From Microbacterium sp. SSM24 (GTDB taxonomy: Bacteria; Actinomycetota; Actinomycetes; Actinomycetales; Microbacteriaceae), in contig NZ_JAPDNQ010000001.1 in NCBI RefSeq assembly GCF_025989145.1, positions 806,001 through 870,000 on the forward strand: a stretch of 64,000 bases of DNA, in the 5' to 3' direction. Made by a program: the position numbers and the translations under genes. The notes below the pieces were generated by a model. It searched no databases and was not told the origin of the DNA. It saw nothing but the letters and a program-made list of their open reading frames with translations. Below are positions 1-64,000 of the stretch, piece after piece (the first letter of the stretch is position 1; each line of letters starts with the position of its first letter).

Positions 1-585
1 GGCCCCGACCGCGGTGTCGCCGACGTTCGCCGCGGCGCTCACCATCGCCTGCAGCGCTCCGACGAGATCGCCCGAGAGCATCGCCACGTACCCGAGGTTG
101 TGCCGCGCCTGCGCCTCGGCCACCGGCATCCCCGCGGCGGCGAACATCTCGGCCGCGCGACCCAGATCGTCCTCGGCGTCCTCGAGCCGGCGGTGCCGCA
201 TACGTACGAGACTGCGATTCACGCGGGTGTTGGCCTCGGCGACGGGATCGTCGGCGAGCGCCTCGATGGCGCGCGTGAGCCATCGCTCGGCATCGTCCAA
301 GCGCCCCGCTTCCGTGGCGAGCGCTCCCAGCTGGCCGGCCAGGATCGCGACCGTGTGATCGGTCAGCCCGCCACCCGCGAGCGCCTCGCGGCAGATCCGC
401 TCAGCCTCGGCCACGTGACCCGTGCGCGCCAGGACGTACGCGCGCGTCCCCGTGATGCGCGCCCGCAGATTGGCCTCCTCGGCCGCCGCAGCGGCGCGGT
501 CGAGCACCTCGCCGGCCGCGTCGAACCGGCCGCGGTTGACGAGGTCCACGGCCTGCTGATGGAGATCATCCGCCGAGCCGGTCAC
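1..585 (-). CDS. TPR-repeat protein, 3' part outside window
   Basis: The gene runs off the left edge; 195 residues are visible. They form a helical solenoid of tetratricopeptide-like repeats of about 34-40 residues, for example 'GRFDAAGEVLDRAAAAAEEA', 'GRLDDAERWLTRAIEALADD' and 'RRLEDAEDDLGRAAEMFAAA'. TPR domains bind other proteins. The GTG start at 585 lies 16 nt after the stop of the subtilisin gene, and a purine-rich AGGGGA abuts it, so the genes are probably co-transcribed and translationally close. In similar actinobacterial operons the TPR protein next to a subtilisin often carries a C-terminal caspase-like CHAT domain; this is recalled family context, and the part that would show it is outside the window. 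No signal peptide is visible, so it is probably cytoplasmic. Confidence 0.75.
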   Translation of the reverse strand, partial: MTGSADDLHQQAVDLVNRGRFDAAGEVLDRAAAAAEEANLRARITGTRAYVLARTGHVAEAERICREALAGGGLTDHTVAILAGQLGALATEAGRLDDAERWLTRAIEALADDPVAEANTRVNRSLVRMRHRRLEDAEDDLGRAAEMFAAAGMPVAEAQARHNLGYVAMLSGDLVGALQAMVSAAANVGDTAVGA

Positions 586-601
586 TCCCCTATCTTGGCG
601 G

Positions 602-2227
602 CTACGGCCTCGGCGTGAACTCCAGCTTCTTCGCAGCCTCCCGCAGCGCCTTCTTTCGCTCGTCCGGCGTCTTGAGCGATCCGTGCATCAGATCGGCCGC
701 GATCGCCTGCGCGAGCCGCCCGGCGATGTACGGCGCCGCGAACGACGTGCCGCTCCAGATCGCGAAGCCGCCGCGCCAGTCGTCGGGGTCGAGGCTCTGC
801 CGCGGCAGGGTCCCGGTGATCCCGGCCATGTCGCTGAGGTCGTCGCGCGTTCCGGCCTGGATACCGCCGACGAAGCCGGGCGACGTGCTGAACACCGCGA
901 CCCCGGGCGCGTATGTCCGCACCCAGTCGCCGACGTTGCTGAACAGTGCCACCGATCGGTCGTTGGGATTGAGCGCGCCGACCGACACGTGCGGCGCGGC
1001 GTCCACGAGCTCCTCCATGGCCGCCGGGGCGCCCGGGTAGGCCCAGAGCGCGGCGGGGAACGCAGGACGCTCGGTCGAGTCGTTCCCGGCGGAGCAGACG
1101 ATCGCGCACCCCAGCGCGCGCGCCTCCTCGAGGAGAGCGCCCAGGGTGGCGTCGTAGTGCTCGTCGTCGGGGGTCTCGTGGTAGTACCCGAGAGAGATGT
1201 TCATCACGTCGATGGCCTTGCCCTGGGGGTGCTTCATCCACTCCACGAGCAGGCGCACCGCCTCGAGGAAGTCGCCCTCGAGCACCGTCCCCTGGCTGTT
1301 GGCGACGCGGACGGCGACGATCTCGGCGTCGGGGCACAGCTGGTGCACGACGCCCGCGACGAACGTGCCGTGACCGGCCGCCTCATCGAGGAAGCCGTCG
1401 AGCGGTCCCGCCTGATCGGGGTAGACCTCGGGGTTCGTGTCGGGATCGGTGAGTCCGATCGGACCCGCCGGCGACATCGGGTCGCGCATCACGACGGGGG
1501 CCTTGAGCCACGCGTGGTCGCCGCAGCCCGTGTCGAGCACGGCCACCACGGGGCGACGGCCCTTCACGTGGGCATCGGAGGTCCGAGCGGGACGGGGGCC
1601 GACGTACGTGACGATCTCACGGCCGCCGCTGCCGGGTTCGGCGTACGCGTCGGGCCCCGGAGCGTTCGTGCGTCCATACGGGTTCGTCCGACCGAACGGG
1701 TTCGTGCGACCGAACGGGTTGGTGCGACCGAACGGGTTCGTGCGGCCGTACGGTCCCAGCGAGAGCACGTGGTCCAGGCCCACGCCGCGCGGCAGCGTCG
1801 GACGGGCCGCCTTGAGCAGGCGCCACGCGTCGACCGGCGGCACGGGCTGATCGTCGGCGTCCTCCTTCGGATCCTGCAGGATGTCGGCACGGAACAGCGG
1901 CGGCACCCGGCCCGCCTCGCGATCGGCGCCTGCCCCGCGCTCCGCCTCGCCGAGATCGATGCGACCGCCGTGGAGCGGGCGCACGCGCACCGACCAGCCG
2001 AACTGACGCGCCGCGACGTTGAGCTCCCGCTCGACGCGGCCGAGCTCCTCGGCCGCGCTCACCAGCAGGTGCTTCGGGGCGTAGTCGGTCGGATAGGCCG
2101 TGATCCCGGGCTCGGGCTCGATCGACGGATCGAGACCCACGCCGAGCGGCTTGGTGGCCTCGTATCGGCTCTGCCATGTCTGGTTCGGCGGGCGCCGCGG
2201 GGGGTTGTCAGGCGTCTGGTCCGACAT
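602..2227 (-). CDS. Cytoplasmic S8 (subtilisin) serine protease with hexapeptide repeats
   Basis: A 541-residue subtilase. The catalytic triad is visible: Asp232 in 'VVAVLDTGCGD', His286 in 'GHGTFVAGVVH' and Ser495 in 'SGTSFAAPYIAG', with oxyanion Asn382 in 'CSAGNDS'. There is no signal peptide or membrane segment, so it should act inside the cell, unlike most secreted subtilisins. Residues 1-157 are an N-terminal region of unknown fold; residues 161-190 are five copies of GRTNP(F/Y) just before the catalytic domain. This region could be a processing or docking linker. The gene is third in an operon after a sigma factor and a small protein, and is followed by a TPR protein. Family and triad are certain; its substrate is unknown. 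A regulated proteolytic signalling role is inferred from context only. Confidence 0.93.
   Translation of the reverse strand: MSDQTPDNPPRRPPNQTWQSRYEATKPLGVGLDPSIEPEPGITAYPTDYAPKHLLVSAAEELGRVERELNVAARQFGWSVRVRPLHGGRIDLGEAERGAGADREAGRVPPLFRADILQDPKEDADDQPVPPVDAWRLLKAARPTLPRGVGLDHVLSLGPYGRTNPFGRTNPFGRTNPFGRTNPYGRTNAPGPDAYAEPGSGGREIVTYVGPRPARTSDAHVKGRRPVVAVLDTGCGDHAWLKAPVVMRDPMSPAGPIGLTDPDTNPEVYPDQAGPLDGFLDEAAGHGTFVAGVVHQLCPDAEIVAVRVANSQGTVLEGDFLEAVRLLVEWMKHPQGKAIDVMNISLGYYHETPDDEHYDATLGALLEEARALGCAIVCSAGNDSTERPAFPAALWAYPGAPAAMEELVDAAPHVSVGALNPNDRSVALFSNVGDWVRTYAPGVAVFSTSPGFVGGIQAGTRDDLSDMAGITGTLPRQSLDPDDWRGGFAIWSGTSFAAPYIAGRLAQAIAADLMHGSLKTPDERKKALREAAKKLEFTPRP
1658..1747 (-). repeat. Five tandem 18-nt units encoding GRTNPF
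   Basis: Five in-frame 18-nt units encode GRTNPF, GRTNPF, GRTNPF, GRTNPY, GRTNAP (residues 161-190 of the subtilisin). The units are nearly identical at DNA level, so copy number could change by slippage without breaking the frame. Confidence 0.9.
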
Positions 2228-2278
2228 GCACTGCTCCTCTCAGGGCGGAGCCGCGCCCAGTCGCGGCATCCGTCGTCA

Positions 2279-2746
2279 TCACACCTCGAACTGCGGCGTC
2301 TGGAAGTCGCGCAGCTCCCCGGTGGCATCCTTCACGACCAGGCGCAGTCGCGCGACCCCCGGCGTGACCTCTTCGAAGGCGAAGCGGCCGTGCTCACCGG
2401 GCTCGGCGGTCCACTCGCGGTCATCCTGCACCAGGCGGATCGCAAGGGCTGAGGCATCCACCCAGCCGTCGACGCGGCGTCCGCCGCCCTCGGTGCCCGA
2501 CAGGTGCAGCAGCACGCTCGTGGTCCCGTCGCTGAACTGCAGCGTGGATGTCTCGGTCTCGCTGCGCACCGCACCCAGCGCCTCCTCCACGAGGGTCAGC
2601 AGCGCGTACTCGCGCGACAGATCCTCGACGGCGACGGCGGCGACCATCTGGTCGACCAGATCGGCGGGCATCGGATCGACGTCCTCCCACATCCGGCGCA
2701 TGCGTGCGAAGAGGGCCGCGTCCGCGGCGAAGTCCTCAGTCTCCAT
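2279..2746 (-). CDS. Small unknown protein between sigma factor and subtilisin
   Basis: 155 residues. The N-terminal half (about 1-70) is predicted helical and acidic ('FARMRRMWEDVDPMPADLVD'). The C-terminal half (about 70-155) looks like a small beta-sandwich ('RLRLVVKDATGELRDFQTPQ'), similar to carboxypeptidase-regulatory-like or Ig-like modules. The ATG at 2746 lies inside the end of the sigma gene (11-nt overlap) and follows CAGGAGACG as ribosome site, so the two are translationally coupled. Position right after a sigma factor is where an anti-sigma factor is often found, but no zinc-binding motif or membrane segment is visible. Function is not known; a partner or regulator of the sigma factor or the protease is an inference. 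Confidence 0.8.
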   Translation of the reverse strand: METEDFAADAALFARMRRMWEDVDPMPADLVDQMVAAVAVEDLSREYALLTLVEEALGAVRSETETSTLQFSDGTTSVLLHLSGTEGGGRRVDGWVDASALAIRLVQDDREWTAEPGEHGRFAFEEVTPGVARLRLVVKDATGELRDFQTPQFEV

Positions 2747-3362
2747 CGTCGTCTCCTGACCATCCGTCGCCTTCGAGTACGGCGCGGAGCTTGGCGAGAC
2801 AGCGCTGGCGGGTCGGCCCGATGGACCCGATGGGCATCGCCAGATCCTGGGCGATGCGCGCATAGTCGGGTCGTTCCTCGAACGCGACGATCCGCAGCAG
2901 GCGCTGGCATCGTTCGTTGAGCGTCGCCACCGATGTCCACAGGCGACGGGATTCGTCGTCTGTCGCGGCGGTCTGCTCGGCGGATTCGTGGACGGGCAGA
3001 TGGGGTTCGAGAGACTCGGCCTCGGTCGCATCGGCTCTGCGGTGCTGCTTGCCGACGCGCCACGCCTCACGGCGCGCGCACATCGTCAGCCAGCCCGAGA
3101 CCGCCTGCGGGTCGAGGATCGTCTCATGACGGCGCACCAGCGTCAGCCACGTCGTCTGCACGACGTCCTGAGCGAGCGCGGCATCGAGACCGTACGCCCG
3201 CACGACGTGCCACAGGGGCGGCGTCATGAGGCGCACGAGCTCGTCCATGGCGCGGCTCTCGCCTTCGCGCCACCGCACGAAAAGTGCGGCGGCACGCTCC
3301 CACCGCGCCGGCTCGACGGAGTCGGCGCGGGCGTCGGGGCGCGCACGCGTCATAGGGCCCAT
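2736..3362 (-). CDS. ECF-type RNA polymerase sigma factor
   Basis: About 208 residues. Sigma region 2 is visible around 'AMDELVRLMTPPLWHVVRAY' to 'DVVQTTWLTLVRRHETILDP', and region 4 with its helix-turn-helix near the C-terminus ('RIAQDLAMPIGSIGPTRQRC'). Length and two-domain layout fit extracytoplasmic-function sigma factors. It is first in the operon sigma / small protein / subtilisin / TPR protein, and probably directs transcription of its own operon. The start is uncertain: ATG at 3362 was chosen and ATG at 3353 is equally possible; neither has a strong ribosome site. It is transcribed divergently from the amidotransferase gene. Confidence 0.85.
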   Translation of the reverse strand: MGPMTRARPDARADSVEPARWERAAALFVRWREGESRAMDELVRLMTPPLWHVVRAYGLDAALAQDVVQTTWLTLVRRHETILDPQAVSGWLTMCARREAWRVGKQHRRADATEAESLEPHLPVHESAEQTAATDDESRRLWTSVATLNERCQRLLRIVAFEERPDYARIAQDLAMPIGSIGPTRQRCLAKLRAVLEGDGWSGDDDGD

Positions 3363-3453
3363 TGTGTCCACACCAGACAGGAGTGCGATAGTGCGGGACT
3401 GATACACGCCGTCATGAGGTTTTCGCAAGATCGCACGATCGGATGCCGCCGCC

Positions 3454-3459
3454 TAGAAT
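3454..3459 (+). promoter_or_regulatory. -10 box of leaderless promoter
   Basis: TAGAAT ends 7 nt before the ATG at 3467. The expected transcription start therefore falls on or next to the start codon, and no ribosome site is present. Confidence 0.55.
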
Positions 3460-3466
3460 TCACGGC

Positions 3467-4213
3467 ATGACGACCGCTCCGCTGCTCTACGTGTGCGTGC
3501 GGCCGCAGCTCGGCGCCGCGGCCGCGGAGTACGAGTCGTTCCGCACCGCGATGCACCTCGACGACGACACCCTCGGCCACCACGATCTCGTGCGCCAGCC
3601 GCTCCCGGATGACGTCTTCGAGCGCTACAGCGGGTTCCTGATCGGCGGCAGCCCGTTCAACCTCGCCGATCCCGAGTCGACGAAGACCGAGGTGCAGCGC
3701 CGCCTCGAGGCGGACCTCGAGCGCATCGCAGCGCGGGCCGCGCAGGCCGACGGCCCGGCGGCGCTGTTCACCTGCTACGGCATCGGGGTCGTGACGCGGA
3801 TGCTCGGAGGCGAGGTCAGCCGCGCCTACCCGGAGGACACCGGCCCGGTCTCCGTGGAGCTCACGCCGGCCGCGGCATCCGACCCGCTCTTCGGAGGGCT
3901 CGCCCACCGTTTCACCGCCCTGACCGCGCACAAGGAGGGCACGGCGACGGTCCCTGCCGGCGCGAAGCTCCTCGCGGTCAACGACGCGTGCCCCGTGCAG
4001 GCGTACCTGGTCGGCGACCGCCTGTACGCGACGCAGTTCCACCCCGAGCCGACGACGAAGGCGTTCACGGAGCGCATGGCGGTGTACCGCGACGACGGCT
4101 ACTTCGAGGCGAGCGCCTACGAGGAGATCGCCGGACGCGTGCTGGCGGCATCCGTCACCGAGCCGGTGCGTCTGCTCCGCGCCTTCGCCCGCCGGTTCGG
4201 CGCGACGGCCTGA
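3467..4213 (+). CDS. Class I glutamine amidotransferase-like protein
   Basis: 248 residues with the class I (triad) GATase fold, as in GMP synthase-like stand-alone amidotransferases. The nucleophile is Cys103 in 'LFTCYGIGV', and His192/Glu194 complete the triad in 'ATQFHPEPT'. These enzymes hydrolyse glutamine to deliver ammonia, or have diverged to gamma-glutamyl hydrolase-type reactions; the true acceptor cannot be told here. The start at 3467 is preferred over an upstream ATG at 3443 because a TAGAAT box sits 7 nt before it. It ends head to head with the TspO-like gene with no spacing. Confidence 0.85.
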   Translation: MTTAPLLYVCVRPQLGAAAAEYESFRTAMHLDDDTLGHHDLVRQPLPDDVFERYSGFLIGGSPFNLADPESTKTEVQRRLEADLERIAARAAQADGPAALFTCYGIGVVTRMLGGEVSRAYPEDTGPVSVELTPAAASDPLFGGLAHRFTALTAHKEGTATVPAGAKLLAVNDACPVQAYLVGDRLYATQFHPEPTTKAFTERMAVYRDDGYFEASAYEEIAGRVLAASVTEPVRLLRAFARRFGATA

Positions 4214-5014
4214 TCAGACCTCGGCGTTGCGCACGTCGGCGGCCCGATGCAGCACCGTGCCGACCAGCGGCACCGCGATCACGATGACCGCGACGATGAT
4301 CGCGGTCACGCCGATCGCCGTGCTCTCGGGCTCGAACGCGAGGCGGCCGACGCCGATCCACACCAGTCCCCAGGCCATCGCGAGACCCGGCGCGATGCGC
4401 CAGTGGCTCGCCCACGCGATCGCGACGCCGATGACCGCGACCACGATCAGCACCAGGATGCCCCACAGCGTCGCCGACTCGTCGGCATCGGCCGGCACGA
4501 TGGTCGTCAGCCACGCGGTGGTGTTGGCGACCGTCGCAAGGGTCACCCAGCCCAGGTGCAGTCCCGTCACGCCGTCGATCAGCAGCGCGTCGATCCAGCC
4601 GCGTCCCGGCTGCACGACCGCGCGGCGGAACGTGACGCCCAGCAGCGCCAGGAGCAGGACGATCGCCAGCACCGTGAGGGGCAGCGTCGCGAATTGGGCC
4701 GTGACGAGCCAGAGCCCGTTCAGCACCATCGTGCCGGCGATGAGCCAGCCCAGCGCGCGCTGCCGCGTGCGTGAGCGCTGGCGCGGGAACGCCTGCCACA
4801 CCGAGTAGGCGAAGAGCCCGACGTAGATGACCGACCAGATCGAGAACGCCGAGCGCGCCGGCGCGAGGTACGACCCGTCCGCGTCGAGCGCCCCGTTCTG
4901 CAGATCCTGCACGGCCGTGCCGCCGAACAGGCCGGTGCCTACCATCGCGGCGACGATCATGAAGCAGAAGGCGCTGATGACGACGATCTGGCGGAGGAGA
5001 TCCTTGGCGGCCAT
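4214..5014 (-). CDS. TspO/MBR-like membrane protein
   Basis: 266 residues with about seven predicted membrane segments (near residues 8-30, 57-75, 87-125, 140-172, 180-200, 205-225 and 233-255). The segment 'AFSIWSVIYVGLFAYSVWQ' recalls the tryptophan-rich TspO/MBR (translocator protein) family, although this protein is longer than the usual 150-170 residues. TspO proteins bind porphyrins and affect stress responses; a precise role here is not known. The ATG at 5014 is preceded by a TAGCGT box 6 nt upstream and by GGAGGA directly abutting the start, so it may be leaderless. Confidence 0.65.
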   Translation of the reverse strand: MAAKDLLRQIVVISAFCFMIVAAMVGTGLFGGTAVQDLQNGALDADGSYLAPARSAFSIWSVIYVGLFAYSVWQAFPRQRSRTRQRALGWLIAGTMVLNGLWLVTAQFATLPLTVLAIVLLLALLGVTFRRAVVQPGRGWIDALLIDGVTGLHLGWVTLATVANTTAWLTTIVPADADESATLWGILVLIVVAVIGVAIAWASHWRIAPGLAMAWGLVWIGVGRLAFEPESTAIGVTAIIVAVIVIAVPLVGTVLHRAADVRNAEV

Positions 5015-5086
5015 TCCTCCACGCTAGGAACCGTCGGCTCCGGGTGCACCCGGTTGACACCCCGCGCGGGCGGGTATACCCCGCGC

Positions 5087-5572
5087 TCAGGCCCCGCCGG
5101 GAGGGTCGAGCAGCAGGCCGATGCGCTCGTCGAGGTACCGGTCGAGAGCGACGTAGCCGCCGGCCGCGCTCCAGCGCACGCTCGGCACCCCTTCGACGAG
5201 GGCGAGTGGACCGGATGCCTCACCCCGGTCGACGGCGTCAGGCTGCAGCATCCGCCACCCGATGTGCACCGTCGCGCCCTCGTCGAATCCGCCGCGGCGG
5301 GCGGCCGCCGCGAGCTCGGCCCGCGCGCGCTGCGCCACCGCCGTGTAGCCGCGACGCGCCTCGGTGCGGGCACGCACGATGTCGCCCGTCGCGAGCACGC
5401 CGTCGTCGGTGAGCAGCAGCACGCCGAGGTGCCAGGCGGTGCCGCGGGGAACGATGCGCGGCGCGCGGGCCAGGCCGAGGATGCGGCGAGGCTCGACGAG
5501 CTCGCCGAGCCCTTCGCGCGGGGCACCCGCCAAGCGGACGCGCGCCGTGCCGAGCAGGTCGGCGACGGTCAT
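5087..5572 (-). CDS. Conserved hypothetical protein (161 aa)
   Basis: A soluble 161-residue protein that I do not recognise by function. It contains 'GTAWHLGVLLLTDDGVLATG' and 'EGATVHIGWRMLQPDAVDRG', suggesting a compact alpha/beta fold, with an Arg/Ala-rich helix between them (about residues 70-95). It overlaps the antiporter gene by 4 nt (ATGA), so it is its co-translated partner. I have a memory of database entries for such proteins labelled 'glutaminase', but no beta-lactamase-like glutaminase motif (SxxK) is visible, so I do not adopt that name. Confidence 0.75.
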   Translation of the reverse strand: MTVADLLGTARVRLAGAPREGLGELVEPRRILGLARAPRIVPRGTAWHLGVLLLTDDGVLATGDIVRARTEARRGYTAVAQRARAELAAAARRGGFDEGATVHIGWRMLQPDAVDRGEASGPLALVEGVPSVRWSAAGGYVALDRYLDERIGLLLDPPGGA

Positions 5573-6771
5573 GCCGCGTCGTCCTCGACGGGGACGGCGG
5601 GACTCTTGCTGCGCTCACCCCGGATCGTCATGGCGATGAGCGGGAACAGCAGCACCGACAGCATGCCGGCGCCGACGAGCAGCGCCGCGGAAGCCGACGA
5701 GAGGATGCCCTCATCGACGCCGATCGCGGTGACCGCGACGATGATCGGCAGGCCGGTGGCCCCGAGGAAGGCGATCGAGAGGCGGTCGCGGCGCGTCGCG
5801 CCGGGTGGTGCCGCAAGGGTCGACGGCACCCCGCGCACGAGGAAGAGCACGACCAGCACGACCGGCAGCAGGAGGAAGAGCACGGGGTTCGCGAGGAGCG
5901 ACGCCAGGTCGAACGTGACGCCGGTGTAGATGAAGAACACCGGCACGAGGAACCCGAACGCGACGGCCTCGACCTTGCTCTCGACCGCCTCGCGATCGGC
6001 CTCGGCCGCGTCGCGCATGATGAGCCGCCACACGATGCCGGCCGTGAACGCACCCAGCAGGATGTCGAGATCCAGCACGACGCTCAGCGCGATGAGTCCC
6101 GCCAGGATCACGAACACGACGCGGATCGCGAACTGGCCCGACGTGTGCAGCGTCGCGTTCACGAACCGGTGCATCGCGCCGCGCGGCATCCGGAAGGCGA
6201 GCCAGATGGCGAGACCGGCCACCACGCAGAACAGCACGAGAACGATCGTCTCGACCCCCGGCGACTTGCTCCCGAGGAACAGGGAGATCGCGATCAGCGG
6301 ACCGAACTCCCCCACCGCGCCGATCGCGAACATCGTGCGGCCGAACGCCGTCTTCGACTCCCCCGCATCGCGCAGGATCGGCAGGATCGTTCCGAGAGCG
6401 GTCGAACACAGCGCGATGCCGATGATCACGGCCTCCTCGCCCGGCGCGATGAGCCACGCGAGGGCGATGCCGAGCGTGAGGCTGATCAGCCAGCCGCCGA
6501 CGGAGCGTCGGCCGGTGCGGCCGCGGAACACGGTGAACTCGATCTCGGAACCGGCGACGAAGAACAGCATCGCCAGGCCGTACTCCGAGAGCGTGTCGAT
6601 GAACGCGTCGGGCTGGGCCCAGCCGAGGACGCTCGGTCCGACAAGGATGCCGAGGACGAGCTCGAACACCACGATCGGCACCCGCACCCAGCGCCCGATC
6701 CCGCGAGCGAGCAGCGGCGCGAGCACCCCGAGGATCGGGATCAGCAGCAGGGTCGGCTCGAGGTCGTCCAC
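5569..6771 (-). CDS. Cation/proton antiporter (CPA2-like)
   Basis: 400 residues with about 11-12 hydrophobic segments, starting with 'LLLIPILGVLAPLLARGIG'. The family features 'FELVLGILVGPSVLGW' and 'GLAMLFFVAGSEIEF' are typical of sodium(potassium)/proton exchangers of the CPA2/Kef type. It should exchange a monovalent cation for protons at the cytoplasmic membrane. There is no C-terminal RCK/TrkA domain, unlike KefC. GTG at 6771 is chosen because a TAGGGT box lies exactly 6 nt before it (leaderless); an in-frame GTG at 6777 abuts the box and is less likely. The following small gene overlaps by 4 nt. Confidence 0.87.
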   Translation of the reverse strand: MDDLEPTLLLIPILGVLAPLLARGIGRWVRVPIVVFELVLGILVGPSVLGWAQPDAFIDTLSEYGLAMLFFVAGSEIEFTVFRGRTGRRSVGGWLISLTLGIALAWLIAPGEEAVIIGIALCSTALGTILPILRDAGESKTAFGRTMFAIGAVGEFGPLIAISLFLGSKSPGVETIVLVLFCVVAGLAIWLAFRMPRGAMHRFVNATLHTSGQFAIRVVFVILAGLIALSVVLDLDILLGAFTAGIVWRLIMRDAAEADREAVESKVEAVAFGFLVPVFFIYTGVTFDLASLLANPVLFLLLPVVLVVLFLVRGVPSTLAAPPGATRRDRLSIAFLGATGLPIIVAVTAIGVDEGILSSASAALLVGAGMLSVLLFPLIAMTIRGERSKSPAVPVEDDAA

Positions 6772-6796
6772 GCACACACCCTAGCGAGCCGGCCGT

Positions 6797-6868
6797 CCTT
6801 CCGTTTGTGCGGGCGAATGCGCGCCTGCGGGCGATGCCAGGCGCACATTCGCCCGCACAAACGGAAGG
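6797..6868. repeat. Long inverted repeat, family A copy 1
   Basis: A perfect 23-bp stem (6797-6819 with 6846-6868; core TCCGTTTGTGCGGGCGAATG) encloses a 26-nt loop that holds a second inverted repeat (GCGCCTG/CAGGCGC). It lies between the 3' end of the YhgE-like permease and the antiporter, so it may act as a transcription terminator. Related copies are at 21237, 21548 and 32922. Confidence 0.85.
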
Positions 6869-6878
6869 GGCAAGGGGG

Positions 6879-8024
6879 TCAGGCGGGGTGGGGCTCGGCG
6901 ACGGGCTCGGCGGGGGCGTCGAGCTGCTCGGGGTGGGGGGTGAGCTCGGCCGCCTCACGGTGGTGTCCGATCAGCGCCAGGATCACACCGCCGACGAGCC
7001 AGCACGCCAGCACGGTCCACTGCACGGCGGTCGCGGCATCCGGGAAGTACATGACCGACCGCAGCAGCGTCGCCGACGCGCCCGGCACGAAGAACTGGCC
7101 GATCGCGCCCCACGGTTCCGGCAGGAACTGCGGCGGCTGGGCGGCCGCGGCGATGGGGTTGGCGATGAGCATCGTGATGACCGCGCCCACCGCGATGCCG
7201 GGAGGACCCATCACAGCGGCGAGGCCGACGATGAGAGCGGATGTCGCGCTCACCCCGAGCGCGATCACGGTCGCGTTGAGCAGCCAGTCGCCCGTCAGCA
7301 TCCCGAACCACGTCTGCATCACGAGCGTGATGAGCGCGCCGGCTGCGGCGCCGAAGACGACGAGCCCGACGAGACGGCGCACGACACCCTGCACCAGCAG
7401 GGTGAGCAGGATGCCCCCGATCATTCCGCCCAGCACGAGGGGGAAGACGGATGCCGCGAGCCCGGCGCCCGTGCTGTCGCCCTCGGCGAGCGGCACGACA
7501 TCGGTGATCGTGACGGTGGGGATCTGCGGGGGTGCGCCCGCGGCGCCCTCGGGAAGCTGCGGCATCTGGCCGGCCTGGAGAGCCCCGACGATCGCGGTCA
7601 GCTGGTCGGTCAGCGCCGTCTTCGCGGCGGAGTCGATCTGCGACTGCAGCTGCGTCGCCACCCCGCGCAGCGCGGCGGCGGCGACGGGACTCGCGGCCGT
7701 CGCGACGAGCACCTCGGGCTGATCGCCCAGGAGGATCGCACCGTAGATCTGCCGCGTCTCGATGAGGTCCACGGCCTCGTCGCGCGAGTCGACGGCCTGC
7801 AGGGCGAAAGGCGCGGGGTCCTGCTCGGCGAGCTTGCCCTCCACCATCGACACCGCCTCGGCCGGCCCTGCGATGCCGACCGGCAGGTTCTGCGGCTGCG
7901 AGGTGGCCGCCGGCCACACGAACGCCATCACCACAACCGCGACGACGAGCGCGCCGATCACACCGAACAGGGCCGCGACGCTCCACGTGGTGCGGGGCGG
8001 GCGTCCCGCGATCGAGCTGTTCAT
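6879..8024 (-). CDS. YhgE/ABC-2-like membrane permease
   Basis: 381 residues. One membrane segment near the N-terminus (about 15-38) is followed by an external domain of about 150 residues ('VSMVEGKLAEQDPAPFALQA') and then about five membrane helices. This one-plus-several layout matches the YhgE/Pip and DUF3533 group of ABC-2-type proteins, often linked to drug or lipid export. The C-terminus is a short Pro/Glu-rich tail. No ATPase gene is adjacent. AAAGGAG lies 7 nt before the ATG. It is divergent from a TetR gene, and the shared 68-bp gap is full of palindromes, so it is very likely repressed by that TetR protein. Confidence 0.75.
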   Translation of the reverse strand: MNSSIAGRPPRTTWSVAALFGVIGALVVAVVVMAFVWPAATSQPQNLPVGIAGPAEAVSMVEGKLAEQDPAPFALQAVDSRDEAVDLIETRQIYGAILLGDQPEVLVATAASPVAAAALRGVATQLQSQIDSAAKTALTDQLTAIVGALQAGQMPQLPEGAAGAPPQIPTVTITDVVPLAEGDSTGAGLAASVFPLVLGGMIGGILLTLLVQGVVRRLVGLVVFGAAAGALITLVMQTWFGMLTGDWLLNATVIALGVSATSALIVGLAAVMGPPGIAVGAVITMLIANPIAAAAQPPQFLPEPWGAIGQFFVPGASATLLRSVMYFPDAATAVQWTVLACWLVGGVILALIGHHREAAELTPHPEQLDAPAEPVAEPHPA

Positions 8025-8042
8025 GGCAGCTCCTTTCGAAAA

Positions 8043-8087
8043 GAGAATGGTTATTCTGTTTGCCAGAATAACAGAACCGGTATTCTC
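8043..8087. promoter_or_regulatory. Operator palindromes between permease and TetR genes
   Basis: A 9-bp perfect inverted repeat GTTATTCTG-TTTGC-CAGAATAAC (8050-8072) sits inside an outer GAGAAT/ATTCTC pair (8043-8048, 8082-8087). The repeat overlaps the TATTCT -10 box (8081-8086) of the TetR gene. It probably binds the TetR protein and controls both directions. Confidence 0.75.
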
Positions 8088-8092
8088 TTTCC

Positions 8093-8692
8093 ATGCCCAA
8101 GGTGACGGAGGCCTACCGCGAGGCCCGGCGCGACGAGATCGCGCGAGCGGCTTTGCGATGCCTGGAGCGCAAGGGCGTCCACGACACCTCGATCGCCGAC
8201 ATCGTCGAGGAGTCAGGGCTGTCGACGGGCGCGATCTACTCGCACTTCACCAACAAGGCCGAGCTGGCCAAGTACATCGTCGGCCGCTACCTCATCGTGC
8301 GGATCGACGCGCTCGAGGCCGCAGGGCGCGCCGGTGTCGTTCAGCCCCCGCGGCAACTCCTCGCCGCGATGCTCGGCATCCTGACCGAGGACGGACTTCC
8401 CGCGCCCGTCATCGTCCAGTTCTGGGGCGAGGCGATGGCCGACCCCGAGATCCACGCCGCGATGACGAGTACGGCCGGCCGCCTGGGCGCCTCGCTCGCC
8501 GCCGCCGTCACCCCCTGGGTTCGCGAGAGGCTCGGAGACGAGGCATCCGACTCCGCCGTCGCTGAGCGCACCGCGCAGACGGCCCGCACCATCGCCTCAC
8601 TCGCGCAGGGGTACATCGCCAACACGGCGGTGTTCGGTCCGCGCGACGTCACGGAGTACGTCGAGTCGGTCGTCGACGCACTCGGCGACTGA
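8093..8692 (+). CDS. TetR-family regulator of the YhgE-like permease
   Basis: 199 residues. The N-terminal helix-turn-helix is clear ('TSIADIVEESGLSTGAIYSH', about residues 33-53); the C-terminal ligand domain is not assignable. The gene is divergent from the membrane permease and the operator region between them is only 68 bp. A TATTCT -10 box ends 6 nt before the ATG, so the mRNA is probably leaderless and self-repressed through the overlapping palindrome. The ligand is unknown. Confidence 0.88.
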   Translation: MPKVTEAYREARRDEIARAALRCLERKGVHDTSIADIVEESGLSTGAIYSHFTNKAELAKYIVGRYLIVRIDALEAAGRAGVVQPPRQLLAAMLGILTEDGLPAPVIVQFWGEAMADPEIHAAMTSTAGRLGASLAAAVTPWVRERLGDEASDSAVAERTAQTARTIASLAQGYIANTAVFGPRDVTEYVESVVDALGD

Positions 8693-8695
8693 GGC

Positions 8696-9433
8696 TCAGG
8701 CCTCGATCGCGCGACGCGGTCCTGCCGGACGCAGCCGCGGCGGGCGTACGTGCGAGCCGCCGCGGATCTCGCCGTGCAGGCGCTCCATGCGGTCGTCGAG
8801 CTCAGCGGCCGTGTCGGCGGCATCCTTGAGACTGTCGAGCAGCTCGGCCGGGACGTTGGTGTCGTACTTGTAGTAGATCTTGTGCTCGAGGCTGGCCCAG
8901 AAGTCCATCGCGATCGTGCGGAACTGCACCTCGACGGGAACGTCCACACGCCCGCTCGAGAGGAACACCGGCACCGACACGATCGCGTGCAGGCTCTTGT
9001 ATCCGTTCGGCTTCGGCTCGGCGATGTAGTCCTTCACGGCCAGCACTTCGATGTCGTCCTGCGCGGTCAGCAGGTCGAACAGCCGGTAGGCGTCGGCGAC
9101 GAAACTGCACGTGACCCGCACCCCGGCGATGTCGGTGACGCTCTGGCGGATCGACGCGAAGTCCGGCTCGATCCCCTTGCGCTGCACCTTCTCGACGAGG
9201 CTGTCCGGCGACTTCACGCGGCTCGACACGTGCTCGATCGGGTTGTAGTCGTGAACGAGCTGGAACTCGTCGCGCAGGATCCCGAGCTTCGTCTCGACCT
9301 CCTGCATGCCGAATCGGTACTCCATCAGGAACCGCTCGAACTCGTCCCGCAGCTCCCGCAATTCGGCCGCCGAGACCGTGATCGCCATATCGTCCGGACT
9401 CGCTGCGTGCGCCGAGGGCGCCGTGTTCGCCAT
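8696..9433 (-). CDS. Small alarmone synthetase (RelA/SpoT synthetase domain)
   Basis: 245 residues, synthetase domain only, without HD hydrolase, TGS or ACT domains. It should transfer pyrophosphate from ATP to GDP or GTP to make (p)ppGpp. Conserved signatures are 'DIAGVRVTCSF' (about residue 101), 'YKSLHAIV' with the stacking Tyr145, 'VEVQFRTIAMDFW' with Glu168, and 'EHKIYYKY' at about 183. Length fits RelQ/RelP-type enzymes. ATG at 9433 is chosen over 9451: TAGCGT lies 7 nt before it, with GTGGAG near. It converges with the TetR gene with a 3-nt gap. Confidence 0.9.
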   Translation of the reverse strand: MANTAPSAHAASPDDMAITVSAAELRELRDEFERFLMEYRFGMQEVETKLGILRDEFQLVHDYNPIEHVSSRVKSPDSLVEKVQRKGIEPDFASIRQSVTDIAGVRVTCSFVADAYRLFDLLTAQDDIEVLAVKDYIAEPKPNGYKSLHAIVSVPVFLSSGRVDVPVEVQFRTIAMDFWASLEHKIYYKYDTNVPAELLDSLKDAADTAAELDDRMERLHGEIRGGSHVRPPRLRPAGPRRAIEA

Positions 9434-9481
9434 GCGCTCCACGCTAGGCATGGTGCCTACGAGAGTGCTGTGAACGGGGCC

Positions 9482-10315
9482 TCATTCCTTCAGCGCATCG
9501 AGCGCCCGCTGCGCATCGGCCGCGGCTGTGCGGGCTCGGGATGCCGCGTTCCGCCGCTCGTCCTCGATGGCGGCGAGTGCGGACTCGGCGGTGGCGCGGT
9601 CGCCCTCGAGCCGCTCGAGATCGCGGCGCAGATCGTCGATGCGCTCGGACACGTGATCGACGCGCTCCTGGAGCTTCTGGTGCTTCGCGTCGATTCGTGC
9701 GAGCTCGCGCTCGGCCTCGTTCGCGGCCCGTTCCGCCTCGCGCGCCGCCTTCTCGGCCGCCTTGCGCGCGCGGCGCTCCGCGAGGTCGTCGGGCGCGGGA
9801 GCGGCCGCGACGCCCGGCAGCGAGCCGCCGACGGCATCCGCGAGATCGGACGGCTCGAACGTGCCGGCCTCGATCGCCGTGACGAGGCGCGCCGTCATGA
9901 CGGCGGCGGCGGCCGCGGCATCCATCACCGCGGCGTTGACCGTCTTCTCGACATCGTCTCGAGCCGCACCGCTGACCGCCACACCCGCGTCCTTCGCCAG
10001 GTCGACGGCCTGGGTCGCGAGGGCCGCGACGAGCTGGCGCCGCTGCCTGCCCAGGCGGGAGAGCTCGGCGGCATCGAGGTCGTCCTGCGCCTCGCGCAGC
10101 GCCGCCGACAGTTCGAGCGCGTCGGCGAGCTGCCCCTCGCGGGCGAGCAGGTTCACAGCCCACGCGGCCACGGTCGGCTTGCGCAGCGCCTTCACCTGCG
10201 CGGCGATCGATCGGTCGGCCATGCCCGCCTCGCGGTTGCGCGCGGCGGTGAACTCGGCGGGCGGGAGCGCATACAGCTCCGCCGCGATCGCGTCGAGATC
10301 GGAGCGGTCGGTCAC
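9482..10315 (-). CDS. Alanine-rich coiled-coil protein of unknown function
   Basis: 277 residues, no membrane segment. Residues 1-170 are Ala-rich helices ('RKPTVAAWAVNLLAREGQLA'), and about 175-275 form a long coiled coil with Glu/Arg/Ala heptads ('ERVDHVSERIDDLRRDLERL'). Function is not recognised; similar proteins are listed as hypothetical in Microbacteriaceae as far as I recall. GTG at 10315 is chosen because it begins the conserved-looking part, with CAGGAT 6 nt upstream. It is followed 48 nt later by the alarmone synthetase on the same strand. Confidence 0.78.
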   Translation of the reverse strand: MTDRSDLDAIAAELYALPPAEFTAARNREAGMADRSIAAQVKALRKPTVAAWAVNLLAREGQLADALELSAALREAQDDLDAAELSRLGRQRRQLVAALATQAVDLAKDAGVAVSGAARDDVEKTVNAAVMDAAAAAAVMTARLVTAIEAGTFEPSDLADAVGGSLPGVAAAPAPDDLAERRARKAAEKAAREAERAANEAERELARIDAKHQKLQERVDHVSERIDDLRRDLERLEGDRATAESALAAIEDERRNAASRARTAAADAQRALDALKE

Positions 10316-10357
10316 ACGCCCATCCTGTCCCACCGGTCGCGGTTGCGGCTGCCCGGT

Positions 10358-10453
10358 CGCATAACTCCTGCACTTCCGTGCGCGGGTGAGGCGTGTGGGC
10401 CGGAGTCGCGCGGCGAGAGCGCCCGGGACCTCGCGAAGTGCAGGAGTCATGCG
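10358..10453. repeat. Long inverted repeat, family D copy 1
   Basis: An 18/19-bp stem (CGCATAACTCCTGCACTTC at 10358-10376 with 10435-10453) encloses a 58-nt GC-rich loop. It fills the gap downstream of xylB. The same stem core, CGCATAACTCCTG, recurs at 23847-23952. Confidence 0.85.
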
Positions 10454-10490
10454 CCGCGATCGCGATCCGGATGCCGCGGCCCGGCCGGCC

Positions 10491-11795
10491 TCAGCCCACC
10501 AGCACCGACGCCGCCTGGCGTGCGGCGCCGAGCGCGACGTACTCGCCCGGGGCCGGCACCTCGACGTCGAGACCCAGGACGAGCGGCGCGATCGCGCGCA
10601 CCGCCTCGGACTGCGCGCCCCCGCCGATGAGCAGCGCCCTCTCGAGCGGAACCTCCAGTCCACGAAGCGCCTCGAGCCCGGCGGCGAGGCCCGAGAGCAT
10701 GCCCTCGACCGCGGCGCGCGCGAGGTTCTCGCGCGTCGTCGAGGCCAGCGTCATGCCGGTGAGCGCGGCCGTCGCATCCGGAAGATTCGGCGTGCGCTCG
10801 CCCTCGAAGTACGGCACCAGCGCCAGTCCGTCCGCTCCGGGCTCGGCCGTCAGCGCGAGCCGTGAGAGCTCGGCGTGGTCGACCCCGAGGAGGCCGGCGA
10901 CCGCGTCGAGCACGCGCGCGGCGTTGAGCGTCGCGACGAGCGGCAGGAACCGTCCCGTGCAGTCGGCGAACCCGGCGACGGTGCCGGTCGGGTCGATCGT
11001 GCGCTCGTCGCTCACCGCGAACACCGTGCCGCTCGTGCCGATGGAGACGACGACGTCGCCGGAGCCGGCGCCGAGCCCGAGGGCCGCACCGGCGTTGTCG
11101 CCGGCTCCGCCGCCGACGCGTCGGCCGTCGCCGTCGAGCACCCACTCGTGCGGGCCGAGGACGCGAGGGAGAACGGCGTCGCGACCGAGCGCCGCGATGA
11201 GGAGCTCTCGGTCGTAGCCGCCGGTCGCGGGGTCCCAGTATCCGGTGCCCGAGGCATCCGACCGGTCCGTCACGAGCTCGTCGAGCACGGGACCTCTCGG
11301 CGACTGATCTGCCGGCCCGAAGCCGCGCAGGCGCCACGTGAGCCAGTCGTGCGGCAGAGCGACGGCCGCGACGCGCGCGGCGTTCTCGGGCTCGGCATCC
11401 CGCAGCCAGCGCAGTTTCGTGATGGTGAAGGAGGCGACCGGCACCAGGCCGGTGCGCTGAGCCAGCGCGTCTGCTCCGAACTCGGCGATCAGGTCGGCCG
11501 CGGCGCCGGCCGAGCGAGTGTCGTTCCACAGCAGGGCGTCGCGGATGACCCGGCCCTCGGCGTCGAGCACGACCATGCCGTGCTGCTGTCCGCCGATGGC
11601 CCACGCCTCGACGTCAGCGAGCCCGCCTGCCGCGTCGACGGCAGCCCGCAGGGCGCTCCACCACGCCTCGGGGTCGACCGAGGATCCGGCCGGGTGCGAC
11701 GCCCGCCCCTCTCGTGCGACGGCGCCGGAGGCGGCATCCGTCACGACGACCTTGCACGACTGCGTCGACGAATCGACTCCCATGACGAGGCTCAT
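10491..11795 (-). CDS. xylB: Xylulokinase
   Basis: 434 residues, FGGY carbohydrate kinase family. It phosphorylates D-xylulose to xylulose 5-phosphate for the pentose phosphate pathway. The N-terminal nucleotide-binding signature '[16 protein letters not shown]', substrate loop '[12 protein letters not shown]', '[11 protein letters not shown]' and C-terminal '[13 protein letters not shown]' are all present. It is somewhat shorter than Escherichia coli XylB. AAGGAG precedes the ATG by 6 nt. It lies downstream of xylA on the same strand, with hairpin B1 between them, so the pair may be one operon with partial termination or two transcripts. Confidence 0.93.
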
Positions 11796-11823
11796 GTGCG
11801 CTCCTTCACGCGATAGATCAGAC

Positions 11824-11880
11824 CGAGTCGCCAAGACACGCCGGCCGCGTGCGCGAGCAACGACGTGTCTTGGCGACTCG
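11824..11880. repeat. Long inverted repeat, family B copy 1
   Basis: A perfect 17-bp stem CGAGTCGCCAAGACACG (11824-11840) pairs with 11864-11880 across a 23-nt loop. It lies between xylA and xylB, where it could attenuate xylB transcription. Related copies are at 29148 and 53534, with a half copy at 14297. Confidence 0.87.
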
Positions 11881-11887
11881 ATGCGGG

Positions 11888-13075
11888 TCAGCGAGCGCCG
11901 AGCAGGTGCTCGGTCGCGAGCTGCTGCAGCCGCACGAAGCCGCCGCCCTTGCCGCCGAGGTACACGTCGGTGTCGAAGTCCTCGTAGGCCGAGCGGTCGG
12001 CGAGGAAGTCGTCGTACGACTCGCCCGGGTTCAGCGTCGGGGTGGAGAGCTCGTCGACCTTCGCGGCGGCGAGCGCCTCCTGCACCTCGGGGTCGGCGCG
12101 GAATGCCGCGGCACGCTCCTTGAGCAGCAGGTAGGTGCGCATGTTCGCGGCGGCCGACTCCCACACGCCCACCTCGTCCTCGGTGCGCGAGGGCTTGTAG
12201 TCGAAGTGGCGCGGTCCGTCGTACGCCGGCACGCCCCCGGGCCCGCCGTTCTCGAGCAGGTCGACGAGCGCGAACGCGTTGTGCAGGTCGCCGTGACCGA
12301 ACACGAGGTCCTGGTCGTACTTGATCCCGCGCTGGCCGTTGAGGTCGATGTGGAAGAGCTTGCCGTGGAACAGCGCCTGCGCGATGCCGGCGGCGAAGTT
12401 GAGTCCGGCCATCTGCTCGTGGCCGACCTCCGGGTTGAGGCCGACGAGCTCAGGACGCTCGAGCGAGTCGATGAAGGCGATCGCGTGGCCGAGCGTCGGC
12501 AGCAGGATGTCGCCGCGGGGCTCGTTGGGCTTCGGCTCGATCGCGAAGCGGATGTCGTAGCCCTTGTCGGTGACGTAGTCGCCGAGCAGGTTCACGGCCT
12601 CGCGGTAGCGCTCGAGCGCCTGGCGGATGTCCTTGGCCGAGTCGTACTCGGCGCCCTCGCGCCCGCCCCACATGACGAAGGTCTTCGCGCCGAGCTCGGC
12701 GCCGAGGTCGAGCTGGCGGAAGACCTTGCGCAGCGCGAAACGGCGCACGTCGCGGTCGTTCGCGGTGAAGCCGCCGTCCTTGAACACGGGCGCCGAGAAG
12801 AGGTTGGTGGTGACCATCGGCACGATCAGGCCGGTGTCGGCGAGTGCGCCCTTGAGGCGGTCGATCTGGTTCTGACGCTCGGCCTCGGTCGATCCGAAGG
12901 CGAACAGGTCGTCGTCGTGGAACGTGAGGCCGTAGGCGCCGAGCTCGGCGAGCTTCTCCACGACGTGGACGACGTCGAGGGCGTGGCGGGTGGGGCCTCC
13001 GAACGGGTCGGTGCCGTTGTAGCCGACAGTCCAGAGACCGAACGAGAACTTGTCGTCGCGAGTGGGGGTGGGCAT
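11888..13075 (-). CDS. xylA: Xylose isomerase (class I)
   Basis: 395 residues, matching actinobacterial class I xylose isomerases (about 385-395). It converts D-xylose to D-xylulose in a TIM barrel with two metal ions. Visible active-site residues are His53 ('LTFHDDDLF'), Trp136 ('MWGGREG'), Glu180 and Lys182 ('[13 protein letters not shown]'), and Glu216/His219 ('LNPEVGHEQ'). AGGAGCG precedes the ATG at 13075; an upstream in-frame start at 13102 is weaker. It is divergent from a LacI-type regulator with an intervening palindrome, which suggests xylose-responsive repression. Confidence 0.97.
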
Positions 13076-13105
13076 GACGCTCCTGGGTTCGACGGTGAAC
13101 AAAAT

Positions 13106-13120
13106 GTTGTTGAAGACAAC
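13106..13120. promoter_or_regulatory. Palindrome upstream of xylA
   Basis: GTTGT-TGAAG-ACAAC is a 15-bp inverted repeat 31 nt upstream of the xylA start, in the shared gap with the LacI-type gene. It is a candidate operator for that regulator. Confidence 0.5.
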
Positions 13121-13221
13121 CTATACGAGATCGGATGCCGCGTCCAGCGTCGGTCGTGCGGTCGACCGGTGGCGAGAGATCCTGTCGCGCGTCCGATACT
13201 TTCGAGCGTTAGCATCGACCC

Positions 13222-14229
13222 ATGTCGGACACTCCTCGCGTCACGCTGGCCGAGATCGCCGCCGAAGCCGGCGTCTCCCTCGCGACGATGTCGAAGGTGC
13301 TCAACGGTCGCACCGACGTCGCCCCCGCCACGCGCGCCCGGCTCGAGGAGCATCTCAACCGCCACGGCTATCGGCGCCGCACCGCCGCCCAGCGCAGCGA
13401 GGTCGTCGAGCTGGTCTTCCACGAGCTCGAGGCGAGCTGGTCCATGGAGGTCATCGAGGGCGTGGAGGAGGTCGCGCACGCGGCGGGCCTCTCCGTCGTG
13501 CTGACGGTGAGCGGCGACCGGCACGCGCCGTCGTCCGACTGGATCGACGGCGTCCTCCGCCGCCGTCCCGTGGGCGTCGTCCTCGTGTTCTCCGACCTCG
13601 AAGCCGGATACCGCGAGAAGCTGCGGTCACGCGGCATCCCGTTCGTGATCGTCGACCCGGCGGGCGACCCGTCGCCCGACGTGCCCTCGGTGGGATCGGC
13701 GAACTGGTCGGGCGGCCTCATGGCGACACGCCACCTCATCGAGCTCGGCCATCGCCGCATCGCCGCGATCACCGGCCCCGAGGACATGATGTGCTCGCTC
13801 GCCCGCGTCGACGGCTACCGCTCCGCGATGAACGCGGCCGGGCTCCCCATCGACCCCGGGCTGATCCGGTTCGGCGATTTCCATCCGGGCGGCGGCGAGC
13901 GCCACGCGCGGGAGCTGCTGGAACTGGCGGACCCCCCGACGGCGTTCTTCGCGGGCAGCGACCTGCAGGCGCTCGGCGTGATCGCGGCGGGATCGGCCGC
14001 AGGACTCAGCGTGCCGGACGACCTCTCGGTCGTCGGTTACGACGACATCGCGCTCGCGCGGTGGATGAGCCCGCAGCTGACCACCGTGCACCAGCCGCTG
14101 CGCCGCATGGGCGAGGAGGCGACGCGACTCGCGCTGCGCCTCGCCGACGGCGCGACGGTCGACACCCTCCGGATGGATCTCGCGACGCACCTGGTCGTGC
14201 GCGGCAGCACGGCGCCCTTCGCGCCCTGA
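13222..14229 (+). CDS. LacI-family regulator, probably of xylA/xylB
   Basis: 335 residues. The LacI helix-turn-helix is at the N-terminus ('TLAEIAAEAGVSLATMSKVL', about residues 8-27), followed by a periplasmic-binding-protein-like effector domain ('RHLIELGHRRIAAITGPEDM'). It is divergent from xylA, so it is the likely local repressor, relieved by xylose or a related sugar. TAGCAT ends 6 nt before the ATG, which points to a leaderless mRNA. The exact sugar is inferred from context only. Confidence 0.88.
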   Translation: MSDTPRVTLAEIAAEAGVSLATMSKVLNGRTDVAPATRARLEEHLNRHGYRRRTAAQRSEVVELVFHELEASWSMEVIEGVEEVAHAAGLSVVLTVSGDRHAPSSDWIDGVLRRRPVGVVLVFSDLEAGYREKLRSRGIPFVIVDPAGDPSPDVPSVGSANWSGGLMATRHLIELGHRRIAAITGPEDMMCSLARVDGYRSAMNAAGLPIDPGLIRFGDFHPGGGERHARELLELADPPTAFFAGSDLQALGVIAAGSAAGLSVPDDLSVVGYDDIALARWMSPQLTTVHQPLRRMGEEATRLALRLADGATVDTLRMDLATHLVVRGSTAPFAP

Positions 14230-14255
14230 GCCCCGGTCGCGGCCGTGCCGCGTCA

Positions 14256-14335
14256 CACGAATGGCGGGTCAGGCGGCGCCGGACCGACCATTCGTGAGAC
14301 ACGCTCCGCCCGCACCGGCGTGTCTTGGCGACTCG
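14256..14335. repeat. Composite hairpins: unique stem plus half of family B
   Basis: Two hairpins abut in a convergent gap. The first has stem CACGAATGG/CCATTCGTG (14256-14264, 14288-14296). The second has AGACACG/CGTGTCT (14297-14303, 14319-14325), followed by the rest of the right arm of family B (TGGCGACTCG, to 14335). The left arm of family B is truncated at the junction. It may terminate both flanking genes. Confidence 0.7.
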
Positions 14336-14337
14336 AG

Positions 14338-16701
14338 TCAGTGGTCGGGCGTCACCTCGACCGCCGCGTGCAGGGCGCGGGTGTGGTCGACGTATCGCGG
14401 GGCGCCGGTGATCCGGACCGACCGGGTCGCGACGATCTCTCCGCTGGACCGGCCGAACCCGAGCACGATCTCGCCCGGCTCGACCACCCGTCGCCCGTCC
14501 TGGCCGGTGAACGCCGCAAGGTCGGCCGGAACCTCGAACGACACCCGGACCCGCTCCCCCGCCGCCAGCGGCACGCGCGTGTAGCCGATGAGGCGCTGCA
14601 CGGGCCGCACGGTCGACGCGACGGGGTCGTGCAGGTAGAGCTGCACCACCTCGACCCCGGCGCGATCGCCCGCGTTGCCGACGTGGATCGACACCGCGAC
14701 CGATCCGTCCGGCGCCATCGACGACGCCGAGGATGCGGCATCCGACCACACTGCCGGCGCGTAGCCGAGACCGTGGCCGAACGGGAACGCCGGGGAGGGA
14801 TCGATGCTCGACACCTCGGTGCGGCGCGCGAGCGTCGCCGCGAGGTACGTCGACGGCTGCGCGCCGGGGTCGCGCGGGATGCTGACGGGGAGCCGCCCGC
14901 TGGGATTCACCCGCCCGCTCAGCACACCCGCGATCGCGCCGGTTCCCTCTTCGCCCGCGAAGAACGTCTGCACGATCGCCGCGGCGCGCTCGGGCGCGTC
15001 GCCGAGGGCGTACGGACGCCCGGCGAGCAGCGTCACGACGGTCGGCACCCCGGTGGCGAGGATCTCGTCCAGCAGCCGCTGCTGCGCACCCGGGAGCGTG
15101 AGGTCGGCGACGTCGCAGCCTTCGCCGCTCGTGCCCCGCCCGAAGAGCCCGGCTCGATCGCCGAGCGCGAGGACGACGAGGTCGGCTTCGGATGCCGCGT
15201 CCCGCGCAGCCGCGAAGCCGTCGGTCTCGCCGCCGTCGATCGAGGTGCCCGCCGCCCAGACGATCTCGGCGTGCGGGAACTCCGCGGCGACGGCCTCCCG
15301 CAGCGTCGGAAGGTCGATCCCGACGGGGAGTTCCGGATGCCGCACCCCGACGTGGGCGGGGAACGAGTAGCAGCCCAGCACGGCGAAGGGATCGACCGCG
15401 GTCGGGCCGATCACCGCGATCCGCGCGGCGTGCGCGATCGGGAGCAGCCCGTCGTTCTTCACGAGGACGACGGCCTCCTCCGCGATGCGCCGGGCCAGCG
15501 CGCGGTTGGCCGGAGGATCGAGATCGACGAGCCCGCGGACGTCGTCGGCGGCGGCATCCGGGACCGCGGCGAGGGCCTCCGGGACCGGCGTCCACGACGG
15601 GTCGAGCATTCCGAGCGCCGCCTTCTGGAGCAGGACCCGCCGGAGGGCCCGATCGACCAGGGCCGGGTCGACGCGGCCGTCCTCGACCGCCGCGACGAGG
15701 TCGGGCCCGAAGGTCTTCACGGTCGGGAGCTCGACGTCGATGCCCGCCGCGAGGGCGGCGGCGGCGGCATCCGTCCACCCCTCGCTGTGCCCGTGCAGCT
15801 GCGACAGGAAGGCGATCGAGAAGTAGTCGGCGACGACGGTGCCGTCGAAGCCCCAGGTGTCGCGCAGAAGTCCCGTGAGCAGCGAGGCGTCCGCGGCGGT
15901 GGGCACCCCGTCGAGATCGGTGTACGAGTTCATCACCGAGCGCACGCCGCTCTCGCGCAGCGCCATCTCGAAGGGCGGGAGCAGCACGTCCGCCAGCTCG
16001 CGGGGTCCGACCGACACGGGCGCCAGGTTCCGTCCCGCTCGCGACGCCGAATAGCCGACGAAATGCTTGAGCGTCGCGATCACGCCGGCCCGCTCGATCC
16101 CCTGGATGTACGCGGTCGCGACCGTGCCGACGAGGTACGGATCCTCGCCGATCGTCTCCTCGACGCGCCCCCAGCGGGCGTCGCGCACGACATCGAGCAC
16201 CGGCGCGAGGCCCTGGTGCACGCCGACCGAGCGCAGGTCGGCGCCGATTCTCGCACCGAGTTCGCGCACGAGATCGGGGTCGAAGGTCGCGCCCCAGCTC
16301 AGGGGGACGGGGTACGCCGTCGCGCCCCACGTCGCGAAGCCCGCGAGGCACTCCTCGTGGGCGACCGCGGGGATCCCGAACCGGTTCGCCGCCATGATGC
16401 GCTGCTGCGCGCGCATGAGCGACAGCGCCCCCACGGCGGGGTCCACCGGCGCCGTGCCGAACGGACGCGTGAGCTGGCCGAGGCCCGCGGGAAGGATCGC
16501 TTCGAGATCGATGTCGTCCGACAGGTCGTGCTGGTGCGGAGCGACGTCTTCGCCGTCGTCGGATGCCCCGACCCACACCCCGTAGAGCTGCGCGATCTTC
16601 TCGGCGACGGTCATCGCACCGATGAGCGCATCGACGCGCTCCGCGAGGGGGCGCGCGGTGTCGCGCCACGCGGCATCGACCTGGACGTCGTTCAGCGTCA
16701 T
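14338..16701 (-). CDS. Glycoside hydrolase family 3 (probable beta-xylosidase/beta-glucosidase)
   Basis: 787 residues with the GH3 N-terminal TIM barrel, alpha/beta sandwich and C-terminal FnIII-like domain. The nucleophile is Asp292 in 'VVADYFSIA'; the substrate pocket Lys-His is at 212-213 ('TLKHFVGY'), and 'GIPAVAHEECLAG' is typical of the family. No signal peptide is visible, so it acts on imported oligosaccharides in the cytoplasm. The ATG overlaps the stop of the upstream permease by 4 nt. Its place beside xylA/xylB and a sugar importer favours xylo-oligosaccharides as substrate, but GH3 specificity cannot be read from sequence alone. Confidence 0.92.
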   Translation of the reverse strand: MTLNDVQVDAAWRDTARPLAERVDALIGAMTVAEKIAQLYGVWVGASDDGEDVAPHQHDLSDDIDLEAILPAGLGQLTRPFGTAPVDPAVGALSLMRAQQRIMAANRFGIPAVAHEECLAGFATWGATAYPVPLSWGATFDPDLVRELGARIGADLRSVGVHQGLAPVLDVVRDARWGRVEETIGEDPYLVGTVATAYIQGIERAGVIATLKHFVGYSASRAGRNLAPVSVGPRELADVLLPPFEMALRESGVRSVMNSYTDLDGVPTAADASLLTGLLRDTWGFDGTVVADYFSIAFLSQLHGHSEGWTDAAAAALAAGIDVELPTVKTFGPDLVAAVEDGRVDPALVDRALRRVLLQKAALGMLDPSWTPVPEALAAVPDAAADDVRGLVDLDPPANRALARRIAEEAVVLVKNDGLLPIAHAARIAVIGPTAVDPFAVLGCYSFPAHVGVRHPELPVGIDLPTLREAVAAEFPHAEIVWAAGTSIDGGETDGFAAARDAASEADLVVLALGDRAGLFGRGTSGEGCDVADLTLPGAQQRLLDEILATGVPTVVTLLAGRPYALGDAPERAAAIVQTFFAGEEGTGAIAGVLSGRVNPSGRLPVSIPRDPGAQPSTYLAATLARRTEVSSIDPSPAFPFGHGLGYAPAVWSDAASSASSMAPDGSVAVSIHVGNAGDRAGVEVVQLYLHDPVASTVRPVQRLIGYTRVPLAAGERVRVSFEVPADLAAFTGQDGRRVVEPGEIVLGFGRSSGEIVATRSVRITGAPRYVDHTRALHAAVEVTPDH

Positions 16702-17588
16702 CCCTTCACCGCCCCGGTGAGGCCGCCGACGATCTGCTTCTGCATCGCGAGGAAGAAGATCAGCGCGGGGATCATCGCGAGCGACGTGTAGGCGAGCACG
16801 GCTCCGGTGTCCTGCGAGTACTGCGACGAGAACTGGGTCACGCCGAGCGGCAGCGGCCAGAGCTCCTGCGGGAGCGTGCCGGTGCTGATCACGAGGAGGG
16901 GCAGCAGGTAGCCGTTCCAGCTGCCGACGAACGCCAGGATGCCGACGGTCACGAGACCGGGCCGCGACAGCGGCAGCAGGATGCGCCAGAAGAAGCCGAG
17001 ACGCGTTGCGCCGTCGATGACGGCGGCCTCCTCGAGCTCGTCCGGGATCGCGCGCAGGAAGGGCACGAGGATGATGATCGTCGTCGGCAGCGCGAAGGCG
17101 ATCCCCGGGATGATCACGCCGAGATAGGTGCCGTGAAGGCCCATCGTGCGCAGCAGCAGCGTGAGCGGCAGGGCGGCCACCGTCAGCGGGAACATCAGTC
17201 CCGCCGCGAACAGCGTGTAGAGGCCCTCGCGCCCGCGGAACGAGTATCGGGCGAGGACGAACGCCGCCATGATCCCCGCGATGACGACGCCGGCCGTCGT
17301 GGCGAAGGCGAGGACGCCGCTCGCGAACACGTTGCCCCAGAACCGCGGCGCCGACAGCACGGTGAGCCAGTTCTGCATCGTCCATGGATCGGGCATCCCC
17401 GCCGGGTGCGCGTTGAGGTCGGCCGTGGTGCGGAAGCCCCCGATGAAGACGTAGAGCACCGGCCCGACGGCGACGGCGGCGATGACGAGGGCGATCAGGT
17501 AGACGAACGGCTGACCCCAGTCGAAGCGGCGGCCGGCGGGCTCGGCCGCGCGCGGCATCCCGGTGACGAGAGTGGTGGTGGCGGTCAT
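16698..17588 (-). CDS. Carbohydrate ABC transporter permease (MalG type)
   Basis: 296 residues with six membrane helices. The EAA loop that contacts the ATPase is 'EEAAVIDGATRLGFFWRILL' (about 200-219). It belongs to the CUT1 family and should form a heterodimer with the permease encoded just upstream. The ATG at 17588 is preceded by a short hydrophilic N-terminus. No ATPase gene is in the operon; CUT1 systems of actinobacteria commonly share a MsiK-type ATPase encoded elsewhere. Confidence 0.92.
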   Translation of the reverse strand: MTATTTLVTGMPRAAEPAGRRFDWGQPFVYLIALVIAAVAVGPVLYVFIGGFRTTADLNAHPAGMPDPWTMQNWLTVLSAPRFWGNVFASGVLAFATTAGVVIAGIMAAFVLARYSFRGREGLYTLFAAGLMFPLTVAALPLTLLLRTMGLHGTYLGVIIPGIAFALPTTIIILVPFLRAIPDELEEAAVIDGATRLGFFWRILLPLSRPGLVTVGILAFVGSWNGYLLPLLVISTGTLPQELWPLPLGVTQFSSQYSQDTGAVLAYTSLAMIPALIFFLAMQKQIVGGLTGAVKG

Positions 17589-17590
17589 GG

Positions 17591-18586
17591 TCAGCGGACT
17601 CCGCTCGTGAGGGCTCCGCGCAGGTCGCGGCGCAGGGCGAGGCGCTGGTAGACGAGGGCGACGACGAGCGAGATGACGAAGAGGATCACGGCGATGGCGC
17701 TGCCGTAGCCGGGCTGACCGGCGAACTGCCCCTGCTGCACCATGTAGGTCGCCATCGTCTCGGTCGCCATTCCGCGGACCGTGGGGGCGACGGTGACCCA
17801 GACCATGTCGAAGACCTGCAGCGAGCCGATGATCGACAGGAAGGCCCAGATGCGGATGGTCGGGGCGAGCAGCGGGATCGTGATGTGCCGCTGGATCTGC
17901 CACCACGAGGCGCCGTCGAGCTGCGCCGCCTCGGAGAGCTCGTCGGGCACGCCCTGGAGTCCCGCGAGGAACAGCAGGATCGCGAAGCCGATGTACTTCC
18001 ACGTGAGGATGAAGAAGATCGTCCACAGCGCGATGCCGGGATCGGCGAGCCAGTTGCGGGTGAGCGCTCCGAGACCCACGGCCTCCAGGATCGCGTTGAC
18101 CGCGCCGTTGGGCTGGAGGAGGAGCTTCCAGGACAGTCCGGCGATGACTTCGGCGAGCACGTAGGGCACGAAGATCAGCAGGCGGAGGGTCGCGCGGCCG
18201 CGCAGAGGCCGGTTGAGCAGCAGGGCGATCCCGATCGCGATCGGCCCCTGCACGAGCAGCGACATGATCAGGATGAAGAAGTTGTTCCCGATCGCCTTGA
18301 GGAATTCGGGGGTCGTCAGAGCGCGGACGTAGTTGTCGAACCCGACGAACCGCTCCGGATCGGCGAGGTCGTCCCATTGGAACGCCGGCGGCAGGTTGTA
18401 GAAGCTGTAGACCGCCGCGAGGATCACGGGCAGGATCACGAAGCCGAGGAACAGGATGAGGGCCGGGGCGACGAGGATCAGGATCTCGAGGCGCTTGCGG
18501 CCTTCGCGCCGAGGGGTCCGGCGCCGGGAGGGTGAGGGACCCGGGCCCGCGGAGACCGCGGGCCCGGGGGTGAGAAGAGCCGTCAT
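17591..18586 (-). CDS. Carbohydrate ABC transporter permease (MalF type)
   Basis: 331 residues. A Pro/Arg-rich cytoplasmic N-terminus precedes the first helix ('ILILVAPALILFLGFVILPV', about 35-54), then five more helices. The EAA loop is 'SEAAQLDGASWWQIQRHITI'. It is a CUT1 permease partner of the MalG-type protein; only 2 nt separate the genes. With the binding protein upstream it makes up an oligosaccharide importer. Confidence 0.92.
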   Translation of the reverse strand: MTALLTPGPAVSAGPGPSPSRRRTPRREGRKRLEILILVAPALILFLGFVILPVILAAVYSFYNLPPAFQWDDLADPERFVGFDNYVRALTTPEFLKAIGNNFFILIMSLLVQGPIAIGIALLLNRPLRGRATLRLLIFVPYVLAEVIAGLSWKLLLQPNGAVNAILEAVGLGALTRNWLADPGIALWTIFFILTWKYIGFAILLFLAGLQGVPDELSEAAQLDGASWWQIQRHITIPLLAPTIRIWAFLSIIGSLQVFDMVWVTVAPTVRGMATETMATYMVQQGQFAGQPGYGSAIAVILFVISLVVALVYQRLALRRDLRGALTSGVR

Positions 18587-18588
18587 CG

Positions 18589-19890
18589 TCAGAGCGTCGC
18601 CGCAGCGTCTTCCATCTTGGTGACGACGTCCTCGGGGGTTCCGGCTCCGCCGAAGAGGTTGACGATTCCCTCGTTCATCGCGTTGCCGACCGTCGTGCCG
18701 TAGGCCGTGTCCAGCCACAGCTGGACGAACGACGAGGCGGCGAGACCTTCGGCGACCATCTTGAGGTTGGGGTCCTCGAGGGATGCCTGGGCCTCGGCCA
18801 CGGTCGGAATGCCCGCGCCGCTCGCGGCGAACTTCGCCTGCACCTCGGGGCTCATGATGTAGGCGAGCAGTTCGGCGCACTCCGGCGGTGCCTCAGCGGA
18901 GCATCCGAATCCGTCGCCGCCGCCGAGAGCAGCGGTCGGGTCGCCCGCGGAGCCCTCGATGCCGGGGAACGGGAACCAGCCGAGGAAGGCGGGGATCTCC
19001 TGGTCGGGCGTGAGTCCGCCGATGACCCCGGCGTTCCAGTGGCCCATGAGCTCCATGGCGGCCTGGCCGTTCGCGACCAGACCGGCCGAGCTGCCGGCCC
19101 CGGTCTGGGCGGGCGTTCCGAGGAAGCCCTCCTGGAACGGGTCGATGCCGAGGAAGTCCTCGAGCTGCTCGCCGGCCTCGACGAAGCACTCGTCCGAGAA
19201 GTCGAACTCCGTCTCGGCGGCCTGCAGCGTCTCGGGCGAGCACGTGTGCAGCGCGAACTGGTACCACCAGTGCGCGGCTGGCCACTTGTCGCCGGCGCCC
19301 ACGGCGATGGGGGTGATGCCGGCCTCGCGCAGGTCCCCGACCACGTCGATCAGCTCGTCGAGGGTCGTGGGGACCTCGACGCCGGCCTGCTCGAACAGCT
19401 CGGTGTTGTACCAGAAGCCCTCGATGCCGAACGTGAACGGGATGCCGTAGGTCTCACCGCCGACCTGCCACGGGTTGACCGTCGCGCCGACCGACGCCAC
19501 GGTGTCGCCGATCACGTCGTCGAGCGGCATGAGGTAGCCGTTCTCGACCTGGTCGCGCAGCTCGCCTCCCGGCCACACCTGGAAGAGGTCGGGCGGGTCT
19601 CCGGCGGCGAGGGCGTTGGGGATGAGCGTGCGCTGCAGCTCCTCGTTCTGGTAGCCGGTCTGCTCGACGGTCACGCCGGGATTCGCAGCCTCGAACTCGG
19701 CTGCCACCTCCTCCCACACGGCGGGCATCGGGCCGGAGGTGGCGTTGTGCCACCACGTGATCGTGACGTCTTCGCCGTCTTCCCCGCCGTCGCCGCCGTC
19801 GCCGGAACCGGCGCAGCCGCTGAGGGCGCCGATGGCGAGACCGGCCGCGGCGAGACCTGCCGCGAGCCGCATCCTGCTGCGTGTGTTCAT
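18589..19890 (-). CDS. Sugar-binding lipoprotein of ABC importer
   Basis: 433 residues, CUT1 solute-binding protein family 1. The signal peptide ends in a lipobox 'GALSGC' with Cys26 as the lipid anchor; a Gly/Asp/Glu-rich linker follows. The mature domain has the usual 'TITWWHNATSG' start and 'YGIPFTFGIEGFWYN' binding cleft region. It is first gene of the operon binding protein / permease / permease / GH3. Expression is likely controlled by the operator at 19903-19928 and the divergent ROK regulator. Xylo-oligosaccharides are the inferred ligand. Confidence 0.93.
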   Translation of the reverse strand: MNTRSRMRLAAGLAAAGLAIGALSGCAGSGDGGDGGEDGEDVTITWWHNATSGPMPAVWEEVAAEFEAANPGVTVEQTGYQNEELQRTLIPNALAAGDPPDLFQVWPGGELRDQVENGYLMPLDDVIGDTVASVGATVNPWQVGGETYGIPFTFGIEGFWYNTELFEQAGVEVPTTLDELIDVVGDLREAGITPIAVGAGDKWPAAHWWYQFALHTCSPETLQAAETEFDFSDECFVEAGEQLEDFLGIDPFQEGFLGTPAQTGAGSSAGLVANGQAAMELMGHWNAGVIGGLTPDQEIPAFLGWFPFPGIEGSAGDPTAALGGGDGFGCSAEAPPECAELLAYIMSPEVQAKFAASGAGIPTVAEAQASLEDPNLKMVAEGLAASSFVQLWLDTAYGTTVGNAMNEGIVNLFGGAGTPEDVVTKMEDAAATL

Positions 19891-19902
19891 CTTCGAACCT
19901 CT

Positions 19903-19928
19903 CGAAAGTTTCGACGTCTGCGTCGAAA
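19903..19928. promoter_or_regulatory. Overlapping palindromic operators for the sugar operon
   Basis: CGAAA-G-TTTCG (19903-19913) overlaps a second perfect inverted repeat TTTCGACG-TCTG-CGTCGAAA (19909-19928). They lie just downstream of the predicted transcription start of the binding-protein operon, where a repressor would block transcription. The CGAA-N-TTCG core resembles sites described for xylan-use ROK regulators in Streptomyces, from memory. Confidence 0.72.
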
Positions 19929-19945
19929 GTGATGTGGACGGTGCC

Positions 19946-19974
19946 AGAGTACGTCCACGGGGATTTGGAGTCAA
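19946..19974 (-). promoter_or_regulatory. Promoter of sugar importer operon
   Basis: On the minus strand TTGACT (19974-19969) and TACTCT (19951-19946) are separated by exactly 17 nt. The predicted start of transcription is near 19938, about 50 nt before the binding-protein ATG. Confidence 0.65.
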
Positions 19975-20022
19975 GAGCAACAAATACCGGGCGGGTGCGC
20001 GCTCGCCCGTACAGTGAGGGAC

Positions 20023-21189
20023 GTGACCGATCCGTCCCCCGCCGAAGGCGTCCGCCAGCGCAACCTCGCGAGGCTGCTGCGGCTCGTCCACCTCGAGGGA
20101 CCCCTGTCCCGCGCGACGCTGACCGAAACGACGGGCCTCAATCGCTCGACGATCGCCGACCTCGTGGCCGAGCTCGTGCGCGCCGGGCTGGTCGAGGAGC
20201 GCGCACCCGACCCGTCTCGCCGTGTCGGCCGCCCCTCCCCGGTCGTGGCGATCGCGTCCCGCGTCGTCGCGGTCGCCGCGCACCCCGAGGTCGACGCCCT
20301 CACGATCGCGGCGGTCGGTCTCGACCGCGAGATCGTGCGACGCGAGCGGATCGACCTCGATCACGTGCTCACGCCCGAGGAGACCGCCGCACTCGTGGCG
20401 CAGAAGATCGCCGAGTGGCGCGCCGGGCCGCTCGGCGACGCGCACATCGTCTCGGTCGGGCTCGCCGTGCCCGGACTCGTCCGCACCGCGGACGGGCTCG
20501 TGCGCAACGCTCCACACCTTCTCTGGACCGACTCCCCCGTGCGCGACCTCGTCAGCGCAGCGACGGGCCTGCCGACGGTCGTCGGCAACGACGCGACCCT
20601 CGGCGCCCTCGCCGAGCACCTCTACGGGGCGGCGCGGGGCATCGACCACGTCGTCTACCTCAACGGCGGCGCGAGCGGCATCGGCGGCGGGCTGATCGTG
20701 CACGGGATGCCGGTGGCCGGCGCCGGCGGCTACGCCGGCGAGTTCGGGCAGAACCGCCCGGGCATCGCCGCCGAGACCGACCGCCGCGCCCGCGGCGGCG
20801 TGCTCGAGGATGAAGTCAGCCGCACGCTGCTCCTCGACGCCGTCGGGCTCACGGCCGCCGACGAGCCCACGCTCGCCGAGGCGCTCGCGGCCTCGGCGGA
20901 TCCCGCCGTCGCCGCCGAGGTCGCCCGGCAGCGCGGCATCCTGTCCACCGCCCTCGCCAACGCGGTCAACGTGCTCAACCCCTCCGTCGTCGTGCTGGGA
21001 GGTTTTCTGGCCACCATCGCCGCCCCCGACCTCGACGGGCTCATCGCCGCGGTCGGCGCCCAGGCGATGCCCGCGAACATGGAGGGGCTCGGCATCCGCG
21101 TCGCCTCCCTCGCCGAGGATCGCCTGCTCATCGGGGCGGTCGAGGCCGCGTTCGAGCCCCTGCTCGCCGACCCGACCGGCGCCGCCTGA
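20023..21189 (+). CDS. ROK-family transcriptional regulator
   Basis: 388 residues. An N-terminal winged helix-turn-helix ('TLTETTGLNRSTIADLVAEL', about 32-51) is fused to a ROK sugar-sensing domain ('YAGEFGQ', 'VVYLNGGASGIGGGLIVHG'). The zinc motif CxCGxxGC usual in ROK kinases is absent ('EFGQNRPGIAAETDRRARGG'), which fits a regulator without kinase activity. It is divergent from the sugar importer and is its probable repressor. GTG at 20023 is chosen because a TACAGT box ends 7 nt before it; an in-frame GTG at 20014 overlaps that box. Confidence 0.9.
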   Translation: MTDPSPAEGVRQRNLARLLRLVHLEGPLSRATLTETTGLNRSTIADLVAELVRAGLVEERAPDPSRRVGRPSPVVAIASRVVAVAAHPEVDALTIAAVGLDREIVRRERIDLDHVLTPEETAALVAQKIAEWRAGPLGDAHIVSVGLAVPGLVRTADGLVRNAPHLLWTDSPVRDLVSAATGLPTVVGNDATLGALAEHLYGAARGIDHVVYLNGGASGIGGGLIVHGMPVAGAGGYAGEFGQNRPGIAAETDRRARGGVLEDEVSRTLLLDAVGLTAADEPTLAEALAASADPAVAAEVARQRGILSTALANAVNVLNPSVVVLGGFLATIAAPDLDGLIAAVGAQAMPANMEGLGIRVASLAEDRLLIGAVEAAFEPLLADPTGAA

Positions 21190-21337
21190 GCGGTACACCC
21201 GTCTCCGCGCACCCGCGTATGCTGCGGCCCGTCGGGTCCGTTTGTGCGGGCGAAATGCCGCGCCGCCGGCCCGTGAGGCGGCCACACGCCCGCACAAACG
21301 GAACCGGCGCCTGAGCGGTACACCCGTCTCCGCGCAC
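21183..21337. repeat. 30-bp direct repeat flanking hairpin A2
   Basis: CGCCTGAGCGGTACACCCGT and the next ten bases occur identically at 21183-21212 and 21308-21337, 125 bp apart. The first copy includes the ROK stop codon. Hairpin A2 lies between the two copies, suggesting duplication or insertion of the element. Confidence 0.85.
21237..21302. repeat. Long inverted repeat, family A copy 2
   Basis: A 16-bp stem TCCGTTTGTGCGGGCG (21237-21252) pairs with 21287-21302. The loop carries an inner GCCGCC/GGCGGC stem. The element is identical to copy 3 (21548-21615) apart from one loop base and flanks. Confidence 0.88.
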
Positions 21338-21398
21338 GGTCAACCGGGGGGACGGATGCCGCGCCCCCGCGCATGCTGAGGGCTGGAGGTCCTTCATC

Positions 21399-21524
21399 AT
21401 GAGCGATCCGAACCCCTTCCCGTCCGAGCCGCTGGCACCGCACCCTGACGAGCCGCTCGCGCCCCACCCCGTCGAGCCGACGTTCCCGTCGCCACCCGAG
21501 CCGACGGTGCCCACCGCCGCCTGA
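21399..21524 (+). CDS. 41-residue Pro-rich small protein
   Basis: A short frame encoding a very Pro/Glu-rich, Lys-free peptide with internal repeats ('EPLAPHPDEPLAPHP', then 'VEPTFPSPPEPTVP'). A strong GGAGGT ribosome site lies 8 nt before the ATG, which is the main reason to call it a gene. It has no membrane segment. It is bracketed by two almost identical family A hairpins, so it may be an independent short transcript. Function is unknown; composition suggests an extended, disordered peptide. Confidence 0.55.
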   Translation: MSDPNPFPSEPLAPHPDEPLAPHPVEPTFPSPPEPTVPTAA

Positions 21525-21547
21525 AGCCGCCCGTCGGCCCCCGCCGG

Positions 21548-21615
21548 GTCCGTTTGTGCGGGCGAAATGCCGCGCCGCCGGCCCGTGAGGCGGCCATACG
21601 CCCGCACAAACGGAC
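21548..21615. repeat. Long inverted repeat, family A copy 3
   Basis: A 17-bp stem GTCCGTTTGTGCGGGCG (21548-21564) pairs with 21599-21615. It follows the small Pro-rich gene by 23 nt and could terminate it. The rest of the gap to the aminotransferase holds only its promoter region, with TATCGT at 21697. Confidence 0.88.
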
Positions 21616-21730
21616 GTGACCCCTCCGGGCGGACGGTCCGCCGCATCCGGCACACGAACCGGACGAACCGTCATGGCCGCGGTGCGGGCACGCGGGTATC
21701 GTCGGGGAAAAGCCCGACGGAAGGCCCACC

Positions 21731-23134
21731 ATGTCGACCACGACCGAACGCCAAGCCCGCACCGAGGCGGAACTGCAGCAGATGGCCAAGGACCATCTGT
21801 GGATGCACTTCGCTCGCCAGTCGGTGATGACCGACGGCCCCGGCGTCCCCATCATCGTCAAGGGCGAGGGTCACCACATCTGGGACTCGAAGGGCAAGAA
21901 GTACATCGACGGCCTCGCGGGTCTGTTCGTGGTCGCGGCCGGGCACGGCCGCAAGCGCCTCGCCGACGTCGCCGCCAAGCAGGCCGAGCAGCTCGCGTTC
22001 TTCCCGATCTGGTCGTACGCGCATCCGGCCGCGATCGAGCTCGCCGACCGCATCGCCTCGTACGCCCCCGGCGACCTCAACAAGGTGTTCTTCTCGACCG
22101 GCGGCGGCGAAGCCGTCGAGACCGCGTTCAAGCTCGCCAAGTACTACTGGAAGCTCAAGGGCCAGCCCACCAAGCACAAGGTCATCTCGCGGTCGGTGGC
22201 TTACCACGGCACGCCGTCCGGAGCCCTCGCGATCACCGGCATCCCGGCGATGAAGTCGATGTTCGAGCCCCTGACGCCCGGCGGCTTCCGCGTGCCGAAC
22301 ACGAACTTCTACCGCGCCGAGGACATGGGCGCGCCCACGGGCAGCCTCGAGGAGTTCGGCGTCTGGGCGGCGGACCGCATCGAGGAGATGATCCAGTTCG
22401 AAGGCCCCGACACGGTGGCCGCGGTGTTCCTCGAGCCGGTGCAGAACTCGGGCGGATGCTTCCCCCCGCCCCCCGGCTACTTCCAGCGCGTGCGCGAGAT
22501 CTGCGACAAGTACGACGTGCTGCTCGTCTCGGACGAGGTCATCTGCGCGTTCGGGCGCATCGGCCACATGTTCGCGTGCGACGCCTACGGGTACCAGCCC
22601 GACATGATCACGTTCGCCAAGGCAGTCACCAGCGGCTACTCGCCCCTGGGCGGCACCGTCATCAGCGACCGCATCTACGAGCCGTTCGCCCACGGCGACC
22701 GCGCGTTCTACCACGGCTACACGTTCGGCGGGCACCCGGTCTCGAGCGCGGTCGCCCTCGAGAACCTCGACATCTTCGAGGAGGAGGGCCTCCTCGAGCG
22801 GGTGCGCGAGAACTCGCCGGTGTTCCGCTCGACGCTCGAGCAGCTGAAGGATCTGCCCATCGTCGGCGATGTGCGCGGCGACGGTTACTTCTTCGGCATC
22901 GAGCTCGTGAAGGACAAGACCACGAAGGAGACGTTCGACGACGACGAGTCCGAGCGCCTGCTGCGCGGGTTCCTGTCGAAGGCGCTCTTCGACGCCGGAC
23001 TGTACTGCCGTGCCGACGACCGCGGCGACCCCGTCATCCAGCTCGCGCCGCCGCTGACCATCGGCCCGAGCGAGTTCACCGAGATCGAGCAGATCCTGCG
23101 CTCGGTCCTGACCGAGGCGTGGACCCGGCTCTGA
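21731..23134 (+). CDS. Class III PLP-dependent aminotransferase
   Basis: 467 residues of the omega-aminotransferase (ornithine/acetylornithine, putrescine, beta-alanine) family. The PLP Schiff-base Lys297 is in 'DMITFAKAVTSGYSPLGG', and Asp268 that binds the pyridine nitrogen is in 'LLVSDEVICAFGR'. 'FSTGGGEAVETAFKLAKYY' is the phosphate-binding turn. These enzymes move terminal amino groups of polyamines or omega-amino acids to pyruvate or 2-oxoglutarate. Without neighbours of a pathway, the substrate cannot be fixed. GGAAGG precedes the ATG. Confidence 0.9.
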   Translation: MSTTTERQARTEAELQQMAKDHLWMHFARQSVMTDGPGVPIIVKGEGHHIWDSKGKKYIDGLAGLFVVAAGHGRKRLADVAAKQAEQLAFFPIWSYAHPAAIELADRIASYAPGDLNKVFFSTGGGEAVETAFKLAKYYWKLKGQPTKHKVISRSVAYHGTPSGALAITGIPAMKSMFEPLTPGGFRVPNTNFYRAEDMGAPTGSLEEFGVWAADRIEEMIQFEGPDTVAAVFLEPVQNSGGCFPPPPGYFQRVREICDKYDVLLVSDEVICAFGRIGHMFACDAYGYQPDMITFAKAVTSGYSPLGGTVISDRIYEPFAHGDRAFYHGYTFGGHPVSSAVALENLDIFEEEGLLERVRENSPVFRSTLEQLKDLPIVGDVRGDGYFFGIELVKDKTTKETFDDDESERLLRGFLSKALFDAGLYCRADDRGDPVIQLAPPLTIGPSEFTEIEQILRSVLTEAWTRL

Positions 23135-23192
23135 GTCATCCCGTGACGCCCGGTGGGAATGCCCGCCGGGCGTCGCGGCGTTGTGCCCCGGC

Positions 23193-23828
23193 ATGACCAC
23201 AGTCGGAATCATCGGAGCAGGACACATCGGATCGACCCTCGCACGGGGCCTCGTCGATCGCGGCTACACGGTCGTGATCAGCAACTCGCGCGGACCGGAG
23301 ACGCTCACGGCCCTCGTCGACGACCTGGGCGCGAACGCCTCGGCGGCGACGGTGACGGATGCCGCGGCAGCCGGCGACGTCGTCATCGTGACGGTGCCGC
23401 TCAAGGCGTACCAGGACATCCCGGTCGAGCCCCTCGCCGGGAAGATCGTGCTCGACACCAACAACTACTACTGGGAGCGCGACGGCCGGATCGCGGTCCT
23501 CGACGACAAGCAGGCCACGACCACGGGTCTCCTGCAGGACCACCTGCCCGGCGCGAAGGTCGCCAAGGCCTTCAACCACATCACGTCGAGCGACATCCTC
23601 ACGACGGGCTCCACGGCGGGCACCCCCGACCGCCGCGCTCTGGCCACCGCGAGCGACCACCCGGATGCCGCGGCCTTCGTCGCCGCGCTGTACGACGAGT
23701 TCGGATTCGACGTCGTCTACATCGGCTCGGTCGGCGAGAGCTGGCGCGTCGAGCGCGACCAGCCCGCCTACGTCACCCGTCAGACGAAGTCCGAGCTCGA
23801 GGAGAACCTCGCCCGCGCGACCCGCTGA
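23193..23828 (+). CDS. NADP-binding reductase of the F420-dependent NADP reductase-like family
   Basis: 211 residues, a single Rossmann domain: 'VGIIGAGHIGSTLARGLVDR' at the N-terminus and 'VISNSRGPETL', where Ser-Arg after the second strand suggests NADP(H). 'GKIVLDTNNYYWERDG' and 'AKAFNHITSSDIL' match the family called NAD(P)-binding or NADPH-dependent F420 reductase. Substrate is unknown. ATG at 23193 was chosen; an in-frame GTG 12 nt upstream is possible. It is 58 nt after the aminotransferase and may share its transcript. Confidence 0.8.
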   Translation: MTTVGIIGAGHIGSTLARGLVDRGYTVVISNSRGPETLTALVDDLGANASAATVTDAAAAGDVVIVTVPLKAYQDIPVEPLAGKIVLDTNNYYWERDGRIAVLDDKQATTTGLLQDHLPGAKVAKAFNHITSSDILTTGSTAGTPDRRALATASDHPDAAAFVAALYDEFGFDVVYIGSVGESWRVERDQPAYVTRQTKSELEENLARATR

Positions 23829-23846
23829 CGCGGTTCTTCCACGCCT

Positions 23847-23952
23847 GCGGGCGCATAACTCCTGCACTCTCGCGCCGGGCGCCGCGCGCGGTCCCGTAAT
23901 CTCGCGCACGCCGCCGCGGGACGTCGAGGATCTTCAGGAGTTATGCGCCCGC
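23847..23952. repeat. Long inverted repeat, family D copy 2
   Basis: A perfect 18-bp stem GCGGGCGCATAACTCCTG (23847-23864) pairs with 23935-23952 across a 70-nt GC-rich loop. It lies in a convergent gap and may end both transcripts. Confidence 0.87.
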
Positions 23953-23958
23953 GGGCGG

Positions 23959-25089
23959 CTAGAGCGTCGCGGCGAAGGGGTCGAACTCGGCGGGCAGGGA
24001 GCCGACCTCGTCGACCGTGCTCTCCACCTCGACGAACGCGCGCGCCTCGACGGACTCCTCGATCGAGAGGAGCGTGTCGAGCACGTGGTACCCGAACCGG
24101 CCGGTCGCGACGTGCGGGCGACCGGCCCGGATCGAGCGGGCCATGTCGAGCAGGCCGAGTCCGCGCCCGGCGAGCACCCCCTCCTGCGCCACCTCGTCCA
24201 CCTGCTGCACGATCGGCGCAGGCGGCACGACCGCCTCGCTGAGCGGGCGCGTGATCGTGATGGCGCCGCCGAACGTGTTGGGATCGGGGATCACGAGCGT
24301 TCCCTCCGTGCCCGTGATCTCGACGACGCCGTGCCGCAGCAGCGGCGAGTCGGTGCTGTACAGGCTCTGCGCCTGCCCGCCCTGCTCGAACGCCATGAGC
24401 AGCGAGACGGTCGAGGGCACCTCGACGGGGAACTCGTCCCCCGCAAGGGGTCCGACCTGCACCGCGCGGGACTCGCTGCCCTTCAGGCCGAGCGCGGCGA
24501 CGGCGGCGACCGGTCCGAACACGTGCACCAGCGCCGAGACGTAGTACGGGCCCATGTCGAGAAGGGGGCCGCCGCCCACGGCGTACAGGAACGCCGGGTT
24601 CGGATGGAAGATCTCCGGCCCCTGCCACTGGAACGACGTCTGAGCGAACAGCGGTCGCCCGATGTCGCCGCGGGCGATCGCACGCTTGGCTGTCTGCACG
24701 CCCGGGCCGAGGACCGTGTCCGGCGCGACGCCCACTCGGAGGGATGCGGCATCCGCCTTCTCCAGCAGCCCGAGCGACGACGCGCGGTCCACGCCGATCG
24801 GCTTCTCGGTCCACACGTGCTTGCCCGCGGCGATGATCGCCTCGGACACCTCGACGTGCACCGCCGGGATCGTCAGGTTGACCACGATCTCGATTTCGGG
24901 GTCGCCGAGCACGACGTCGACGCCGCCCGCCTTGGGCACGCCGTACTTCGCCGCCTGCTCGCGCGCACGGTCCACGAGGAGGTCGCCGATGGCGATCACC
25001 GTCACGTCCGGGAAGCTCGTGAGGCTCTTGAGGTACTGGTCGCTGATGTTTCCCGCGCCGATGATCCCGACGCCGACGGGCGCCGCCAT
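23959..25089 (-). CDS. Gfo/Idh/MocA-family sugar oxidoreductase
   Basis: 376 residues. N-terminal Rossmann fold 'VGIIGAGNISDQYLKSL', conserved 'TEKPIGVD' with Glu95-Lys96-Pro97, and the C-terminal alpha/beta substrate domain. It should oxidise or reduce a sugar, inositol or derivative with NAD(P). Its start overlaps the stop of the upstream isomerase (TGATG), so the two work as a pair, likely in catabolism of a sugar or cyclitol under control of the divergent TetR protein. Confidence 0.9.
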   Translation of the reverse strand: MAAPVGVGIIGAGNISDQYLKSLTSFPDVTVIAIGDLLVDRAREQAAKYGVPKAGGVDVVLGDPEIEIVVNLTIPAVHVEVSEAIIAAGKHVWTEKPIGVDRASSLGLLEKADAASLRVGVAPDTVLGPGVQTAKRAIARGDIGRPLFAQTSFQWQGPEIFHPNPAFLYAVGGGPLLDMGPYYVSALVHVFGPVAAVAALGLKGSESRAVQVGPLAGDEFPVEVPSTVSLLMAFEQGGQAQSLYSTDSPLLRHGVVEITGTEGTLVIPDPNTFGGAITITRPLSEAVVPPAPIVQQVDEVAQEGVLAGRGLGLLDMARSIRAGRPHVATGRFGYHVLDTLLSIEESVEARAFVEVESTVDEVGSLPAEFDPFAATL

Positions 25090-25895
25090 CAGCGGGCCGC
25101 CCGCTCGTCGAGGAAGACGCGGCTCTGCTCGATGCCGTCGAAGAGGTCGCCCGAGTAGGCGTCGAACTCCACGATGGCGAACTCGAGAGCGGATGCCGCG
25201 TCCAGCGCCTGCGCGAGGGGGACGGCGCCCGTTCCGGCGGGCACCTGGTCGGCCGGCGGATACGCCTCCACGGCTTCGGGGTCGAGCGTCCCGTCCTTCA
25301 CGTGCACCGCGACCACGCGGTCGCCGAGCCGCGTGAGCAGCTCGGCCGGGTCCACGCCGGCGCGGGCCGCCCAGTAGAGGTCGACCTCGAGCACGACGCG
25401 CGGGTCGAGGAGCTCGGCGAGCAGCTCGAGGCCGGTCTGCCCGTCGATGTGCGCCTCGAGCTCGTGGGCGTGATTGTGGTAGCCGACGCGGAGCCCGCGG
25501 CCCGCCGCGATCTCGGCCGCGGCGTTGAGCAGGCGCGCGGTCTCCTCGATCTGCGCGCGCGACTCCCAGCGGGCGGGCTCGGTGTAGGGGTCGATGACCG
25601 TTCCCATGCCGAGGGTCTCGGCGGCGTCGAAGACCTCGTCGGGGCTCGGCACGGGGATCTTGGTCCCGCTGCCGTCGGGGTTGACGAACGACTCCGAGGC
25701 GAGGAACGCGTGGCCCGTCGGTGCGACCAGGCCGTTCGCGGCGAGGGCCGCGGCGAGGGGCTCGGCGCGGCGCACGAAGTCGTACGGCTCGACGGCGGTG
25801 AAGCCGCGGCGGGCGACCTCGGCGAGGGTGCCGTCGAGATCCGCCTCGAGGGCGTCCTTGACCGTGAACAGCTGGACGGATGTGAGTGCCGGCAT
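25089..25895 (-). CDS. Sugar phosphate isomerase/epimerase (AP endonuclease 2 TIM-barrel family)
   Basis: 268 residues of the xylose isomerase-like TIM-barrel family. Metal-binding positions are suggested by 'GYHNHAHELE' and 'VVLEVDLYWAARAG' and by 'AIVEFDAYSGD' near the C-terminus. Members isomerise or epimerise sugars, keto-inositols and related molecules. It is first gene of a two-gene operon with an oxidoreductase. The ATG at 25895 is preceded by GAGAGG. The real substrate cannot be told from sequence. Confidence 0.87.
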   Translation of the reverse strand: MPALTSVQLFTVKDALEADLDGTLAEVARRGFTAVEPYDFVRRAEPLAAALAANGLVAPTGHAFLASESFVNPDGSGTKIPVPSPDEVFDAAETLGMGTVIDPYTEPARWESRAQIEETARLLNAAAEIAAGRGLRVGYHNHAHELEAHIDGQTGLELLAELLDPRVVLEVDLYWAARAGVDPAELLTRLGDRVVAVHVKDGTLDPEAVEAYPPADQVPAGTGAVPLAQALDAASALEFAIVEFDAYSGDLFDGIEQSRVFLDERAAR

Positions 25896-25962
25896 GGAAC
25901 CTCTCCTCGGCGGTCGACGATGACGCGCGCCCGCTGTCGAGCGCTGCTCAGAAACGCTACCA

Positions 25963-25986
25963 GAAAACCTCCACTCGGAGGTTTTC
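25963..25986. promoter_or_regulatory. Palindromic operator for isomerase/TetR pair
   Basis: A perfect 10-bp inverted repeat GAAAACCTCC-ACTC-GGAGGTTTTC between the divergent isomerase and TetR genes. It lies just upstream of the TAGGAT -10 box (25994-25999) of the TetR gene. Confidence 0.8.
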
Positions 25987-26005
25987 AATCGCATAGGATG
26001 CCAGC

Positions 26006-26644
26006 ATGCCCGCAGATCCCGCACCGGACGACGCCGCGCCCCGCACGCGCGGGCCGTACGCGAAGGGACTCGCCCGCCGCCAGCAGATCCTCGACCTCGC
26101 GATCGACGTCTTCGCGCGGCGCGGCTCGGCCGGGACGAGCCTGCGCACCATCGCGCAGGAGCTCGGCGTCTCGCACGCCGCGCTCACCCACTACTTCACC
26201 TCGAGGGAGCAGCTGCTCGTCGAGGTGTACCGCGAGGCGGAACGCCAGAACGCCGAGGCGCGGCCGCACGCCGTCGATGCGTCGCCGGTGGAGATCATGA
26301 CCGCCTCGGCGCAGCGGAACCACTCCGTCCCCGGGCTGGTGCAGCTGTACTCGACTCTCGTCGCCGCCGCGCTCGAGGACGGGCACCCCGACGCCACCGA
26401 GTTCGCGACCGAGCGCTTCGCCCGCGTGCGCGCCGACCTCGTCGAGCGCGTCGCGCGCAACCAGGCGACGGGGCGCCTGCGCGACGACGTCGACCCCGAG
26501 GCGGTCGCATCGCTCGTGATCGCGGCATCCGACGGCCTGCAGGCGCAGTGGATGCTTGACGAATCCGTGCCGCAGTCGGAAGCACTGGATCTGCTGGCGC
26601 GTCTGCTCGCGCCCCACCGTGCTGGGAGCACGTCGCAGGACTAG
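26006..26644 (+). CDS. TetR-family regulator
   Basis: 212 residues; helix-turn-helix 'SLRTIAQELGVSHAALTHYF' at about 50-69. It is divergent from the isomerase/oxidoreductase operon with a perfect 24-bp palindrome between them, so it probably represses that operon and itself. TAGGAT ends 6 nt before the ATG (leaderless). The next gene's -10 box overlaps its stop codon. Confidence 0.87.
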   Translation: MPADPAPDDAAPRTRGPYAKGLARRQQILDLAIDVFARRGSAGTSLRTIAQELGVSHAALTHYFTSREQLLVEVYREAERQNAEARPHAVDASPVEIMTASAQRNHSVPGLVQLYSTLVAAALEDGHPDATEFATERFARVRADLVERVARNQATGRLRDDVDPEAVASLVIAASDGLQAQWMLDESVPQSEALDLLARLLAPHRAGSTSQD

Positions 26645-26653
26645 AATTCCTGC

Positions 26654-27091
26654 GTGGGGACCATCTACTACGGCGGCGCGGCCACCCCGATCCATATCGA
26701 GGACCGCGCCCTCGCGCACCTCAAGGTCGTCATCGCGACGAAGCTGCGCCGCGACGAGAGCTTCACGCTGTCGTGGCGCCATCCCGACGACCAGCCTCGG
26801 GGCCGCAGCACGATCTGGCTGCACCCGTCGATCCCGCTGCGCTTCGTCTTCGACGATCCCGAGCCGACGAACCTCAGCCGGGAGTGGATCGAGCACCTCG
26901 CCAACTCCGCGAACTCCTCCGGCGGGATCTCCCTCGTCGCCGAGCACTTCGACACGGGTCCCGTGCCGCTCCCTTCCACCGAGAGCACAGCGGATGTCGC
27001 GCTCGGCACCGTCGAGGTCGAGAGCCTCGATGTCGAGCGGCTTCGTGTCGCCGGCGAAGAGGTCACCGCGAAGGACGTGCCCTCGAGCTGA
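26654..27091 (+). CDS. DUF7882-like small protein (145 aa)
   Basis: The first about 95 residues match a small family common in Microbacteriaceae, with the pattern 'IHIEDRALAHLKVVIATKLR', 'WLHPSIPLRF' and 'LSREWIEHLANSANSSGG'. Databases sometimes label it ATP-dependent DNA ligase, but no nucleotidyltransferase KxDG motif is present. The C-terminal 40 residues are an acidic tail absent from the paralogue at 27098. GTG at 26654 follows TAGAAT by 6 nt, so it has its own leaderless promoter inside the end of the TetR gene. Function unknown. Confidence 0.78.
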   Translation: MGTIYYGGAATPIHIEDRALAHLKVVIATKLRRDESFTLSWRHPDDQPRGRSTIWLHPSIPLRFVFDDPEPTNLSREWIEHLANSANSSGGISLVAEHFDTGPVPLPSTESTADVALGTVEVESLDVERLRVAGEEVTAKDVPSS

Positions 27092-27097
27092 GCTCGA

Positions 27098-27415
27098 TCA
27101 CTCGGGTGCGGGGGCGCTCTCCTCGGGCGGCTCCGGGAGGATGGTCAGGCCCGCGGGGCCGCTGGCCGCCTGCATCAGCTCCTCGACCCACAGCCGGTTG
27201 ATGCGCGGCATCCGGCTTCCGAAGAAGTGGAACTGGAGCGGCACCGACGGGTGGATCCAGAAGCTGCGACGACCGCTGCCGTCGCCGACCTCGACGTCGA
27301 ACATGAAGGGCTCGGCGCGGCGCAGCTTGTTCATGACCACGATGCGGAGGTGCGCCAGCGTGCGGTCGTCGATGTCGACGGCGTTCGACGCGGTGTCGTA
27401 GATGAACCTGCCCAT
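27098..27415 (-). CDS. DUF7882-like small protein (105 aa), convergent paralogue
   Basis: 105 residues and clearly related to the convergent gene at 26654: 'VDIDDRTLAHLRIVVMNKLR', 'FWIHPSVPLQFHF', 'INRLWVEELMQAASGPAG'. The two genes converge with a 6-nt gap. TAAGCT ends 6 nt before the ATG at 27415 (leaderless). A short Pro/Glu tail ends the protein. Function unknown. Confidence 0.78.
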   Translation of the reverse strand: MGRFIYDTASNAVDIDDRTLAHLRIVVMNKLRRAEPFMFDVEVGDGSGRRSFWIHPSVPLQFHFFGSRMPRINRLWVEELMQAASGPAGLTILPEPPEESAPAPE

Positions 27416-27438
27416 GCGAGGAGCTTACGGGTGCGGGG

Positions 27439-28002
27439 TCAGCGCGGCGCGAAGGCCGCGTGGAACAGTGCACGAGCGCGGTCGGCGACGGCGGGCCGAG
27501 CCGGGGGGTCGGCGCGCGCGATCTCGGTCGCGAGCATGCCGATCGCCATCATCACGTCCTCGGCCTCGAGGTGGGCGCCGATGCGTCCGGCCGCGCGCTC
27601 GCGGTCGACCAGCCGCGAGACCACGGCCGCGAAACGCTCGCCCAGCGGGACCACGCGCACGTCGTGGAGGTCGGCGGTGATCAGCTCGATGAGGGCGGTC
27701 GAGACGACGGCCTGATCGACCACGCGGTCCATGAGGTCGTCGATCGTGCGCTCCGGCGGGGACGTGTAGTCCTCGAGGTCGCCGACGTTCTCCTCGAACA
27801 CGGCGACGGCGAGCGCGGTGCGGTCGGGGAAGTGGCGATAGAGGCTGCCCTGCCCCACGCCGGCGCGCTTGGCGACCGCGCTGAAGGGCGCATTGAGGCC
27901 GCCGTCGGCGTACACCTCGCGGGCAGCGGCGATGAGGGCTCTGCGGTTCTCGGCAGCGGCTGCCGGACCGCGATTCGCACGGGGGGACGCGGGGCTCGGC
28001 AC
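27439..28002 (-). CDS. TetR/AcrR-family regulator divergent from SDR gene
   Basis: 187 residues. Helix-turn-helix 'FSAVAKRAGVGQGSLYRHFP' at about 40-59. GTG at 28002 is preceded at 6 nt by TAGGCT, so the mRNA is leaderless. The operator at 28017-28036 lies between it and the SDR gene, so it probably represses both. The ligand is unknown, perhaps the SDR substrate. Confidence 0.86.
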   Translation of the reverse strand: MPSPASPRANRGPAAAAENRRALIAAAREVYADGGLNAPFSAVAKRAGVGQGSLYRHFPDRTALAVAVFEENVGDLEDYTSPPERTIDDLMDRVVDQAVVSTALIELITADLHDVRVVPLGERFAAVVSRLVDRERAAGRIGAHLEAEDVMMAIGMLATEIARADPPARPAVADRARALFHAAFAPR

Positions 28003-28016
28003 GGGTGTAGCCTAGT

Positions 28017-28036
28017 ACCGGACACTGATGTCCGGT
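28017..28036. promoter_or_regulatory. TetR-type operator upstream of SDR gene
   Basis: ACCGGACA-CTGA-TGTCCGGT, a perfect 8-bp inverted repeat in the 49-bp gap between divergent TetR and SDR genes. Confidence 0.78.
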
Positions 28037-28051
28037 CGAAAGGATGACATC

Positions 28052-29131
28052 ATGGGCAACCCGAAGCCGCTCACGGGCGACTCTTCGATCGCAGACTGGC
28101 TGGCCGATCCGGCCGGGAACGCGATCCTGACCGACATGCTCGCCCAGGGCGGCCAGACTCCGGACGTGTTCAAACCCGTCCGCCGGCTGGCGATCAAGCG
28201 CCTCGTCAAGATGAGTCGCGGCGCGTTCACGCAGGAGATGCTCGACGACCTCGTGCGACGGGTCGCCGCAGGCGAGCTCCCGGAGGGCGGCGGCGAGGTT
28301 GCCGAAGGTGGCGCGGGCGCGGCATCCGTCGAGACCGGTGCCGACACCGACGCGGCCGTCGCTCTGCGCGAGTGGACCGAGCGCATCGACCAGGGCCGCT
28401 TCTCCGGCCGCACCGTGATCGTCACGGGTGCGGGCTCGGGCATCGGACGCGCGACCGCATCGCGCGTCGCCCGCGAGGGCGGCCGCGTGATCGCCGTCGA
28501 CGTCAGCCAGGAGCGCCTCGACGAGTTCGCGACCGAGCACTCGGGTGCCGACATCGTCACGCTCGTCGCCGACATCACCGACGACGCGGGCGTCGCACGC
28601 ATCGTCGAGGCGGCGGGCGACACCATCGACGGTCTGGCGAACATCGCCGGGATCATGGACGACATGACACCCGTGGCGGACGTGACGGATGCCGTGTGGC
28701 AGCGCGTCTTCCGCGTGAACGTCGACGGCACCATGAAGCTCATGCGCGCGGTCGTGCCGGCGATGCTCGCCCAGGGCGGCGGGTCGATCGTGAACACGGC
28801 GTCGGAGGCCGCGCTCCGGGGATCCGCGGCCGGGGTCGCGTACACGGCGTCGAAGCACGCGGTGGTCGGGCTCACGAAGTCGAGCGCGTTCATGTACGGC
28901 CCGAGCGGGGTGCGCGTCAACGCCGTCGCCCCCGGTCCCACGATCACGAACATCGAGGCCAGCTTCGGGTCCCCCCTCGGGGCCGACCGCATCCAGACGG
29001 CGATGGCCGTCATGCCCGATCCCGTCGAGGCAGACGCGCTCGCGGCATCCATCACGTTCCTGCTGTCGGACGACGGCGTCAACGTCAACGGCGTCGTGCT
29101 CGCGAGCGACGGAGGCTGGTCCGCGGCCTGA
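28052..29131 (+). CDS. SDR oxidoreductase with extra N-terminal helical domain
   Basis: 359 residues. About residues 110-359 are a classical short-chain dehydrogenase: 'VIVTGAGSGIGRATASRVAR' for NAD(P), 'NIAGIMDD', catalytic Ser-Tyr-Lys with 'VAYTASKHAVVGLTKS', and 'NGVVLASDGGWSA' at the end. Residues 1-85 are an added helical domain ('SIADWLADPAGNAILTDMLA', 'RGAFTQEMLDDLVRRV') that resembles a module I recall from C-termini of GH3 glycosidases. An Ala/Gly/Glu linker joins them. AAAGGA precedes the ATG at 28052; an upstream ATG at 28028 lies in the operator and has no ribosome site. Confidence 0.85.
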   Translation: MGNPKPLTGDSSIADWLADPAGNAILTDMLAQGGQTPDVFKPVRRLAIKRLVKMSRGAFTQEMLDDLVRRVAAGELPEGGGEVAEGGAGAASVETGADTDAAVALREWTERIDQGRFSGRTVIVTGAGSGIGRATASRVAREGGRVIAVDVSQERLDEFATEHSGADIVTLVADITDDAGVARIVEAAGDTIDGLANIAGIMDDMTPVADVTDAVWQRVFRVNVDGTMKLMRAVVPAMLAQGGGSIVNTASEAALRGSAAGVAYTASKHAVVGLTKSSAFMYGPSGVRVNAVAPGPTITNIEASFGSPLGADRIQTAMAVMPDPVEADALAASITFLLSDDGVNVNGVVLASDGGWSAA

Positions 29132-29147
29132 GTCGCACCCCGCCCTT

Positions 29148-29203
29148 GAGTCGCCAAGACACGCCTCGTGGGGCGACGCCCGTACGGCGTGTCTTGGCGA
29201 CTC
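29148..29203. repeat. Long inverted repeat, family B copy 3
   Basis: A perfect 18-bp stem GAGTCGCCAAGACACGCC (29148-29165) pairs with 29186-29203 across a 20-nt loop in the convergent gap between SDR and SLC13 genes. Confidence 0.88.
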
Positions 29204-29218
29204 GGCACTCAGGGCACG

Positions 29219-30778
29219 TCAGAAGGGCCAGACGAGGGGCACGTAGAGAACGGCGACGGCGAGGAAGAGCGCCACGAGCGGCAGTCCGAGTCGCCAGTAA
29301 TCGCCGAACCGGTAGCCGCCGGGCTCCATCACCATGAGGTTCGCGGGGGTCGCGATCGGCGTGAGGAACGCCGCCGCTCCGGCGACGGTGAGCGCCATCA
29401 TGAACGGCTGCACCGACACCTCGAGGGCCGAGGCGACCGCGACCGCGATGGGCGCGACGATGAGCACCGTGGCCGTGTTGCTGATGAGCTGCCCGAGGAT
29501 CACGGTGATGAGGCAGAGCGCGAGCAGCGCGATGCGCGGACCGGCATCGCCGAGCGCATCGAGGAGCGCCTGGGCGAGCAGTTCGGCGGTGCCGGTCTGC
29601 AGGAAGGCCGTCGACAGCGGGATCATCCCCGCCACGAGCACGACGGTGGTCCACGAGATCGCGTGATACGCCTGCCGCGGCGACACGGCCCGCGTCAGCA
29701 CGAGCGCGCACGCCGCGAGCAGCGCGGCGACCGCAGGGGGCACGACTCCGGTCGCGAGCAGGACCACCATCGCGACCAGCACGAGCAGCGACCGCTTGGC
29801 GCCGTTGCCGAGGGGGACGGACCGACGCAGCCGCGACGGGTGGTCCACCGCGAGCACGCCCGGCGCGTCGGAGTGCCGCGAGAGGTCATCCCACGCGCCC
29901 TGGAGCAGCAGCGCATCGCCGGCCTGCACCACGAATTCGCCGCCGCGCAGGAGCTCGTCGCCGCGGCGCGCTGCGAGCACGACGAGGTCGCCGTCGGGCG
30001 TGGTCATGCCGGCGCACACGCGCGAGCCGATGAGGGGCGAGCGGGGGGCGACGACCACTTCGGTGACGCCCGTGGACGGTCCGACGATCAGCCCCGTGTC
30101 GAGCGAGAGCGAGTACTGGTCGCGCAGAAGCCGCGCATGACGCACGAGGTCGACGGGCATCAGCGCCCCGGCCCGTACGGGAAGGACGCGTCGGCCGAGA
30201 AGCAGGATCACGACCGTGCCGAGCACGATGGGGATGCCGACGAGCGCGAACTCGAAGAACCCGAACGGACGACCGCCCGCCGATTCGGCGAACTCCGACA
30301 CGATGATGTTGACCGGGGTTCCCGTCAGCAGCAGCAGGGACCCGGCGGATGCTGCGAACGCCAGCGGGATCAGGAGCTTCGACGACGCGATCCCGGCGCG
30401 GGCGGCGACGACGACGACGAGCGGCAGCAGCGCGGCCGTCGCCCCGTTGACGCTGATGAGGGCCGACACGCCCGCCACGAGCAGCGCGACGACCACGAGC
30501 AGGCGACCGGGGCGCTTGCCTGCGCGGCCGATCACCATCTGACCCGCCCACGCGGTGACCCCGGACGCATCCAGCGACTCGCTCACCACGAAGAGCGCCG
30601 CGATGAACAGCACCGTCGGATCGCCGAATCCTGCCAGCGCCTGCGGGAGCGTGAGGATCCCCGTGAAGTAGAGGGCGAGCGACACCCCGATCGCGACCAC
30701 GCCGATCGGCACGCGATTGCTCGCGAACGCGACGATCGCGAGACCCAGGATCATCAGGGTTGCGGCGACGGGGTCCAC
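29219..30778 (-). CDS. SLC13/DASS-type permease with RCK_C domain
   Basis: 519 residues with about 11 membrane segments. A soluble TrkA-C (RCK_C) insert is at about 230-300 ('EVVVAPRSPLIGSRVCAGMT', 'LVVLAARRGDELLRGGEFVV'). 'SVNGATAALLPLVVVV' and 'GTPVNIIVSEFAESAGG' are the SLC13 hairpin motifs with the SNT-like ligand site. It should move divalent anions such as dicarboxylates or sulfate; given the sulfur genes 3 kb away, sulfate is possible but unproven. GTG at 30778 follows TACAGT by 6 nt. Confidence 0.87.
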   Translation of the reverse strand: MDPVAATLMILGLAIVAFASNRVPIGVVAIGVSLALYFTGILTLPQALAGFGDPTVLFIAALFVVSESLDASGVTAWAGQMVIGRAGKRPGRLLVVVALLVAGVSALISVNGATAALLPLVVVVAARAGIASSKLLIPLAFAASAGSLLLLTGTPVNIIVSEFAESAGGRPFGFFEFALVGIPIVLGTVVILLLGRRVLPVRAGALMPVDLVRHARLLRDQYSLSLDTGLIVGPSTGVTEVVVAPRSPLIGSRVCAGMTTPDGDLVVLAARRGDELLRGGEFVVQAGDALLLQGAWDDLSRHSDAPGVLAVDHPSRLRRSVPLGNGAKRSLLVLVAMVVLLATGVVPPAVAALLAACALVLTRAVSPRQAYHAISWTTVVLVAGMIPLSTAFLQTGTAELLAQALLDALGDAGPRIALLALCLITVILGQLISNTATVLIVAPIAVAVASALEVSVQPFMMALTVAGAAAFLTPIATPANLMVMEPGGYRFGDYWRLGLPLVALFLAVAVLYVPLVWPF

Positions 30779-30889
30779 GTCGCCACTGTATCGAGCGGGT
30801 CTCGACCGCGTGCGTCGCCGCGACTCCGCTGCGGTTCCGTCCGCGGCGGGCGGAGGGCGGGCAGGCGGGCAGGCGAGCTCGCGGGTGGA

Positions 30890-32893
30890 TCAGCTGCGGA
30901 GGGTCGCGAGGCCGGCGACGTCGTAGGCCAGTTCGACGGCCTCGAAGATCGCGGCGTCGATGGAGCGGGGCGCGAAGGCGTCGCCGATCGTGACGACGCG
31001 GGGGGCGGCATCCATCGTCTCCAGCACGACCGACGCGCGCGGCTCGATCGCCACCACGGCGTCGAGACCGTCGAGTCGGGCGCGCTCCCCCGTGAGCGTG
31101 TCGCGGAGGTCGAGGGCGCCGGGTTCGACGAGATCGACGCGTGCGGACGAGCGACGCCGGAATCCGCCGTGCGACCCGAGCCGCTCGAGCAGCAGCGGCC
31201 GGTCGTAGCCGGCGCCGATGTGGGGGAACACGGTCTCGAACGGCGTGATCAGCTCGAGCTCGTCGACCGCACCGAGAAGCGTGAGCACGACGCCCGCGGC
31301 GTAGGCGGTCCCGTCGGCGTCGACCACGGCGATCCGGCGGCCGAGGTGTGCCGGTTCGGTCGCCGCCGTGAAGGCGTCGACCGTCCCGCTGGGCGGGAAG
31401 CCGTCGCGGTACGCCCCGCCGAGCGCGAGGGATGTCGTGACGGGGGCGGTGGCACCGGTCGCCACGACGATCCCGTCGGCACCGAATCCGCGAAGCGCCT
31501 CGGCTGTCGCGTCCACGCCGAGGCGCACATCGACCCCGGCCGCCGCGAGGTCGCGCACGAGGTCGTCCACGAGCAGACCGACGCTCTCGCGGCCGGGCAC
31601 GCGGCGCGCGAGCCGCAGCTGGCCGCCGAGGTCGGCGGTGCGCTCGAGGAGCGTGACGTCGTGGCCATCCGACGCGAGTTCGACGGCGGCGCGCATGCCC
31701 GCCGGCCCGCCGCCGACGACGACCCACCGCTGCGGAGCCTCGGCGCGAGGGCGCTCGCCGCGCTCCGCCTCGCGCCCCGCCAGCGGATTCACCGTGCACG
31801 ACATCGGGAGACCACGGCTGCCGCGTCCGAGGCATCCCTGGTTCAGGCGGATGCAATGACGGATGCCGCTCCCCACGGCCGCCGTGCCGTGGACGAGCTT
31901 GCGGCCGAGGTCGGGGTCGGCGATCTGCGCGCGCGTGAGCGCCACCATGTCGGCGATGCCCGAGGAGACGACTTCCTCGGCCTCCTCGACGGAGCGCGCG
32001 GCCCCCACCCCGAACACGGCGACGTCGAGGTTGGCGGCCTTGACCGCGGCGACGTCGTCGCGCAGCCATGCGTACGGCATCGGCGACGACGGGAAGACGT
32101 AGTGCACGTTGTGGTACCCGCCGGCCGCGAGGTCGAGGAAGTCGATCCGCGCGTCGGCTCGCAGGCGCGTGATGATCTCGAGCATCGCAGCGCCGTCGAG
32201 ACCGTCGGGGTGGAACTCGTTCGCGACGATCCGGATGCCGACGGGATAGTCGTCGCCCACGCGATCACGGACCGCGCGGAGCACCTCGCGCGGGAAGCGG
32301 GTGCGCCCCTCGAGGTCGCCGCCGTACGTGTCCGCGCGGGCGTTGTACAGCGGCGAGAGGAACTGGTGCAGCAGGTACCCGTGCGCCATGTGGATCTCAA
32401 CGCCGTCGAAGCCGCCGTCGCGGGCGTTCTCGGCCGACACCGCCCACCCTTCGACGACCGATCGGATGTCGTCCACGCTCATCGCCCGGGTCGCGTGCGC
32501 CGTCGACGGCGACAGTATGCGCGACGGGGCATACACCGTCCCGGGACCGTCGGGACGGTCGGACTGCGCCTGCGCGCCGTGGTGGTTGAGCTGCACGAAC
32601 ACGCGGGAACCGGCATCCCGGATCGCATCGGTCATGCGTCTGCTCGCCGCGACCGACTCGGGACGGAACGCATCCTGGAAGCCGCGGATCGACCCCGACG
32701 GATGCACGAAGTGGTTGCCCGCCACGAACAGGCCGCAGCCGCCGCGCGCGCGCCGCACGAAGTAGGCGGTCTCGCGATCGGACTCCACCCGGTCGGAGTA
32801 CTGCTTGGAATGCGCGGTCTGCATGATGCGGTTCGGCACGGTGACCGACCCGATCTGCAGCGGCTCCGACAACACCCGCGACGTGGCGCTCAT
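30890..32893 (-). CDS. Old-yellow-enzyme/2,4-dienoyl-CoA reductase-type flavoprotein
   Basis: 667 residues: an OYE TIM barrel (1-about 370) that binds FMN, then an FAD/NAD(P) domain ('RWVVVGGGPAGMRAAVELAS'). It has the layout of 2,4-dienoyl-CoA reductase and trimethylamine dehydrogenase. The family's 4Fe-4S ligands are expected as CxxCxxxC...C; here Cys347, Cys354 and Cys366 are present but the second position is Leu350 ('CIRLNQGC'). The cluster is therefore lost or altered. 'GVEIHMAHGYLLHQFLSP' holds the active-site histidines. TAGGCT ends 6 nt before the ATG. The substrate is unknown. Confidence 0.88.
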   Translation of the reverse strand: MSATSRVLSEPLQIGSVTVPNRIMQTAHSKQYSDRVESDRETAYFVRRARGGCGLFVAGNHFVHPSGSIRGFQDAFRPESVAASRRMTDAIRDAGSRVFVQLNHHGAQAQSDRPDGPGTVYAPSRILSPSTAHATRAMSVDDIRSVVEGWAVSAENARDGGFDGVEIHMAHGYLLHQFLSPLYNARADTYGGDLEGRTRFPREVLRAVRDRVGDDYPVGIRIVANEFHPDGLDGAAMLEIITRLRADARIDFLDLAAGGYHNVHYVFPSSPMPYAWLRDDVAAVKAANLDVAVFGVGAARSVEEAEEVVSSGIADMVALTRAQIADPDLGRKLVHGTAAVGSGIRHCIRLNQGCLGRGSRGLPMSCTVNPLAGREAERGERPRAEAPQRWVVVGGGPAGMRAAVELASDGHDVTLLERTADLGGQLRLARRVPGRESVGLLVDDLVRDLAAAGVDVRLGVDATAEALRGFGADGIVVATGATAPVTTSLALGGAYRDGFPPSGTVDAFTAATEPAHLGRRIAVVDADGTAYAAGVVLTLLGAVDELELITPFETVFPHIGAGYDRPLLLERLGSHGGFRRRSSARVDLVEPGALDLRDTLTGERARLDGLDAVVAIEPRASVVLETMDAAPRVVTIGDAFAPRSIDAAIFEAVELAYDVAGLATLRS

Positions 32894-32921
32894 CCTCCGA
32901 GCCTACGTCCGGTCCTCCCAT

Positions 32922-32987
32922 TCCGTTTGTGCGGGCGAATGCGCGCTCAGCGACAGCACCAGGCGCACATATGCCCGCACAAACGGA
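32922..32987. repeat. Long inverted repeat, family A copy 4
   Basis: A 15-bp perfect stem TCCGTTTGTGCGGGC (32922-32936) pairs with 32973-32987 and is extended by imperfect pairing. The loop shares CCAGGCGCACAT with copy 1. It lies downstream (3') of the transsulfuration gene... on the plus side of it, i.e. between the OYE start and the metB end region. Confidence 0.82.
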
Positions 32988-33009
32988 CGAGACGGTCGGG
33001 AGGAGGGTG

Positions 33010-34166
33010 TCAGAGCGAGGCGAGGGCGCGGTCGAGGTCGGCGATCAGGTCGTCGACGGACTCGATGCCGACCGACAGGCGAACGAGCTCCTCGGGCACG
33101 GCCAGATCAGTCCCCCGCACGGACGCGTGCGTCATCTCGTCGGGGTAGTTCATGAGCGACTCGACGCCGCCCAGCGACTCCGCGAGCTGGAAGAGCCGCG
33201 TCGACTCGGCGAAACGGCGAGCGGATGCCGCATCCTGCAGCTCCGCCGAGACGATCCCGCCGAAGGAGCGCATCTGCCGCGCGGCGAGGTCGTGCCCGGG
33301 GTGTCCGGGCAGCCCCGGGTAGTGCACGCGAGCGACCTTCGGGTGGCGGTCGAGGAACTCCGCGACGGCCTGCCCGTTCTCGCTGTGCCGCTGCATCCGC
33401 AGGGCGAGCGTCTTGACGCCGCGCGTGGTGAGCCAGGCGTCCATCGGACCCGACACGGCGCCGGCGGCGAACTGCAGGAACTTCGCCTGCTCGTACAGCC
33501 CGTCGTCGTTGAGCACGAGCGCCCCGCCGACGACGTCAGAGTGCCCGCCGAGGTACTTGGTGGTCGAGTGCACCACGACGTCGGCGCCGAGGGCGAGCGG
33601 CTGCTGCAGCGCCGGGGTCGCGAAGGTGTTGTCGACGACGACGAGCGCGCCGGCCGCGCGACCGAGCCGCGCGAGGCCCGCGATGTCGGTGATGTGCAGG
33701 AGCGGATTGCTGGGCGTCTCGACCCACACGATGCGTGCCGGACGCTCGCCCAGGGCGGCCTCGACAGCGCCGAGGTCGCGCATGTCGACGACCCGCACCC
33801 CCACGCCCCACGGGCCGAGGACGCGGGCGATGAGACGGTAGGTGCCGCCGTACACATCGTTGCCGAGCAGCACCTCGTCACCGGGCTTGAGCACGGCCCG
33901 CAGCAGCGCGTCCTCCGCGGCGAGACCCGACGCGTAGGACAGCCCGTGAGCGCCGCCCTCGAGTGCGGCGAGCTGCGTCTCGAGCGCGGTGCGCGTCGGG
34001 TTGCCGCTGCGGCCGTACTCGTAGCCTTCGCGGAGTCCGCCGATGCCGTCCTGCGCATACGTGGTCGAGAAGTGCACGGGCGGGATGACCGCGCCGGTGG
34101 TCGGGTCGAACCTCTGGCCCGCATGCACGGAGCGGGTCTCGAAGCCGGGGAACTGGGTCGGGTCGC

Positions 34167-34170
<4 letters not shown>
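33010..34170 (-). CDS. metB: Cystathionine gamma-synthase/gamma-lyase-type enzyme
   Basis: 386 residues, Cys/Met metabolism PLP enzyme family. PLP Lys205 is in 'STTKYLGGHSD', and 'EYGRSGNPTRTALE' and 'VVDNTFATP' are family hallmarks. Gamma-synthase joins O-acyl-homoserine and cysteine; gamma-lyase splits cystathionine to cysteine. Sequence alone does not separate them well. It overlaps the upstream cystathionine beta-synthase-like gene by 4 nt, so a gamma-lyase role in reverse transsulfuration (homocysteine to cysteine) fits the operon. Confidence 0.88.
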
Positions 34171-35168
<998 letters not shown>

Positions 35169-35300
35169 GGATGTGTCCTCGGTGTCGCCGCGCGCGGGCG
35201 CGGGGTCTGCTGTCGGGGTCGCGGAGGCGTGCCTGGAGGCACTCAGCGACAACAGCGACAGGTCAACACATCCACGAGTCTAGCCCGAGGCCCTGCCGGG

Positions 35301-35336
35301 CGTCACGGACGAGGACGTTCGTTCCCCTCCGTGACG
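35301..35336. terminator. Hairpin after FMN reductase gene
   Basis: CGTCACGGA (35301-35309) and TCCGTGACG (35328-35336) form a 9-bp perfect stem with an 18-nt loop just downstream of the eight-gene minus-strand operon. A TAGACT box for the next gene follows near 35281-35286. No riboswitch was recognised in the 178-nt leader before the PLP enzyme. Confidence 0.5.
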
Positions 35337-35346
35337 CTCGACGGGG

Positions 35347-35928
35347 TCACCACGTGGTGACGTACTCAGACGGCCGCGACTGCGCCGCCTGTTCGATGAG
35401 CGGCAGCGACCTCCCCACCGCCTGCGAGACGCGGCGGCGCACGTCGGGCGACGTCAGCTCGTAGGCGTCGAAGTCGGTGTCGGACGCGTACACCCCGATC
35501 GGCAGCGTCAGAGCCTGGAAGAACCCGAACAGCGGGCGCAGCTGGTGCTCGAGGATCAGCGCGTGACGCTCACCGCCGCCGGTGGCCGCGACGAGCACCG
35601 GCTTCCCGACCAGCTCGTACTGCCCGACGAAGTCGAACAGGTGCTTGAACAGCCCGGTGAACGACGCCCGGTACACGGGGCTGGCCGCGACGAGCACGTC
35701 GGCGGATTCGATCCGCTGCAGCGCCCGCTCCACGTCGGGTGCCACGTCGTCGCGGCGCAGCGCCCCCGCGAACGACGGACCCAGCGCCGCGATCTCGACG
35801 AGCTCCGTCTCCGCGCCGGTTCTCGCGGCGACCTCGTCGAGGATCGCCCGCACGAGCGCCGTCGTGCGCGACGGCTCGTGCAGCGACCCCGAGACTCCGA
35901 CGACCCGCAGCGGCTGCACGTCGGTCAC
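35347..35928 (-). CDS. NADPH-dependent FMN reductase (SsuE/MsuE-like)
   Basis: 193 residues with a flavodoxin-like fold. The phosphate-binding loop 'GVSGSLHEPSRTTALV' is at the N-terminus, and 'SPVYRASFTGLFKHLFDFVG' is characteristic of SsuE/MsuE flavin reductases. It should supply reduced FMN to the luciferase-like monooxygenase encoded three genes upstream. It is last of the eight-gene operon and overlaps the previous gene by 4 nt (GTGA). Confidence 0.9.
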   Translation of the reverse strand: MTDVQPLRVVGVSGSLHEPSRTTALVRAILDEVAARTGAETELVEIAALGPSFAGALRRDDVAPDVERALQRIESADVLVAASPVYRASFTGLFKHLFDFVGQYELVGKPVLVAATGGGERHALILEHQLRPLFGFFQALTLPIGVYASDTDFDAYELTSPDVRRRVSQAVGRSLPLIEQAAQSRPSEYVTTW

Positions 35929-36551
35929 GATGTCTCCGCAGCGGGGGCGACGGGCCGGCCGATCGACAGCATGAGCCGGTTCGCCCAGTTGAAGAACGCC
36001 GCCGCGTGGATGACGTCCGAGATCTCCAGGTCGTCGAGACCGGCATCCCGCAGCCGCTGCACGTGCACCGCGTCGAACGCGATCGGGGTCGCCGTGAGGG
36101 CGGCCGAGGCCGCGACGATCGCGTCCCATCGCTCGCCGAGCTCCGCCGAGATGCCCTCGTCGAGGAGCAGGTCGACCAGGTCGGCGCGCTTCGAGTAGTG
36201 CGCCGCGAAGCGCGCGTGCACCGAGGCGCAGAACACGCAGCCGTTGACGCGGGATGCCGCGGCGGCGGCCAGCTCGCGCTCCGCTCGCGGGAGTCCCTCC
36301 CCGACGTTGTAGAAGATGTCCTTGTCGACGAGGGTGCGCGCCCGGAGGATCTCCGGGTCGCGCACGAGGAGCCGGAAGTAGTCGCTGGACGCGCGCGGGC
36401 GGTCGACGAGCCCGTCGTAGTGGCGTTCGGTGAGCTCGTCCGCGGGGAACGGCTCCAGCCACGGCACCCAGCCCACCTCGGCACGCGTGAAGGCGTGGGG
36501 GTGCGGGGCGTCGTGGACGAGCGTGCGGACGTCGGTCGTGGTGCCGGTCAT
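35925..36551 (-). CDS. AhpD-like protein, Avi_7169 type
   Basis: 208 residues. Carboxymuconolactone decarboxylase/AhpD fold with a redox-active CxxC: Cys105 and Cys108 in 'NGCVFCASVHARFA', with His112. AhpD-type proteins can act as thiol peroxidases. Placement next to a second CMD protein and a flavin monooxygenase matches the family described as alkylhydroperoxidase domain protein, Avi_7169 family. Role is unknown; protection from peroxides released by the flavin system is plausible. Confidence 0.85.
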   Translation of the reverse strand: MTGTTTDVRTLVHDAPHPHAFTRAEVGWVPWLEPFPADELTERHYDGLVDRPRASSDYFRLLVRDPEILRARTLVDKDIFYNVGEGLPRAERELAAAAASRVNGCVFCASVHARFAAHYSKRADLVDLLLDEGISAELGERWDAIVAASAALTATPIAFDAVHVQRLRDAGLDDLEISDVIHAAAFFNWANRLMLSIGRPVAPAAETS

Positions 36552-37168
36552 GCCGGGACCTCCTCGAGGGCGGGGGTGGTCAGCTCCAGCACGCGCAGCC
36601 CGGCGGCCACGCGCTGCTGGAAGGCGAGGAACGAGACGAGCTGGGACAGCGTGACGATGCCGTCGACGCTCCACCCGGCATCGAGCAGTCGGTCGAGGGC
36701 GGCGGAGCCGGCCTCACGCGGACGCACGGTGAGCAGGTGCGCGTGCGCGAGGGCGGCGGTGAGCCGCTCGCCGAGGGCGTCGCGGGCCGCGAGACCGGGT
36801 TCGTAGCGACGGCCGTCCGTGCTCTCGTCCCGCAGGCCCGCTTCGACGTAGGTGCCGAACGGGCCGGCCGTGGCGGAGGCGGATGCTTCGCCCGCGACGA
36901 CCTCCGCGCGCGCAGCATCCGCCGCCGAGGCAAGGCCCGCGTAGTGGGCGGCCGTCGCGTCATCGGCGGTGACGCGCGTCGCGAAGGCGGCGACGAGCAG
37001 CCGCTCGACCAGCGGGAACTCGCGATCGTCGAGGGGCGCGATCAGCGCGTCGGAGCTGGCCTGCAGCTGCGCACGGGTGACCGGCCGGCGACGGCGCAGG
37101 TGCGCGATGTCGCCGTCGGGGCGCAGGCCGGCGAGCCGGTCGACCGTGTCGGAGGTGAGGGTGGTCAT
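36548..37168 (-). CDS. CMD-domain protein, Avi_7170 type
   Basis: 206 residues, mostly helical, related to the AhpD/CMD fold but without a CxxC pair ('FPLVERLLVAAFATRVTADD', 'GWSVDGIVTLSQLVSFLAFQ'). This matches the CMD-domain protein, Avi_7170 family, that accompanies Avi_7169 proteins. The lack of cysteines suggests a structural or non-catalytic partner of the neighbouring AhpD-like protein. It overlaps both neighbours by 4 nt. Confidence 0.83.
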   Translation of the reverse strand: MTTLTSDTVDRLAGLRPDGDIAHLRRRRPVTRAQLQASSDALIAPLDDREFPLVERLLVAAFATRVTADDATAAHYAGLASAADAARAEVVAGEASASATAGPFGTYVEAGLRDESTDGRRYEPGLAARDALGERLTAALAHAHLLTVRPREAGSAALDRLLDAGWSVDGIVTLSQLVSFLAFQQRVAAGLRVLELTTPALEEVPA

Positions 37169-38199
37169 GCGTTCTCCTTTTCGAGAGGGGTGAGTGAGAC
37201 GTCGCGGGTCGACCAGCCGAGCGCGGGGGCGACCTCGCCCGCGAACAGCTCGATCGACCGCAGCACGAAGTCGTGCGGGGCGTCGACCGAGTGCACCTGG
37301 AAGGCGACCTCGGTGGCCCGGGCGAGGGTCGCGTCGGCGGCCAGGGACTCCGCGACCTGCTCGGGCGTGCCGAGGTGCGTGTCGAGCGAGGCGATCAGCT
37401 CGTCGAGGGTGTCGCCGGGGATCGTCTGCCCGGCCCGGCGGAATCCTGCGGCGGCGCGGCGCAGACCCACCTCGGCGAAGCGCAGGGCGTCGGCGCAGTC
37501 GTCGGCGACGAACACGGTCCGCGACGCCGTCACGCGCGGCGCGACACCGGTCGGCAGCGCGTCGACGTACGCGTCCACGATCGGATCCTGCAGCCGGGCG
37601 AGCGGGGCCGTGAGGTCGTCGGCCGGCCGCGGCTGCGTGCGCGAGAGGAGGAGACCGTGCCCCGCGAGGCCCGCGCGGGTTCCCCCGGCCACGGAGAAGG
37701 TCGCCTGCCAGAGGCGATCGGCGAGGGACGCGGCATCCGGATACAGCGTGTTGCCCCCGCCGATCTCGCGTCCCGCGAGCGCGTCGAGCAGCACGGCGAG
37801 CTTGCGGTCGTACGCCGCAGCCTTGTCGGCGACGTCCAGCCCGAACGGGACGAAGGACGACGGGGTGCCGCCGCTGCCGAGCCCGAGGTCGATGCGGCCA
37901 CCCGAGAGCAGGTCGGCGACCGCCGCGTCCTCGGCGACGCGCACCGGGTCCTCCAGCGGCAGGGTGACGACCCCGGTGCCGAGTCTGATCTCGGTCGTCG
38001 CCGCCGCCGCGTGGGCGAGGAAGACGAAGGGCGACGGAAGCCCGCCCTCGGCGGCGTGGAAGTGGTGCTGCGCGACCCACGCACGCTGGATGCCGAAGCG
38101 CTCGGCGTGACGCACCTGGTCGGTGGCGAGACGGAACCTCTCCGCCGCGGGGGCGTCGTCGAGAAGGCGCGTGAAGAACGCCAGTGTGGGTGCGGTCAT
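37165..38199 (-). CDS. FMN-dependent luciferase-like monooxygenase, KPN_01858 type
   Basis: 344 residues, bacterial luciferase-like TIM barrel. 'RAWVAQHHFHAAEGGLPSPF' and 'EIRLGTGVVTLPLEDPVRVA' are typical, as is 'GGRIDLGLGSGGTPSSF'. It should use reduced FMN from the SsuE-like reductase and oxygen to attack an imported compound, perhaps a sulfur or nitrogen compound. Its position with the ABC importer and the two CMD proteins matches the KPN_01858 monooxygenase locus. The substrate is not established to my knowledge. Confidence 0.88.
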   Translation of the reverse strand: MTAPTLAFFTRLLDDAPAAERFRLATDQVRHAERFGIQRAWVAQHHFHAAEGGLPSPFVFLAHAAAATTEIRLGTGVVTLPLEDPVRVAEDAAVADLLSGGRIDLGLGSGGTPSSFVPFGLDVADKAAAYDRKLAVLLDALAGREIGGGNTLYPDAASLADRLWQATFSVAGGTRAGLAGHGLLLSRTQPRPADDLTAPLARLQDPIVDAYVDALPTGVAPRVTASRTVFVADDCADALRFAEVGLRRAAAGFRRAGQTIPGDTLDELIASLDTHLGTPEQVAESLAADATLARATEVAFQVHSVDAPHDFVLRSIELFAGEVAPALGWSTRDVSLTPLEKENA

Positions 38200-39842
38200 G
38201 CCGCGACCTCCGATCGTCCGGGCACGGCGGCGAGCAGCTCGCGCGTGTAGTCGTGGGCGGGGCTGGTGAAGATGTCCTCGGTGGTCCCGGCCTCCACGAC
38301 GCGTCCCCGCCGCAGCACCGACACCGTATGGCTCAGACGCCGCACGACGGCGAGGTCGTGCGAGATGAACAGGTACGTCAGGCCGAGCTCCTGCTGCAGC
38401 GACTCGAGCAGTTCGAGGATGCGAGCCTGGACGGTGACGTCGAGGGCCGACACCGCCTCGTCGAGCACGACCACCTCGGGGTCGATGGCGAGGGCGCGCG
38501 CGATCGCGACGCGCTGGCGCTGTCCGCCCGACAGCTCGCGCGGCGAGCGCTCGAAGACGTCGGCGGGGAGGGCGACGCGCTCGAGGAGGGCCGCCGCACG
38601 CTCGCGGCGGGACGCGCGGGTACCCTCGCGGAAGTTCTGCAGCGGCTCGGCGACGATGCGCCCCACGCTCTGCCGCGGGTCGAGCGACGAGAACGGGTTC
38701 TGGTACACGAGCTGGATGCGCCGGCGCAGATCCCGCAGCGCGGACCCGCGCAGGTCGGCGATGTCGGACCCGTCCAGCGCGATGCTGCCGCCGTCGGGGT
38801 GGAGGAATCGCGTGACCAGCCGGGCCGTCGTGGTCTTGCCCGATCCCGACTCCCCGACGAGCGCGTGGGTCGTGCCCCGGCGCACCTGGAACGAGACGTC
38901 GTCGACGGCCCGGAACGGTTCGGCGCCACGCACCGCGAACTCCTTCACGAGGCCCTCCGCGACGATCGCGTACGGGTTCTCGGCCGCGGCGGCCGCGGCG
39001 TCCCGCAGGAACAGCGGCGGTGCGGGGCGGCGGAAGTCCGTCGCGGCGAGCGCCGGCGCATCCGCGAGGAGCTGACGCGTGTACGCATCGGACGGAGCGG
39101 ACAGGATGCTGTCGCTCGCCCCCTGCTCCACGATCTCGCCGTCCTTCAGCACGACGATGCGCTGCGCGCGGTCCGCGGCGACGCCGAGGTCGTGCGTGAC
39201 GAGCAGCACCGACGTGCCCTCCTCGCGCCGGAGGTCGTCGATCAGGTCGAGGATGCGCCGCTGGACGGTCGCGTCGAGCGCGCTCGTCGGCTCGTCCGCG
39301 ATGATCAGCCGCGGACGCAGCGCGATGGCGATCGCGATGAGCACGCGCTGGCGCATGCCTCCCGACAGCTCGTGCGGATACTGGCGGGCGCGCAGCGCCG
39401 GGTCGTCGAGGCCGACGCGCTCGAGCAGCTCGAGCACGCGCGCACGGATCGCGGCGCGGTCGCGCTCCCCGCCGCCGGAGCGGCGATGCAGCCGCAGGAT
39501 CTCGCCCACCTGCACGCCGATCGGGCGCACCGGGTCGAGCGAGGCGGCGGGATCCTGCGGAACCAGCCCGACCTGCACGCCCCGCACGCTCTGGAGGCGC
39601 TTCGGGGACCAGCCCGAGATGTCGACGCCGCCGAGCGTGACGGCGCCGCCGTCGGCCCGGCCGCCCTCGGGCAGCAAGCCGAGCACCGCGTGCGCGGTGG
39701 TCGACTTCCCCGATCCGGACTCCCCGACCAGCGCGACCACCTCGCCTTCGCCGACCTCGAAGCCGACGCCGTGGACGACCTCCCTGCGGCCCGTGCGGGT
39801 CGCGTACGAGACCCGCAGGCCCTCGATGCCGAGCACGCTCAT
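38196..39842 (-). CDS. Dipeptide/nickel-type ABC transporter, fused double ATPase
   Basis: 548 residues, a DppD-DppF fusion. First nucleotide domain: Walker A at 40-48 (GESGSGKST), signature 'ELSGGMRQRV' at about 158-167, Walker B 'IIADEPTSALD'. Second domain: Walker A at 330-338 (GESGSGKTT), 'ELSGGQRQRV' at about 436-445, 'VVLDEAVSALD'. All key residues are intact in both halves. It energises the importer formed with the two permeases and binding lipoprotein of the same operon. Confidence 0.94.
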   Translation of the reverse strand: MSVLGIEGLRVSYATRTGRREVVHGVGFEVGEGEVVALVGESGSGKSTTAHAVLGLLPEGGRADGGAVTLGGVDISGWSPKRLQSVRGVQVGLVPQDPAASLDPVRPIGVQVGEILRLHRRSGGGERDRAAIRARVLELLERVGLDDPALRARQYPHELSGGMRQRVLIAIAIALRPRLIIADEPTSALDATVQRRILDLIDDLRREEGTSVLLVTHDLGVAADRAQRIVVLKDGEIVEQGASDSILSAPSDAYTRQLLADAPALAATDFRRPAPPLFLRDAAAAAAENPYAIVAEGLVKEFAVRGAEPFRAVDDVSFQVRRGTTHALVGESGSGKTTTARLVTRFLHPDGGSIALDGSDIADLRGSALRDLRRRIQLVYQNPFSSLDPRQSVGRIVAEPLQNFREGTRASRRERAAALLERVALPADVFERSPRELSGGQRQRVAIARALAIDPEVVVLDEAVSALDVTVQARILELLESLQQELGLTYLFISHDLAVVRRLSHTVSVLRRGRVVEAGTTEDIFTSPAHDYTRELLAAVPGRSEVAA

Positions 39843-40795
39843 CGCGGCCCCCTTCCGATGGACTGGCTGATGCGGTTGGCGCTGAGCACGACGATCACCA
39901 CGACGAGGCCGGGGAGGGTCGTGAGCCACCACGCGGTGGCGACGTAGTTGCGGCCCTCGGCGATGAGCAGACCCCACTCCGGCGTGGGCGGCGGTGCGCC
40001 GTAGCCGAGGAAGCCGAGCGTCGAGATCGCGAGGATCGCGGCGCCGAACTGCAGCGCGGCGAGCCCGATGACGGCGCTCAGCGAGTTGGGCAGCACGTGG
40101 CGGGAGAGCACCGAGACGAACGTTCCGCCGGTGCCGAACGCGGCCTCGACGTAGTCGGTCCGGCGCACGCGCACGACCTCGGAGCGCGAGAGCCGGGCGA
40201 ACGAGGCCACGCTCCCGACGCCGACCGCGATGGCGGCGTTCACCGTGCCGAAGCCGAGCAGGATGATGATCGACAGCGACAGCAGCAGGCCGGGAATCGA
40301 CAGCAGCACGTCGACGACGCGCATGAGGATGTCGTCGAGCACCCCGCCGACGGACCCGGCGATGACGCCGATCAGGGTTCCGGCCGCGAGCCCCACGGTG
40401 ACCGCGATGAGCGCCCCGGACAGCGAGTGGATCGCCCCGTAGACGACCCGTGCGTACAGGTCGCGGCCGATGGCGTCGGTGCCGAACCAGTGCGCCGCGC
40501 TGGGCGGCAGCAGCTTGTCGGCGGGGACCCCTTCGATCGGGTTCTGCGTCGTGAACAGCCCCGGCACGATCGCCCACAGCACCGCGACGGCGACCACGGC
40601 GATCGCGAGCACGAGGGTCCACGACGGGCGGCGCCCGAGCGCGAACAGCCGGGCCGCGGACGAGCGCCGCTCGGGCTGCCCCTGCGGAGCGCCGGCGTCG
40701 CGCGCGAGCGGGTCGAGGACGGTTCCGGATGCCTCGTCCTCCGCGGATCGCCGCGCGGCGGCATCCGCTGTGTCCGTCGTCAGCTGTGCGCTCAT
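39839..40795 (-). CDS. ABC transporter permease (DppC type)
   Basis: 318 residues. A long cytoplasmic N-terminus (about 1-52) precedes six membrane helices. 'TQNPIEGVPADKLLPPSAAH' and 'HWFGTDAIGRDLYARVVYGA' are the DppC signatures that follow the first helix, and the EAA-like loop is 'YVEAAFGTGGTFVSVLSRHV'. It overlaps both adjacent genes by 4 nt. Confidence 0.92.
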   Translation of the reverse strand: MSAQLTTDTADAAARRSAEDEASGTVLDPLARDAGAPQGQPERRSSAARLFALGRRPSWTLVLAIAVVAVAVLWAIVPGLFTTQNPIEGVPADKLLPPSAAHWFGTDAIGRDLYARVVYGAIHSLSGALIAVTVGLAAGTLIGVIAGSVGGVLDDILMRVVDVLLSIPGLLLSLSIIILLGFGTVNAAIAVGVGSVASFARLSRSEVVRVRRTDYVEAAFGTGGTFVSVLSRHVLPNSLSAVIGLAALQFGAAILAISTLGFLGYGAPPPTPEWGLLIAEGRNYVATAWWLTTLPGLVVVIVVLSANRISQSIGRGPR

Positions 40796-41772
40796 GCGGG
40801 CACCTCCACAGGGGTCGGAGCGGTCCCCACGGCCGGCCCGCGGCGCGAGGTCTCACGCAGTCGCGGGTCGAGCACGGGGTACAGGAGGTCGACGACCAGG
40901 TTCACGACGACGAAGGTGAAGGCCGCGAGCACCACGATCCCCTGCAGCACCGGGATGTCCTGGTTCGCGACGGCCTGCTCCGTGACGCGGCCGATGCCCG
41001 CACGGCCGAACACCGTCTCGGTGACGACCGCGCCGCCGATGAGCTCGCCGAACAGCACGCCCGCGATCGTGAGGGTCGGGAGGATCGCATTGCGCGCGAC
41101 CGACCTCCACAGCACCCACGACGGCGACGCCCCCTTCGCACGCACCACCGTGACGAACGGCTGCAGCTGCACGTCGTCGATGCTGCGCACCAGGATCTGC
41201 GCCAGCGGCGCCGAGATCGGCACGGCCAGTGTGATCACCGGGAGGATCAGCCCGGCCACGGGGTCGGCGCCGACGATCGGCACCCACCCCAGGCCGAACG
41301 AGAACACCTGGATGAGCAGGATGCCGAGCCAGAACACCGGCACCGAGACGAACACCCCCGGCAGCGACCGCAGCCCCGAGCGCAGCCATCCGAACGGCGA
41401 CAGCGTCGACAGGAACGCGATCGCCGCCGCGATGACGGCCGCGAGCAGGAACCCCAGGCCCGCCAGCGCGGCCGTCGCCGGCAGCGCCTCGCCGATCAGG
41501 TCGAGCACGCCCGTGCCGAACTGCGTCGAGTAGCCGAAGTCGCCCTGGACGTAGCCGCTGAGGGTCGCCCAGTACTGCTCCCACCACGACGAGTCGGCGC
41601 CGTACGCGGTGCGGATCTGCTCGATCTGCTCGGCGTTGAGCCCCAGGGACGGGTCGTCGTACTTGATCAGGATCGCATCGCCCGGCAGCAGCTGCAGGAG
41701 GATGAAGGTGGCCGTGAAGGCCGCGATCAGAACGATCGCGGCCTGCCCGGCGCGTCTCAGCGCGTAGCGCAT
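40792..41772 (-). CDS. ABC transporter permease (DppB type)
   Basis: 326 residues with six membrane helices; first helix 'AAIVLIAAFTATFILLQLLP'. The large external loop after helix 1 and 'VVRAKGASPSWVLWRSVARN' EAA loop are typical of DppB/GsiC permeases. It pairs with the DppC-type protein. The gap of 17 nt after the binding-protein gene suggests one transcript. Confidence 0.92.
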   Translation of the reverse strand: MRYALRRAGQAAIVLIAAFTATFILLQLLPGDAILIKYDDPSLGLNAEQIEQIRTAYGADSSWWEQYWATLSGYVQGDFGYSTQFGTGVLDLIGEALPATAALAGLGFLLAAVIAAAIAFLSTLSPFGWLRSGLRSLPGVFVSVPVFWLGILLIQVFSFGLGWVPIVGADPVAGLILPVITLAVPISAPLAQILVRSIDDVQLQPFVTVVRAKGASPSWVLWRSVARNAILPTLTIAGVLFGELIGGAVVTETVFGRAGIGRVTEQAVANQDIPVLQGIVVLAAFTFVVVNLVVDLLYPVLDPRLRETSRRGPAVGTAPTPVEVPA

Positions 41773-41789
41773 CTGCTGGCTCCCGCCGC

Positions 41790-43424
41790 CTACTGCTTGT
41801 CGAGCCAGACGTCGTAGAAGAGCGGCCGTGCGACCGACTCGAACTCGACGCCGTGGACATAGGGGGCGGTGCCGTACACCTGCGGCTCCTCGAACAGCGG
41901 GATGACGTACGCCTGCTCGGCGAGGTAGTCCTGCACCGCCTGCGAGGCCGCGATCCGCTCGTCGGGGTCCGGCGTCGACGCGACGGCCTCGAGGAGGCGG
42001 TCGAGCTCCGCGTCATCCGACAGCAGGGTGTTGCGGTTCGTCGTGTGGTACTGGCTCTTGATCACGTCGAGGTCCGCGCGTCCGACCATCGAGTGGTAGA
42101 GCGGGGTCTTGAGCGGGTCCTTGATGTCCTCGGCGTAGGTGCCGGCATCCGCCGCCTTCACGTTCAGCTCGACGCCGACCTTCTTGAGCTGCTGCGCGAC
42201 CAGTTCGAGGGTCTGCTTCGAGAGCGGCTGCGGCGCGGCCTCGTACACCGTGAGCGACAGGCGCTCGCCGTCCTTCTCGAGGATGCCGTCGTCGCCGGCC
42301 GTCCAGCCGGCCTCTTCGAGCAGGGCAGCCGACTTCTCCGGGTCGTACGCGTAGAACGCGGACTCGTCCTTGTAGCCGACGGCCGACGAGCTGAGCGCCG
42401 ACGTCGCCACCGGGTAGTTCTCGGTGAAGATCGTGTCGACGACCTCCTGCGCGTCGACGGCCGCGACGAGCGCCTGGCGCACGCGGATGTCGCTGAGCAG
42501 CGGGTTCGTGAAGCGCAGGCTCAGGGCGTTGTTGACGCCGCGGGTCTGCGGCGCGTGCACGTCGAATCCGGCGGAGGCGACGCGCTCCTCGTCGAACGCC
42601 TGCACGTAGCGGATGTAGTCCGCCTGGCCGGCGAGCAGCGAGCCGATGCGCACGCTGTCCTCGGGGGTCACGATGAGGTGGATCTCGTCGAGGTACGCGC
42701 GGCCCTGGTGGTCGAAGCTCGGCGGCGCCCAGTTGTAGTCCTCACGCGCCGCGAGGGTGAGCTCGGTGCCGAGCTTCTCGTCGGTGATGACGAATGGTCC
42801 CGCGCCGACGATGTCGGTGGCGTTGCCGGCGCCGAACTCCTCGAGCGTCAGGTCGAGCGTGTCGGGCGAGAGCAGGCCCGAGTTGATCGTCGACGTCGCC
42901 TGCAGGAAGCCGGGCGCGGGAGCCGAGAAGCGGAACGTCACGGTGTCGTCGTCGACGACCTCGCTCGAGGCATAGTTGTTGATCGCCTCCGAGACCGTCA
43001 GTCCGAGATCCTCGTTGCCCAGGCCGTAGGTGTCGAAGTTCTTCGCCACGGCTTCGGCGTCCAGCGGCGTGCCGTCCGAGAAGGTGACGTCGTCGCGGAT
43101 GTCGAACGTGTACTCGGTCGCGTCCTCGTTCACGGTCCACTCGGTGGCGACCCACGGCTCGATCTCGAGCGTCTCCGGGTTCTGCCACGTCAGTCGCGCC
43201 GCGATGTTGTTGACGAGACCGCCATTGGGATAGAACCCGGCCTGCGGCGGGTAGAGGTTCGTGTAGGTCTGGTGCTCGAGGTAGGTGAGCGTGCCTCCGG
43301 TGACGGGATCGCCGGCGGCGCCTTGCGGTTCGCTCGTGGCGGCGCCGGAGGCGCACGCGGTGAGCGAGGCCGCGACGGCGACCGCGACGACGCCGGCGAG
43401 GGCGCGTGCTGCGGGACGGGACAT
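41790..43424 (-). CDS. Peptide-type solute-binding lipoprotein, KPN_01854 type
   Basis: 544 residues, family 5 extracellular binding protein. The signal peptide ends in 'SLTAC' with lipid-anchored Cys24. 'TLTYLEHQTYTNLYPPQAGF' and 'FDIRDDVTFSDGTPLDAEAV' are standard for the family. It is first gene of the eight-gene operon ending at 35347. AGGAGT precedes the ATG. The ligand is unknown; association with a flavin monooxygenase and nearby sulfur genes makes a small organosulfur or sulfonate-like compound a reasonable guess. Confidence 0.92.
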   Translation of the reverse strand: MSRPAARALAGVVAVAVAASLTACASGAATSEPQGAAGDPVTGGTLTYLEHQTYTNLYPPQAGFYPNGGLVNNIAARLTWQNPETLEIEPWVATEWTVNEDATEYTFDIRDDVTFSDGTPLDAEAVAKNFDTYGLGNEDLGLTVSEAINNYASSEVVDDDTVTFRFSAPAPGFLQATSTINSGLLSPDTLDLTLEEFGAGNATDIVGAGPFVITDEKLGTELTLAAREDYNWAPPSFDHQGRAYLDEIHLIVTPEDSVRIGSLLAGQADYIRYVQAFDEERVASAGFDVHAPQTRGVNNALSLRFTNPLLSDIRVRQALVAAVDAQEVVDTIFTENYPVATSALSSSAVGYKDESAFYAYDPEKSAALLEEAGWTAGDDGILEKDGERLSLTVYEAAPQPLSKQTLELVAQQLKKVGVELNVKAADAGTYAEDIKDPLKTPLYHSMVGRADLDVIKSQYHTTNRNTLLSDDAELDRLLEAVASTPDPDERIAASQAVQDYLAEQAYVIPLFEEPQVYGTAPYVHGVEFESVARPLFYDVWLDKQ

Positions 43425-43510
43425 GGTTACTCCTGAGTGGTTCGGATGCCTGGTGCGGCGGGACGGTGTGGCCACGCTACGGACGGTCCCGGGCCGCTCG
43501 CGCGGCCGTG

Positions 43511-43570
43511 CGTCACCGCCCGTCACCCGTTGCATCGGGGGGTCACGCCGCTTCACGGGGCGTAACACGC
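43511..43570. promoter_or_regulatory. Array of six 10-bp GTCAC-type units
   Basis: GTCAC-like words start at 43512, 43522, 43532 (GCATC, degenerate), 43542, 43552 (TTCAC) and 43562 (GTAAC), each exactly 10 bp apart, 87-142 bp upstream of the binding-protein gene. Such helix-phased direct repeats suggest a regulator binding cooperatively on one DNA face. Confidence 0.62.
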
Positions 43571-43599
43571 GGTGCGCGCGGCGCTCGGGGTCGTGAACG

Positions 43600-43663
43600 G
43601 AGGAGATGTCACGAAAGGAGGAGGAAGGGCACGGCATCCGTCCTCCTTTCGCGACATCTCCTC
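43600..43663. repeat. Long inverted repeat, family C copy 1
   Basis: A 23-bp stem with one mismatch (43600-43622 with 43641-43663; GAGGAGATGTCACGAAAGGA plus three bases) and an 18-nt loop. The arms contain AAAGGAGGA, identical to a perfect ribosome site, though no start codon follows. It lies 63 nt after the downstream end of the LLM gene. Confidence 0.88.
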
Positions 43664-43726
43664 GTTTCATCACCGCGCGAGCCCCCTGCCCGCACGCGGA
43701 AACCCCGCGCCAGCCCGTGACGGGGC

Positions 43727-45115
43727 TCAGCCGACGGCGACGGGGGCGTGCGCGAGCCGGGGCGCGCCCAGCGAGAGTCGATCGCGCAGGGTCGCGCCGC
43801 TGCGGCCCAGCAGTCCACGGCGGCGCAGCTCCGGCGCCGCGAGCGCGGTGAACGCCTCGAACTGCGCCGGCTGGAACGCCGACAGCACGTTGAAGCCGTC
43901 TGCAGCGCCGGCGTCGCGCCACTGCTCGAAGTGATCGGCGATCGCCGCGGGCCCGCCGACTACGAATGCGGCGGGCACGGCGTGAGCGGCGATCAGGTGC
44001 CGCCAGGTCAGGTCGACCCCGGCCCGTCGTCCGGTGCGGTCCTGCACCACTCGCACCGTGCTCGCCGCGACCTCGGCGAAGGCCCGGGCCGTCGCCGCCG
44101 GGACCGTGTCGTCCACGGCGGCGCGCCGCGACGGATCGTCGCCCGCCGCGCCGGCAGCGTCGAGGAACGAGGCGAGCGATCGGTTCGGCGGAAACGCCAC
44201 CCGGTCGCGGTTCCCGCCGCCGTCATCGATCGGCACGAGCAGCAGCAGCCGCTCGACGATCCCGCGGGCCGCGGCATCCGTCTCCGCCACCACCGGGAGC
44301 ACGGGCACGACGACCTTCAGCTCGTCGGGATCGCGACCGGATGCCTGTGCCAGGCCTCGCAGCTCGGCGCGCGCGTCGATCGCCGAAGCCAGGGTCGGCG
44401 CGGCGATGAGCGCGAAGTCCGCCTCGGTCGCGGCGAGCGCGCGGGAGCGCGGGGACGTGCCCGCGTGCACGAGCGGAAGGTGTCCCTGCGGCGGACGCGC
44501 GACGTTCAGCGGACCCTCGACCCGCACGTGCGCGCCCTCGAACGCCGCGGCGCGCAGTCGCTCGGGGTCGATGAGCACGCCGGCGGCGGCATCCGCGATC
44601 CAGGCGTCCTCGTCCCATGACTCCCACAGCAGCCGCAGCGCGCGCACGAACTCCTCGGCGCGGTCGTAGCGCGCGGTGTTGTCGGCGTGGGAGTCTCGGC
44701 CGTGGTTGGCGGCCGCGCGCGGCTCGGCGCCGGTGACGAGGTTGACGCCCGCGCGCCCTCCGGTGAGGACGTCGAGGGATGCCGTCGCCCGCGCGGTCGC
44801 GTACGGATCGGCGTACGTGGAGTTCACGGTGGCGATGAGGCCGATCCGCTCGGTCACTCCCGCGAGGTACAGCACGGCGCTGAGCGGATCGATCCGCGCG
44901 AGCAGGTACGGATCGCGGTACTCGAGATCCGGTCCGGTGGCGAGCCAGTCGCCGAAGAAGAGGTAGTCGAGCCCGGCATCCTCGCCCAGCCGGGCGATCC
45001 GGCGCAGCACCGCTGCGTCGGTGTGCGGGTCGGCGTGGGCTCCCGGATGCCGCCACCCCGACGGGTACGCGCCCAGGGTGCGGACCATCGCACCGACGAT
45101 CAGCGGCTCGCTCAC
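43727..45115 (-). CDS. Flavin-dependent monooxygenase (NtaA/SnaA/DszA type)
   Basis: 462 residues of the luciferase-like superfamily, NtaA/SnaA/DszA branch by length and by 'DYLFFGDWLATGPDLEYRDP', 'RIGLIATVNSTYADPYATAR' and 'LVTGAEPRAAANHGRDSH'. Enzymes of this branch oxidise chelators, polyketides or organosulfur compounds with FMNH2. GTG at 45115 overlaps the stop of the sulfurtransferase gene by 4 nt (GTGA), so a sulfur substrate is suggested by context only. Confidence 0.88.
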   Translation of the reverse strand: MSEPLIVGAMVRTLGAYPSGWRHPGAHADPHTDAAVLRRIARLGEDAGLDYLFFGDWLATGPDLEYRDPYLLARIDPLSAVLYLAGVTERIGLIATVNSTYADPYATARATASLDVLTGGRAGVNLVTGAEPRAAANHGRDSHADNTARYDRAEEFVRALRLLWESWDEDAWIADAAAGVLIDPERLRAAAFEGAHVRVEGPLNVARPPQGHLPLVHAGTSPRSRALAATEADFALIAAPTLASAIDARAELRGLAQASGRDPDELKVVVPVLPVVAETDAAARGIVERLLLLVPIDDGGGNRDRVAFPPNRSLASFLDAAGAAGDDPSRRAAVDDTVPAATARAFAEVAASTVRVVQDRTGRRAGVDLTWRHLIAAHAVPAAFVVGGPAAIADHFEQWRDAGAADGFNVLSAFQPAQFEAFTALAAPELRRRGLLGRSGATLRDRLSLGAPRLAHAPVAVG

Positions 45116-45969
45116 AGACGCGTGACCTCGGCCGACGGGGTGGTGCCGACGGCGACCAGGCGGCCGCGCGAGTGGGACCACTGGCTCCACGAGCCGGGAT
45201 ACACGGTCACGTCGATCCCCGCGATCGCGCCCGCCAGCGCCGTGTGCGACGCGGCGATGCCGGACCCGCAGTACGCGGCCACGGCGACGCCGTCCACGAC
45301 GCCCGCCGCCGCGAACTCGGCGCGGATCTCGTCGGGCGAGCGGAAGCGCCCGGCGACGAGGTGCGTGGTGGTCGGCAGGTTGACGGCGCCGGGGATGTGC
45401 CCGGCCACGGGATCGAGCGGCTCGGCGTCGCCGCGGTAGCGCTCCGGCGCGCGCACGTCGAGGAGGACGCCCTTCCACGGCCAGTCCTCGACGTCGTCGA
45501 TGTCGGCGACCCCGTGCTCGATCTCCTGCAGCTCCACATCGCCGCGGCGGGGGAGCACATCGCCGGTGTCGAGCGGAAGCCGCTCGGTGAGCCAGCCGCG
45601 CAGGCCGCCGTCGAGCACGCGCACGTCCGGGAGACCCGACCGCGTCAGCACCCACCACGCACGCGCGGCGGCGACCGAGTGCAGATCGTCGTACGCCACG
45701 ACGATGTCGCCCTTGTTCACACCCCACCGGCGGGCGGCCTCCTGCAGCTGCTCGCGGGGCGGGAGCGGATGCCGCCCCTGCCGCGGATCGTCGCGGCGCG
45801 CGAGTTCGCGGTCGAGGTCGACGTACACGGCGCCGGGCAGGTGGCCGTCGAGGTATGCGGGGCGTCCCTCGGGCACGTCGAGGCGCCAGCGCACATCGAG
45901 CAGCCGGACGGTGCGCTGCTCGCGCAGGAGGTGTGCGAGGTCGAGCGGCGAGATGAGCGGGGAGGCCAT
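45112..45969 (-). CDS. 3-mercaptopyruvate/thiosulfate sulfurtransferase
   Basis: 285 residues, two rhodanese domains. The N-terminal domain lacks the cysteine ('VVAYDDLHSVAAARAW'); the C-terminal domain has catalytic Cys234 in 'YCGSGIAASH'. The CGSG loop is closer to mercaptopyruvate sulfurtransferases than to the CRKG loop of thiosulfate enzymes. It moves a sulfane sulfur to cyanide or a thiol. It is first of a two-gene operon with a flavin monooxygenase, preceded by a phased GTCAC array. Confidence 0.92.
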   Translation of the reverse strand: MASPLISPLDLAHLLREQRTVRLLDVRWRLDVPEGRPAYLDGHLPGAVYVDLDRELARRDDPRQGRHPLPPREQLQEAARRWGVNKGDIVVAYDDLHSVAAARAWWVLTRSGLPDVRVLDGGLRGWLTERLPLDTGDVLPRRGDVELQEIEHGVADIDDVEDWPWKGVLLDVRAPERYRGDAEPLDPVAGHIPGAVNLPTTTHLVAGRFRSPDEIRAEFAAAGVVDGVAVAAYCGSGIAASHTALAGAIAGIDVTVYPGSWSQWSHSRGRLVAVGTTPSAEVTRL

Positions 45970-46010
45970 GCGCCCATGCTCACGCCCGCGAGCGTTACCG
46001 GGAACCGTGC

Positions 46011-46070
46011 GCCGTCATGCACCGCGACGAGGCGTCACACGACGTGACGCAGCGCAACACGGCGTCACGC
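46011..46070. promoter_or_regulatory. Second array of six 10-bp GTCAC-type units
   Basis: Units start at 46014 (GTCAT), 46024 (GCGAC), 46034 (GTCAC), 46044 (GTGAC), 46054 (GCAAC) and 46064 (GTCAC), each 10 bp apart, 45-100 bp upstream of the sulfurtransferase start. It matches the array at 43511 in period and core. Confidence 0.62.
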
Positions 46071-46086
46071 AGGAATACCCGCGCGA

Positions 46087-46145
46087 TTCGTTTGTACGAA
46101 ATCGACGTTGCATTCGCCTCTCACAGTCGATTTCGTACAGACGAA
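46087..46145. repeat. Long inverted repeat, family F
   Basis: A 19/20-bp stem TTCGTTTGTACGAAATCGAC (46087-46106) pairs with 46126-46145, loop 19 nt. It lies downstream of the potassium-channel gene. It is AT-richer than its surroundings and single-copy in this window. Confidence 0.87.
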
Positions 46146-46147
46146 CC

Positions 46148-46172
46148 GTCGCGGCCCGTCACGGGCCGTCAC
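46148..46172. repeat. Short tandem 10-bp repeat at channel gene end
   Basis: GTCGC, GTCAC, GTCAC start at 46148, 46158 and 46168, with CGTCACGGGC repeated exactly. The last unit overlaps the channel stop codon. Confidence 0.6.
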
Positions 46173-47032
46173 GGGCCGCCGAGGAGCACCTTCATGCGCG
46201 CCAGGCTCGCCTCGGACTCCGCCAGCAGGCCGCGCAGCTCGTCGACGGTCGCCGTGTCCGCGGCGGGGTCGGGTGCCGCAGGCGCGGGGACGGATGCTGC
46301 CACCGGCGCATCCGCGGGGGCCGGCGTCGCAGGGGCCGGCGTCGCGGCATCCGTCGCTGCATCCGGCGCAGCCGCATCGCTCTTGCGCGGCGAGAGGAAG
46401 AGGTTCGCGAGGTAGCCCGTGAACGTGCCGAAGATGCCCACGCCGATCACGATCACGCCCGATCCGACCAGGCGCCCCAGATCGGTGACGGGGTACTGGT
46501 CGCCGTAGCCGACGGTGGAGATCGTGACGATGACGTACCAGAGGGCGTCGGACGCCGAGGTGATGTTGGCGCCCTCGGCGTACTGCTCGATGCGCAGGAT
46601 CGCGAGGCTGCCGAACTCCAGCACGAGGATGCCCATCAGCAGCAGCACCAGGAGCGCGCTCCCGGCCCGGTCTTTCGTGACCGTGTTCCAGACCGCGCGG
46701 ATGCCCACCTCGCGGAGAAGACGCGACACGCGAACCAGCCGGAAGACGCGCAGGATCTTCACCTGCGGGAAGGGCAGACTCGCAAGCAGGTCGGCCCAGC
46801 CGAAGTGGCGGAAGAAGTAGGCGCTCGCCGACGGGGCGGTCAGGATCCGGTAGATGAAGTCGCCGAGGAAGATCGCACTGAACAGCGCGTTCATCACGGT
46901 GAGGATCTGCTGGAGTGCGGGGTCCTTCACGAAGGCGTAGACCAGGACCAGGTTGAAGATCGAGATCACCGACAGGATGCCGATGAAGATCTCGTAACCG
47001 GTGTTCTTGAGTTCGGAGCGCGGTGCGGACAT
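46169..47032 (-). CDS. Voltage-gated-like potassium channel
   Basis: 287 residues with six membrane segments. The selectivity filter TVGYGD is at 173-178. The S4 segment at about 92-107 has regularly spaced arginines ('KILRVFRLVRVSRLLREV'), as in voltage sensors. After S6 comes an Ala/Pro-rich linker (about 215-260) and a short C-terminal coiled coil ('TVDELRGLLAESEASLARMK') that probably makes the tetramer. It is divergent from the DUF6412 gene. CAGAAT lies 6 nt before the ATG, so the mRNA may be leaderless. Confidence 0.9.
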   Translation of the reverse strand: MSAPRSELKNTGYEIFIGILSVISIFNLVLVYAFVKDPALQQILTVMNALFSAIFLGDFIYRILTAPSASAYFFRHFGWADLLASLPFPQVKILRVFRLVRVSRLLREVGIRAVWNTVTKDRAGSALLVLLLMGILVLEFGSLAILRIEQYAEGANITSASDALWYVIVTISTVGYGDQYPVTDLGRLVGSGVIVIGVGIFGTFTGYLANLFLSPRKSDAAAPDAATDAATPAPATPAPADAPVAASVPAPAAPDPAADTATVDELRGLLAESEASLARMKVLLGGP

Positions 47033-47139
47033 GCCTGGATTCTGGCACCGCGGGCATCGCCGTCCCGGGGTGATCTTCCCGAGCCCGCAGGCGCCGAGAG
47101 TGTTAGCGTGAGGCTCGATCCTGTCGAGAGGCGGTGGCC

Positions 47140-47421
47140 ATGACCGAGACGCTCGGCGTCGTGCTGCGCCTCCTGCTCGAGCTGATGGCCGGTGTCGCCA
47201 TCCGCGAGCCGAGTGCCCTGGCCTTCGCCGCCGCCGCGATCGCGGCCGTCGCGGTCCTCGCCATCACGCTCGCCCGGGTCGAGCTTCCGGTGTCCGCGAC
47301 CGGGTCGTCGCCGCACCCGCTGCGCGCGATCGACGTCTCGGTGCGGCTCACGCAGAGCGATCCGGATGCCGCGGGCCACGCGCGTCCGCGAGCGCCCGGC
47401 GCGGCGGCCCCGGCCGCCTGA
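47140..47421 (+). CDS. DUF6412-like small membrane protein
   Basis: 93 residues. One hydrophobic hairpin at about 8-50 ('LALAFAAAAIAAVAVLAIT'-like), then a Pro/Ala-rich soluble tail. This type of small protein (DUF6412, as recalled) commonly precedes a YidC-like gene in Microbacteriaceae, as here (99 nt gap). AGAGG precedes the ATG at 47140. Role unknown, possibly a partner of the membrane insertase. Confidence 0.72.
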   Translation: MTETLGVVLRLLLELMAGVAIREPSALAFAAAAIAAVAVLAITLARVELPVSATGSSPHPLRAIDVSVRLTQSDPDAAGHARPRAPGAAAPAA

Positions 47422-47520
47422 TCCGAGTCCGCCCTCCGCCCGCCTGCGGGCGCCGTTCGGCGCACCCGGTGTCTCGTGGCCACTCGCCACGACCCAGACA
47501 CCGACCGAACGGACATTCCC

Positions 47521-48270
47521 ATGGACCTCTACGCCTTTCCCCCGCTCGCCGCGATCCTCGACGCGGCGTACTCCGGCCTCCTCCTCCTCGCCGAGCTGCT
47601 CCAGCCCCTCGCCGGCGACGCCGCGGCCGCGGCATCCGTCATTCTCGTCACGCTGCTCGTGCGCACGGCGCTCATCCCGATCGGCATCGCACAGGCCAAG
47701 GCCGAGCAGAACCGCAGCCGCCTCGCGCCGCAGCTGCGCGAACTGCAGCGGCGCCACCGACGTGATCCCGAGCGCCTGCAGCGCGAGACGATGAAGCTGT
47801 ACTCCGATGAAGGCGTCTCGCCGTTCGCCGGATGCCTCCCGATGCTCGCGCAGGCTCCCGTGCTCGCCGTCGTCTACGCGCTCTTCGCGTTCGCCGCGAT
47901 CGCCGGACACCCGAACGCACTGCTCGCCGAGCATCTCGCCGGCGTCTCGCTGGGCACGGGACTGTTCGCGGCGGTCGGCGCAGGCACGGCGACGCTCGCG
48001 ACGTTCGCCGTCTTCGGCGTGCTGATCGCCGTGATCGTGGTCACCGCCGAGATCACGCGGCGCGCGTTCCGCGCACCCGATGCGGAGAGAACGGATGCCG
48101 CGCCCCTGGCGGGAGCGGCCGGACGCCTGGTCGGCGCCCTGCAGTTCACGACGGCGGTGATCGCGGTGTTCGTGCCGTTGGCCGCCGCCCTCTACCTCGC
48201 CACCACCGTGGTGTGGACCCTGGTGCAGCGCCTCATCCTGCGCCGCCGGTACCCGCTCTCGCCGGCGTGA
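47521..48270 (+). CDS. YidC/Oxa1-type membrane protein insertase (second paralogue)
   Basis: 249 residues, YidC/Oxa1/Alb3 fold with about five membrane helices. 'LVTLLVRTALIPIGIAQAKA' carries the conserved groove arginine, and 'MKLYSDEGVSPFAGCLPMLA' is the family C1/TM2 signature. It lacks the basic C-terminal tail. Its position away from rpmH/rnpA indicates a second, specialised YidC paralogue. ATG 47521 begins the conserved part; an upstream GTG at 47476 is possible but lies in a GC-rich leader. Confidence 0.9.
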   Translation: MDLYAFPPLAAILDAAYSGLLLLAELLQPLAGDAAAAASVILVTLLVRTALIPIGIAQAKAEQNRSRLAPQLRELQRRHRRDPERLQRETMKLYSDEGVSPFAGCLPMLAQAPVLAVVYALFAFAAIAGHPNALLAEHLAGVSLGTGLFAAVGAGTATLATFAVFGVLIAVIVVTAEITRRAFRAPDAERTDAAPLAGAAGRLVGALQFTTAVIAVFVPLAAALYLATTVVWTLVQRLILRRRYPLSPA

Positions 48271-48286
48271 CCGCGCGGAGAGAGTT

Positions 48287-48370
48287 GTCACGAATCGAGG
48301 AGATGTCACGAGGGGAGGATGCCGCGAGCCCGAATTCTCCTCGTTTCGCCACATCTCCTCCTTTCGTGAC
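48287..48370. repeat. Long inverted repeat, family C copy 2
   Basis: Two 33-nt arms (48287-48319 and 48338-48370) pair at 26 positions, starting GTCACGAA and with an uninterrupted GAGGAGATGT block. It lies in the convergent gap between yidC2 and the channel gene and is a diverged copy of 43600-43663. Confidence 0.8.
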
Positions 48371-48390
48371 CCGAACCCGTGCGAGTCCGG

Positions 48391-48930
48391 TCAGGCGTCG
48401 GACTTCTCACTCCGGCCGTGCTTGACCGCCATCGTGAGCAGGCGCACCCCCGCGCCGAGCAGGATGAGGTTGATGACCATCTGGATCGTGACGATCACGC
48501 GTCCCGTCTGGCTCACCGCCGCGATGTCGCCGAACCCCACGGTCGCGAAGACCGTCACCGTGAAATACAAGGCGTCCATACGGGTGAGCTCCTGCGTGAA
48601 GCTCGACGGGACGTTGTGCTCCAGCAGGAAGTACGTCGCCGCGAAGACGAGCAGATAGAGGGGCGCGATCACCGCGAGCGCCTCGATCGCCCGGAGGCCG
48701 GGCTCGACCGCCCGGATGATCGCCAGCACCTGCCACACCGAGACGGACACGAGCACGCCGGCGGCCACGACCATCGCGACCGCGGGCGGGAGCGTGTCGA
48801 GCCACTCGAGGGGGATGACGAAGTACAGCGTGACGAGGACGACGGCGGCGATCAGCGCGCGCAGCAGTCCCCATGCGACCACGCGTCGTCGCTGAGCCCG
48901 GCTGAGCCGATCGATCGGGGGCTCGCTCAT
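48391..48930 (-). CDS. Two-pore-helix potassium channel family protein
   Basis: 179 residues, four predicted membrane segments. The filter TVGFGD is at 130-135, just before the last helix ('VIVTIQMVINLILLGAGVRL'). Like KcsA-type channels it lacks an S4 sensor, but two extra helices precede the pore. AAAGGAG precedes the ATG by 5 nt. It is the second potassium-channel-like gene within 2 kb. Confidence 0.87.
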   Translation of the reverse strand: MSEPPIDRLSRAQRRRVVAWGLLRALIAAVVLVTLYFVIPLEWLDTLPPAVAMVVAAGVLVSVSVWQVLAIIRAVEPGLRAIEALAVIAPLYLLVFAATYFLLEHNVPSSFTQELTRMDALYFTVTVFATVGFGDIAAVSQTGRVIVTIQMVINLILLGAGVRLLTMAVKHGRSEKSDA

Positions 48931-49086
48931 CCACGCTCCTTTCTGTCGAGTCAACGTTGGCCCCGCAGGCGCCCGCGGGCCATCACCCACGCCGAGTGAC
49001 GTGCGACCCGGCGGCACACGTTTTCGGCACGGCGCGCGGCGGTGGGATACTCGTCGGGTGCCGCAGCCCTCTCGCGGACCCCGATC

Positions 49087-49839
49087 ATGAGCATCCCGGA
49101 TCCCCGCACCGTCGCGCGCCTCAGCGTCGTGGGTCCCGGCCGTGTCGGCCGGGCCGCCGCCCTCGCGTTCACCGCCGCGGGCTACGCCGTCTCCGGTCCG
49201 TCCGGCCGCGGCGAGCCCGTTGCCGAAGCCGACGCCGTGCTGCTGTGCGTTCCCGACCGCGAGATCGGCGCCGTCGCCGCCGCCCTGCGCGGCCGAGGAG
49301 CGCTGCTCGGCCACACCTCGGGGGCGACGCCGCTGGCCGGCTCGGGCGTCGACTTCGGCCTGCATCCGCTGCGCTCGTTCGCGGGCGCGGAGGGAGCGGA
49401 TGCCTTCGCCGGCGTCGGCTGCGCGGTGGCGGGAGTCTCCCCGCAGGCCCTGCGCACGGCCGAGGAGCTCGCCCGGGCGGTCGGCGGGACCCCGTTCGAG
49501 GTCGCGGACGACCAGCGCGCGGGCTATCACGCCGCGGCATCCATCGCCTCGAACTTCCTCGTCACGCTCGAGGCCGCCGCCGAGCGGGTGGCCGCGGCGT
49601 CGGGACTGCCCGCCGACTTCCGCGCACACCTGGCACCGCTCGTGCGCGGGACCGTCGAGAACTGGGCCGCGCACGGACCCCGGGCGGCGCTCACCGGCCC
49701 GATCGCACGCGGGGACGAAGAGACCGTTCACCGTCAGCGCGAGGCGGTCGCGGCCCGGGCACCCGAGCTGCTCGCCCTCTTCGACGAGCTGTCCGACCGC
49801 ACGCGCGCGCTCGTGCGCAGCGAGGAGACACCGGCATGA
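49087..49839 (+). CDS. Rossmann-like DUF2520 protein
   Basis: 250 residues: an N-terminal Rossmann fold ('RLSVVGPGRVGRAAALAFTA') and a C-terminal helical DUF2520 domain ('AGYHAAASIASNFLVTLEAA'), similar in layout to ketopantoate reductase and pyrroline-5-carboxylate reductase. It overlaps panC by 4 nt. Genes of this type often stand beside panB/panC, so a ketopantoate-reductase-like role in pantothenate synthesis is an attractive but unproven inference. The start at 49087 has no clear ribosome site; a GTG at 49042 is the alternative. Confidence 0.82.
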   Translation: MSIPDPRTVARLSVVGPGRVGRAAALAFTAAGYAVSGPSGRGEPVAEADAVLLCVPDREIGAVAAALRGRGALLGHTSGATPLAGSGVDFGLHPLRSFAGAEGADAFAGVGCAVAGVSPQALRTAEELARAVGGTPFEVADDQRAGYHAAASIASNFLVTLEAAAERVAAASGLPADFRAHLAPLVRGTVENWAAHGPRAALTGPIARGDEETVHRQREAVAARAPELLALFDELSDRTRALVRSEETPA

Positions 49840-50687
49840 GGATCGTCCGCACCGTCGCCGATGTGCGCGCCGCCGTGCGCGACGCCCGTTCGCGCGGCGC
49901 CTCGATCGGCCTCGTGCCGACGATGGGCGCACTCCACGACGGTCACCTCTCGCTCGTCCGCGCTGCGCGGGCGGCGAACGGCCTCGTGGTGATGTCGCTG
50001 TTCGTCAATCCGACGCAGTTCGGCCCGAACGAGGATCTCGCGGCATATCCGCGCGACGAGGAGCGCGACGCGCGCCTCGCCGAGGACGCGGGAGTGGACG
50101 TGCTCTTCGCTCCGCCGGTCGCGGAGGTGTACCCGCAGGGGTTCGCGACCTCGATCCATGTCGCCGGCCTCACCGACGTGCTCGACGGCGCGTCGCGCGG
50201 TGCCGGGCACTTCGACGGGGTCGCGACGGTCGTGACGAAGCTCTTCCAGATGGTCGCGCCCGACGACGCGTACTTCGGGCAGAAGGACGCGCAGCAGGTG
50301 CTCGTGATCCGGCGCCTGGTGCGCGATCTCGACATGCCCGTGACCGTGGTGGCCTGCCCGACGGTGCGCGAGCCCGACGGCCTCGCGATGAGCTCGCGCA
50401 ACGTGTACCTCGACCCCGAGTCCCGCGAGCGGGCGACGGCGCTCAACCGCGCGCTCGACGCCGCCGAACGGGAGGTGGCGGAGGGACGGACGGATGCCGC
50501 AGCCGTCCTCGCCGCGGCATCCGCTGTGCTCGGCGCAGCCGGAATCGAGCCCGAGTATCTGGAACTGCGCTCCCCCGACGACCTCCGCGAGGTCGCCCGC
50601 GTCGCCGGGCCGACGCTCCTCGCTGTCGCGGCCCGCGTCGGACCTGCGAGACTGATCGACAACCGCATCCTGGAGGCCGCCCCATGA
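49836..50687 (+). CDS. panC: Pantothenate synthetase
   Basis: 283 residues, as expected for the family. It joins pantoate and beta-alanine using ATP. The HxGH nucleotide motif is at 34-37 (HDGH) in 'PTMGALHDGHLSL', 'FVNPTQFGPNEDLAAYPRD' binds pantoate, and 'MSSRNVYL' is the KMSKS-like loop. It sits between DUF2520 and panB with 4-nt overlaps on both sides. Confidence 0.97.
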   Translation: MRIVRTVADVRAAVRDARSRGASIGLVPTMGALHDGHLSLVRAARAANGLVVMSLFVNPTQFGPNEDLAAYPRDEERDARLAEDAGVDVLFAPPVAEVYPQGFATSIHVAGLTDVLDGASRGAGHFDGVATVVTKLFQMVAPDDAYFGQKDAQQVLVIRRLVRDLDMPVTVVACPTVREPDGLAMSSRNVYLDPESRERATALNRALDAAEREVAEGRTDAAAVLAAASAVLGAAGIEPEYLELRSPDDLREVARVAGPTLLAVAARVGPARLIDNRILEAAP

Positions 50688-51595
50688 GCACAGGACCGCT
50701 GAGCCCCGCCGCTCCCGCATCGCGCCCGCGCATGACGTTCGGTGGACTCGCCGCCCTCAAGGCGAACCGCGAACCCATCGTGATGGTCACGGCGTACGAC
50801 TACCCGAGCGCGCAGATCGCCGAAGCCGCCGGCGTCGACATGGTGCTCGTCGGCGACTCGGCCGCGATGACCGTGCTCGGGCACGAGAGCACCGTCCCGG
50901 TCACGGTCGACGAGATGGTCATGCTCACGGCGGCCGTGCGACGAGGCCTCTCGACGCCTCTCCTGGTGGCCGATCTCCCGTTCGGCTCGTACGAGGGATC
51001 CGACGAGCAGGCCGTCGCGACGGCGCAGCGCTTCGTCAAGACGACGGGATGCGACGCCGTGAAGATCGAGCGCGGGGGCTCGTCGGTCGACCGCGCCCGC
51101 GCGATCGTGGCAGCCGGGATCCCGGTCATGGGCCACGTCGGACTGACGCCGCAGACCGCGGCGACCATCGGCGGCTACCGCGCACAGGGACGGACCGCCG
51201 AAGAGGCGGTCGCGCTGTGCGAGAGCGCGGTCGCGCTGCAGGATGCCGGGTGCTTCGCCATCGTGTTCGAGGCCATCCCGTCCGCCGTGACCGAGGCGAT
51301 CATGCCGCGTCTGGAGGTGCCGGTGATCGGCATCGGCGCCGGACCCGCGGCCGACGGACAGGTGCTGGTGTTCCACGACCTGCTCGGCATCTACGACGGC
51401 CACGCCGCGCGGTTCGTGAAGCGCTACGCCGACGTGCGGTCCGCGATGCTCGCCGGGGTCACGGCGTACGCCGACGAAGTGCGCTCGCGCGCCTACCCGG
51501 CTCCCGAGCACGGCTACGGGATGCCGGCCGAGGAGGCCGCTCGCCTGCGCGCGATCCTCGACGCCAGCACGCCCCCGCAAGCCCGCCGCGCGTAG
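50684..51595 (+). CDS. panB: Ketopantoate hydroxymethyltransferase
   Basis: 303 residues, PanB TIM barrel. It transfers a hydroxymethyl group from methylene-tetrahydrofolate to 2-ketoisovalerate. Metal-binding motif 'MVLVGDSAAMTVLGHEST', 'GHVGLTPQT' and the catalytic Glu region 'FAIVFEAIPSAV' are present. The N-terminal 15 residues are a Pro/Ala-rich extension. It ends the DUF2520-panC-panB operon and converges with the YaeQ-like gene. Confidence 0.97.
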   Translation: MSTGPLSPAAPASRPRMTFGGLAALKANREPIVMVTAYDYPSAQIAEAAGVDMVLVGDSAAMTVLGHESTVPVTVDEMVMLTAAVRRGLSTPLLVADLPFGSYEGSDEQAVATAQRFVKTTGCDAVKIERGGSSVDRARAIVAAGIPVMGHVGLTPQTAATIGGYRAQGRTAEEAVALCESAVALQDAGCFAIVFEAIPSAVTEAIMPRLEVPVIGIGAGPAADGQVLVFHDLLGIYDGHAARFVKRYADVRSAMLAGVTAYADEVRSRAYPAPEHGYGMPAEEAARLRAILDASTPPQARRA

Positions 51596-51607
51596 GCGAG
51601 TGCCGGG

Positions 51608-52147
51608 TCAGTCGATGAGATGCTCGTGGACGGCGCTGCTGAGCGAGGTCCCGTTGAGGTCGAGGTAGAGCTCGCGCTCCGTGACCGACAGCGTCATCGT
51701 GTTGCGGCGGTCGATGGCGGCGACCGCCGCGTCGATGAAGCCGGGGTCGAACGCGTACAGCCGGATCGCCTCGGCGTCGTGGATGCGCTTGCCGGCCCAG
51801 GGCGCCATCACCTTGGCGGGATCGCGGTGCGTGTACACGACAGTGCGATCGGCGAGCCTGCTGCCGTAGTGCAGGCGCTCGGCGTCGGGTGCGCCCACCT
51901 CGATCCACGCGGTCACGCGACCGGTCATGTCGCGCACGAGGACGGCCGGCTCATCGGTCGCCGCGACGCCCTCGGTGAACACGATGCCCTCTTCGTACTC
52001 GAGGCAGTACGCGAGCACCCGCGTGAGCATGAAGGCATCCGTCTCGGACGGATGCCGCGCCACCCGCAGCGCGAGCTCGTCGTAGACGCCGCGATCGACG
52101 TCGGCCAGCTGCACCGTGAAGGTGTGGATCGTCGCCCCGAGCGCCAT
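51608..52147 (-). CDS. YaeQ-family protein
   Basis: 179 residues matching YaeQ: 'ATIHTFTVQLADVDRGVYDE', 'HPSETDAFMLTRVLAYCLEY', 'EGVAATDEPAVLVRD' and 'WIEVGAPDAERLHYGSR'. YaeQ has a PD-(D/E)xK nuclease-like fold, but its function is unsettled. TACGCT ends 6 nt before the ATG, so it is probably leaderless. It stands alone between panB and the glycerate kinase gene. Confidence 0.88.
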   Translation of the reverse strand: MALGATIHTFTVQLADVDRGVYDELALRVARHPSETDAFMLTRVLAYCLEYEEGIVFTEGVAATDEPAVLVRDMTGRVTAWIEVGAPDAERLHYGSRLADRTVVYTHRDPAKVMAPWAGKRIHDAEAIRLYAFDPGFIDAAVAAIDRRNTMTLSVTERELYLDLNGTSLSSAVHEHLID

Positions 52148-52250
52148 TGCTCCAGCGTAGGGTGCTCGGGAGGCGCGCTCGTCATGCGCGACTCCCGTGC
52201 CCCCCGAGCAGCGAGGCGCATCCCCCCGGATTCGACCTCGCCTTCCGAAA

Positions 52251-52331
52251 ACGTCGGCATCCCGTAGCCGACGTCTAACCCCTATGAGTCGGCGACCGCG
52301 TCGATCATGACGGCGGAGCGGATGATCGACG
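52251..52331. promoter_or_regulatory. Two inverted repeats upstream of glycerate kinase
   Basis: ACGTCGGC/GCCGACGT (52251-52258, 52267-52274) and CGTCGATCAT/ATGATCGACG (52299-52308, 52322-52331). The second lies next to the expected -35 region of the TACAGT promoter (52358-52363) and is a candidate operator. Nothing else was seen in the 223-nt gap. Confidence 0.55.
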
Positions 52332-52370
52332 TCGAAGCCGCTGAGATCGGACCGGGATACAGTCGCTGAC

Positions 52371-53492
52371 ATGGCCGCGGTCGTCCTCGCGCTGGACTCC
52401 TTCAAGAGCTCGATCGACGCCGCCGACGCGGTCGAGGCGCTGCGCGAAGGCTGGGTCTCGGTCGACCCGGGACGAGAGCTGACGCTCCTCCCGATGGCCG
52501 ACGGGGGTGAGGGCACGCTCGAGGCGTTCGCGGCGGCGGTGCCGGATGCCGTCCGCATGCCGGTGACGGTGACCGGTCCGGAGGGGCGCCGGGTCGCGGC
52601 ATCCTGGCTCCTCCTTCCGCCCGCCCCGGGCACACCGGACGGGACCGCCGTGGTCGAGCTCGCCTCGACGTCGGGCATCGAGCTGCTGGGCTCCCCGCCG
52701 CGCCTGCGCCCGCTGGATGCCGGCACGCGCGGTTTCGGCGAGGCGATCGCCGCGGCCCTCGCGCACGGCGTCTCGCGCCTCGTGCTCGGCATCGGCAGCA
52801 GCGCCTCGACCGACGGCGGCATCGGCATGCTGACGGCGCTGGGCGCGCGATTCACGGATGCCGCATCCGGCCCGATCACGACGGGCGGGCGTGGACTGCG
52901 GTCATTGGCAGCCGCCGACCTCAGCGGGCTGCCGCCGCTCCCCGCCGGCGGCGTGACCGTGCTGACCGATGTGACGAATCCGCTGCGGGGCGACCGCGGC
53001 GCCGCCGCCGTCTTCGGACCGCAGAAGGGCGCCGGCCAGGACGAGATCGCGCTCCTCGACGCGGGGCTCGGCCGGCTCGCGAACCTCGTCGACGTCGATC
53101 CCGACACCCCTGGCGCGGGTGCGGCGGGCGGCACGGGGTTCGGGCTGCTCGCGTGGGGAGCGGGGCTCGTGCCGGGAGCCGACGCCGTCGCCGAGCTCAT
53201 CGGACTCCCGGAGGCGGTGGCGGCGGCATCCGTCGTCGTCACCGGCGAGGGATCGTTCGACGGTCAGTCCGCGGCGGGCAAGGCGCCCGACCTCGTCCGG
53301 GCGCTTGCCCGGGATGCCGGCGTGCCCGTTGTGCTCGTGGCGGGGCGGATCGCCGCCGACGCCGATGCGTCCGGATTCGCTCACGCGATCTCGCTGACCG
53401 CGCTGGCAGGATCGGGCGCCGCCGCTCTCGCCGAGCCCGCGCGCTGGCTCTTCGCGGCGGGCGCCGAGCTCGCCCGTCGGTTCCCCGCCTGA
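52371..53492 (+). CDS. Glycerate kinase
   Basis: 373 residues of the GarK/GlxK glycerate kinase family, with 'ALDSFKSSIDAADAVEALRE' at the N-terminus, 'LPMADGGEGTLEAF' for substrate and 'GIGSSASTDGGIGMLTALGA'. It phosphorylates D-glycerate with ATP to feed glycolysis. TACAGT ends 7 nt before the ATG (leaderless). It is a single-gene unit ending in hairpin B4. Confidence 0.93.
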   Translation: MAAVVLALDSFKSSIDAADAVEALREGWVSVDPGRELTLLPMADGGEGTLEAFAAAVPDAVRMPVTVTGPEGRRVAASWLLLPPAPGTPDGTAVVELASTSGIELLGSPPRLRPLDAGTRGFGEAIAAALAHGVSRLVLGIGSSASTDGGIGMLTALGARFTDAASGPITTGGRGLRSLAAADLSGLPPLPAGGVTVLTDVTNPLRGDRGAAAVFGPQKGAGQDEIALLDAGLGRLANLVDVDPDTPGAGAAGGTGFGLLAWGAGLVPGADAVAELIGLPEAVAAASVVVTGEGSFDGQSAAGKAPDLVRALARDAGVPVVLVAGRIAADADASGFAHAISLTALAGSGAAALAEPARWLFAAGAELARRFPA

Positions 53493-53533
53493 GCACCCGC
53501 ACCCCGCACCCGCACCCGCACGCGCTCCCGTCG

Positions 53534-53587
53534 AGTCGCCAAAACACGCCGTACCGCTGGGCAGCGAGACGGCGTGTCTTGGCGACT
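53534..53587. repeat. Long inverted repeat, family B copy 4
   Basis: An 18/19-bp stem (53534-53552 with 53569-53587, AGTCGCCAAAACACGCCGT on the left) in the convergent gap between glycerate kinase and the GlsB-like gene, loop 16 nt. Confidence 0.87.
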
Positions 53588-53626
53588 GGGTCTGCCGACG
53601 GCGACGGGGCGCTGCCGGCGGCGGGG

Positions 53627-53908
53627 TCAGGTGCGCGTCACCCCGCGGCGGCGCGTGACGAGCACGTACAGGCCGAGCACGATGATCGCGCCCAGGATCG
53701 AGCCGATGATGCCGGCGGCCTGCAGGAATCCGCCGTTGGGGTCGGCACCGAACAGCAGGTAGCCGAGGAAGCCGCCGACGAACGATCCGACGATGCCGAG
53801 CACGATGGTCAGCAGGATCCCCATGCTCTGCTTGCCGGGGATGACGGCGCGAGCGATGAGACCGGCGATGAGGCCGATGAGAATGAGGCCCAGGATTGTC
53901 CAAAGCAT
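53627..53908 (-). CDS. GlsB/YeaQ/YmgE-type stress membrane protein
   Basis: 93 residues, three membrane segments with many glycines ('TILGLILIGLIAGLIARAVI', 'GSFVGGFLGYLLFGA'), and a basic C-terminus. This is the transglycosylase-associated (GlsB/YeaQ/YmgE) family, tied to general stress. GGAGGACATC directly precedes the ATG. Molecular role is unknown in the family. Confidence 0.9.
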   Translation of the reverse strand: MLWTILGLILIGLIAGLIARAVIPGKQSMGILLTIVLGIVGSFVGGFLGYLLFGADPNGGFLQAAGIIGSILGAIIVLGLYVLVTRRRGVTRT

Positions 53909-54035
53909 GATGTCCTCCGTTGTCCGCCCTTGGTGAGGGCTAGAAGGACGTTAGCGGGCGCGCTCCGCGCCGGATCGCCCGTTGAAAACCGGGTCGCCAA
54001 GGCCTATCATCTGCCGCCGCACGGACGCGGATCCG

Positions 54036-54608
54036 TCAGGACGCGGCATCCGCCTTCATCTCGGGGCACGTGCCACCGGGGTCGGTCGCCAGCTCGAAGT
54101 GCCAGCGCTCGTTGGCGTACGTCTGGCAGATGCCGTACTTCCAGCCGTGCTGCGAGAGCCACAGCTGGGCGTCGAGGGAGCCGATGTCGACCGCGTCGCC
54201 GGTGACGTGCCGGGAAGCGTCAGGCGTCGCGACGAACTGCCGTGCGACGTCCTCGCTGCCGTACCGCTCGACCGCGTCGTCCAGCAGCCACTGCTGGTAG
54301 CGGGCCGACCGCCAGCCGCTCGTCACGTCGAAGCCGACGCCGTCGGTCGCGGCATCCGCTTCCGCCTGTCGCATCGCGCCGAGGAGGGCCGGATCCAGGT
54401 GCGCGATCGCGGGGAGTGCGTCGTCGGCCAGCGTCACCGTCGCCCCTTCGGCGATATGCCCCGCCGCTTCGCTGGGGAGGAAGGGAGCGGATGCCGCGGC
54501 CGTCGTCGCGCGCACGCCGACGACGACGAGCACGGCCAGGAACGCGGCCACTCCCACTCCGATGGTCAGGAACACGAGACGGCGGAGGCGTGCGGGACGA
54601 TCGAGCAT
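54036..54608 (-). CDS. Membrane-anchored M15 D,D-carboxypeptidase (VanY-like)
   Basis: 190 residues: membrane anchor at about 10-32, then a VanY-type M15 zinc peptidase. Zinc ligands are His134 and Asp141 ('SRHVTGDAVDIG') and His170, with catalytic Glu167 ('NERWHFEL'); substrate Arg100 is in 'TSGWRSARYQQWL'. It should trim the terminal D-Ala of peptidoglycan stem peptides outside the membrane. It is divergent from the two-component genes that probably control it. Confidence 0.9.
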   Translation of the reverse strand: MLDRPARLRRLVFLTIGVGVAAFLAVLVVVGVRATTAAASAPFLPSEAAGHIAEGATVTLADDALPAIAHLDPALLGAMRQAEADAATDGVGFDVTSGWRSARYQQWLLDDAVERYGSEDVARQFVATPDASRHVTGDAVDIGSLDAQLWLSQHGWKYGICQTYANERWHFELATDPGGTCPEMKADAAS

Positions 54609-54694
54609 GCGTCCATCTCACGCGGGCGCGTGTTGCGACGTCGTACGCGGATTCGCATACGTCGGCGATATGCGCCCCCGCCTAGGCTGGGCGC

Positions 54695-55354
54695 ATGCGG
54701 GTGCTGATCGTCGAGGACGAGCTCTTCCTCGCCGAGGCGATCCGTGACGGCCTGCGCCTGGAGGCGATCGCCGCCGACATCGCCGGCGACGGCGACACCG
54801 CTCTCGAGCAGCTCTCCGTCAACGCGTACGACGTGGTCGTGCTCGACCGCGACATCCCCGCACCGAACGGCGACGAGATCGCGCGGCGCCTGGCCGGCGA
54901 GCCCGAGAGCCCGCGCATCCTGATGCTCACCGCCGCCGACCGGCTCGACGACAAGGCGAGCGGCTTCGAGAGCGGGGCGGACGACTACCTCACCAAGCCG
55001 TTCGCGCTGCAAGAGCTGGTGCTGCGCCTGCGCGCACTCGGCCGGCGGCCCGCGAAGAGCACCCCGCCTGTCGTGGAGCTCGGCGGTGTGCGGCTCGACC
55101 GGTTCCGGCGCGAGGTGTACCGCGACGGCCGGTACATCGCCCTCACGCGCAAGCAGTTCGCCGTGCTCGACGTGCTGATGACCGCCGGCGGTGGCGTCGT
55201 GTCGGCCGAAGACCTCCTCGAGCGCGCGTGGGACGAGAATGCCGACCCCTTCACGAACGCGGTGCGCATCACGATCTCGACGCTGCGCAAGCGCCTCGGC
55301 GAGCCGTGGGTCATCGAGACGGTGCCGGGCGTCGGCTACCGGATGAGCGCATGA
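54695..55354 (+). CDS. OmpR/PhoB-type response regulator
   Basis: 219 residues. Receiver domain with phosphorylation site Asp51 ('VVVLDRDIPAPNGDE') and Lys in 'DYLTKPF'; C-terminal winged helix ('VRITISTLRKRLGEPWVIET'). TAGGCT ends 6 nt before the ATG (leaderless). The kinase gene overlaps by 4 nt. VanR-like by neighbourhood: a VanY-like gene is divergent and a VanZ-like gene lies at the far end. Confidence 0.93.
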   Translation: MRVLIVEDELFLAEAIRDGLRLEAIAADIAGDGDTALEQLSVNAYDVVVLDRDIPAPNGDEIARRLAGEPESPRILMLTAADRLDDKASGFESGADDYLTKPFALQELVLRLRALGRRPAKSTPPVVELGGVRLDRFRREVYRDGRYIALTRKQFAVLDVLMTAGGGVVSAEDLLERAWDENADPFTNAVRITISTLRKRLGEPWVIETVPGVGYRMSA

Positions 55355-56427
55355 CCGAGCGTCCGCGGGGGATGTCGGTGCGCGTCAAGCTCGCGCTGAG
55401 CTACGCGGGCTTCCTCGTCGTCGCCGGGATCGCGCTGTTCGCGGTCGGATTCCTGCTGCTGCGGTTCGTGCCCAACGGAAGCCTCACGGTCGACGGCGGC
55501 GGCTGGGCGCCGAACCGCGCCAACCTGCTCGAAGTGTTCGTGCGCTACGCCTGGTGGGCGCTCGCGCTGCTGCTCGTCATCGGCCTCGTCGGCGGCTGGC
55601 TGCTCGCCGGCGTCGTGCTGCGCCCGCTCGACCGCATCACCGACGCCGCGCGGCGTGTGCGCGACGGCCGACTCGATCACCGTGTCGCGCTGCCGGGGGC
55701 GGGCGACGAGCTCACCGACCTCGCCGACACGCTCGACGCGATGCTCGACCGCGTGGAGCACACCGTCGAGGAGGAGCGGCGCTTCGCCGCGAACGCCTCG
55801 CACGAGCTCCGCACGCCTCATGCGATCATCCGCACGGTCGTCGAGGTCGCGCAGGCCGACCCCGAGGGGCGCGATGTCGACGAGGTGCTGCGTCGCATCG
55901 GCGCGACGAACGAGCGGGCCATCGCGACCACCGAGGCTCTCCTCGCGCTCGCCCGCGTCGCGCGGGGCGGCGCGCTCGACGCCTCGACCGTCGACCTCGC
56001 AGTGCTCGTCGCCGACGCGGTGGAGGACGAGCGGGCGGATGCCTCGGCCCGCGGCATCCGCTTCACCACCTCTCTGGATCCGGCATCGGTGACCGGCGAG
56101 CGCGGGCTGCTCGAACGGCTCGTCGCGAACCTCGTGCACAACGCCGTCGTGCACAACGCGGCCGGCGGGTGGGTGCGGGTCGGCGTCACGGCCGGAGCGC
56201 GCGCGGAGCTCGTCGTCGAGAACGGCGGACCCGTGCTGGCGCCGGCGCTCGCCGCCACCCTCACCGAGCCCTTCGTGCGAGGGGCCGGGCGCACGCGGGG
56301 CACGGGCGACGGATCGGGGCTCGGCCTCGCGATCGTCGCATCGATCGTGCGCGCCCACCACGGTGAGCTCGCCCTCACCGCGCCGCCGGAGGGCGGCCTT
56401 CACGTGCGGGTGACGCTCCCGCGCTGA
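55351..56427 (+). CDS. Sensor histidine kinase (VanS-like layout)
   Basis: 358 residues: two membrane helices (about 18-38 and 65-90) with a small external loop of about 27 residues, HAMP (about 90-142), H-box with His151 ('ASHELRTPHAIIRT') and HATPase domain with N-box 'LVHNAVVHN' and 'DGSGLGLAIVASIVRAH'. The H-box has His where Leu is usual after Pro. The short sensor loop suggests detection of membrane or cell-wall state. Its end overlaps the convergent VanZ-like gene by 28 bp. Confidence 0.92.
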   Translation: MTERPRGMSVRVKLALSYAGFLVVAGIALFAVGFLLLRFVPNGSLTVDGGGWAPNRANLLEVFVRYAWWALALLLVIGLVGGWLLAGVVLRPLDRITDAARRVRDGRLDHRVALPGAGDELTDLADTLDAMLDRVEHTVEEERRFAANASHELRTPHAIIRTVVEVAQADPEGRDVDEVLRRIGATNERAIATTEALLALARVARGGALDASTVDLAVLVADAVEDERADASARGIRFTTSLDPASVTGERGLLERLVANLVHNAVVHNAAGGWVRVGVTAGARAELVVENGGPVLAPALAATLTEPFVRGAGRTRGTGDGSGLGLAIVASIVRAHHGELALTAPPEGGLHVRVTLPR

Positions 56428-56858
56428 CGTCGGGCGAGCGCCGCCACGAGCCGCGGGACCGCCATCGCGAGCACGCCGACGGTCGCGCCGACGGTGTTCC
56501 ACCACACGTCGTCGCCGTCGGGCACGCGTCCCGGGATCGACCGCTGCGCGAACTCGACCGCCGCCGACAGTGCGAACGCGGCGAGGATCGCGACGAGCCA
56601 GAACCGTCGCGGCAGGAGGAGTGCGAGCGTCGCTCCCAGCGGGACGAACAGGAGCACGTTGAGCGCATCGTCGATGTCGCCGAACGGCAGCACGACGAGG
56701 AGCGGATGCCCCACCTCGACCATCGACCGCACGAACAGCCCGCGCAGCGGAGCGGCGATCGAGGGCGGCGCGAGCGTGAGCAGCGTGATCGCGGCGGCGA
56801 ATGCGCCGGCGACGAGCAGGCGGATGCCGCGCCCCCGCGACGTGCTGAGGTCGGTCAT
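56400..56858 (-). CDS. VanZ-family membrane protein
   Basis: 152 residues, four membrane segments. 'LNVLLFVPLGATLALLLPRR' and 'SAAVEFAQRSIPGRVPDGDD' followed by 'VWWNTVGATVG' are the VanZ hallmark (D-D-V-x-x-N-x-x-G). VanZ of enterococci gives low teicoplanin resistance by an unknown mechanism. It is convergent with the kinase gene and overlaps it. GGAAGGG precedes the ATG. Confidence 0.88.
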   Translation of the reverse strand: MTDLSTSRGRGIRLLVAGAFAAAITLLTLAPPSIAAPLRGLFVRSMVEVGHPLLVVLPFGDIDDALNVLLFVPLGATLALLLPRRFWLVAILAAFALSAAVEFAQRSIPGRVPDGDDVWWNTVGATVGVLAMAVPRLVAALARRQRGSVTRT

Positions 56859-56944
56859 GTCGAGCCCTTCCGCGGGCTCTCGGGCGAGCCTGCGCGCTCC
56901 AGTCCACGCCGCGCGATGTTGCGGGAGCGTATGCGAATCGCGCG

Positions 56945-57544
56945 CTATGACCGCGACGCCGGAGCGACGCCCGCGGCGTAGACCTCGACGAGCCGCCGCG
57001 CGAGGGCGGGCGCGGCATCCGGATCCTGCTCGACGATGCGTGCGAGCACGCCTTCGCGCACGAGGGAGACCAGACCGTGGACGACAGCCCAGCTCAGCAG
57101 CGACCACTCGTCCGCGTGGGCATCGGCGACGTCGCCCACGGCGGTGCGCAGCCGCCCCAGCGCTCCGCGCTGCGCCTCGATGAGGGCGTCGTCGTCGGCA
57201 TTGAGCTCCGAGCGGCGGAACATCAGGTCGACCAGAGCCGGATGCTCCAGCCCGAAGTCGACGTAGGCGCGGCCGAGTGCCGCGAGCGGCGATTCATCCG
57301 CGTCGCCCTCGCGGATCGCTGCGGCGGCGAGCGCGGCGTCGAGCTGGTCGAACCCGGCGGTCGCGACCGCGGTGAGCATCCCCGCCCGGTCGCCGAAGAA
57401 GTGGGCCGGCGCCGCATGCGACACGTTCGCCCGCCGGGCGACAGCGCGCAGGCTGACCGAGGCGTGCCCCTTCTCGGCGAGCTCCTCGGAGGCGGCGCGC
57501 AGGAGTGCGTCTCGGGCGGAGGTCGGCGGCGGGGTGGGCTCCAT
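56945..57544 (-). CDS. TetR-family regulator
   Basis: 199 residues with helix-turn-helix 'SLRAVARRANVSHAAPAHFF' (about 30-49) and a C-terminal WHG-like ligand domain. CAGCAT lies 6 nt before the ATG and TTGACA 18 nt further upstream, overlapped by the palindrome at 57568-57580, so self-repression is likely. Its target may be the divergent VOC genes, of which one is broken. Confidence 0.87.
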   Translation of the reverse strand: MEPTPPPTSARDALLRAASEELAEKGHASVSLRAVARRANVSHAAPAHFFGDRAGMLTAVATAGFDQLDAALAAAAIREGDADESPLAALGRAYVDFGLEHPALVDLMFRRSELNADDDALIEAQRGALGRLRTAVGDVADAHADEWSLLSWAVVHGLVSLVREGVLARIVEQDPDAAPALARRLVEVYAAGVAPASRS

Positions 57545-57567
57545 GCGTCGATGCTGTCACGAAGTGC

Positions 57568-57580
57568 TTGACAGTGTCAA
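57568..57580. promoter_or_regulatory. TetR operator palindrome over -35 box
   Basis: TTGACA-G-TGTCAA is a perfect palindrome that includes the -35 hexamer of the TetR gene on the minus strand. Confidence 0.65.
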
Positions 57581-57621
57581 CCCGTCCCTTCGCGAGACAC
57601 GCTGTCCGAGCCGTGGGGTAG

Positions 57622-57750
57622 CCTCGCCAGCACGCCGATCCCCTGCTCGGCGCCGAGGTCGTCCGCCTGGTGGACCAGAGCTGGGGACCCTGGCCCGAGC
57701 TGTACTTCCCGCGGCGCGATCCCGAGGGCAACGAGTTCTGCCTGCAGTGA
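57622..57750 (+). pseudogene. C-terminal remnant of a VOC (glyoxalase-like) gene
   Basis: A 42-codon open stretch after an in-frame TAG ends with 'ELYFPRRDPEGNEFCLQ', the classic C-terminal strand and metal-ligand segment of glyoxalase-like VOC proteins. There is no start codon and no N-terminal part upstream, where the TetR promoter sits instead. It is read as a truncated gene whose 5' part was lost. The neighbouring intact VOC gene has a different end, so it is not a simple recent duplicate. Confidence 0.7.
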
Positions 57751-57789
57751 TTTCGCACGCACCGAGTTCCGAGCACAGAGGAGATGCCG

Positions 57790-58461
57790 ATGAGTGACAC
57801 GAACAGCGAGCCGAGGGGGATCTCCGCGGCCGCGTTCCACCGCGCTGGGGGCGTCGCCGACTGGCGCGTGACCGGCACCGGTCCGCAGGCGGTCTTCACG
57901 GCGACCTCGCTGACCCACGCGGCACGGCTCGTCGACCCGATCGCCGCGGCCGCCGAGCGGTTCGGCGTGCGACCCGACATCGACGTGCGTCCTGAAGGCG
58001 TCGTCGTGCGCGTCCCGTACCCGGAGTCGGAGGGCATCCCCGCCGGGTCTCCGGCGTTCGCCGCCGCCGTGTCCACGGCCGCCGCCGAGCTGGGACTCAC
58101 TCCCGACCCGTCGCTCGCGCAGTCCGTCGGGGTCTACGTCGCCCAGCATTCTCAGGCCGACGTGCGGCCGTTCTTCACCGCGGCGCTCGGCTACGAGCCG
58201 TTCGGCGACACCGACGCCGTCGACCCGCTCCGCTGCGGCCCGCAGCTCGCCTTCAATCCGATCACCGGAGACGTCCCCGCCAGGGGTCGCACGCACTTCG
58301 ACGTCTTCGTGCCGGCCGACCGGGCGCAGGCGCGAGTCGATGCCGCGCTCGCCGCGGGAGGGAGGCTCGTCGACGATTCCCACGCGCCCGCGTGGTGGTC
58401 GCTGGCGTCGCCCGACAACCACGGCGTCGACATCGCGTCCTGGACCGACACGTACGAGTGA
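57790..58461 (+). CDS. PCD-like plus VOC fusion protein
   Basis: 223 residues. Residues about 8-85 resemble pterin-4a-carbinolamine dehydratase ('DWRVTGTGPQAVFTATSLTH', 'HAARLVDPIAAAAERFG', 'DIDVRPEGVVVRVP'). Residues about 110-223 are a glyoxalase-like VOC domain ('VRPFFTAALGYEP', 'THFDVFVPADRAQARVDAAL', 'WWSLASPDNHGVDIASW'). Such fusions are common in actinobacteria, function unknown. GAGGAG precedes ATG 57790 at 6 nt, so this start is preferred to ATG 57784. Confidence 0.83.
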   Translation: MSDTNSEPRGISAAAFHRAGGVADWRVTGTGPQAVFTATSLTHAARLVDPIAAAAERFGVRPDIDVRPEGVVVRVPYPESEGIPAGSPAFAAAVSTAAAELGLTPDPSLAQSVGVYVAQHSQADVRPFFTAALGYEPFGDTDAVDPLRCGPQLAFNPITGDVPARGRTHFDVFVPADRAQARVDAALAAGGRLVDDSHAPAWWSLASPDNHGVDIASWTDTYE

Positions 58462-58500
58462 GCGGGCCGGGCCCTCGCCGTTCTGCGCTCGCGCTCGGGA

Positions 58501-59223
58501 TCAGTCCGCTCGGGCCGCCGGATCGGCGGGAGCCCCGAAGCTGTGGTCCGCGATGATGCTCGCCGCGGCGCCCGACCGCAGGAAGTCGAGGAGCTCGCGC
58601 CCAGCGGCAGGCTCGCTCGCCGCTGCCGCGACCGCGCCGGCGAAGACCGTCTCGATCGCGCAGTCCGCGGGAAGGGTCCCGAGGATCCGGATGCCGCGCT
58701 GCCCGATCAGCTCGCTCAGTTGCTGGAGGCCGAGATCGACCTCGTTCTCGGCCAGCAGCCGCGCGACCGGGACGCCGGGCCGCGCCTGCACGAGGCGACC
58801 CTCGAGTTCATCGGTGAGGCCCCACCGGGCGATCATGTCGACCAGCGCTGTGCCGCTCGGGCCTGTCGAGTAGCCGATGCGGGGTGCGGCGCGCAGCGCC
58901 GCACGGAGCTCGCCGGCATCGCGGAACGCGTGAGCCTGTGGCGCCGCGCCTGCCTCGGCGTCGCCGCCGGGGACGGCGACCGCGACCTGCGAGACCAACA
59001 GCGGAACGAGCGTCGCCCCATCGACGTGACCCGCAGTGGCCAAGCGGCGCAGAGCCGGCTCGGCCAGGAAGACCAGGTCGAACGCCTCACCCTCGGCGAC
59101 GCGGCGCGCGGCATCCACTCCACCGACGGACTCGATCTGCAGCGCCGGAAGCCCCGCGAGCGATGCGGCACCGGCGAGGTCGGCGAGCACCGATCTCGTC
59201 GCCATCGACGAGATCGCCCTCAT
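58501..59223 (-). CDS. ModA-like substrate-binding protein without signal peptide
   Basis: 240 residues with the two-lobe molybdate-binding/LysR-effector fold: 'FDLVFLAEPALRRLATAGHV', 'LVSQVAVAVPGG', 'GPSGTALVDMIARWG', 'DLGLQQLSELIGQRGIRILG'. There is no signal peptide, so it is cytoplasmic or a sensor-like protein rather than a transporter component. It overlaps the aldo/keto reductase gene by 4 nt and is last of the aromatic degradation operon. Similar proteins occur in phthalate or protocatechuate clusters as far as I recall; role unknown. Confidence 0.75.
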   Translation of the reverse strand: MRAISSMATRSVLADLAGAASLAGLPALQIESVGGVDAARRVAEGEAFDLVFLAEPALRRLATAGHVDGATLVPLLVSQVAVAVPGGDAEAGAAPQAHAFRDAGELRAALRAAPRIGYSTGPSGTALVDMIARWGLTDELEGRLVQARPGVPVARLLAENEVDLGLQQLSELIGQRGIRILGTLPADCAIETVFAGAVAAAASEPAAGRELLDFLRSGAAASIIADHSFGAPADPAARAD

Positions 59224-60194
59224 GCCGCCTCGTCGAAGGACTCGGCATCGACCTCGACGGACTGGGCCGCGCTGTAGCGCGGACCCGAGACCGTGGCCGT
59301 GTCGATGAGCTCCCCCGCACGAGCGAGGATCCGCGGATCCACGACGAGGTCGACCGCGGCGAGGTTGTCACGCACGTGGGACGCCTGCGTGGACCCCGGG
59401 ATGGGGACGACGTGCTCACCGCGCGAGAGCAGCCACGCGAGCGAGAGCTGAGCCGGCGTGCAGTCCGCCTCCGCGGCGAGGGACCGCCAGGCGGGGAGCA
59501 GCGCCGCATTCGCGGGCCAGTGCGCGGCCTGGAATCGCGGCATCGCGCGCCGGATGTCCTTCGGCGCCAGCTCGTCGGGGTCGTGCACGGCATCGGCGAG
59601 GAACCCGCGGGCGACGGGCGAGAACGCCACGAGCGCGACGCCGGATCGCCGCGTCGCCTCGAGCATGCCCAGTTCGGGATTGCGGCTCCACAGCGAGTAC
59701 TCGTTCTGCACGGCTGCGATGGGCGCGACAGCCTGCGCTTCGAGGAGCCGTTCGACGGACACCTCCGACAGGCCGATGCGGCCGATCTTGCCGGCATCCA
59801 CCAGCTCCGCCAGCGCCCCCACGCTCTCGCCGATCGGCACCTGCCTGTCCCAGCGGTGGAGGTAGTAGAGGTCGATGTGCTCCACCTCGAGGCGAGCGAG
59901 CGAGGCATCCACCTGCGCACGCAGCGTCTCGGGGCGCCCGTCGATCGTCTTGACGCCGTCCACCAGGGCCATGCCGCCCTTGCTCGCCAGAACGACCTCG
60001 TCGCGGCGGCCGGCGATGGCGCGGCCGACGAGCTCCTCGTTGCGGCCGCCGCCGTAGAGCGTCGCGGTGTCGAGAAGCGTGACGCCGTGATCGAGCGCCG
60101 CGCGGATGAGTGCCACACCGTCGTCGACCGACGGGGACACCCCGTACGCATGACTCAGCGACATGCAGCCGAGGCCGATGCGGGGAAGGATCAC
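59220..60194 (-). CDS. Aldo/keto reductase
   Basis: 324 residues, AKR barrel with full tetrad: Asp42 and Tyr47 ('LLDTATLYGGGRNEE'), Lys72 ('LASKGGMA') and His113 ('YYLHRWDRQ'). NADPH site 'VPIPGSTQASHVRDNLAAVD' near the C-terminus. It reduces an aldehyde or ketone; in this operon it may act on an aromatic aldehyde or a ring-cleavage semialdehyde. GTG at 60194 overlaps the previous stop by 4 nt. Confidence 0.9.
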   Translation of the reverse strand: MILPRIGLGCMSLSHAYGVSPSVDDGVALIRAALDHGVTLLDTATLYGGGRNEELVGRAIAGRRDEVVLASKGGMALVDGVKTIDGRPETLRAQVDASLARLEVEHIDLYYLHRWDRQVPIGESVGALAELVDAGKIGRIGLSEVSVERLLEAQAVAPIAAVQNEYSLWSRNPELGMLEATRRSGVALVAFSPVARGFLADAVHDPDELAPKDIRRAMPRFQAAHWPANAALLPAWRSLAAEADCTPAQLSLAWLLSRGEHVVPIPGSTQASHVRDNLAAVDLVVDPRILARAGELIDTATVSGPRYSAAQSVEVDAESFDEAA

Positions 60195-61147
60195 GCGAGC
60201 TGCTCCTCGAGCGCACCGAGCACCCAGTAGCAGTCGATGACCTGACGCAGCGAGGAGTTCGGTTCGCGCCCCTCGCGGATCGCGGAGACGAACTCGCGGT
60301 CCTGCAGCTCGATGCCGTTCATGCTGACCGCGACCTTCGACACGTCGATCCGCTCGTCGCGGCCGTTGTAGAGGTCGTCGTAGCGCGCCAGGTAGGTGTC
60401 GGTGTCGCCGATGTAGCGGAAGAACGCGCCGAACGGTCCCTCGTTGTTGAACGACAGCGACAGCGTGCAGATCGCCCCGGACTCGCTCTTGAGCTGGATC
60501 GACATGTCCATCGCGATACCCAGGACGGGGTGGATCGGTCCCTGGATCGCATTCGCCTGCACGATGCGGCCGGCCTGATACGCGAAGAGGTCGACGGTGT
60601 GCGCGGCGTGGTGCCACAGCAGGTGGTCGGTCCACGACCGCGCCTCACCCTTGGCGTTGGTGTTCGTGCGGCGGAAGAAGTACGTCTGCACGTCCATCTG
60701 CTGCACGGCGAACTCGCCGGCGAGGATGCGGTTGTGCACGAACTGGTGCGACGGGTTGAACCGGCGAGTGTGGCCGACCATCGCCACACGGTCCGACGCC
60801 TCCGCTGCCGCGAGGGCGGCTTCGGCATCCGCCAGCGAGTCCGCGAGCGGGATCTCGACCTGCACGTGCTTGCCCGCCGCGAGCGCGGCCTGCGTCTGCG
60901 CGGCATGCTGCTGCGTGGGGGTGGCGAGGATCACCGCGTCGACGTCGTCGCGCTCGAGGACCGCGTCGAAGCCGATCACGGCGTGGGGCACCCCGTACTT
61001 CTCTGCCACCGCCTGCGTCGGCTCCGGCCGGGTGCCGCTGACGACCGTCACCTCGGCGTCGGGGATGTTCGCCAGGCCGTCGAGGTGCTTCATCCCGAAG
61101 GCGCCGGCGGCGCCGACGACCGCGACGCGAACCTTGTCGCTGCTCAT
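60191..61147 (-). CDS. CHMS dehydrogenase-like Gfo/Idh/MocA protein (LigC-like)
   Basis: 318 residues. Rossmann fold 'VAVVGAAGAFGMKHLDGLAN', then 'EIP' at 98-100 where most Gfo/Idh proteins have EKP, and 'VGHTRRFNPSHQFVHN'. Among neighbours of LigAB, LigI and LigK this fits 4-carboxy-2-hydroxymuconate-6-semialdehyde dehydrogenase, which makes 2-pyrone-4,6-dicarboxylate with NADP. Length matches LigC (about 315). Function assigned mostly by context. Confidence 0.82.
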   Translation of the reverse strand: MSSDKVRVAVVGAAGAFGMKHLDGLANIPDAEVTVVSGTRPEPTQAVAEKYGVPHAVIGFDAVLERDDVDAVILATPTQQHAAQTQAALAAGKHVQVEIPLADSLADAEAALAAAEASDRVAMVGHTRRFNPSHQFVHNRILAGEFAVQQMDVQTYFFRRTNTNAKGEARSWTDHLLWHHAAHTVDLFAYQAGRIVQANAIQGPIHPVLGIAMDMSIQLKSESGAICTLSLSFNNEGPFGAFFRYIGDTDTYLARYDDLYNGRDERIDVSKVAVSMNGIELQDREFVSAIREGREPNSSLRQVIDCYWVLGALEEQLA

Positions 61148-62496
61148 GAACGGACTTCCTCCAGCGGGGTGCTCACGCGGTCGGACTCGACGGTGCGCGG
61201 TGCGGTCGGGTTGCTGAGCACGAGGTGGCCGACGGCGGTGTTGGATGCCGGCACGTGGTAGAACCTGTGCCCGACCGAGGGGGCCTCGCCGCCGAACTGG
61301 TCGTCCATCGCGCCGCGCGCGATCAGCCAGTCGACGAGCTCGATGCCCTCCGATCCTGCCTCATCGACGTACTCCATGTGCGACCACTCGGTGAGGCCCA
61401 GCGGGTCGGCGATGAGGTGGTCGAGGAACGCGTTGTCCCACTCCTCGTTGATGAGGCCGGCGCGCGGACCCTGCAGCTGGTGGCTCATGCCGCCCGTCCC
61501 CCAGATCTGCACGTTGAGCGCGGGGCCGTCCCACTTGTCGAGGGCGCGGCGGATCGCACGGCCGAGCTCGTAGCAGCGGCGCCCCGAGGGCACGGGGTAC
61601 TGCACCACGTTGACGGGCAGCGGGATGACGCGGCACGGCCATTCCTCGACGTCGCCGAAGACGAGCGACAGCGGAACGGTGAGCCCGTGGTCGACGACCA
61701 TCTCGTTGACGAGGGTCAGGTCGAAGTCGTCCTGGATGACGGACTGCGCGATGTGGGCGGCGAGCTCCGGGTATCCCTTCACGTCGGGCACCGGGCGCGG
61801 CCCGTAGCCCTCGTCGGCGACGGGGTAGTGCGCGCCGGTCCCGAGCACGAAGGTCGGGATGATGTTGGAGTCGAAGGCGGTGGCGTGGTCGTTGTACACG
61901 AGGATGATGACGTCCGGCGTGTTCTCCTTGGCCCACTCGCGGGTCCAGCGATAGCCGTCGAACACCTTCTTCCAGTACGGCTCCTCGGTCTTGCCGAGGT
62001 CCATCGCCGCGCCGATCGCGGGCACGTGCGACGTGAACAGCGCCGAGGTGAACCTCGCCGGCGCGTCGGGCCGCATGACCTCCGACTTCTCGGTCGAGGG
62101 CGGGGTCCAGCCGTCGAGGTCCTTCAGCCGATTGCCCTCAGGACGGCGTCCGCCGCCGACCATCATGTCGCGATAGGCCGCTTCCGACATCCCGGTCATC
62201 GAGCCGGCCATCTGCTGGAAGCTCAGGCCGTGCGTGGCGCCGATCTTGCTCAGGAAGTAGATGTTCCCGCCCTCGCGGATGCACGCGTTGAGGTCGAGGT
62301 CGAGCACGCCCTGACGCTGGGCGGGAGTGAGCGGCCACTCGTCGAGGTACGCTTCGCGGTCGGCGAGGTACCGTTCGCGGTTCTCGGGCTTCATGAGCGA
62401 CATCGAGAACTGGTTGAGGTGGTACCCCTTGCGAGCCTGCTCGGCGTCGAAGATGGTCGTGCCGGGAACGTTCTTGTAGGGCTTGTCGAGTGCCAT
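61144..62496 (-). CDS. Protocatechuate 4,5-/gallate dioxygenase, LigA-LigB fusion
   Basis: 450 residues. Residues about 25-125 are a LigA (small subunit) domain ('KGYHLNQFSMSLMKPENRER', 'GGNIYFLSKIGATHGLSFQQ'); about 145-425 are LigB, an extradiol dioxygenase. His157 ('FTSHVPAIG') and His204 ('YNDHATAFD') are candidate iron ligands, and 'VVDHGLTVPL' holds the catalytic His. It cleaves the ring next to the hydroxyl pair using Fe(II) and oxygen. Protocatechuate or gallate as substrate is not separable here. AGGAG precedes the ATG. Confidence 0.9.
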   Translation of the reverse strand: MALDKPYKNVPGTTIFDAEQARKGYHLNQFSMSLMKPENRERYLADREAYLDEWPLTPAQRQGVLDLDLNACIREGGNIYFLSKIGATHGLSFQQMAGSMTGMSEAAYRDMMVGGGRRPEGNRLKDLDGWTPPSTEKSEVMRPDAPARFTSALFTSHVPAIGAAMDLGKTEEPYWKKVFDGYRWTREWAKENTPDVIILVYNDHATAFDSNIIPTFVLGTGAHYPVADEGYGPRPVPDVKGYPELAAHIAQSVIQDDFDLTLVNEMVVDHGLTVPLSLVFGDVEEWPCRVIPLPVNVVQYPVPSGRRCYELGRAIRRALDKWDGPALNVQIWGTGGMSHQLQGPRAGLINEEWDNAFLDHLIADPLGLTEWSHMEYVDEAGSEGIELVDWLIARGAMDDQFGGEAPSVGHRFYHVPASNTAVGHLVLSNPTAPRTVESDRVSTPLEEVRS

Positions 62497-62497
62497 G

Positions 62498-63466
62498 TCA
62501 TGCTCCTGCGGTGTATGAGGATTGCGCCCAGTACAGCCGCGCCGGGTTGTCGACCAGCAGCCTGCGCTGCAGGTCGGGGGTCGGGGCGATCTGCGGGATG
62601 TAGTCGACCAGCAGCCCATCGTCGGGCATGTGATCGGTCAGGTTGGGGTGGGGCCAGTCGGTGCCCCAGAGGACGCGGTCGGGGAACTCCTCGACCACGC
62701 GACGTGCGAACGGCACGACATCCGTGTACGCGTGCTGCTCACCGTCCAGCGCGCGCGGACCCGTGACGCTCAGCCGCTCGGGGCACGACACCTTCGTCCA
62801 CACGTTGGGGTTCTCCCGCATGAAGCGGAGGAAGAGGGCGAACTCGGGTCCGTCGGGATCCTTCGTCACATCGGGGCGTCCCATGTGGTCGACGACGACG
62901 TCCGTCGGGATCGCCGAGAAGAAGTCGTACAGCTCGGGGAGGTCCTCGGCCTCGAAGTAGATGACCACGTGCCAGCCCAGCGGCGCGATCTTCGCGACGA
63001 TCTCATCGAGCGAGTCCGTGGGAACGCGATCGACGAGGCGCTTGACGAAGTTGAAGCGGACGCCGCGCACTCCGGCCGCGTGCAGTTCGGCCAGCTCGTC
63101 GTCGGTCACGTCCCGGCGAACCGTGGCGACGCCGCGGGCGCGGCCGTCGCTGCGGCGCAGCGCGTCGACGAGCGCGCGGTTGTCGGCGCCGTGGCAGGTG
63201 GCCTGGACGATGACGTTGCGATCGAACCCCAGGTGATCGCGCAGGGCGAAGAGCTGCGCGGCGGAGGCGTCGCACGGCGTGTACTTGCGCTCGGGGGCGA
63301 AGGGGAACTCCCCGCCGGGACCGAAGACGTGGCAGTGCGCGTCGACGGCGCCGGCCGGCATCCGGAATGTCGGCGTGCTGGGTCCGTCGTACCAGTCCAG
63401 CCACCCCGGCGACTTCTCGAAGCCGCCGCTCGTGGCACCGTGCACGATGGTGTCGACGTCGCTCAC
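62498..63466 (-). CDS. 2-Pyrone-4,6-dicarboxylate hydrolase (LigI-like)
   Basis: 322 residues, amidohydrolase TIM barrel. His44 and His46 of the HxH motif are in 'VDAHCHVFGPGGEFPF', followed by 'ERKYTPCDA'; 'VVVDHMGRPD' and 'RVLWGTDWPHPN' hold the other catalytic residues. This matches LigI, which opens the lactone of 2-pyrone-4,6-dicarboxylate to 4-oxalomesaconate. It lies 1 nt from the dioxygenase gene and 2 nt from the aldolase gene. Confidence 0.92.
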   Translation of the reverse strand: MSDVDTIVHGATSGGFEKSPGWLDWYDGPSTPTFRMPAGAVDAHCHVFGPGGEFPFAPERKYTPCDASAAQLFALRDHLGFDRNVIVQATCHGADNRALVDALRRSDGRARGVATVRRDVTDDELAELHAAGVRGVRFNFVKRLVDRVPTDSLDEIVAKIAPLGWHVVIYFEAEDLPELYDFFSAIPTDVVVDHMGRPDVTKDPDGPEFALFLRFMRENPNVWTKVSCPERLSVTGPRALDGEQHAYTDVVPFARRVVEEFPDRVLWGTDWPHPNLTDHMPDDGLLVDYIPQIAPTPDLQRRLLVDNPARLYWAQSSYTAGA

Positions 63467-63468
63467 GG

Positions 63469-64000
63469 TCAGTCCTCCACGTACTCGAGGCCGGCCGCTG
63501 CCAGCGGCTCGCGCATGCCGTAGAGGTCGAGCCCCAGCACGCCGTCGCGGAACTTCTGGCGCTTCGATTCCTCGTTCGCCTCGCGGAGAGCGGATGCCTC
63601 GGCCACGGCTCCGACGAGCTCACGCGGGACCACCACGACGCCGTCCACGTCGGCGACGACCACGTCGCCGGGGTTCACCACGGCGTTGGCGACGACGACC
63701 GGGACGTTGACCGAACCGAGGGTCGCCTTCACGGTGCCCTTGGAGTTGATGGCTCGCGAGAAGACGGGGAAGTCCATCTTCTCGAGGTCGGCGACGTCGC
63801 GGACGCCGCCGTCGATCACGAGCCCCTTGCAGCCGCGCGCCGTGAGCGAGGTCGCGAGGAGTTCGCCGAAGAAGCCGTCCTCGCTCTCGGTCGTGCAGCC
63901 GGCGACGATGACATCGCCTTCCTGCACCTGCTCCGCGGCCACGTGGAACATCCAGTTGTCGCCCGGCTGCAGCAGCACCGTGACGGCCGGACCGCACAGC
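63469..64000 (-). CDS. 4-Carboxy-4-hydroxy-2-oxoadipate aldolase (LigK-like), 5' end outside window
   Basis: The C-terminal about 177 residues of a RraA-type class II pyruvate aldolase. '[20 protein letters not shown]' and '[20 protein letters not shown]' are the metal and pyruvate-binding segments of the HMG/CHA aldolase family. It would split CHA to pyruvate and oxaloacetate, the last step of the 4,5-cleavage pathway. The N-terminus lies beyond 64000. Confidence 0.88.

Follow-up and report, generated by a model that had tools for sequence, protein, structure and literature searches.

Previous studies placed ECF54, a group of mainly actinobacterial ECF sigma factors, in a context of subtilase, carboxypeptidase and CHAT genes, and section 3.3 of a 2022 review proposes proteolytic control of these sigma factors on the assumption that no anti-sigma factor is present (PMC8999054). 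In the type III-E CRISPR system CASP (Csx29/Csx30/CASP-sigma), excerpts of the source support a model in which cleavage by a TPR-CHAT protease relieves the sigma factor from an anti-sigma-like inhibitor (PMC10028731). In fungi, an S8 protease belongs to the allorecognition pair HET-Q1/HET-Q2, with Phe as the P1 residue, and related Q2-L proteins carry TPR or have CHAT replacing the subtilase (PMC10989679).

We analysed a window of 64,000 nt from Microbacterium sp. SSM24 in which four neighbouring minus-strand genes encode an ECF sigma factor, a 155-aa protein (P0002), an S8 subtilisin (P0003) and a TPR protein (Table 1), which appear to form an operon with an internal proteolytic switch made of a gene activator, a small partner and two proteases. 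The operon matches the ECF54 context of subtilase, carboxypeptidase-type and CHAT proteins, the carboxypeptidase part being judged from weak matches to CarboxypepD_reg, which 9 of the 55 relatives scanned gave. This type of gene association (sigma, subtilase, CHAT) is already known, and the novelty of the locus rests on a repeat array in the subtilisin and on allele exchange; section 3.3 of the ECF54 account is silent on repeat arrays, on allele exchange, on a promoter and on split loci. The conserved leaderless promoter, the repeat array and the S8/TPR allele exchange were likewise without a description in the literature searched, which stopped short of the ECF54 primary papers. The operon resembles CASP in having a TPR-CHAT protease, a putative inhibitor protein and an ECF sigma factor in one locus, but excerpts of the CASP source name no subtilisin, and Csx30 has 565 aa against the 155 aa of the small protein here (PMC10028731). 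No CRISPR effector, Cas7-11 being that of CASP, was recognised near the operon when the ORF lists were read by eye. Unlike HET-Q1/HET-Q2, the four genes include no gasdermin, and the sigma factor is the likely output; unlike the pro-subtilisins pro-Tk-subtilisin and PCSK9, the S8 protein has no signal peptide and carries a multi-copy repeat at the junction.

Table 1. Features of the operon, with positions in the window
Feature	Position	Strand	Remarks
Composite promoter TGTATCA-N12-CGnnCTC-N14-CACAAT	3361..3406	-	7 nt ahead of start codon
ECF sigma factor (P0001)	2736..3353 (annotated 2736-3362)	-	PF04542 E 3.5e-8, TIGR02937 E 2.1e-15
155-aa partner protein (P0002)	2279..2746	-	11-nt overlap with sigma gene
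Cytoplasmic S8 subtilisin, zymogen-like (P0003), 541 aa	602..2227	-	PF00082 E 2.7e-23
Subtilisin pro-domain, aa 44-156	1760..2098	-	
Tandem array GRTNPF/GRTNPY, aa 161-190, disordered	1658..1747	-	DNA array 1664-1753, 18-nt period, 5 copies
Subtilisin catalytic domain	683..1564	-	PF00082, structure model
TPR-CHAT protein (P0004), codons 1-195 of 816	1..585	-	PF12770 78.4 bits

The tight same-strand spacing that had been noticed at the outset was confirmed, with gaps of 51 nt between the 155-aa gene and the subtilisin gene and 16 nt between the subtilisin and TPR genes in addition to the overlap. The sigma factor has about 200 aa with sigma-70 regions 2 and 4 only, as in ECF sigma factors; Pfam lists region 2 only (Sigma70_r2), and TIGR02937 covered residues 38-194 with 56.7 bits (cut-off 42.9). 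The TPR protein runs left past the window edge to contig position 804135 (G000:C1; L006:6135-8585), and its C-terminal end is a CHAT caspase-like domain (cut-off 24 bits) with the dyad His695/Cys735 of CHAT proteases intact. The CHAT domain that the original prediction had asked to be looked for is therefore there, and the linkage of the four genes proved conserved (97 of 105 distinct actinobacterial loci), so that neither of the two findings named beforehand as counting against the prediction, a TPR protein with no effector domain and unconserved linkage, was obtained. Its interpretation is partly supported: the TPR-CHAT partner, the linkage and a promoter of the operon's own bear it out, whereas a switch function of the small protein, any cleavage, reading of the promoter by the sigma factor and a defence role are possibilities. 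It had overlooked the hexapeptide that repeats in the linker of the subtilisin, and the promoter. PADLOC returned weak matches only for the operon.

The neighbourhoods examined were 82 of 111 genus matches and 20 of the class matches; the 82 include L069 (G219), the weakest genus match (E 9.7e-4), which matched none of the four profiles and lies outside the 108 loci. L007, L008 and L009, whose contigs equal those of L131, L129 and L121 in length, are duplicates of these and were removed from the counts. Broken genes were left unmended, and a TPR-only match 6 kb off in L110 was counted as absent. The sigma and small genes adjoin in 105/105 distinct loci, all found via the small protein or S8, and where this pair is unlinked a subtilisin/TPR-CHAT pair lies elsewhere in 12/12 genomes tested. 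S8 is absent nearby in three loci, one of which (L117) ends at a contig edge. An orphan CHAT fragment was also seen among the loci, as was a second S8 in tandem with the first. In the five pairs of close relatives compared the flanks are alignable, and the locus therefore sits at a fixed site there. The S8 catalytic residues are kept in 96/96 aligned S8 proteins (L150 excluded), and the CHAT His and Cys each in 96 of 99 proteins (L110 and L150, with broken frames, excluded), all misses falling in genes that carry a frame break or are truncated where a stretch or contig stops.

A set of 76 Microbacterium loci omits those with a gene absent, a TPR-CHAT no longer than 700 aa or an S8 no longer than 450 aa; L147, whose TPR-CHAT frame is broken, and L016, whose TPR-CHAT runs off the stretch, were retained. 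The promoter ahead of the sigma gene is conserved in this set, GTATCA and a box 7 nt before ATG/GTG at near-constant spacing being present in 75/76 loci; of the 89 loci that have GTATCA, 69 show the middle box as CGnnC[T/C]C. Within the 3.4-Mb genome the pattern with at most three mismatches had a single match, as did the reversed control pattern. The start codon at 3353, 7 nt past the -10-like box and leaderless, is more likely than that at 3362.

Neither Pfam nor NCBIfam gave a family match for P0002 at E<=1, and PF13620 at E<=0.01 was found in the 9 relatives and not in P0002 itself. Its predicted structure has low-confidence N-terminal helices (block pLDDT 49-60) followed by a C-terminal CarboxypepD_reg-like beta sandwich (76-95), for which Foldseek returned generic beta sandwiches with one match at E<=0.001. 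PDB sequence searches gave three chance-level matches for the small protein, nothing at E<=0.01 for the sigma factor and the TPR protein, and 48 distinct subtilase sequences for P0003; an S8 profile returned nothing from PDB at E 1e-20, a very strict cut-off that gives this result little weight.

The subtilisin bears out its early description: the triad D232/H286/S495 and N382 are intact, PF00082 assigns it to the subtilases, and a simple 19-residue hydropathy scan revealed no signal-peptide-like hydrophobic segment. An AlphaFold2 model (VIA-align) places a pro-domain fold ahead of the catalytic domain as in pro-subtilisins; the pro-domain has no Pfam match and its likeness is by fold only. 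The protein thus resembles a pro-subtilisin zymogen in the model, with the junction as presumed activation site, and it is at this junction that the hexapeptide array lies. The exact run of the array has 17 matches, compared with at most 6 in 2000 shuffles.

Across the 76 Microbacterium loci, all of whose S8 proteins had an array (none was dropped), the junction repeat consists of 5-7-aa units that are near-identical within one protein and differ between lineages; 30 different units occur, sharing a conserved Pro-aromatic core, mostly NP[F/Y/H]. The 76 arrays (352 copies) were bounded by the exact run and then widened to take in copies with a likeness of 50% or more, a choice that somewhat favours synonymous differences. 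Between adjacent copies there were 609 synonymous codon differences and 60 replacements, about 497 replacements being expected. The S8 proteins of L105, L107, L111-L116 and of the unlinked loci have no array and three loci have no nearby S8, and the array is therefore dispensable for the module as a whole.

S8 and TPR vary together as divergent alleles behind near-invariant sigma and small genes. Among 48 Microbacterium pairs with sigma and small proteins at least 93% identical (the pairs share members and are not 48 independent events), S8 identity was below 60% in 37 and TPR identity in 32, all 32 also having S8 below 60%, and the CHAT end was below 60% in none. Distances correlated between sigma and small protein (r 0.86) and between S8 and TPR-CHAT (0.45), compared with 0.13 for sigma and S8; the whole TPR-CHAT correlated with sigma at r 0.34 because its CHAT end does so. 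The repeat unit had partial correlations of 0.56 with the S8 catalytic part, 0.34 with TPR, -0.01 with sigma and 0.00 with the small protein, and its correlation with TPR was 0.04 once S8 and the other proteins were given. TPR-CHATs that are only 59-61% alike accompany one and the same unit, PYGSTN, and in pairs involving L147, with its broken frame, the figure falls to 49-56%. What had been a bare note on ECF54 context thus becomes testable biology: a zymogen with a homogeneous, lineage-specific junction array and a gene pair that differs as allele classes at a fixed locus.

Further, we propose, with confidence about evenly balanced, a cytoplasmic proteolytic switch with positive feedback in which TPR-CHAT licenses the array-bearing S8 zymogen and so relieves the sigma factor; CASP offers a precedent for relief from an anti-sigma-like inhibitor through a TPR-CHAT protease. 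The sigma factor would transcribe its own operon from the dedicated promoter and would be restrained or tuned by a co-translated partner, the small beta-sandwich protein, for which we infer an anti-sigma role; the subtilisin would be made as a zymogen whose pro-domain is tied to the catalytic domain via disordered, near-identical short units, each of which may offer a Pro-aromatic subtilisin-like or CHAT-like site for cleavage or docking. The TPR superhelix of TPR-CHAT would recognise the array allele-specifically and license or cleave it upon a signal, and the activated protease or proteases would lift the inhibition of the sigma factor, re-activating the operon. Diversification and exchange would affect S8 and TPR as matched partners, in the manner of recognition systems in conflict. 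If TPR reads the array, nature would have supplied a set of orthogonal protease-recognition pairs, as well as an approach to what the CHAT/subtilase modules sense.

The wholesale differences of S8 and TPR behind near-identical regulators would also suit an anti-phage or other conflict system, in which diversification of these alleles counters foreign inhibitors or triggers, and growth arrest or death follows once the protease is released. We regard this as possible but doubtful: the orphan CHAT fragment and tandem second S8 agree with it, as does the role of related protease types in fungal cell death (HET-Q2, CHAT; PMC10989679, in excerpt), whereas the four genes include no recognisable toxin or pore, the site is fixed in the five compared pairs of close relatives and the PADLOC matches are weak. 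An allorecognition-like self/non-self locus is unlikely in our judgement; here S8 array and TPR would be lock and key, and a mismatched or foreign partner or trigger would start the protease relay and the sigma factor, as with fungal het genes. Somewhat unlikely, too, is that the proteases degrade the sigma factor directly and so keep it inactive, with no anti-sigma factor and with the small protein as adaptor or substrate tag. Such control was proposed for ECF54 from gene context (PMC8999054) and suits the lack of a family match for P0002 in Pfam and NCBIfam; however, the small gene adjoins the sigma gene at every distinct locus, diverges with it and stays paired with it in loci with unlinked proteases, which is the behaviour expected of a dedicated partner.

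Two readings concern the array itself. Identical, tandem, lineage-specific units with a conserved Pro-aromatic core might form a precursor of short signal peptides cut out of the subtilisin, but none of the four genes encodes an exporter or receptor and the array lies inside a protease with no signal peptide, at the pro-domain junction, which makes this reading very improbable. A flexible spacer that arose through replication slippage and is selectively neutral would fit the disorder in the model and the exact-run copy numbers of 2.7 to 9; yet third positions account for 608 of the 628 nucleotide differences within exact runs, with amino acids unchanged, and 58 of 76 arrays are free of replacements, so that it has a very slight probability indeed. 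A neutral linker or slippage origin was rejected on the synonymous/replacement ratio.

As regards the proposed recognition of the array by TPR, positions of the TPR concave groove covary with the unit above other TPR positions (rank 1 of 34 registers for the mean, rank 2 of 34 for the tail fraction), and cluster permutation reached these values in 0/300 for the mean and 5% for the tail fraction. The test was devised after the top S8 columns covarying with P1 were known, and in rank tests the five single targets had p values of 0.14-0.80, against 0.03 when the maximum over targets was taken. In a control of 230 S8 columns the groove value was reached by 1.3% for P2', 4.8% for period, 32% for P1', 51% for the whole unit and 92% for P1, and the maximum of four targets was equalled by 0.3% of 1000 random S8-column quadruples. 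The signal comes mainly from P2' and period and is absent at P1 (-0.019), P1' (0.007) and the whole-unit measure (0.000); covariation of the groove with the repeat unit is suggestive only. No match of P1 to a subtilisin pocket is claimed from the S8 columns that covary with this residue, the best of them (0.46) being residue 204 beside the array.

The window covers bases 806001-870000 of contig C1 in a 3.4-Mb Microbacterium genome, and the close same-strand packing of four genes described in the original prediction was confirmed on the minus strand: the ECF sigma factor gene overlaps that of the 155-aa small protein by 11 nt, and the S8 subtilisin and TPR genes follow after gaps of 51 nt and 16 nt. 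Leftward extension gave the full TPR protein, an 816-aa TPR-CHAT protein in which the anticipated CHAT domain was indeed present (PF12770, 78.4 bits). At E<=0.001 nothing else in the genome matched the TPR-CHAT protein, and five S8 matches were found in the whole genome.

Of 198 Microbacterium genomes, 111 contained the small protein (one of them, G219, with a borderline match and none of the four genes in its surroundings), as did 6 of 150 genomes of the family by single-sequence query and 68 of 296 genomes of the class by profile query. Gene order was compared around 108 loci (105 distinct), picked up via the small protein, with three duplicates via S8. Linkage proved conserved among these relatives, all four genes occurring in 97 of the 105 distinct loci, a count that takes in genes truncated where a stretch or contig ends, as well as the broken-frame loci L147 and L150. 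Among the four genes, sigma adjoined the small protein in all 108 loci, and the orders (S, sigma; A, small protein; P, S8; C, TPR-CHAT; prime, opposite strand) were SAPC 85, C'PSA 5, SACP 4, SA 4, PSAC 3, SAC 3, and ASPC, SAP'C, CSA and SACP' one each. In the 12 class genomes chosen for this comparison the sigma/small protein pair lies away from the proteases, as read from the surroundings in five (L104, L106, L108-L110) and from places on different contigs or >1.8 Mb apart in the other seven. Each of the 12 had one full-length TPR-CHAT by profile search, well separated from weak TPR-only matches, and an S8 gene adjoined it in 12 of 12; therefore, sigma with the small protein and S8 with TPR-CHAT are two units that go together. 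No S8 gene lay within the stretches fetched for L064 and L157, which carried the other three genes (sigma, small protein and TPR-CHAT), and one Microbacterium locus (L016) had an insertion of ~4 kb between S8 and TPR-CHAT.

Upstream of the sigma gene, TGTATCA and a CA[C/G]AAT box were found at a nearly fixed distance in 75 of 76 loci, the box having this form in 66 and G or A first in 9; the exception, L066, has the small protein gene first. This last box stands 7 nt before the ATG or GTG and suggests a leaderless message, with the sigma start at 3353. A middle box, CGnnC[T/C]C, was present in 69 of 89 GTATCA-bearing loci, and GTATCA was missing from 16 of 105 loci, only one of which belongs to the genus. 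We infer that the sigma factor itself reads this promoter. The full layout had one match in the genome, the operon's own, even with 3 mismatches (the reversed control likewise had one), so that a larger regulon built on precisely this layout was not seen there.

In the predicted S8 structure (pLDDT 81.5), a b-a-b-a-b-a-b domain at residues ~44-156 is followed by a disordered segment at 163-204 and then by the catalytic domain. VIA-align aligned 290-308 residues against PCSK9, pro-Tk-subtilisin and pro-subtilisin E, most of these alignments beginning at 44-53, versus 214-235 residues for chains whose alignment covers residue 207 onward, and this extra aligned part marks the N-terminal domain as the predicted pro-domain. 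A tandem short-peptide repeat occupies the disordered junction.

Coordinates of the features described in the text
Feature	Location	Strand	Content
Repeat array of S8	window 1658-1747	minus	GRTNPF x3, GRTNPY, GRTN
Small protein C-terminus	window:2282-2299		TPxFE[VIL]
Insertion	L016:9737-13863		
Tandem S8 genes	L140:3763-6992		units TRTNPF and GKTNPF
Orphan 3' part of TPR-CHAT gene	L127:182-1321		380 codons, open frame

The array was present in all 76 complete Microbacterium loci, with a unit of 5-7 aa, 2.7-9 copies (exact run) and 30 different units, the residue after Pro being F in 50, Y in 16 and H in 9 (75 of 76 loci) and V once. It was likewise found in four other family loci (L017-L020) and, beyond the family, in L098, L099, L101 and L103, with imperfect copies in L100; it was absent from S8 of L105, L107 and L111-L116 and from the unlinked S8 genes. 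Among 120 listed homologues, 94 had an exact repeat of at least 2 copies, one (TSDS) of another type, and the remaining 26 included several with imperfect arrays and five fragments of <400 aa. Between adjacent copies, 609 codon differences were synonymous and 60 were replacements, far under the ~497 replacements expected under random change, which indicates that selection keeps the copies alike, the unit differing between lineages. A preference for Pro plus an aromatic residue before the cut is typical of subtilisins. The HET-Q2 cleavage site described in PMC10989679 lies after a Phe. Beside the unlinked TPR-CHAT of L186, L189, L190 and L191 we observed two adjacent S8 genes, their linker being a cysteine-containing CPATEP segment that is conserved and not repeated.

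Distance correlations over 76 loci were 0.86 for sigma and small protein, 0.45 for S8 and TPR-CHAT, 0.13 for sigma and S8, and 0.34 for sigma and TPR-CHAT, the last because the CHAT end (701-816) tracks the regulators (sigma and small protein), whereas the TPR tracks S8. Regulator identity was at least 93% in 48 pairs, drawn from few species clusters and not independent; among them S8 was <60% identical in 37, TPR (1-500) in 32, always together with S8, and the CHAT end in none; S8 <60% with TPR at least 70% occurred in one pair, the reverse in none, and both at least 70% in five. By locus, 23 of the 76 had a neighbour whose regulators reached 90% identity or more, and S8 identity to that neighbour was <60% for 10 loci and 75% or higher for 13. 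For example, L118 and L123 share 98% in regulators, 48% in S8, 45% in TPR and 95% in the CHAT end, and the window's locus and L050 share 93%, 56%, 59% and 91%, respectively. In the four discordant pairs tested, flank and regulator DNA matched at ~82-95% (77% downstream in one), and S8 and TPR DNA gave partial matches only, at 65-81%. The repeat unit tracks S8, the TPR less and the regulators not. L140 holds a tandem pair of divergent S8 genes, and L127 holds, downstream of the intact gene, an orphan 3' fragment of another TPR-CHAT gene, its identity to the CHATs of the set reaching at most 65%; both are possibly leftovers of exchange.

With overall S8, TPR-CHAT and sigma similarity removed first, the canonical TPR concave positions (2, 5, 6, 9, 12, 13) covaried with unit properties above other TPR positions, ranking 1st of 34 registers by mean and 2nd by tail fraction. 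The mean was reached by 0 of 300 cluster permutations and the tail fraction by 5%, and 0.3% of random S8-column quadruples reached the signal. P2' and the period carried it, whereas P1, P1' and the whole unit contributed none. Plain rank tests on these positions were mostly not significant. The covariation is suggestive of a TPR concave groove that reads the array. In CASP, as described in PMC10028731, a TPR-CHAT protease cleaves an inhibitor of an ECF sigma factor; the operon here has a second protease, the zymogenic S8. Further, we propose that this S8, its junction varying together with the TPR, would form a two-protease relay beside TPR-CHAT.

CarboxypepD_reg, a regulatory fold and not an enzyme, was matched by 9 of 55 relatives of the small protein (best E 0.0005). 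According to a 2022 review, group ECF54 has been proposed to be under proteolytic control without an anti-sigma factor, on the basis of carboxypeptidase, subtilase and CHAT proteins conserved in the genetic context (PMC8999054). Given this context and the CarboxypepD_reg matches, we treated the operon as ECF54-like. Many relatives of the small protein that are linked with S8 genes bearing the repeat keep its C-terminal tail, which is possibly a docking motif.
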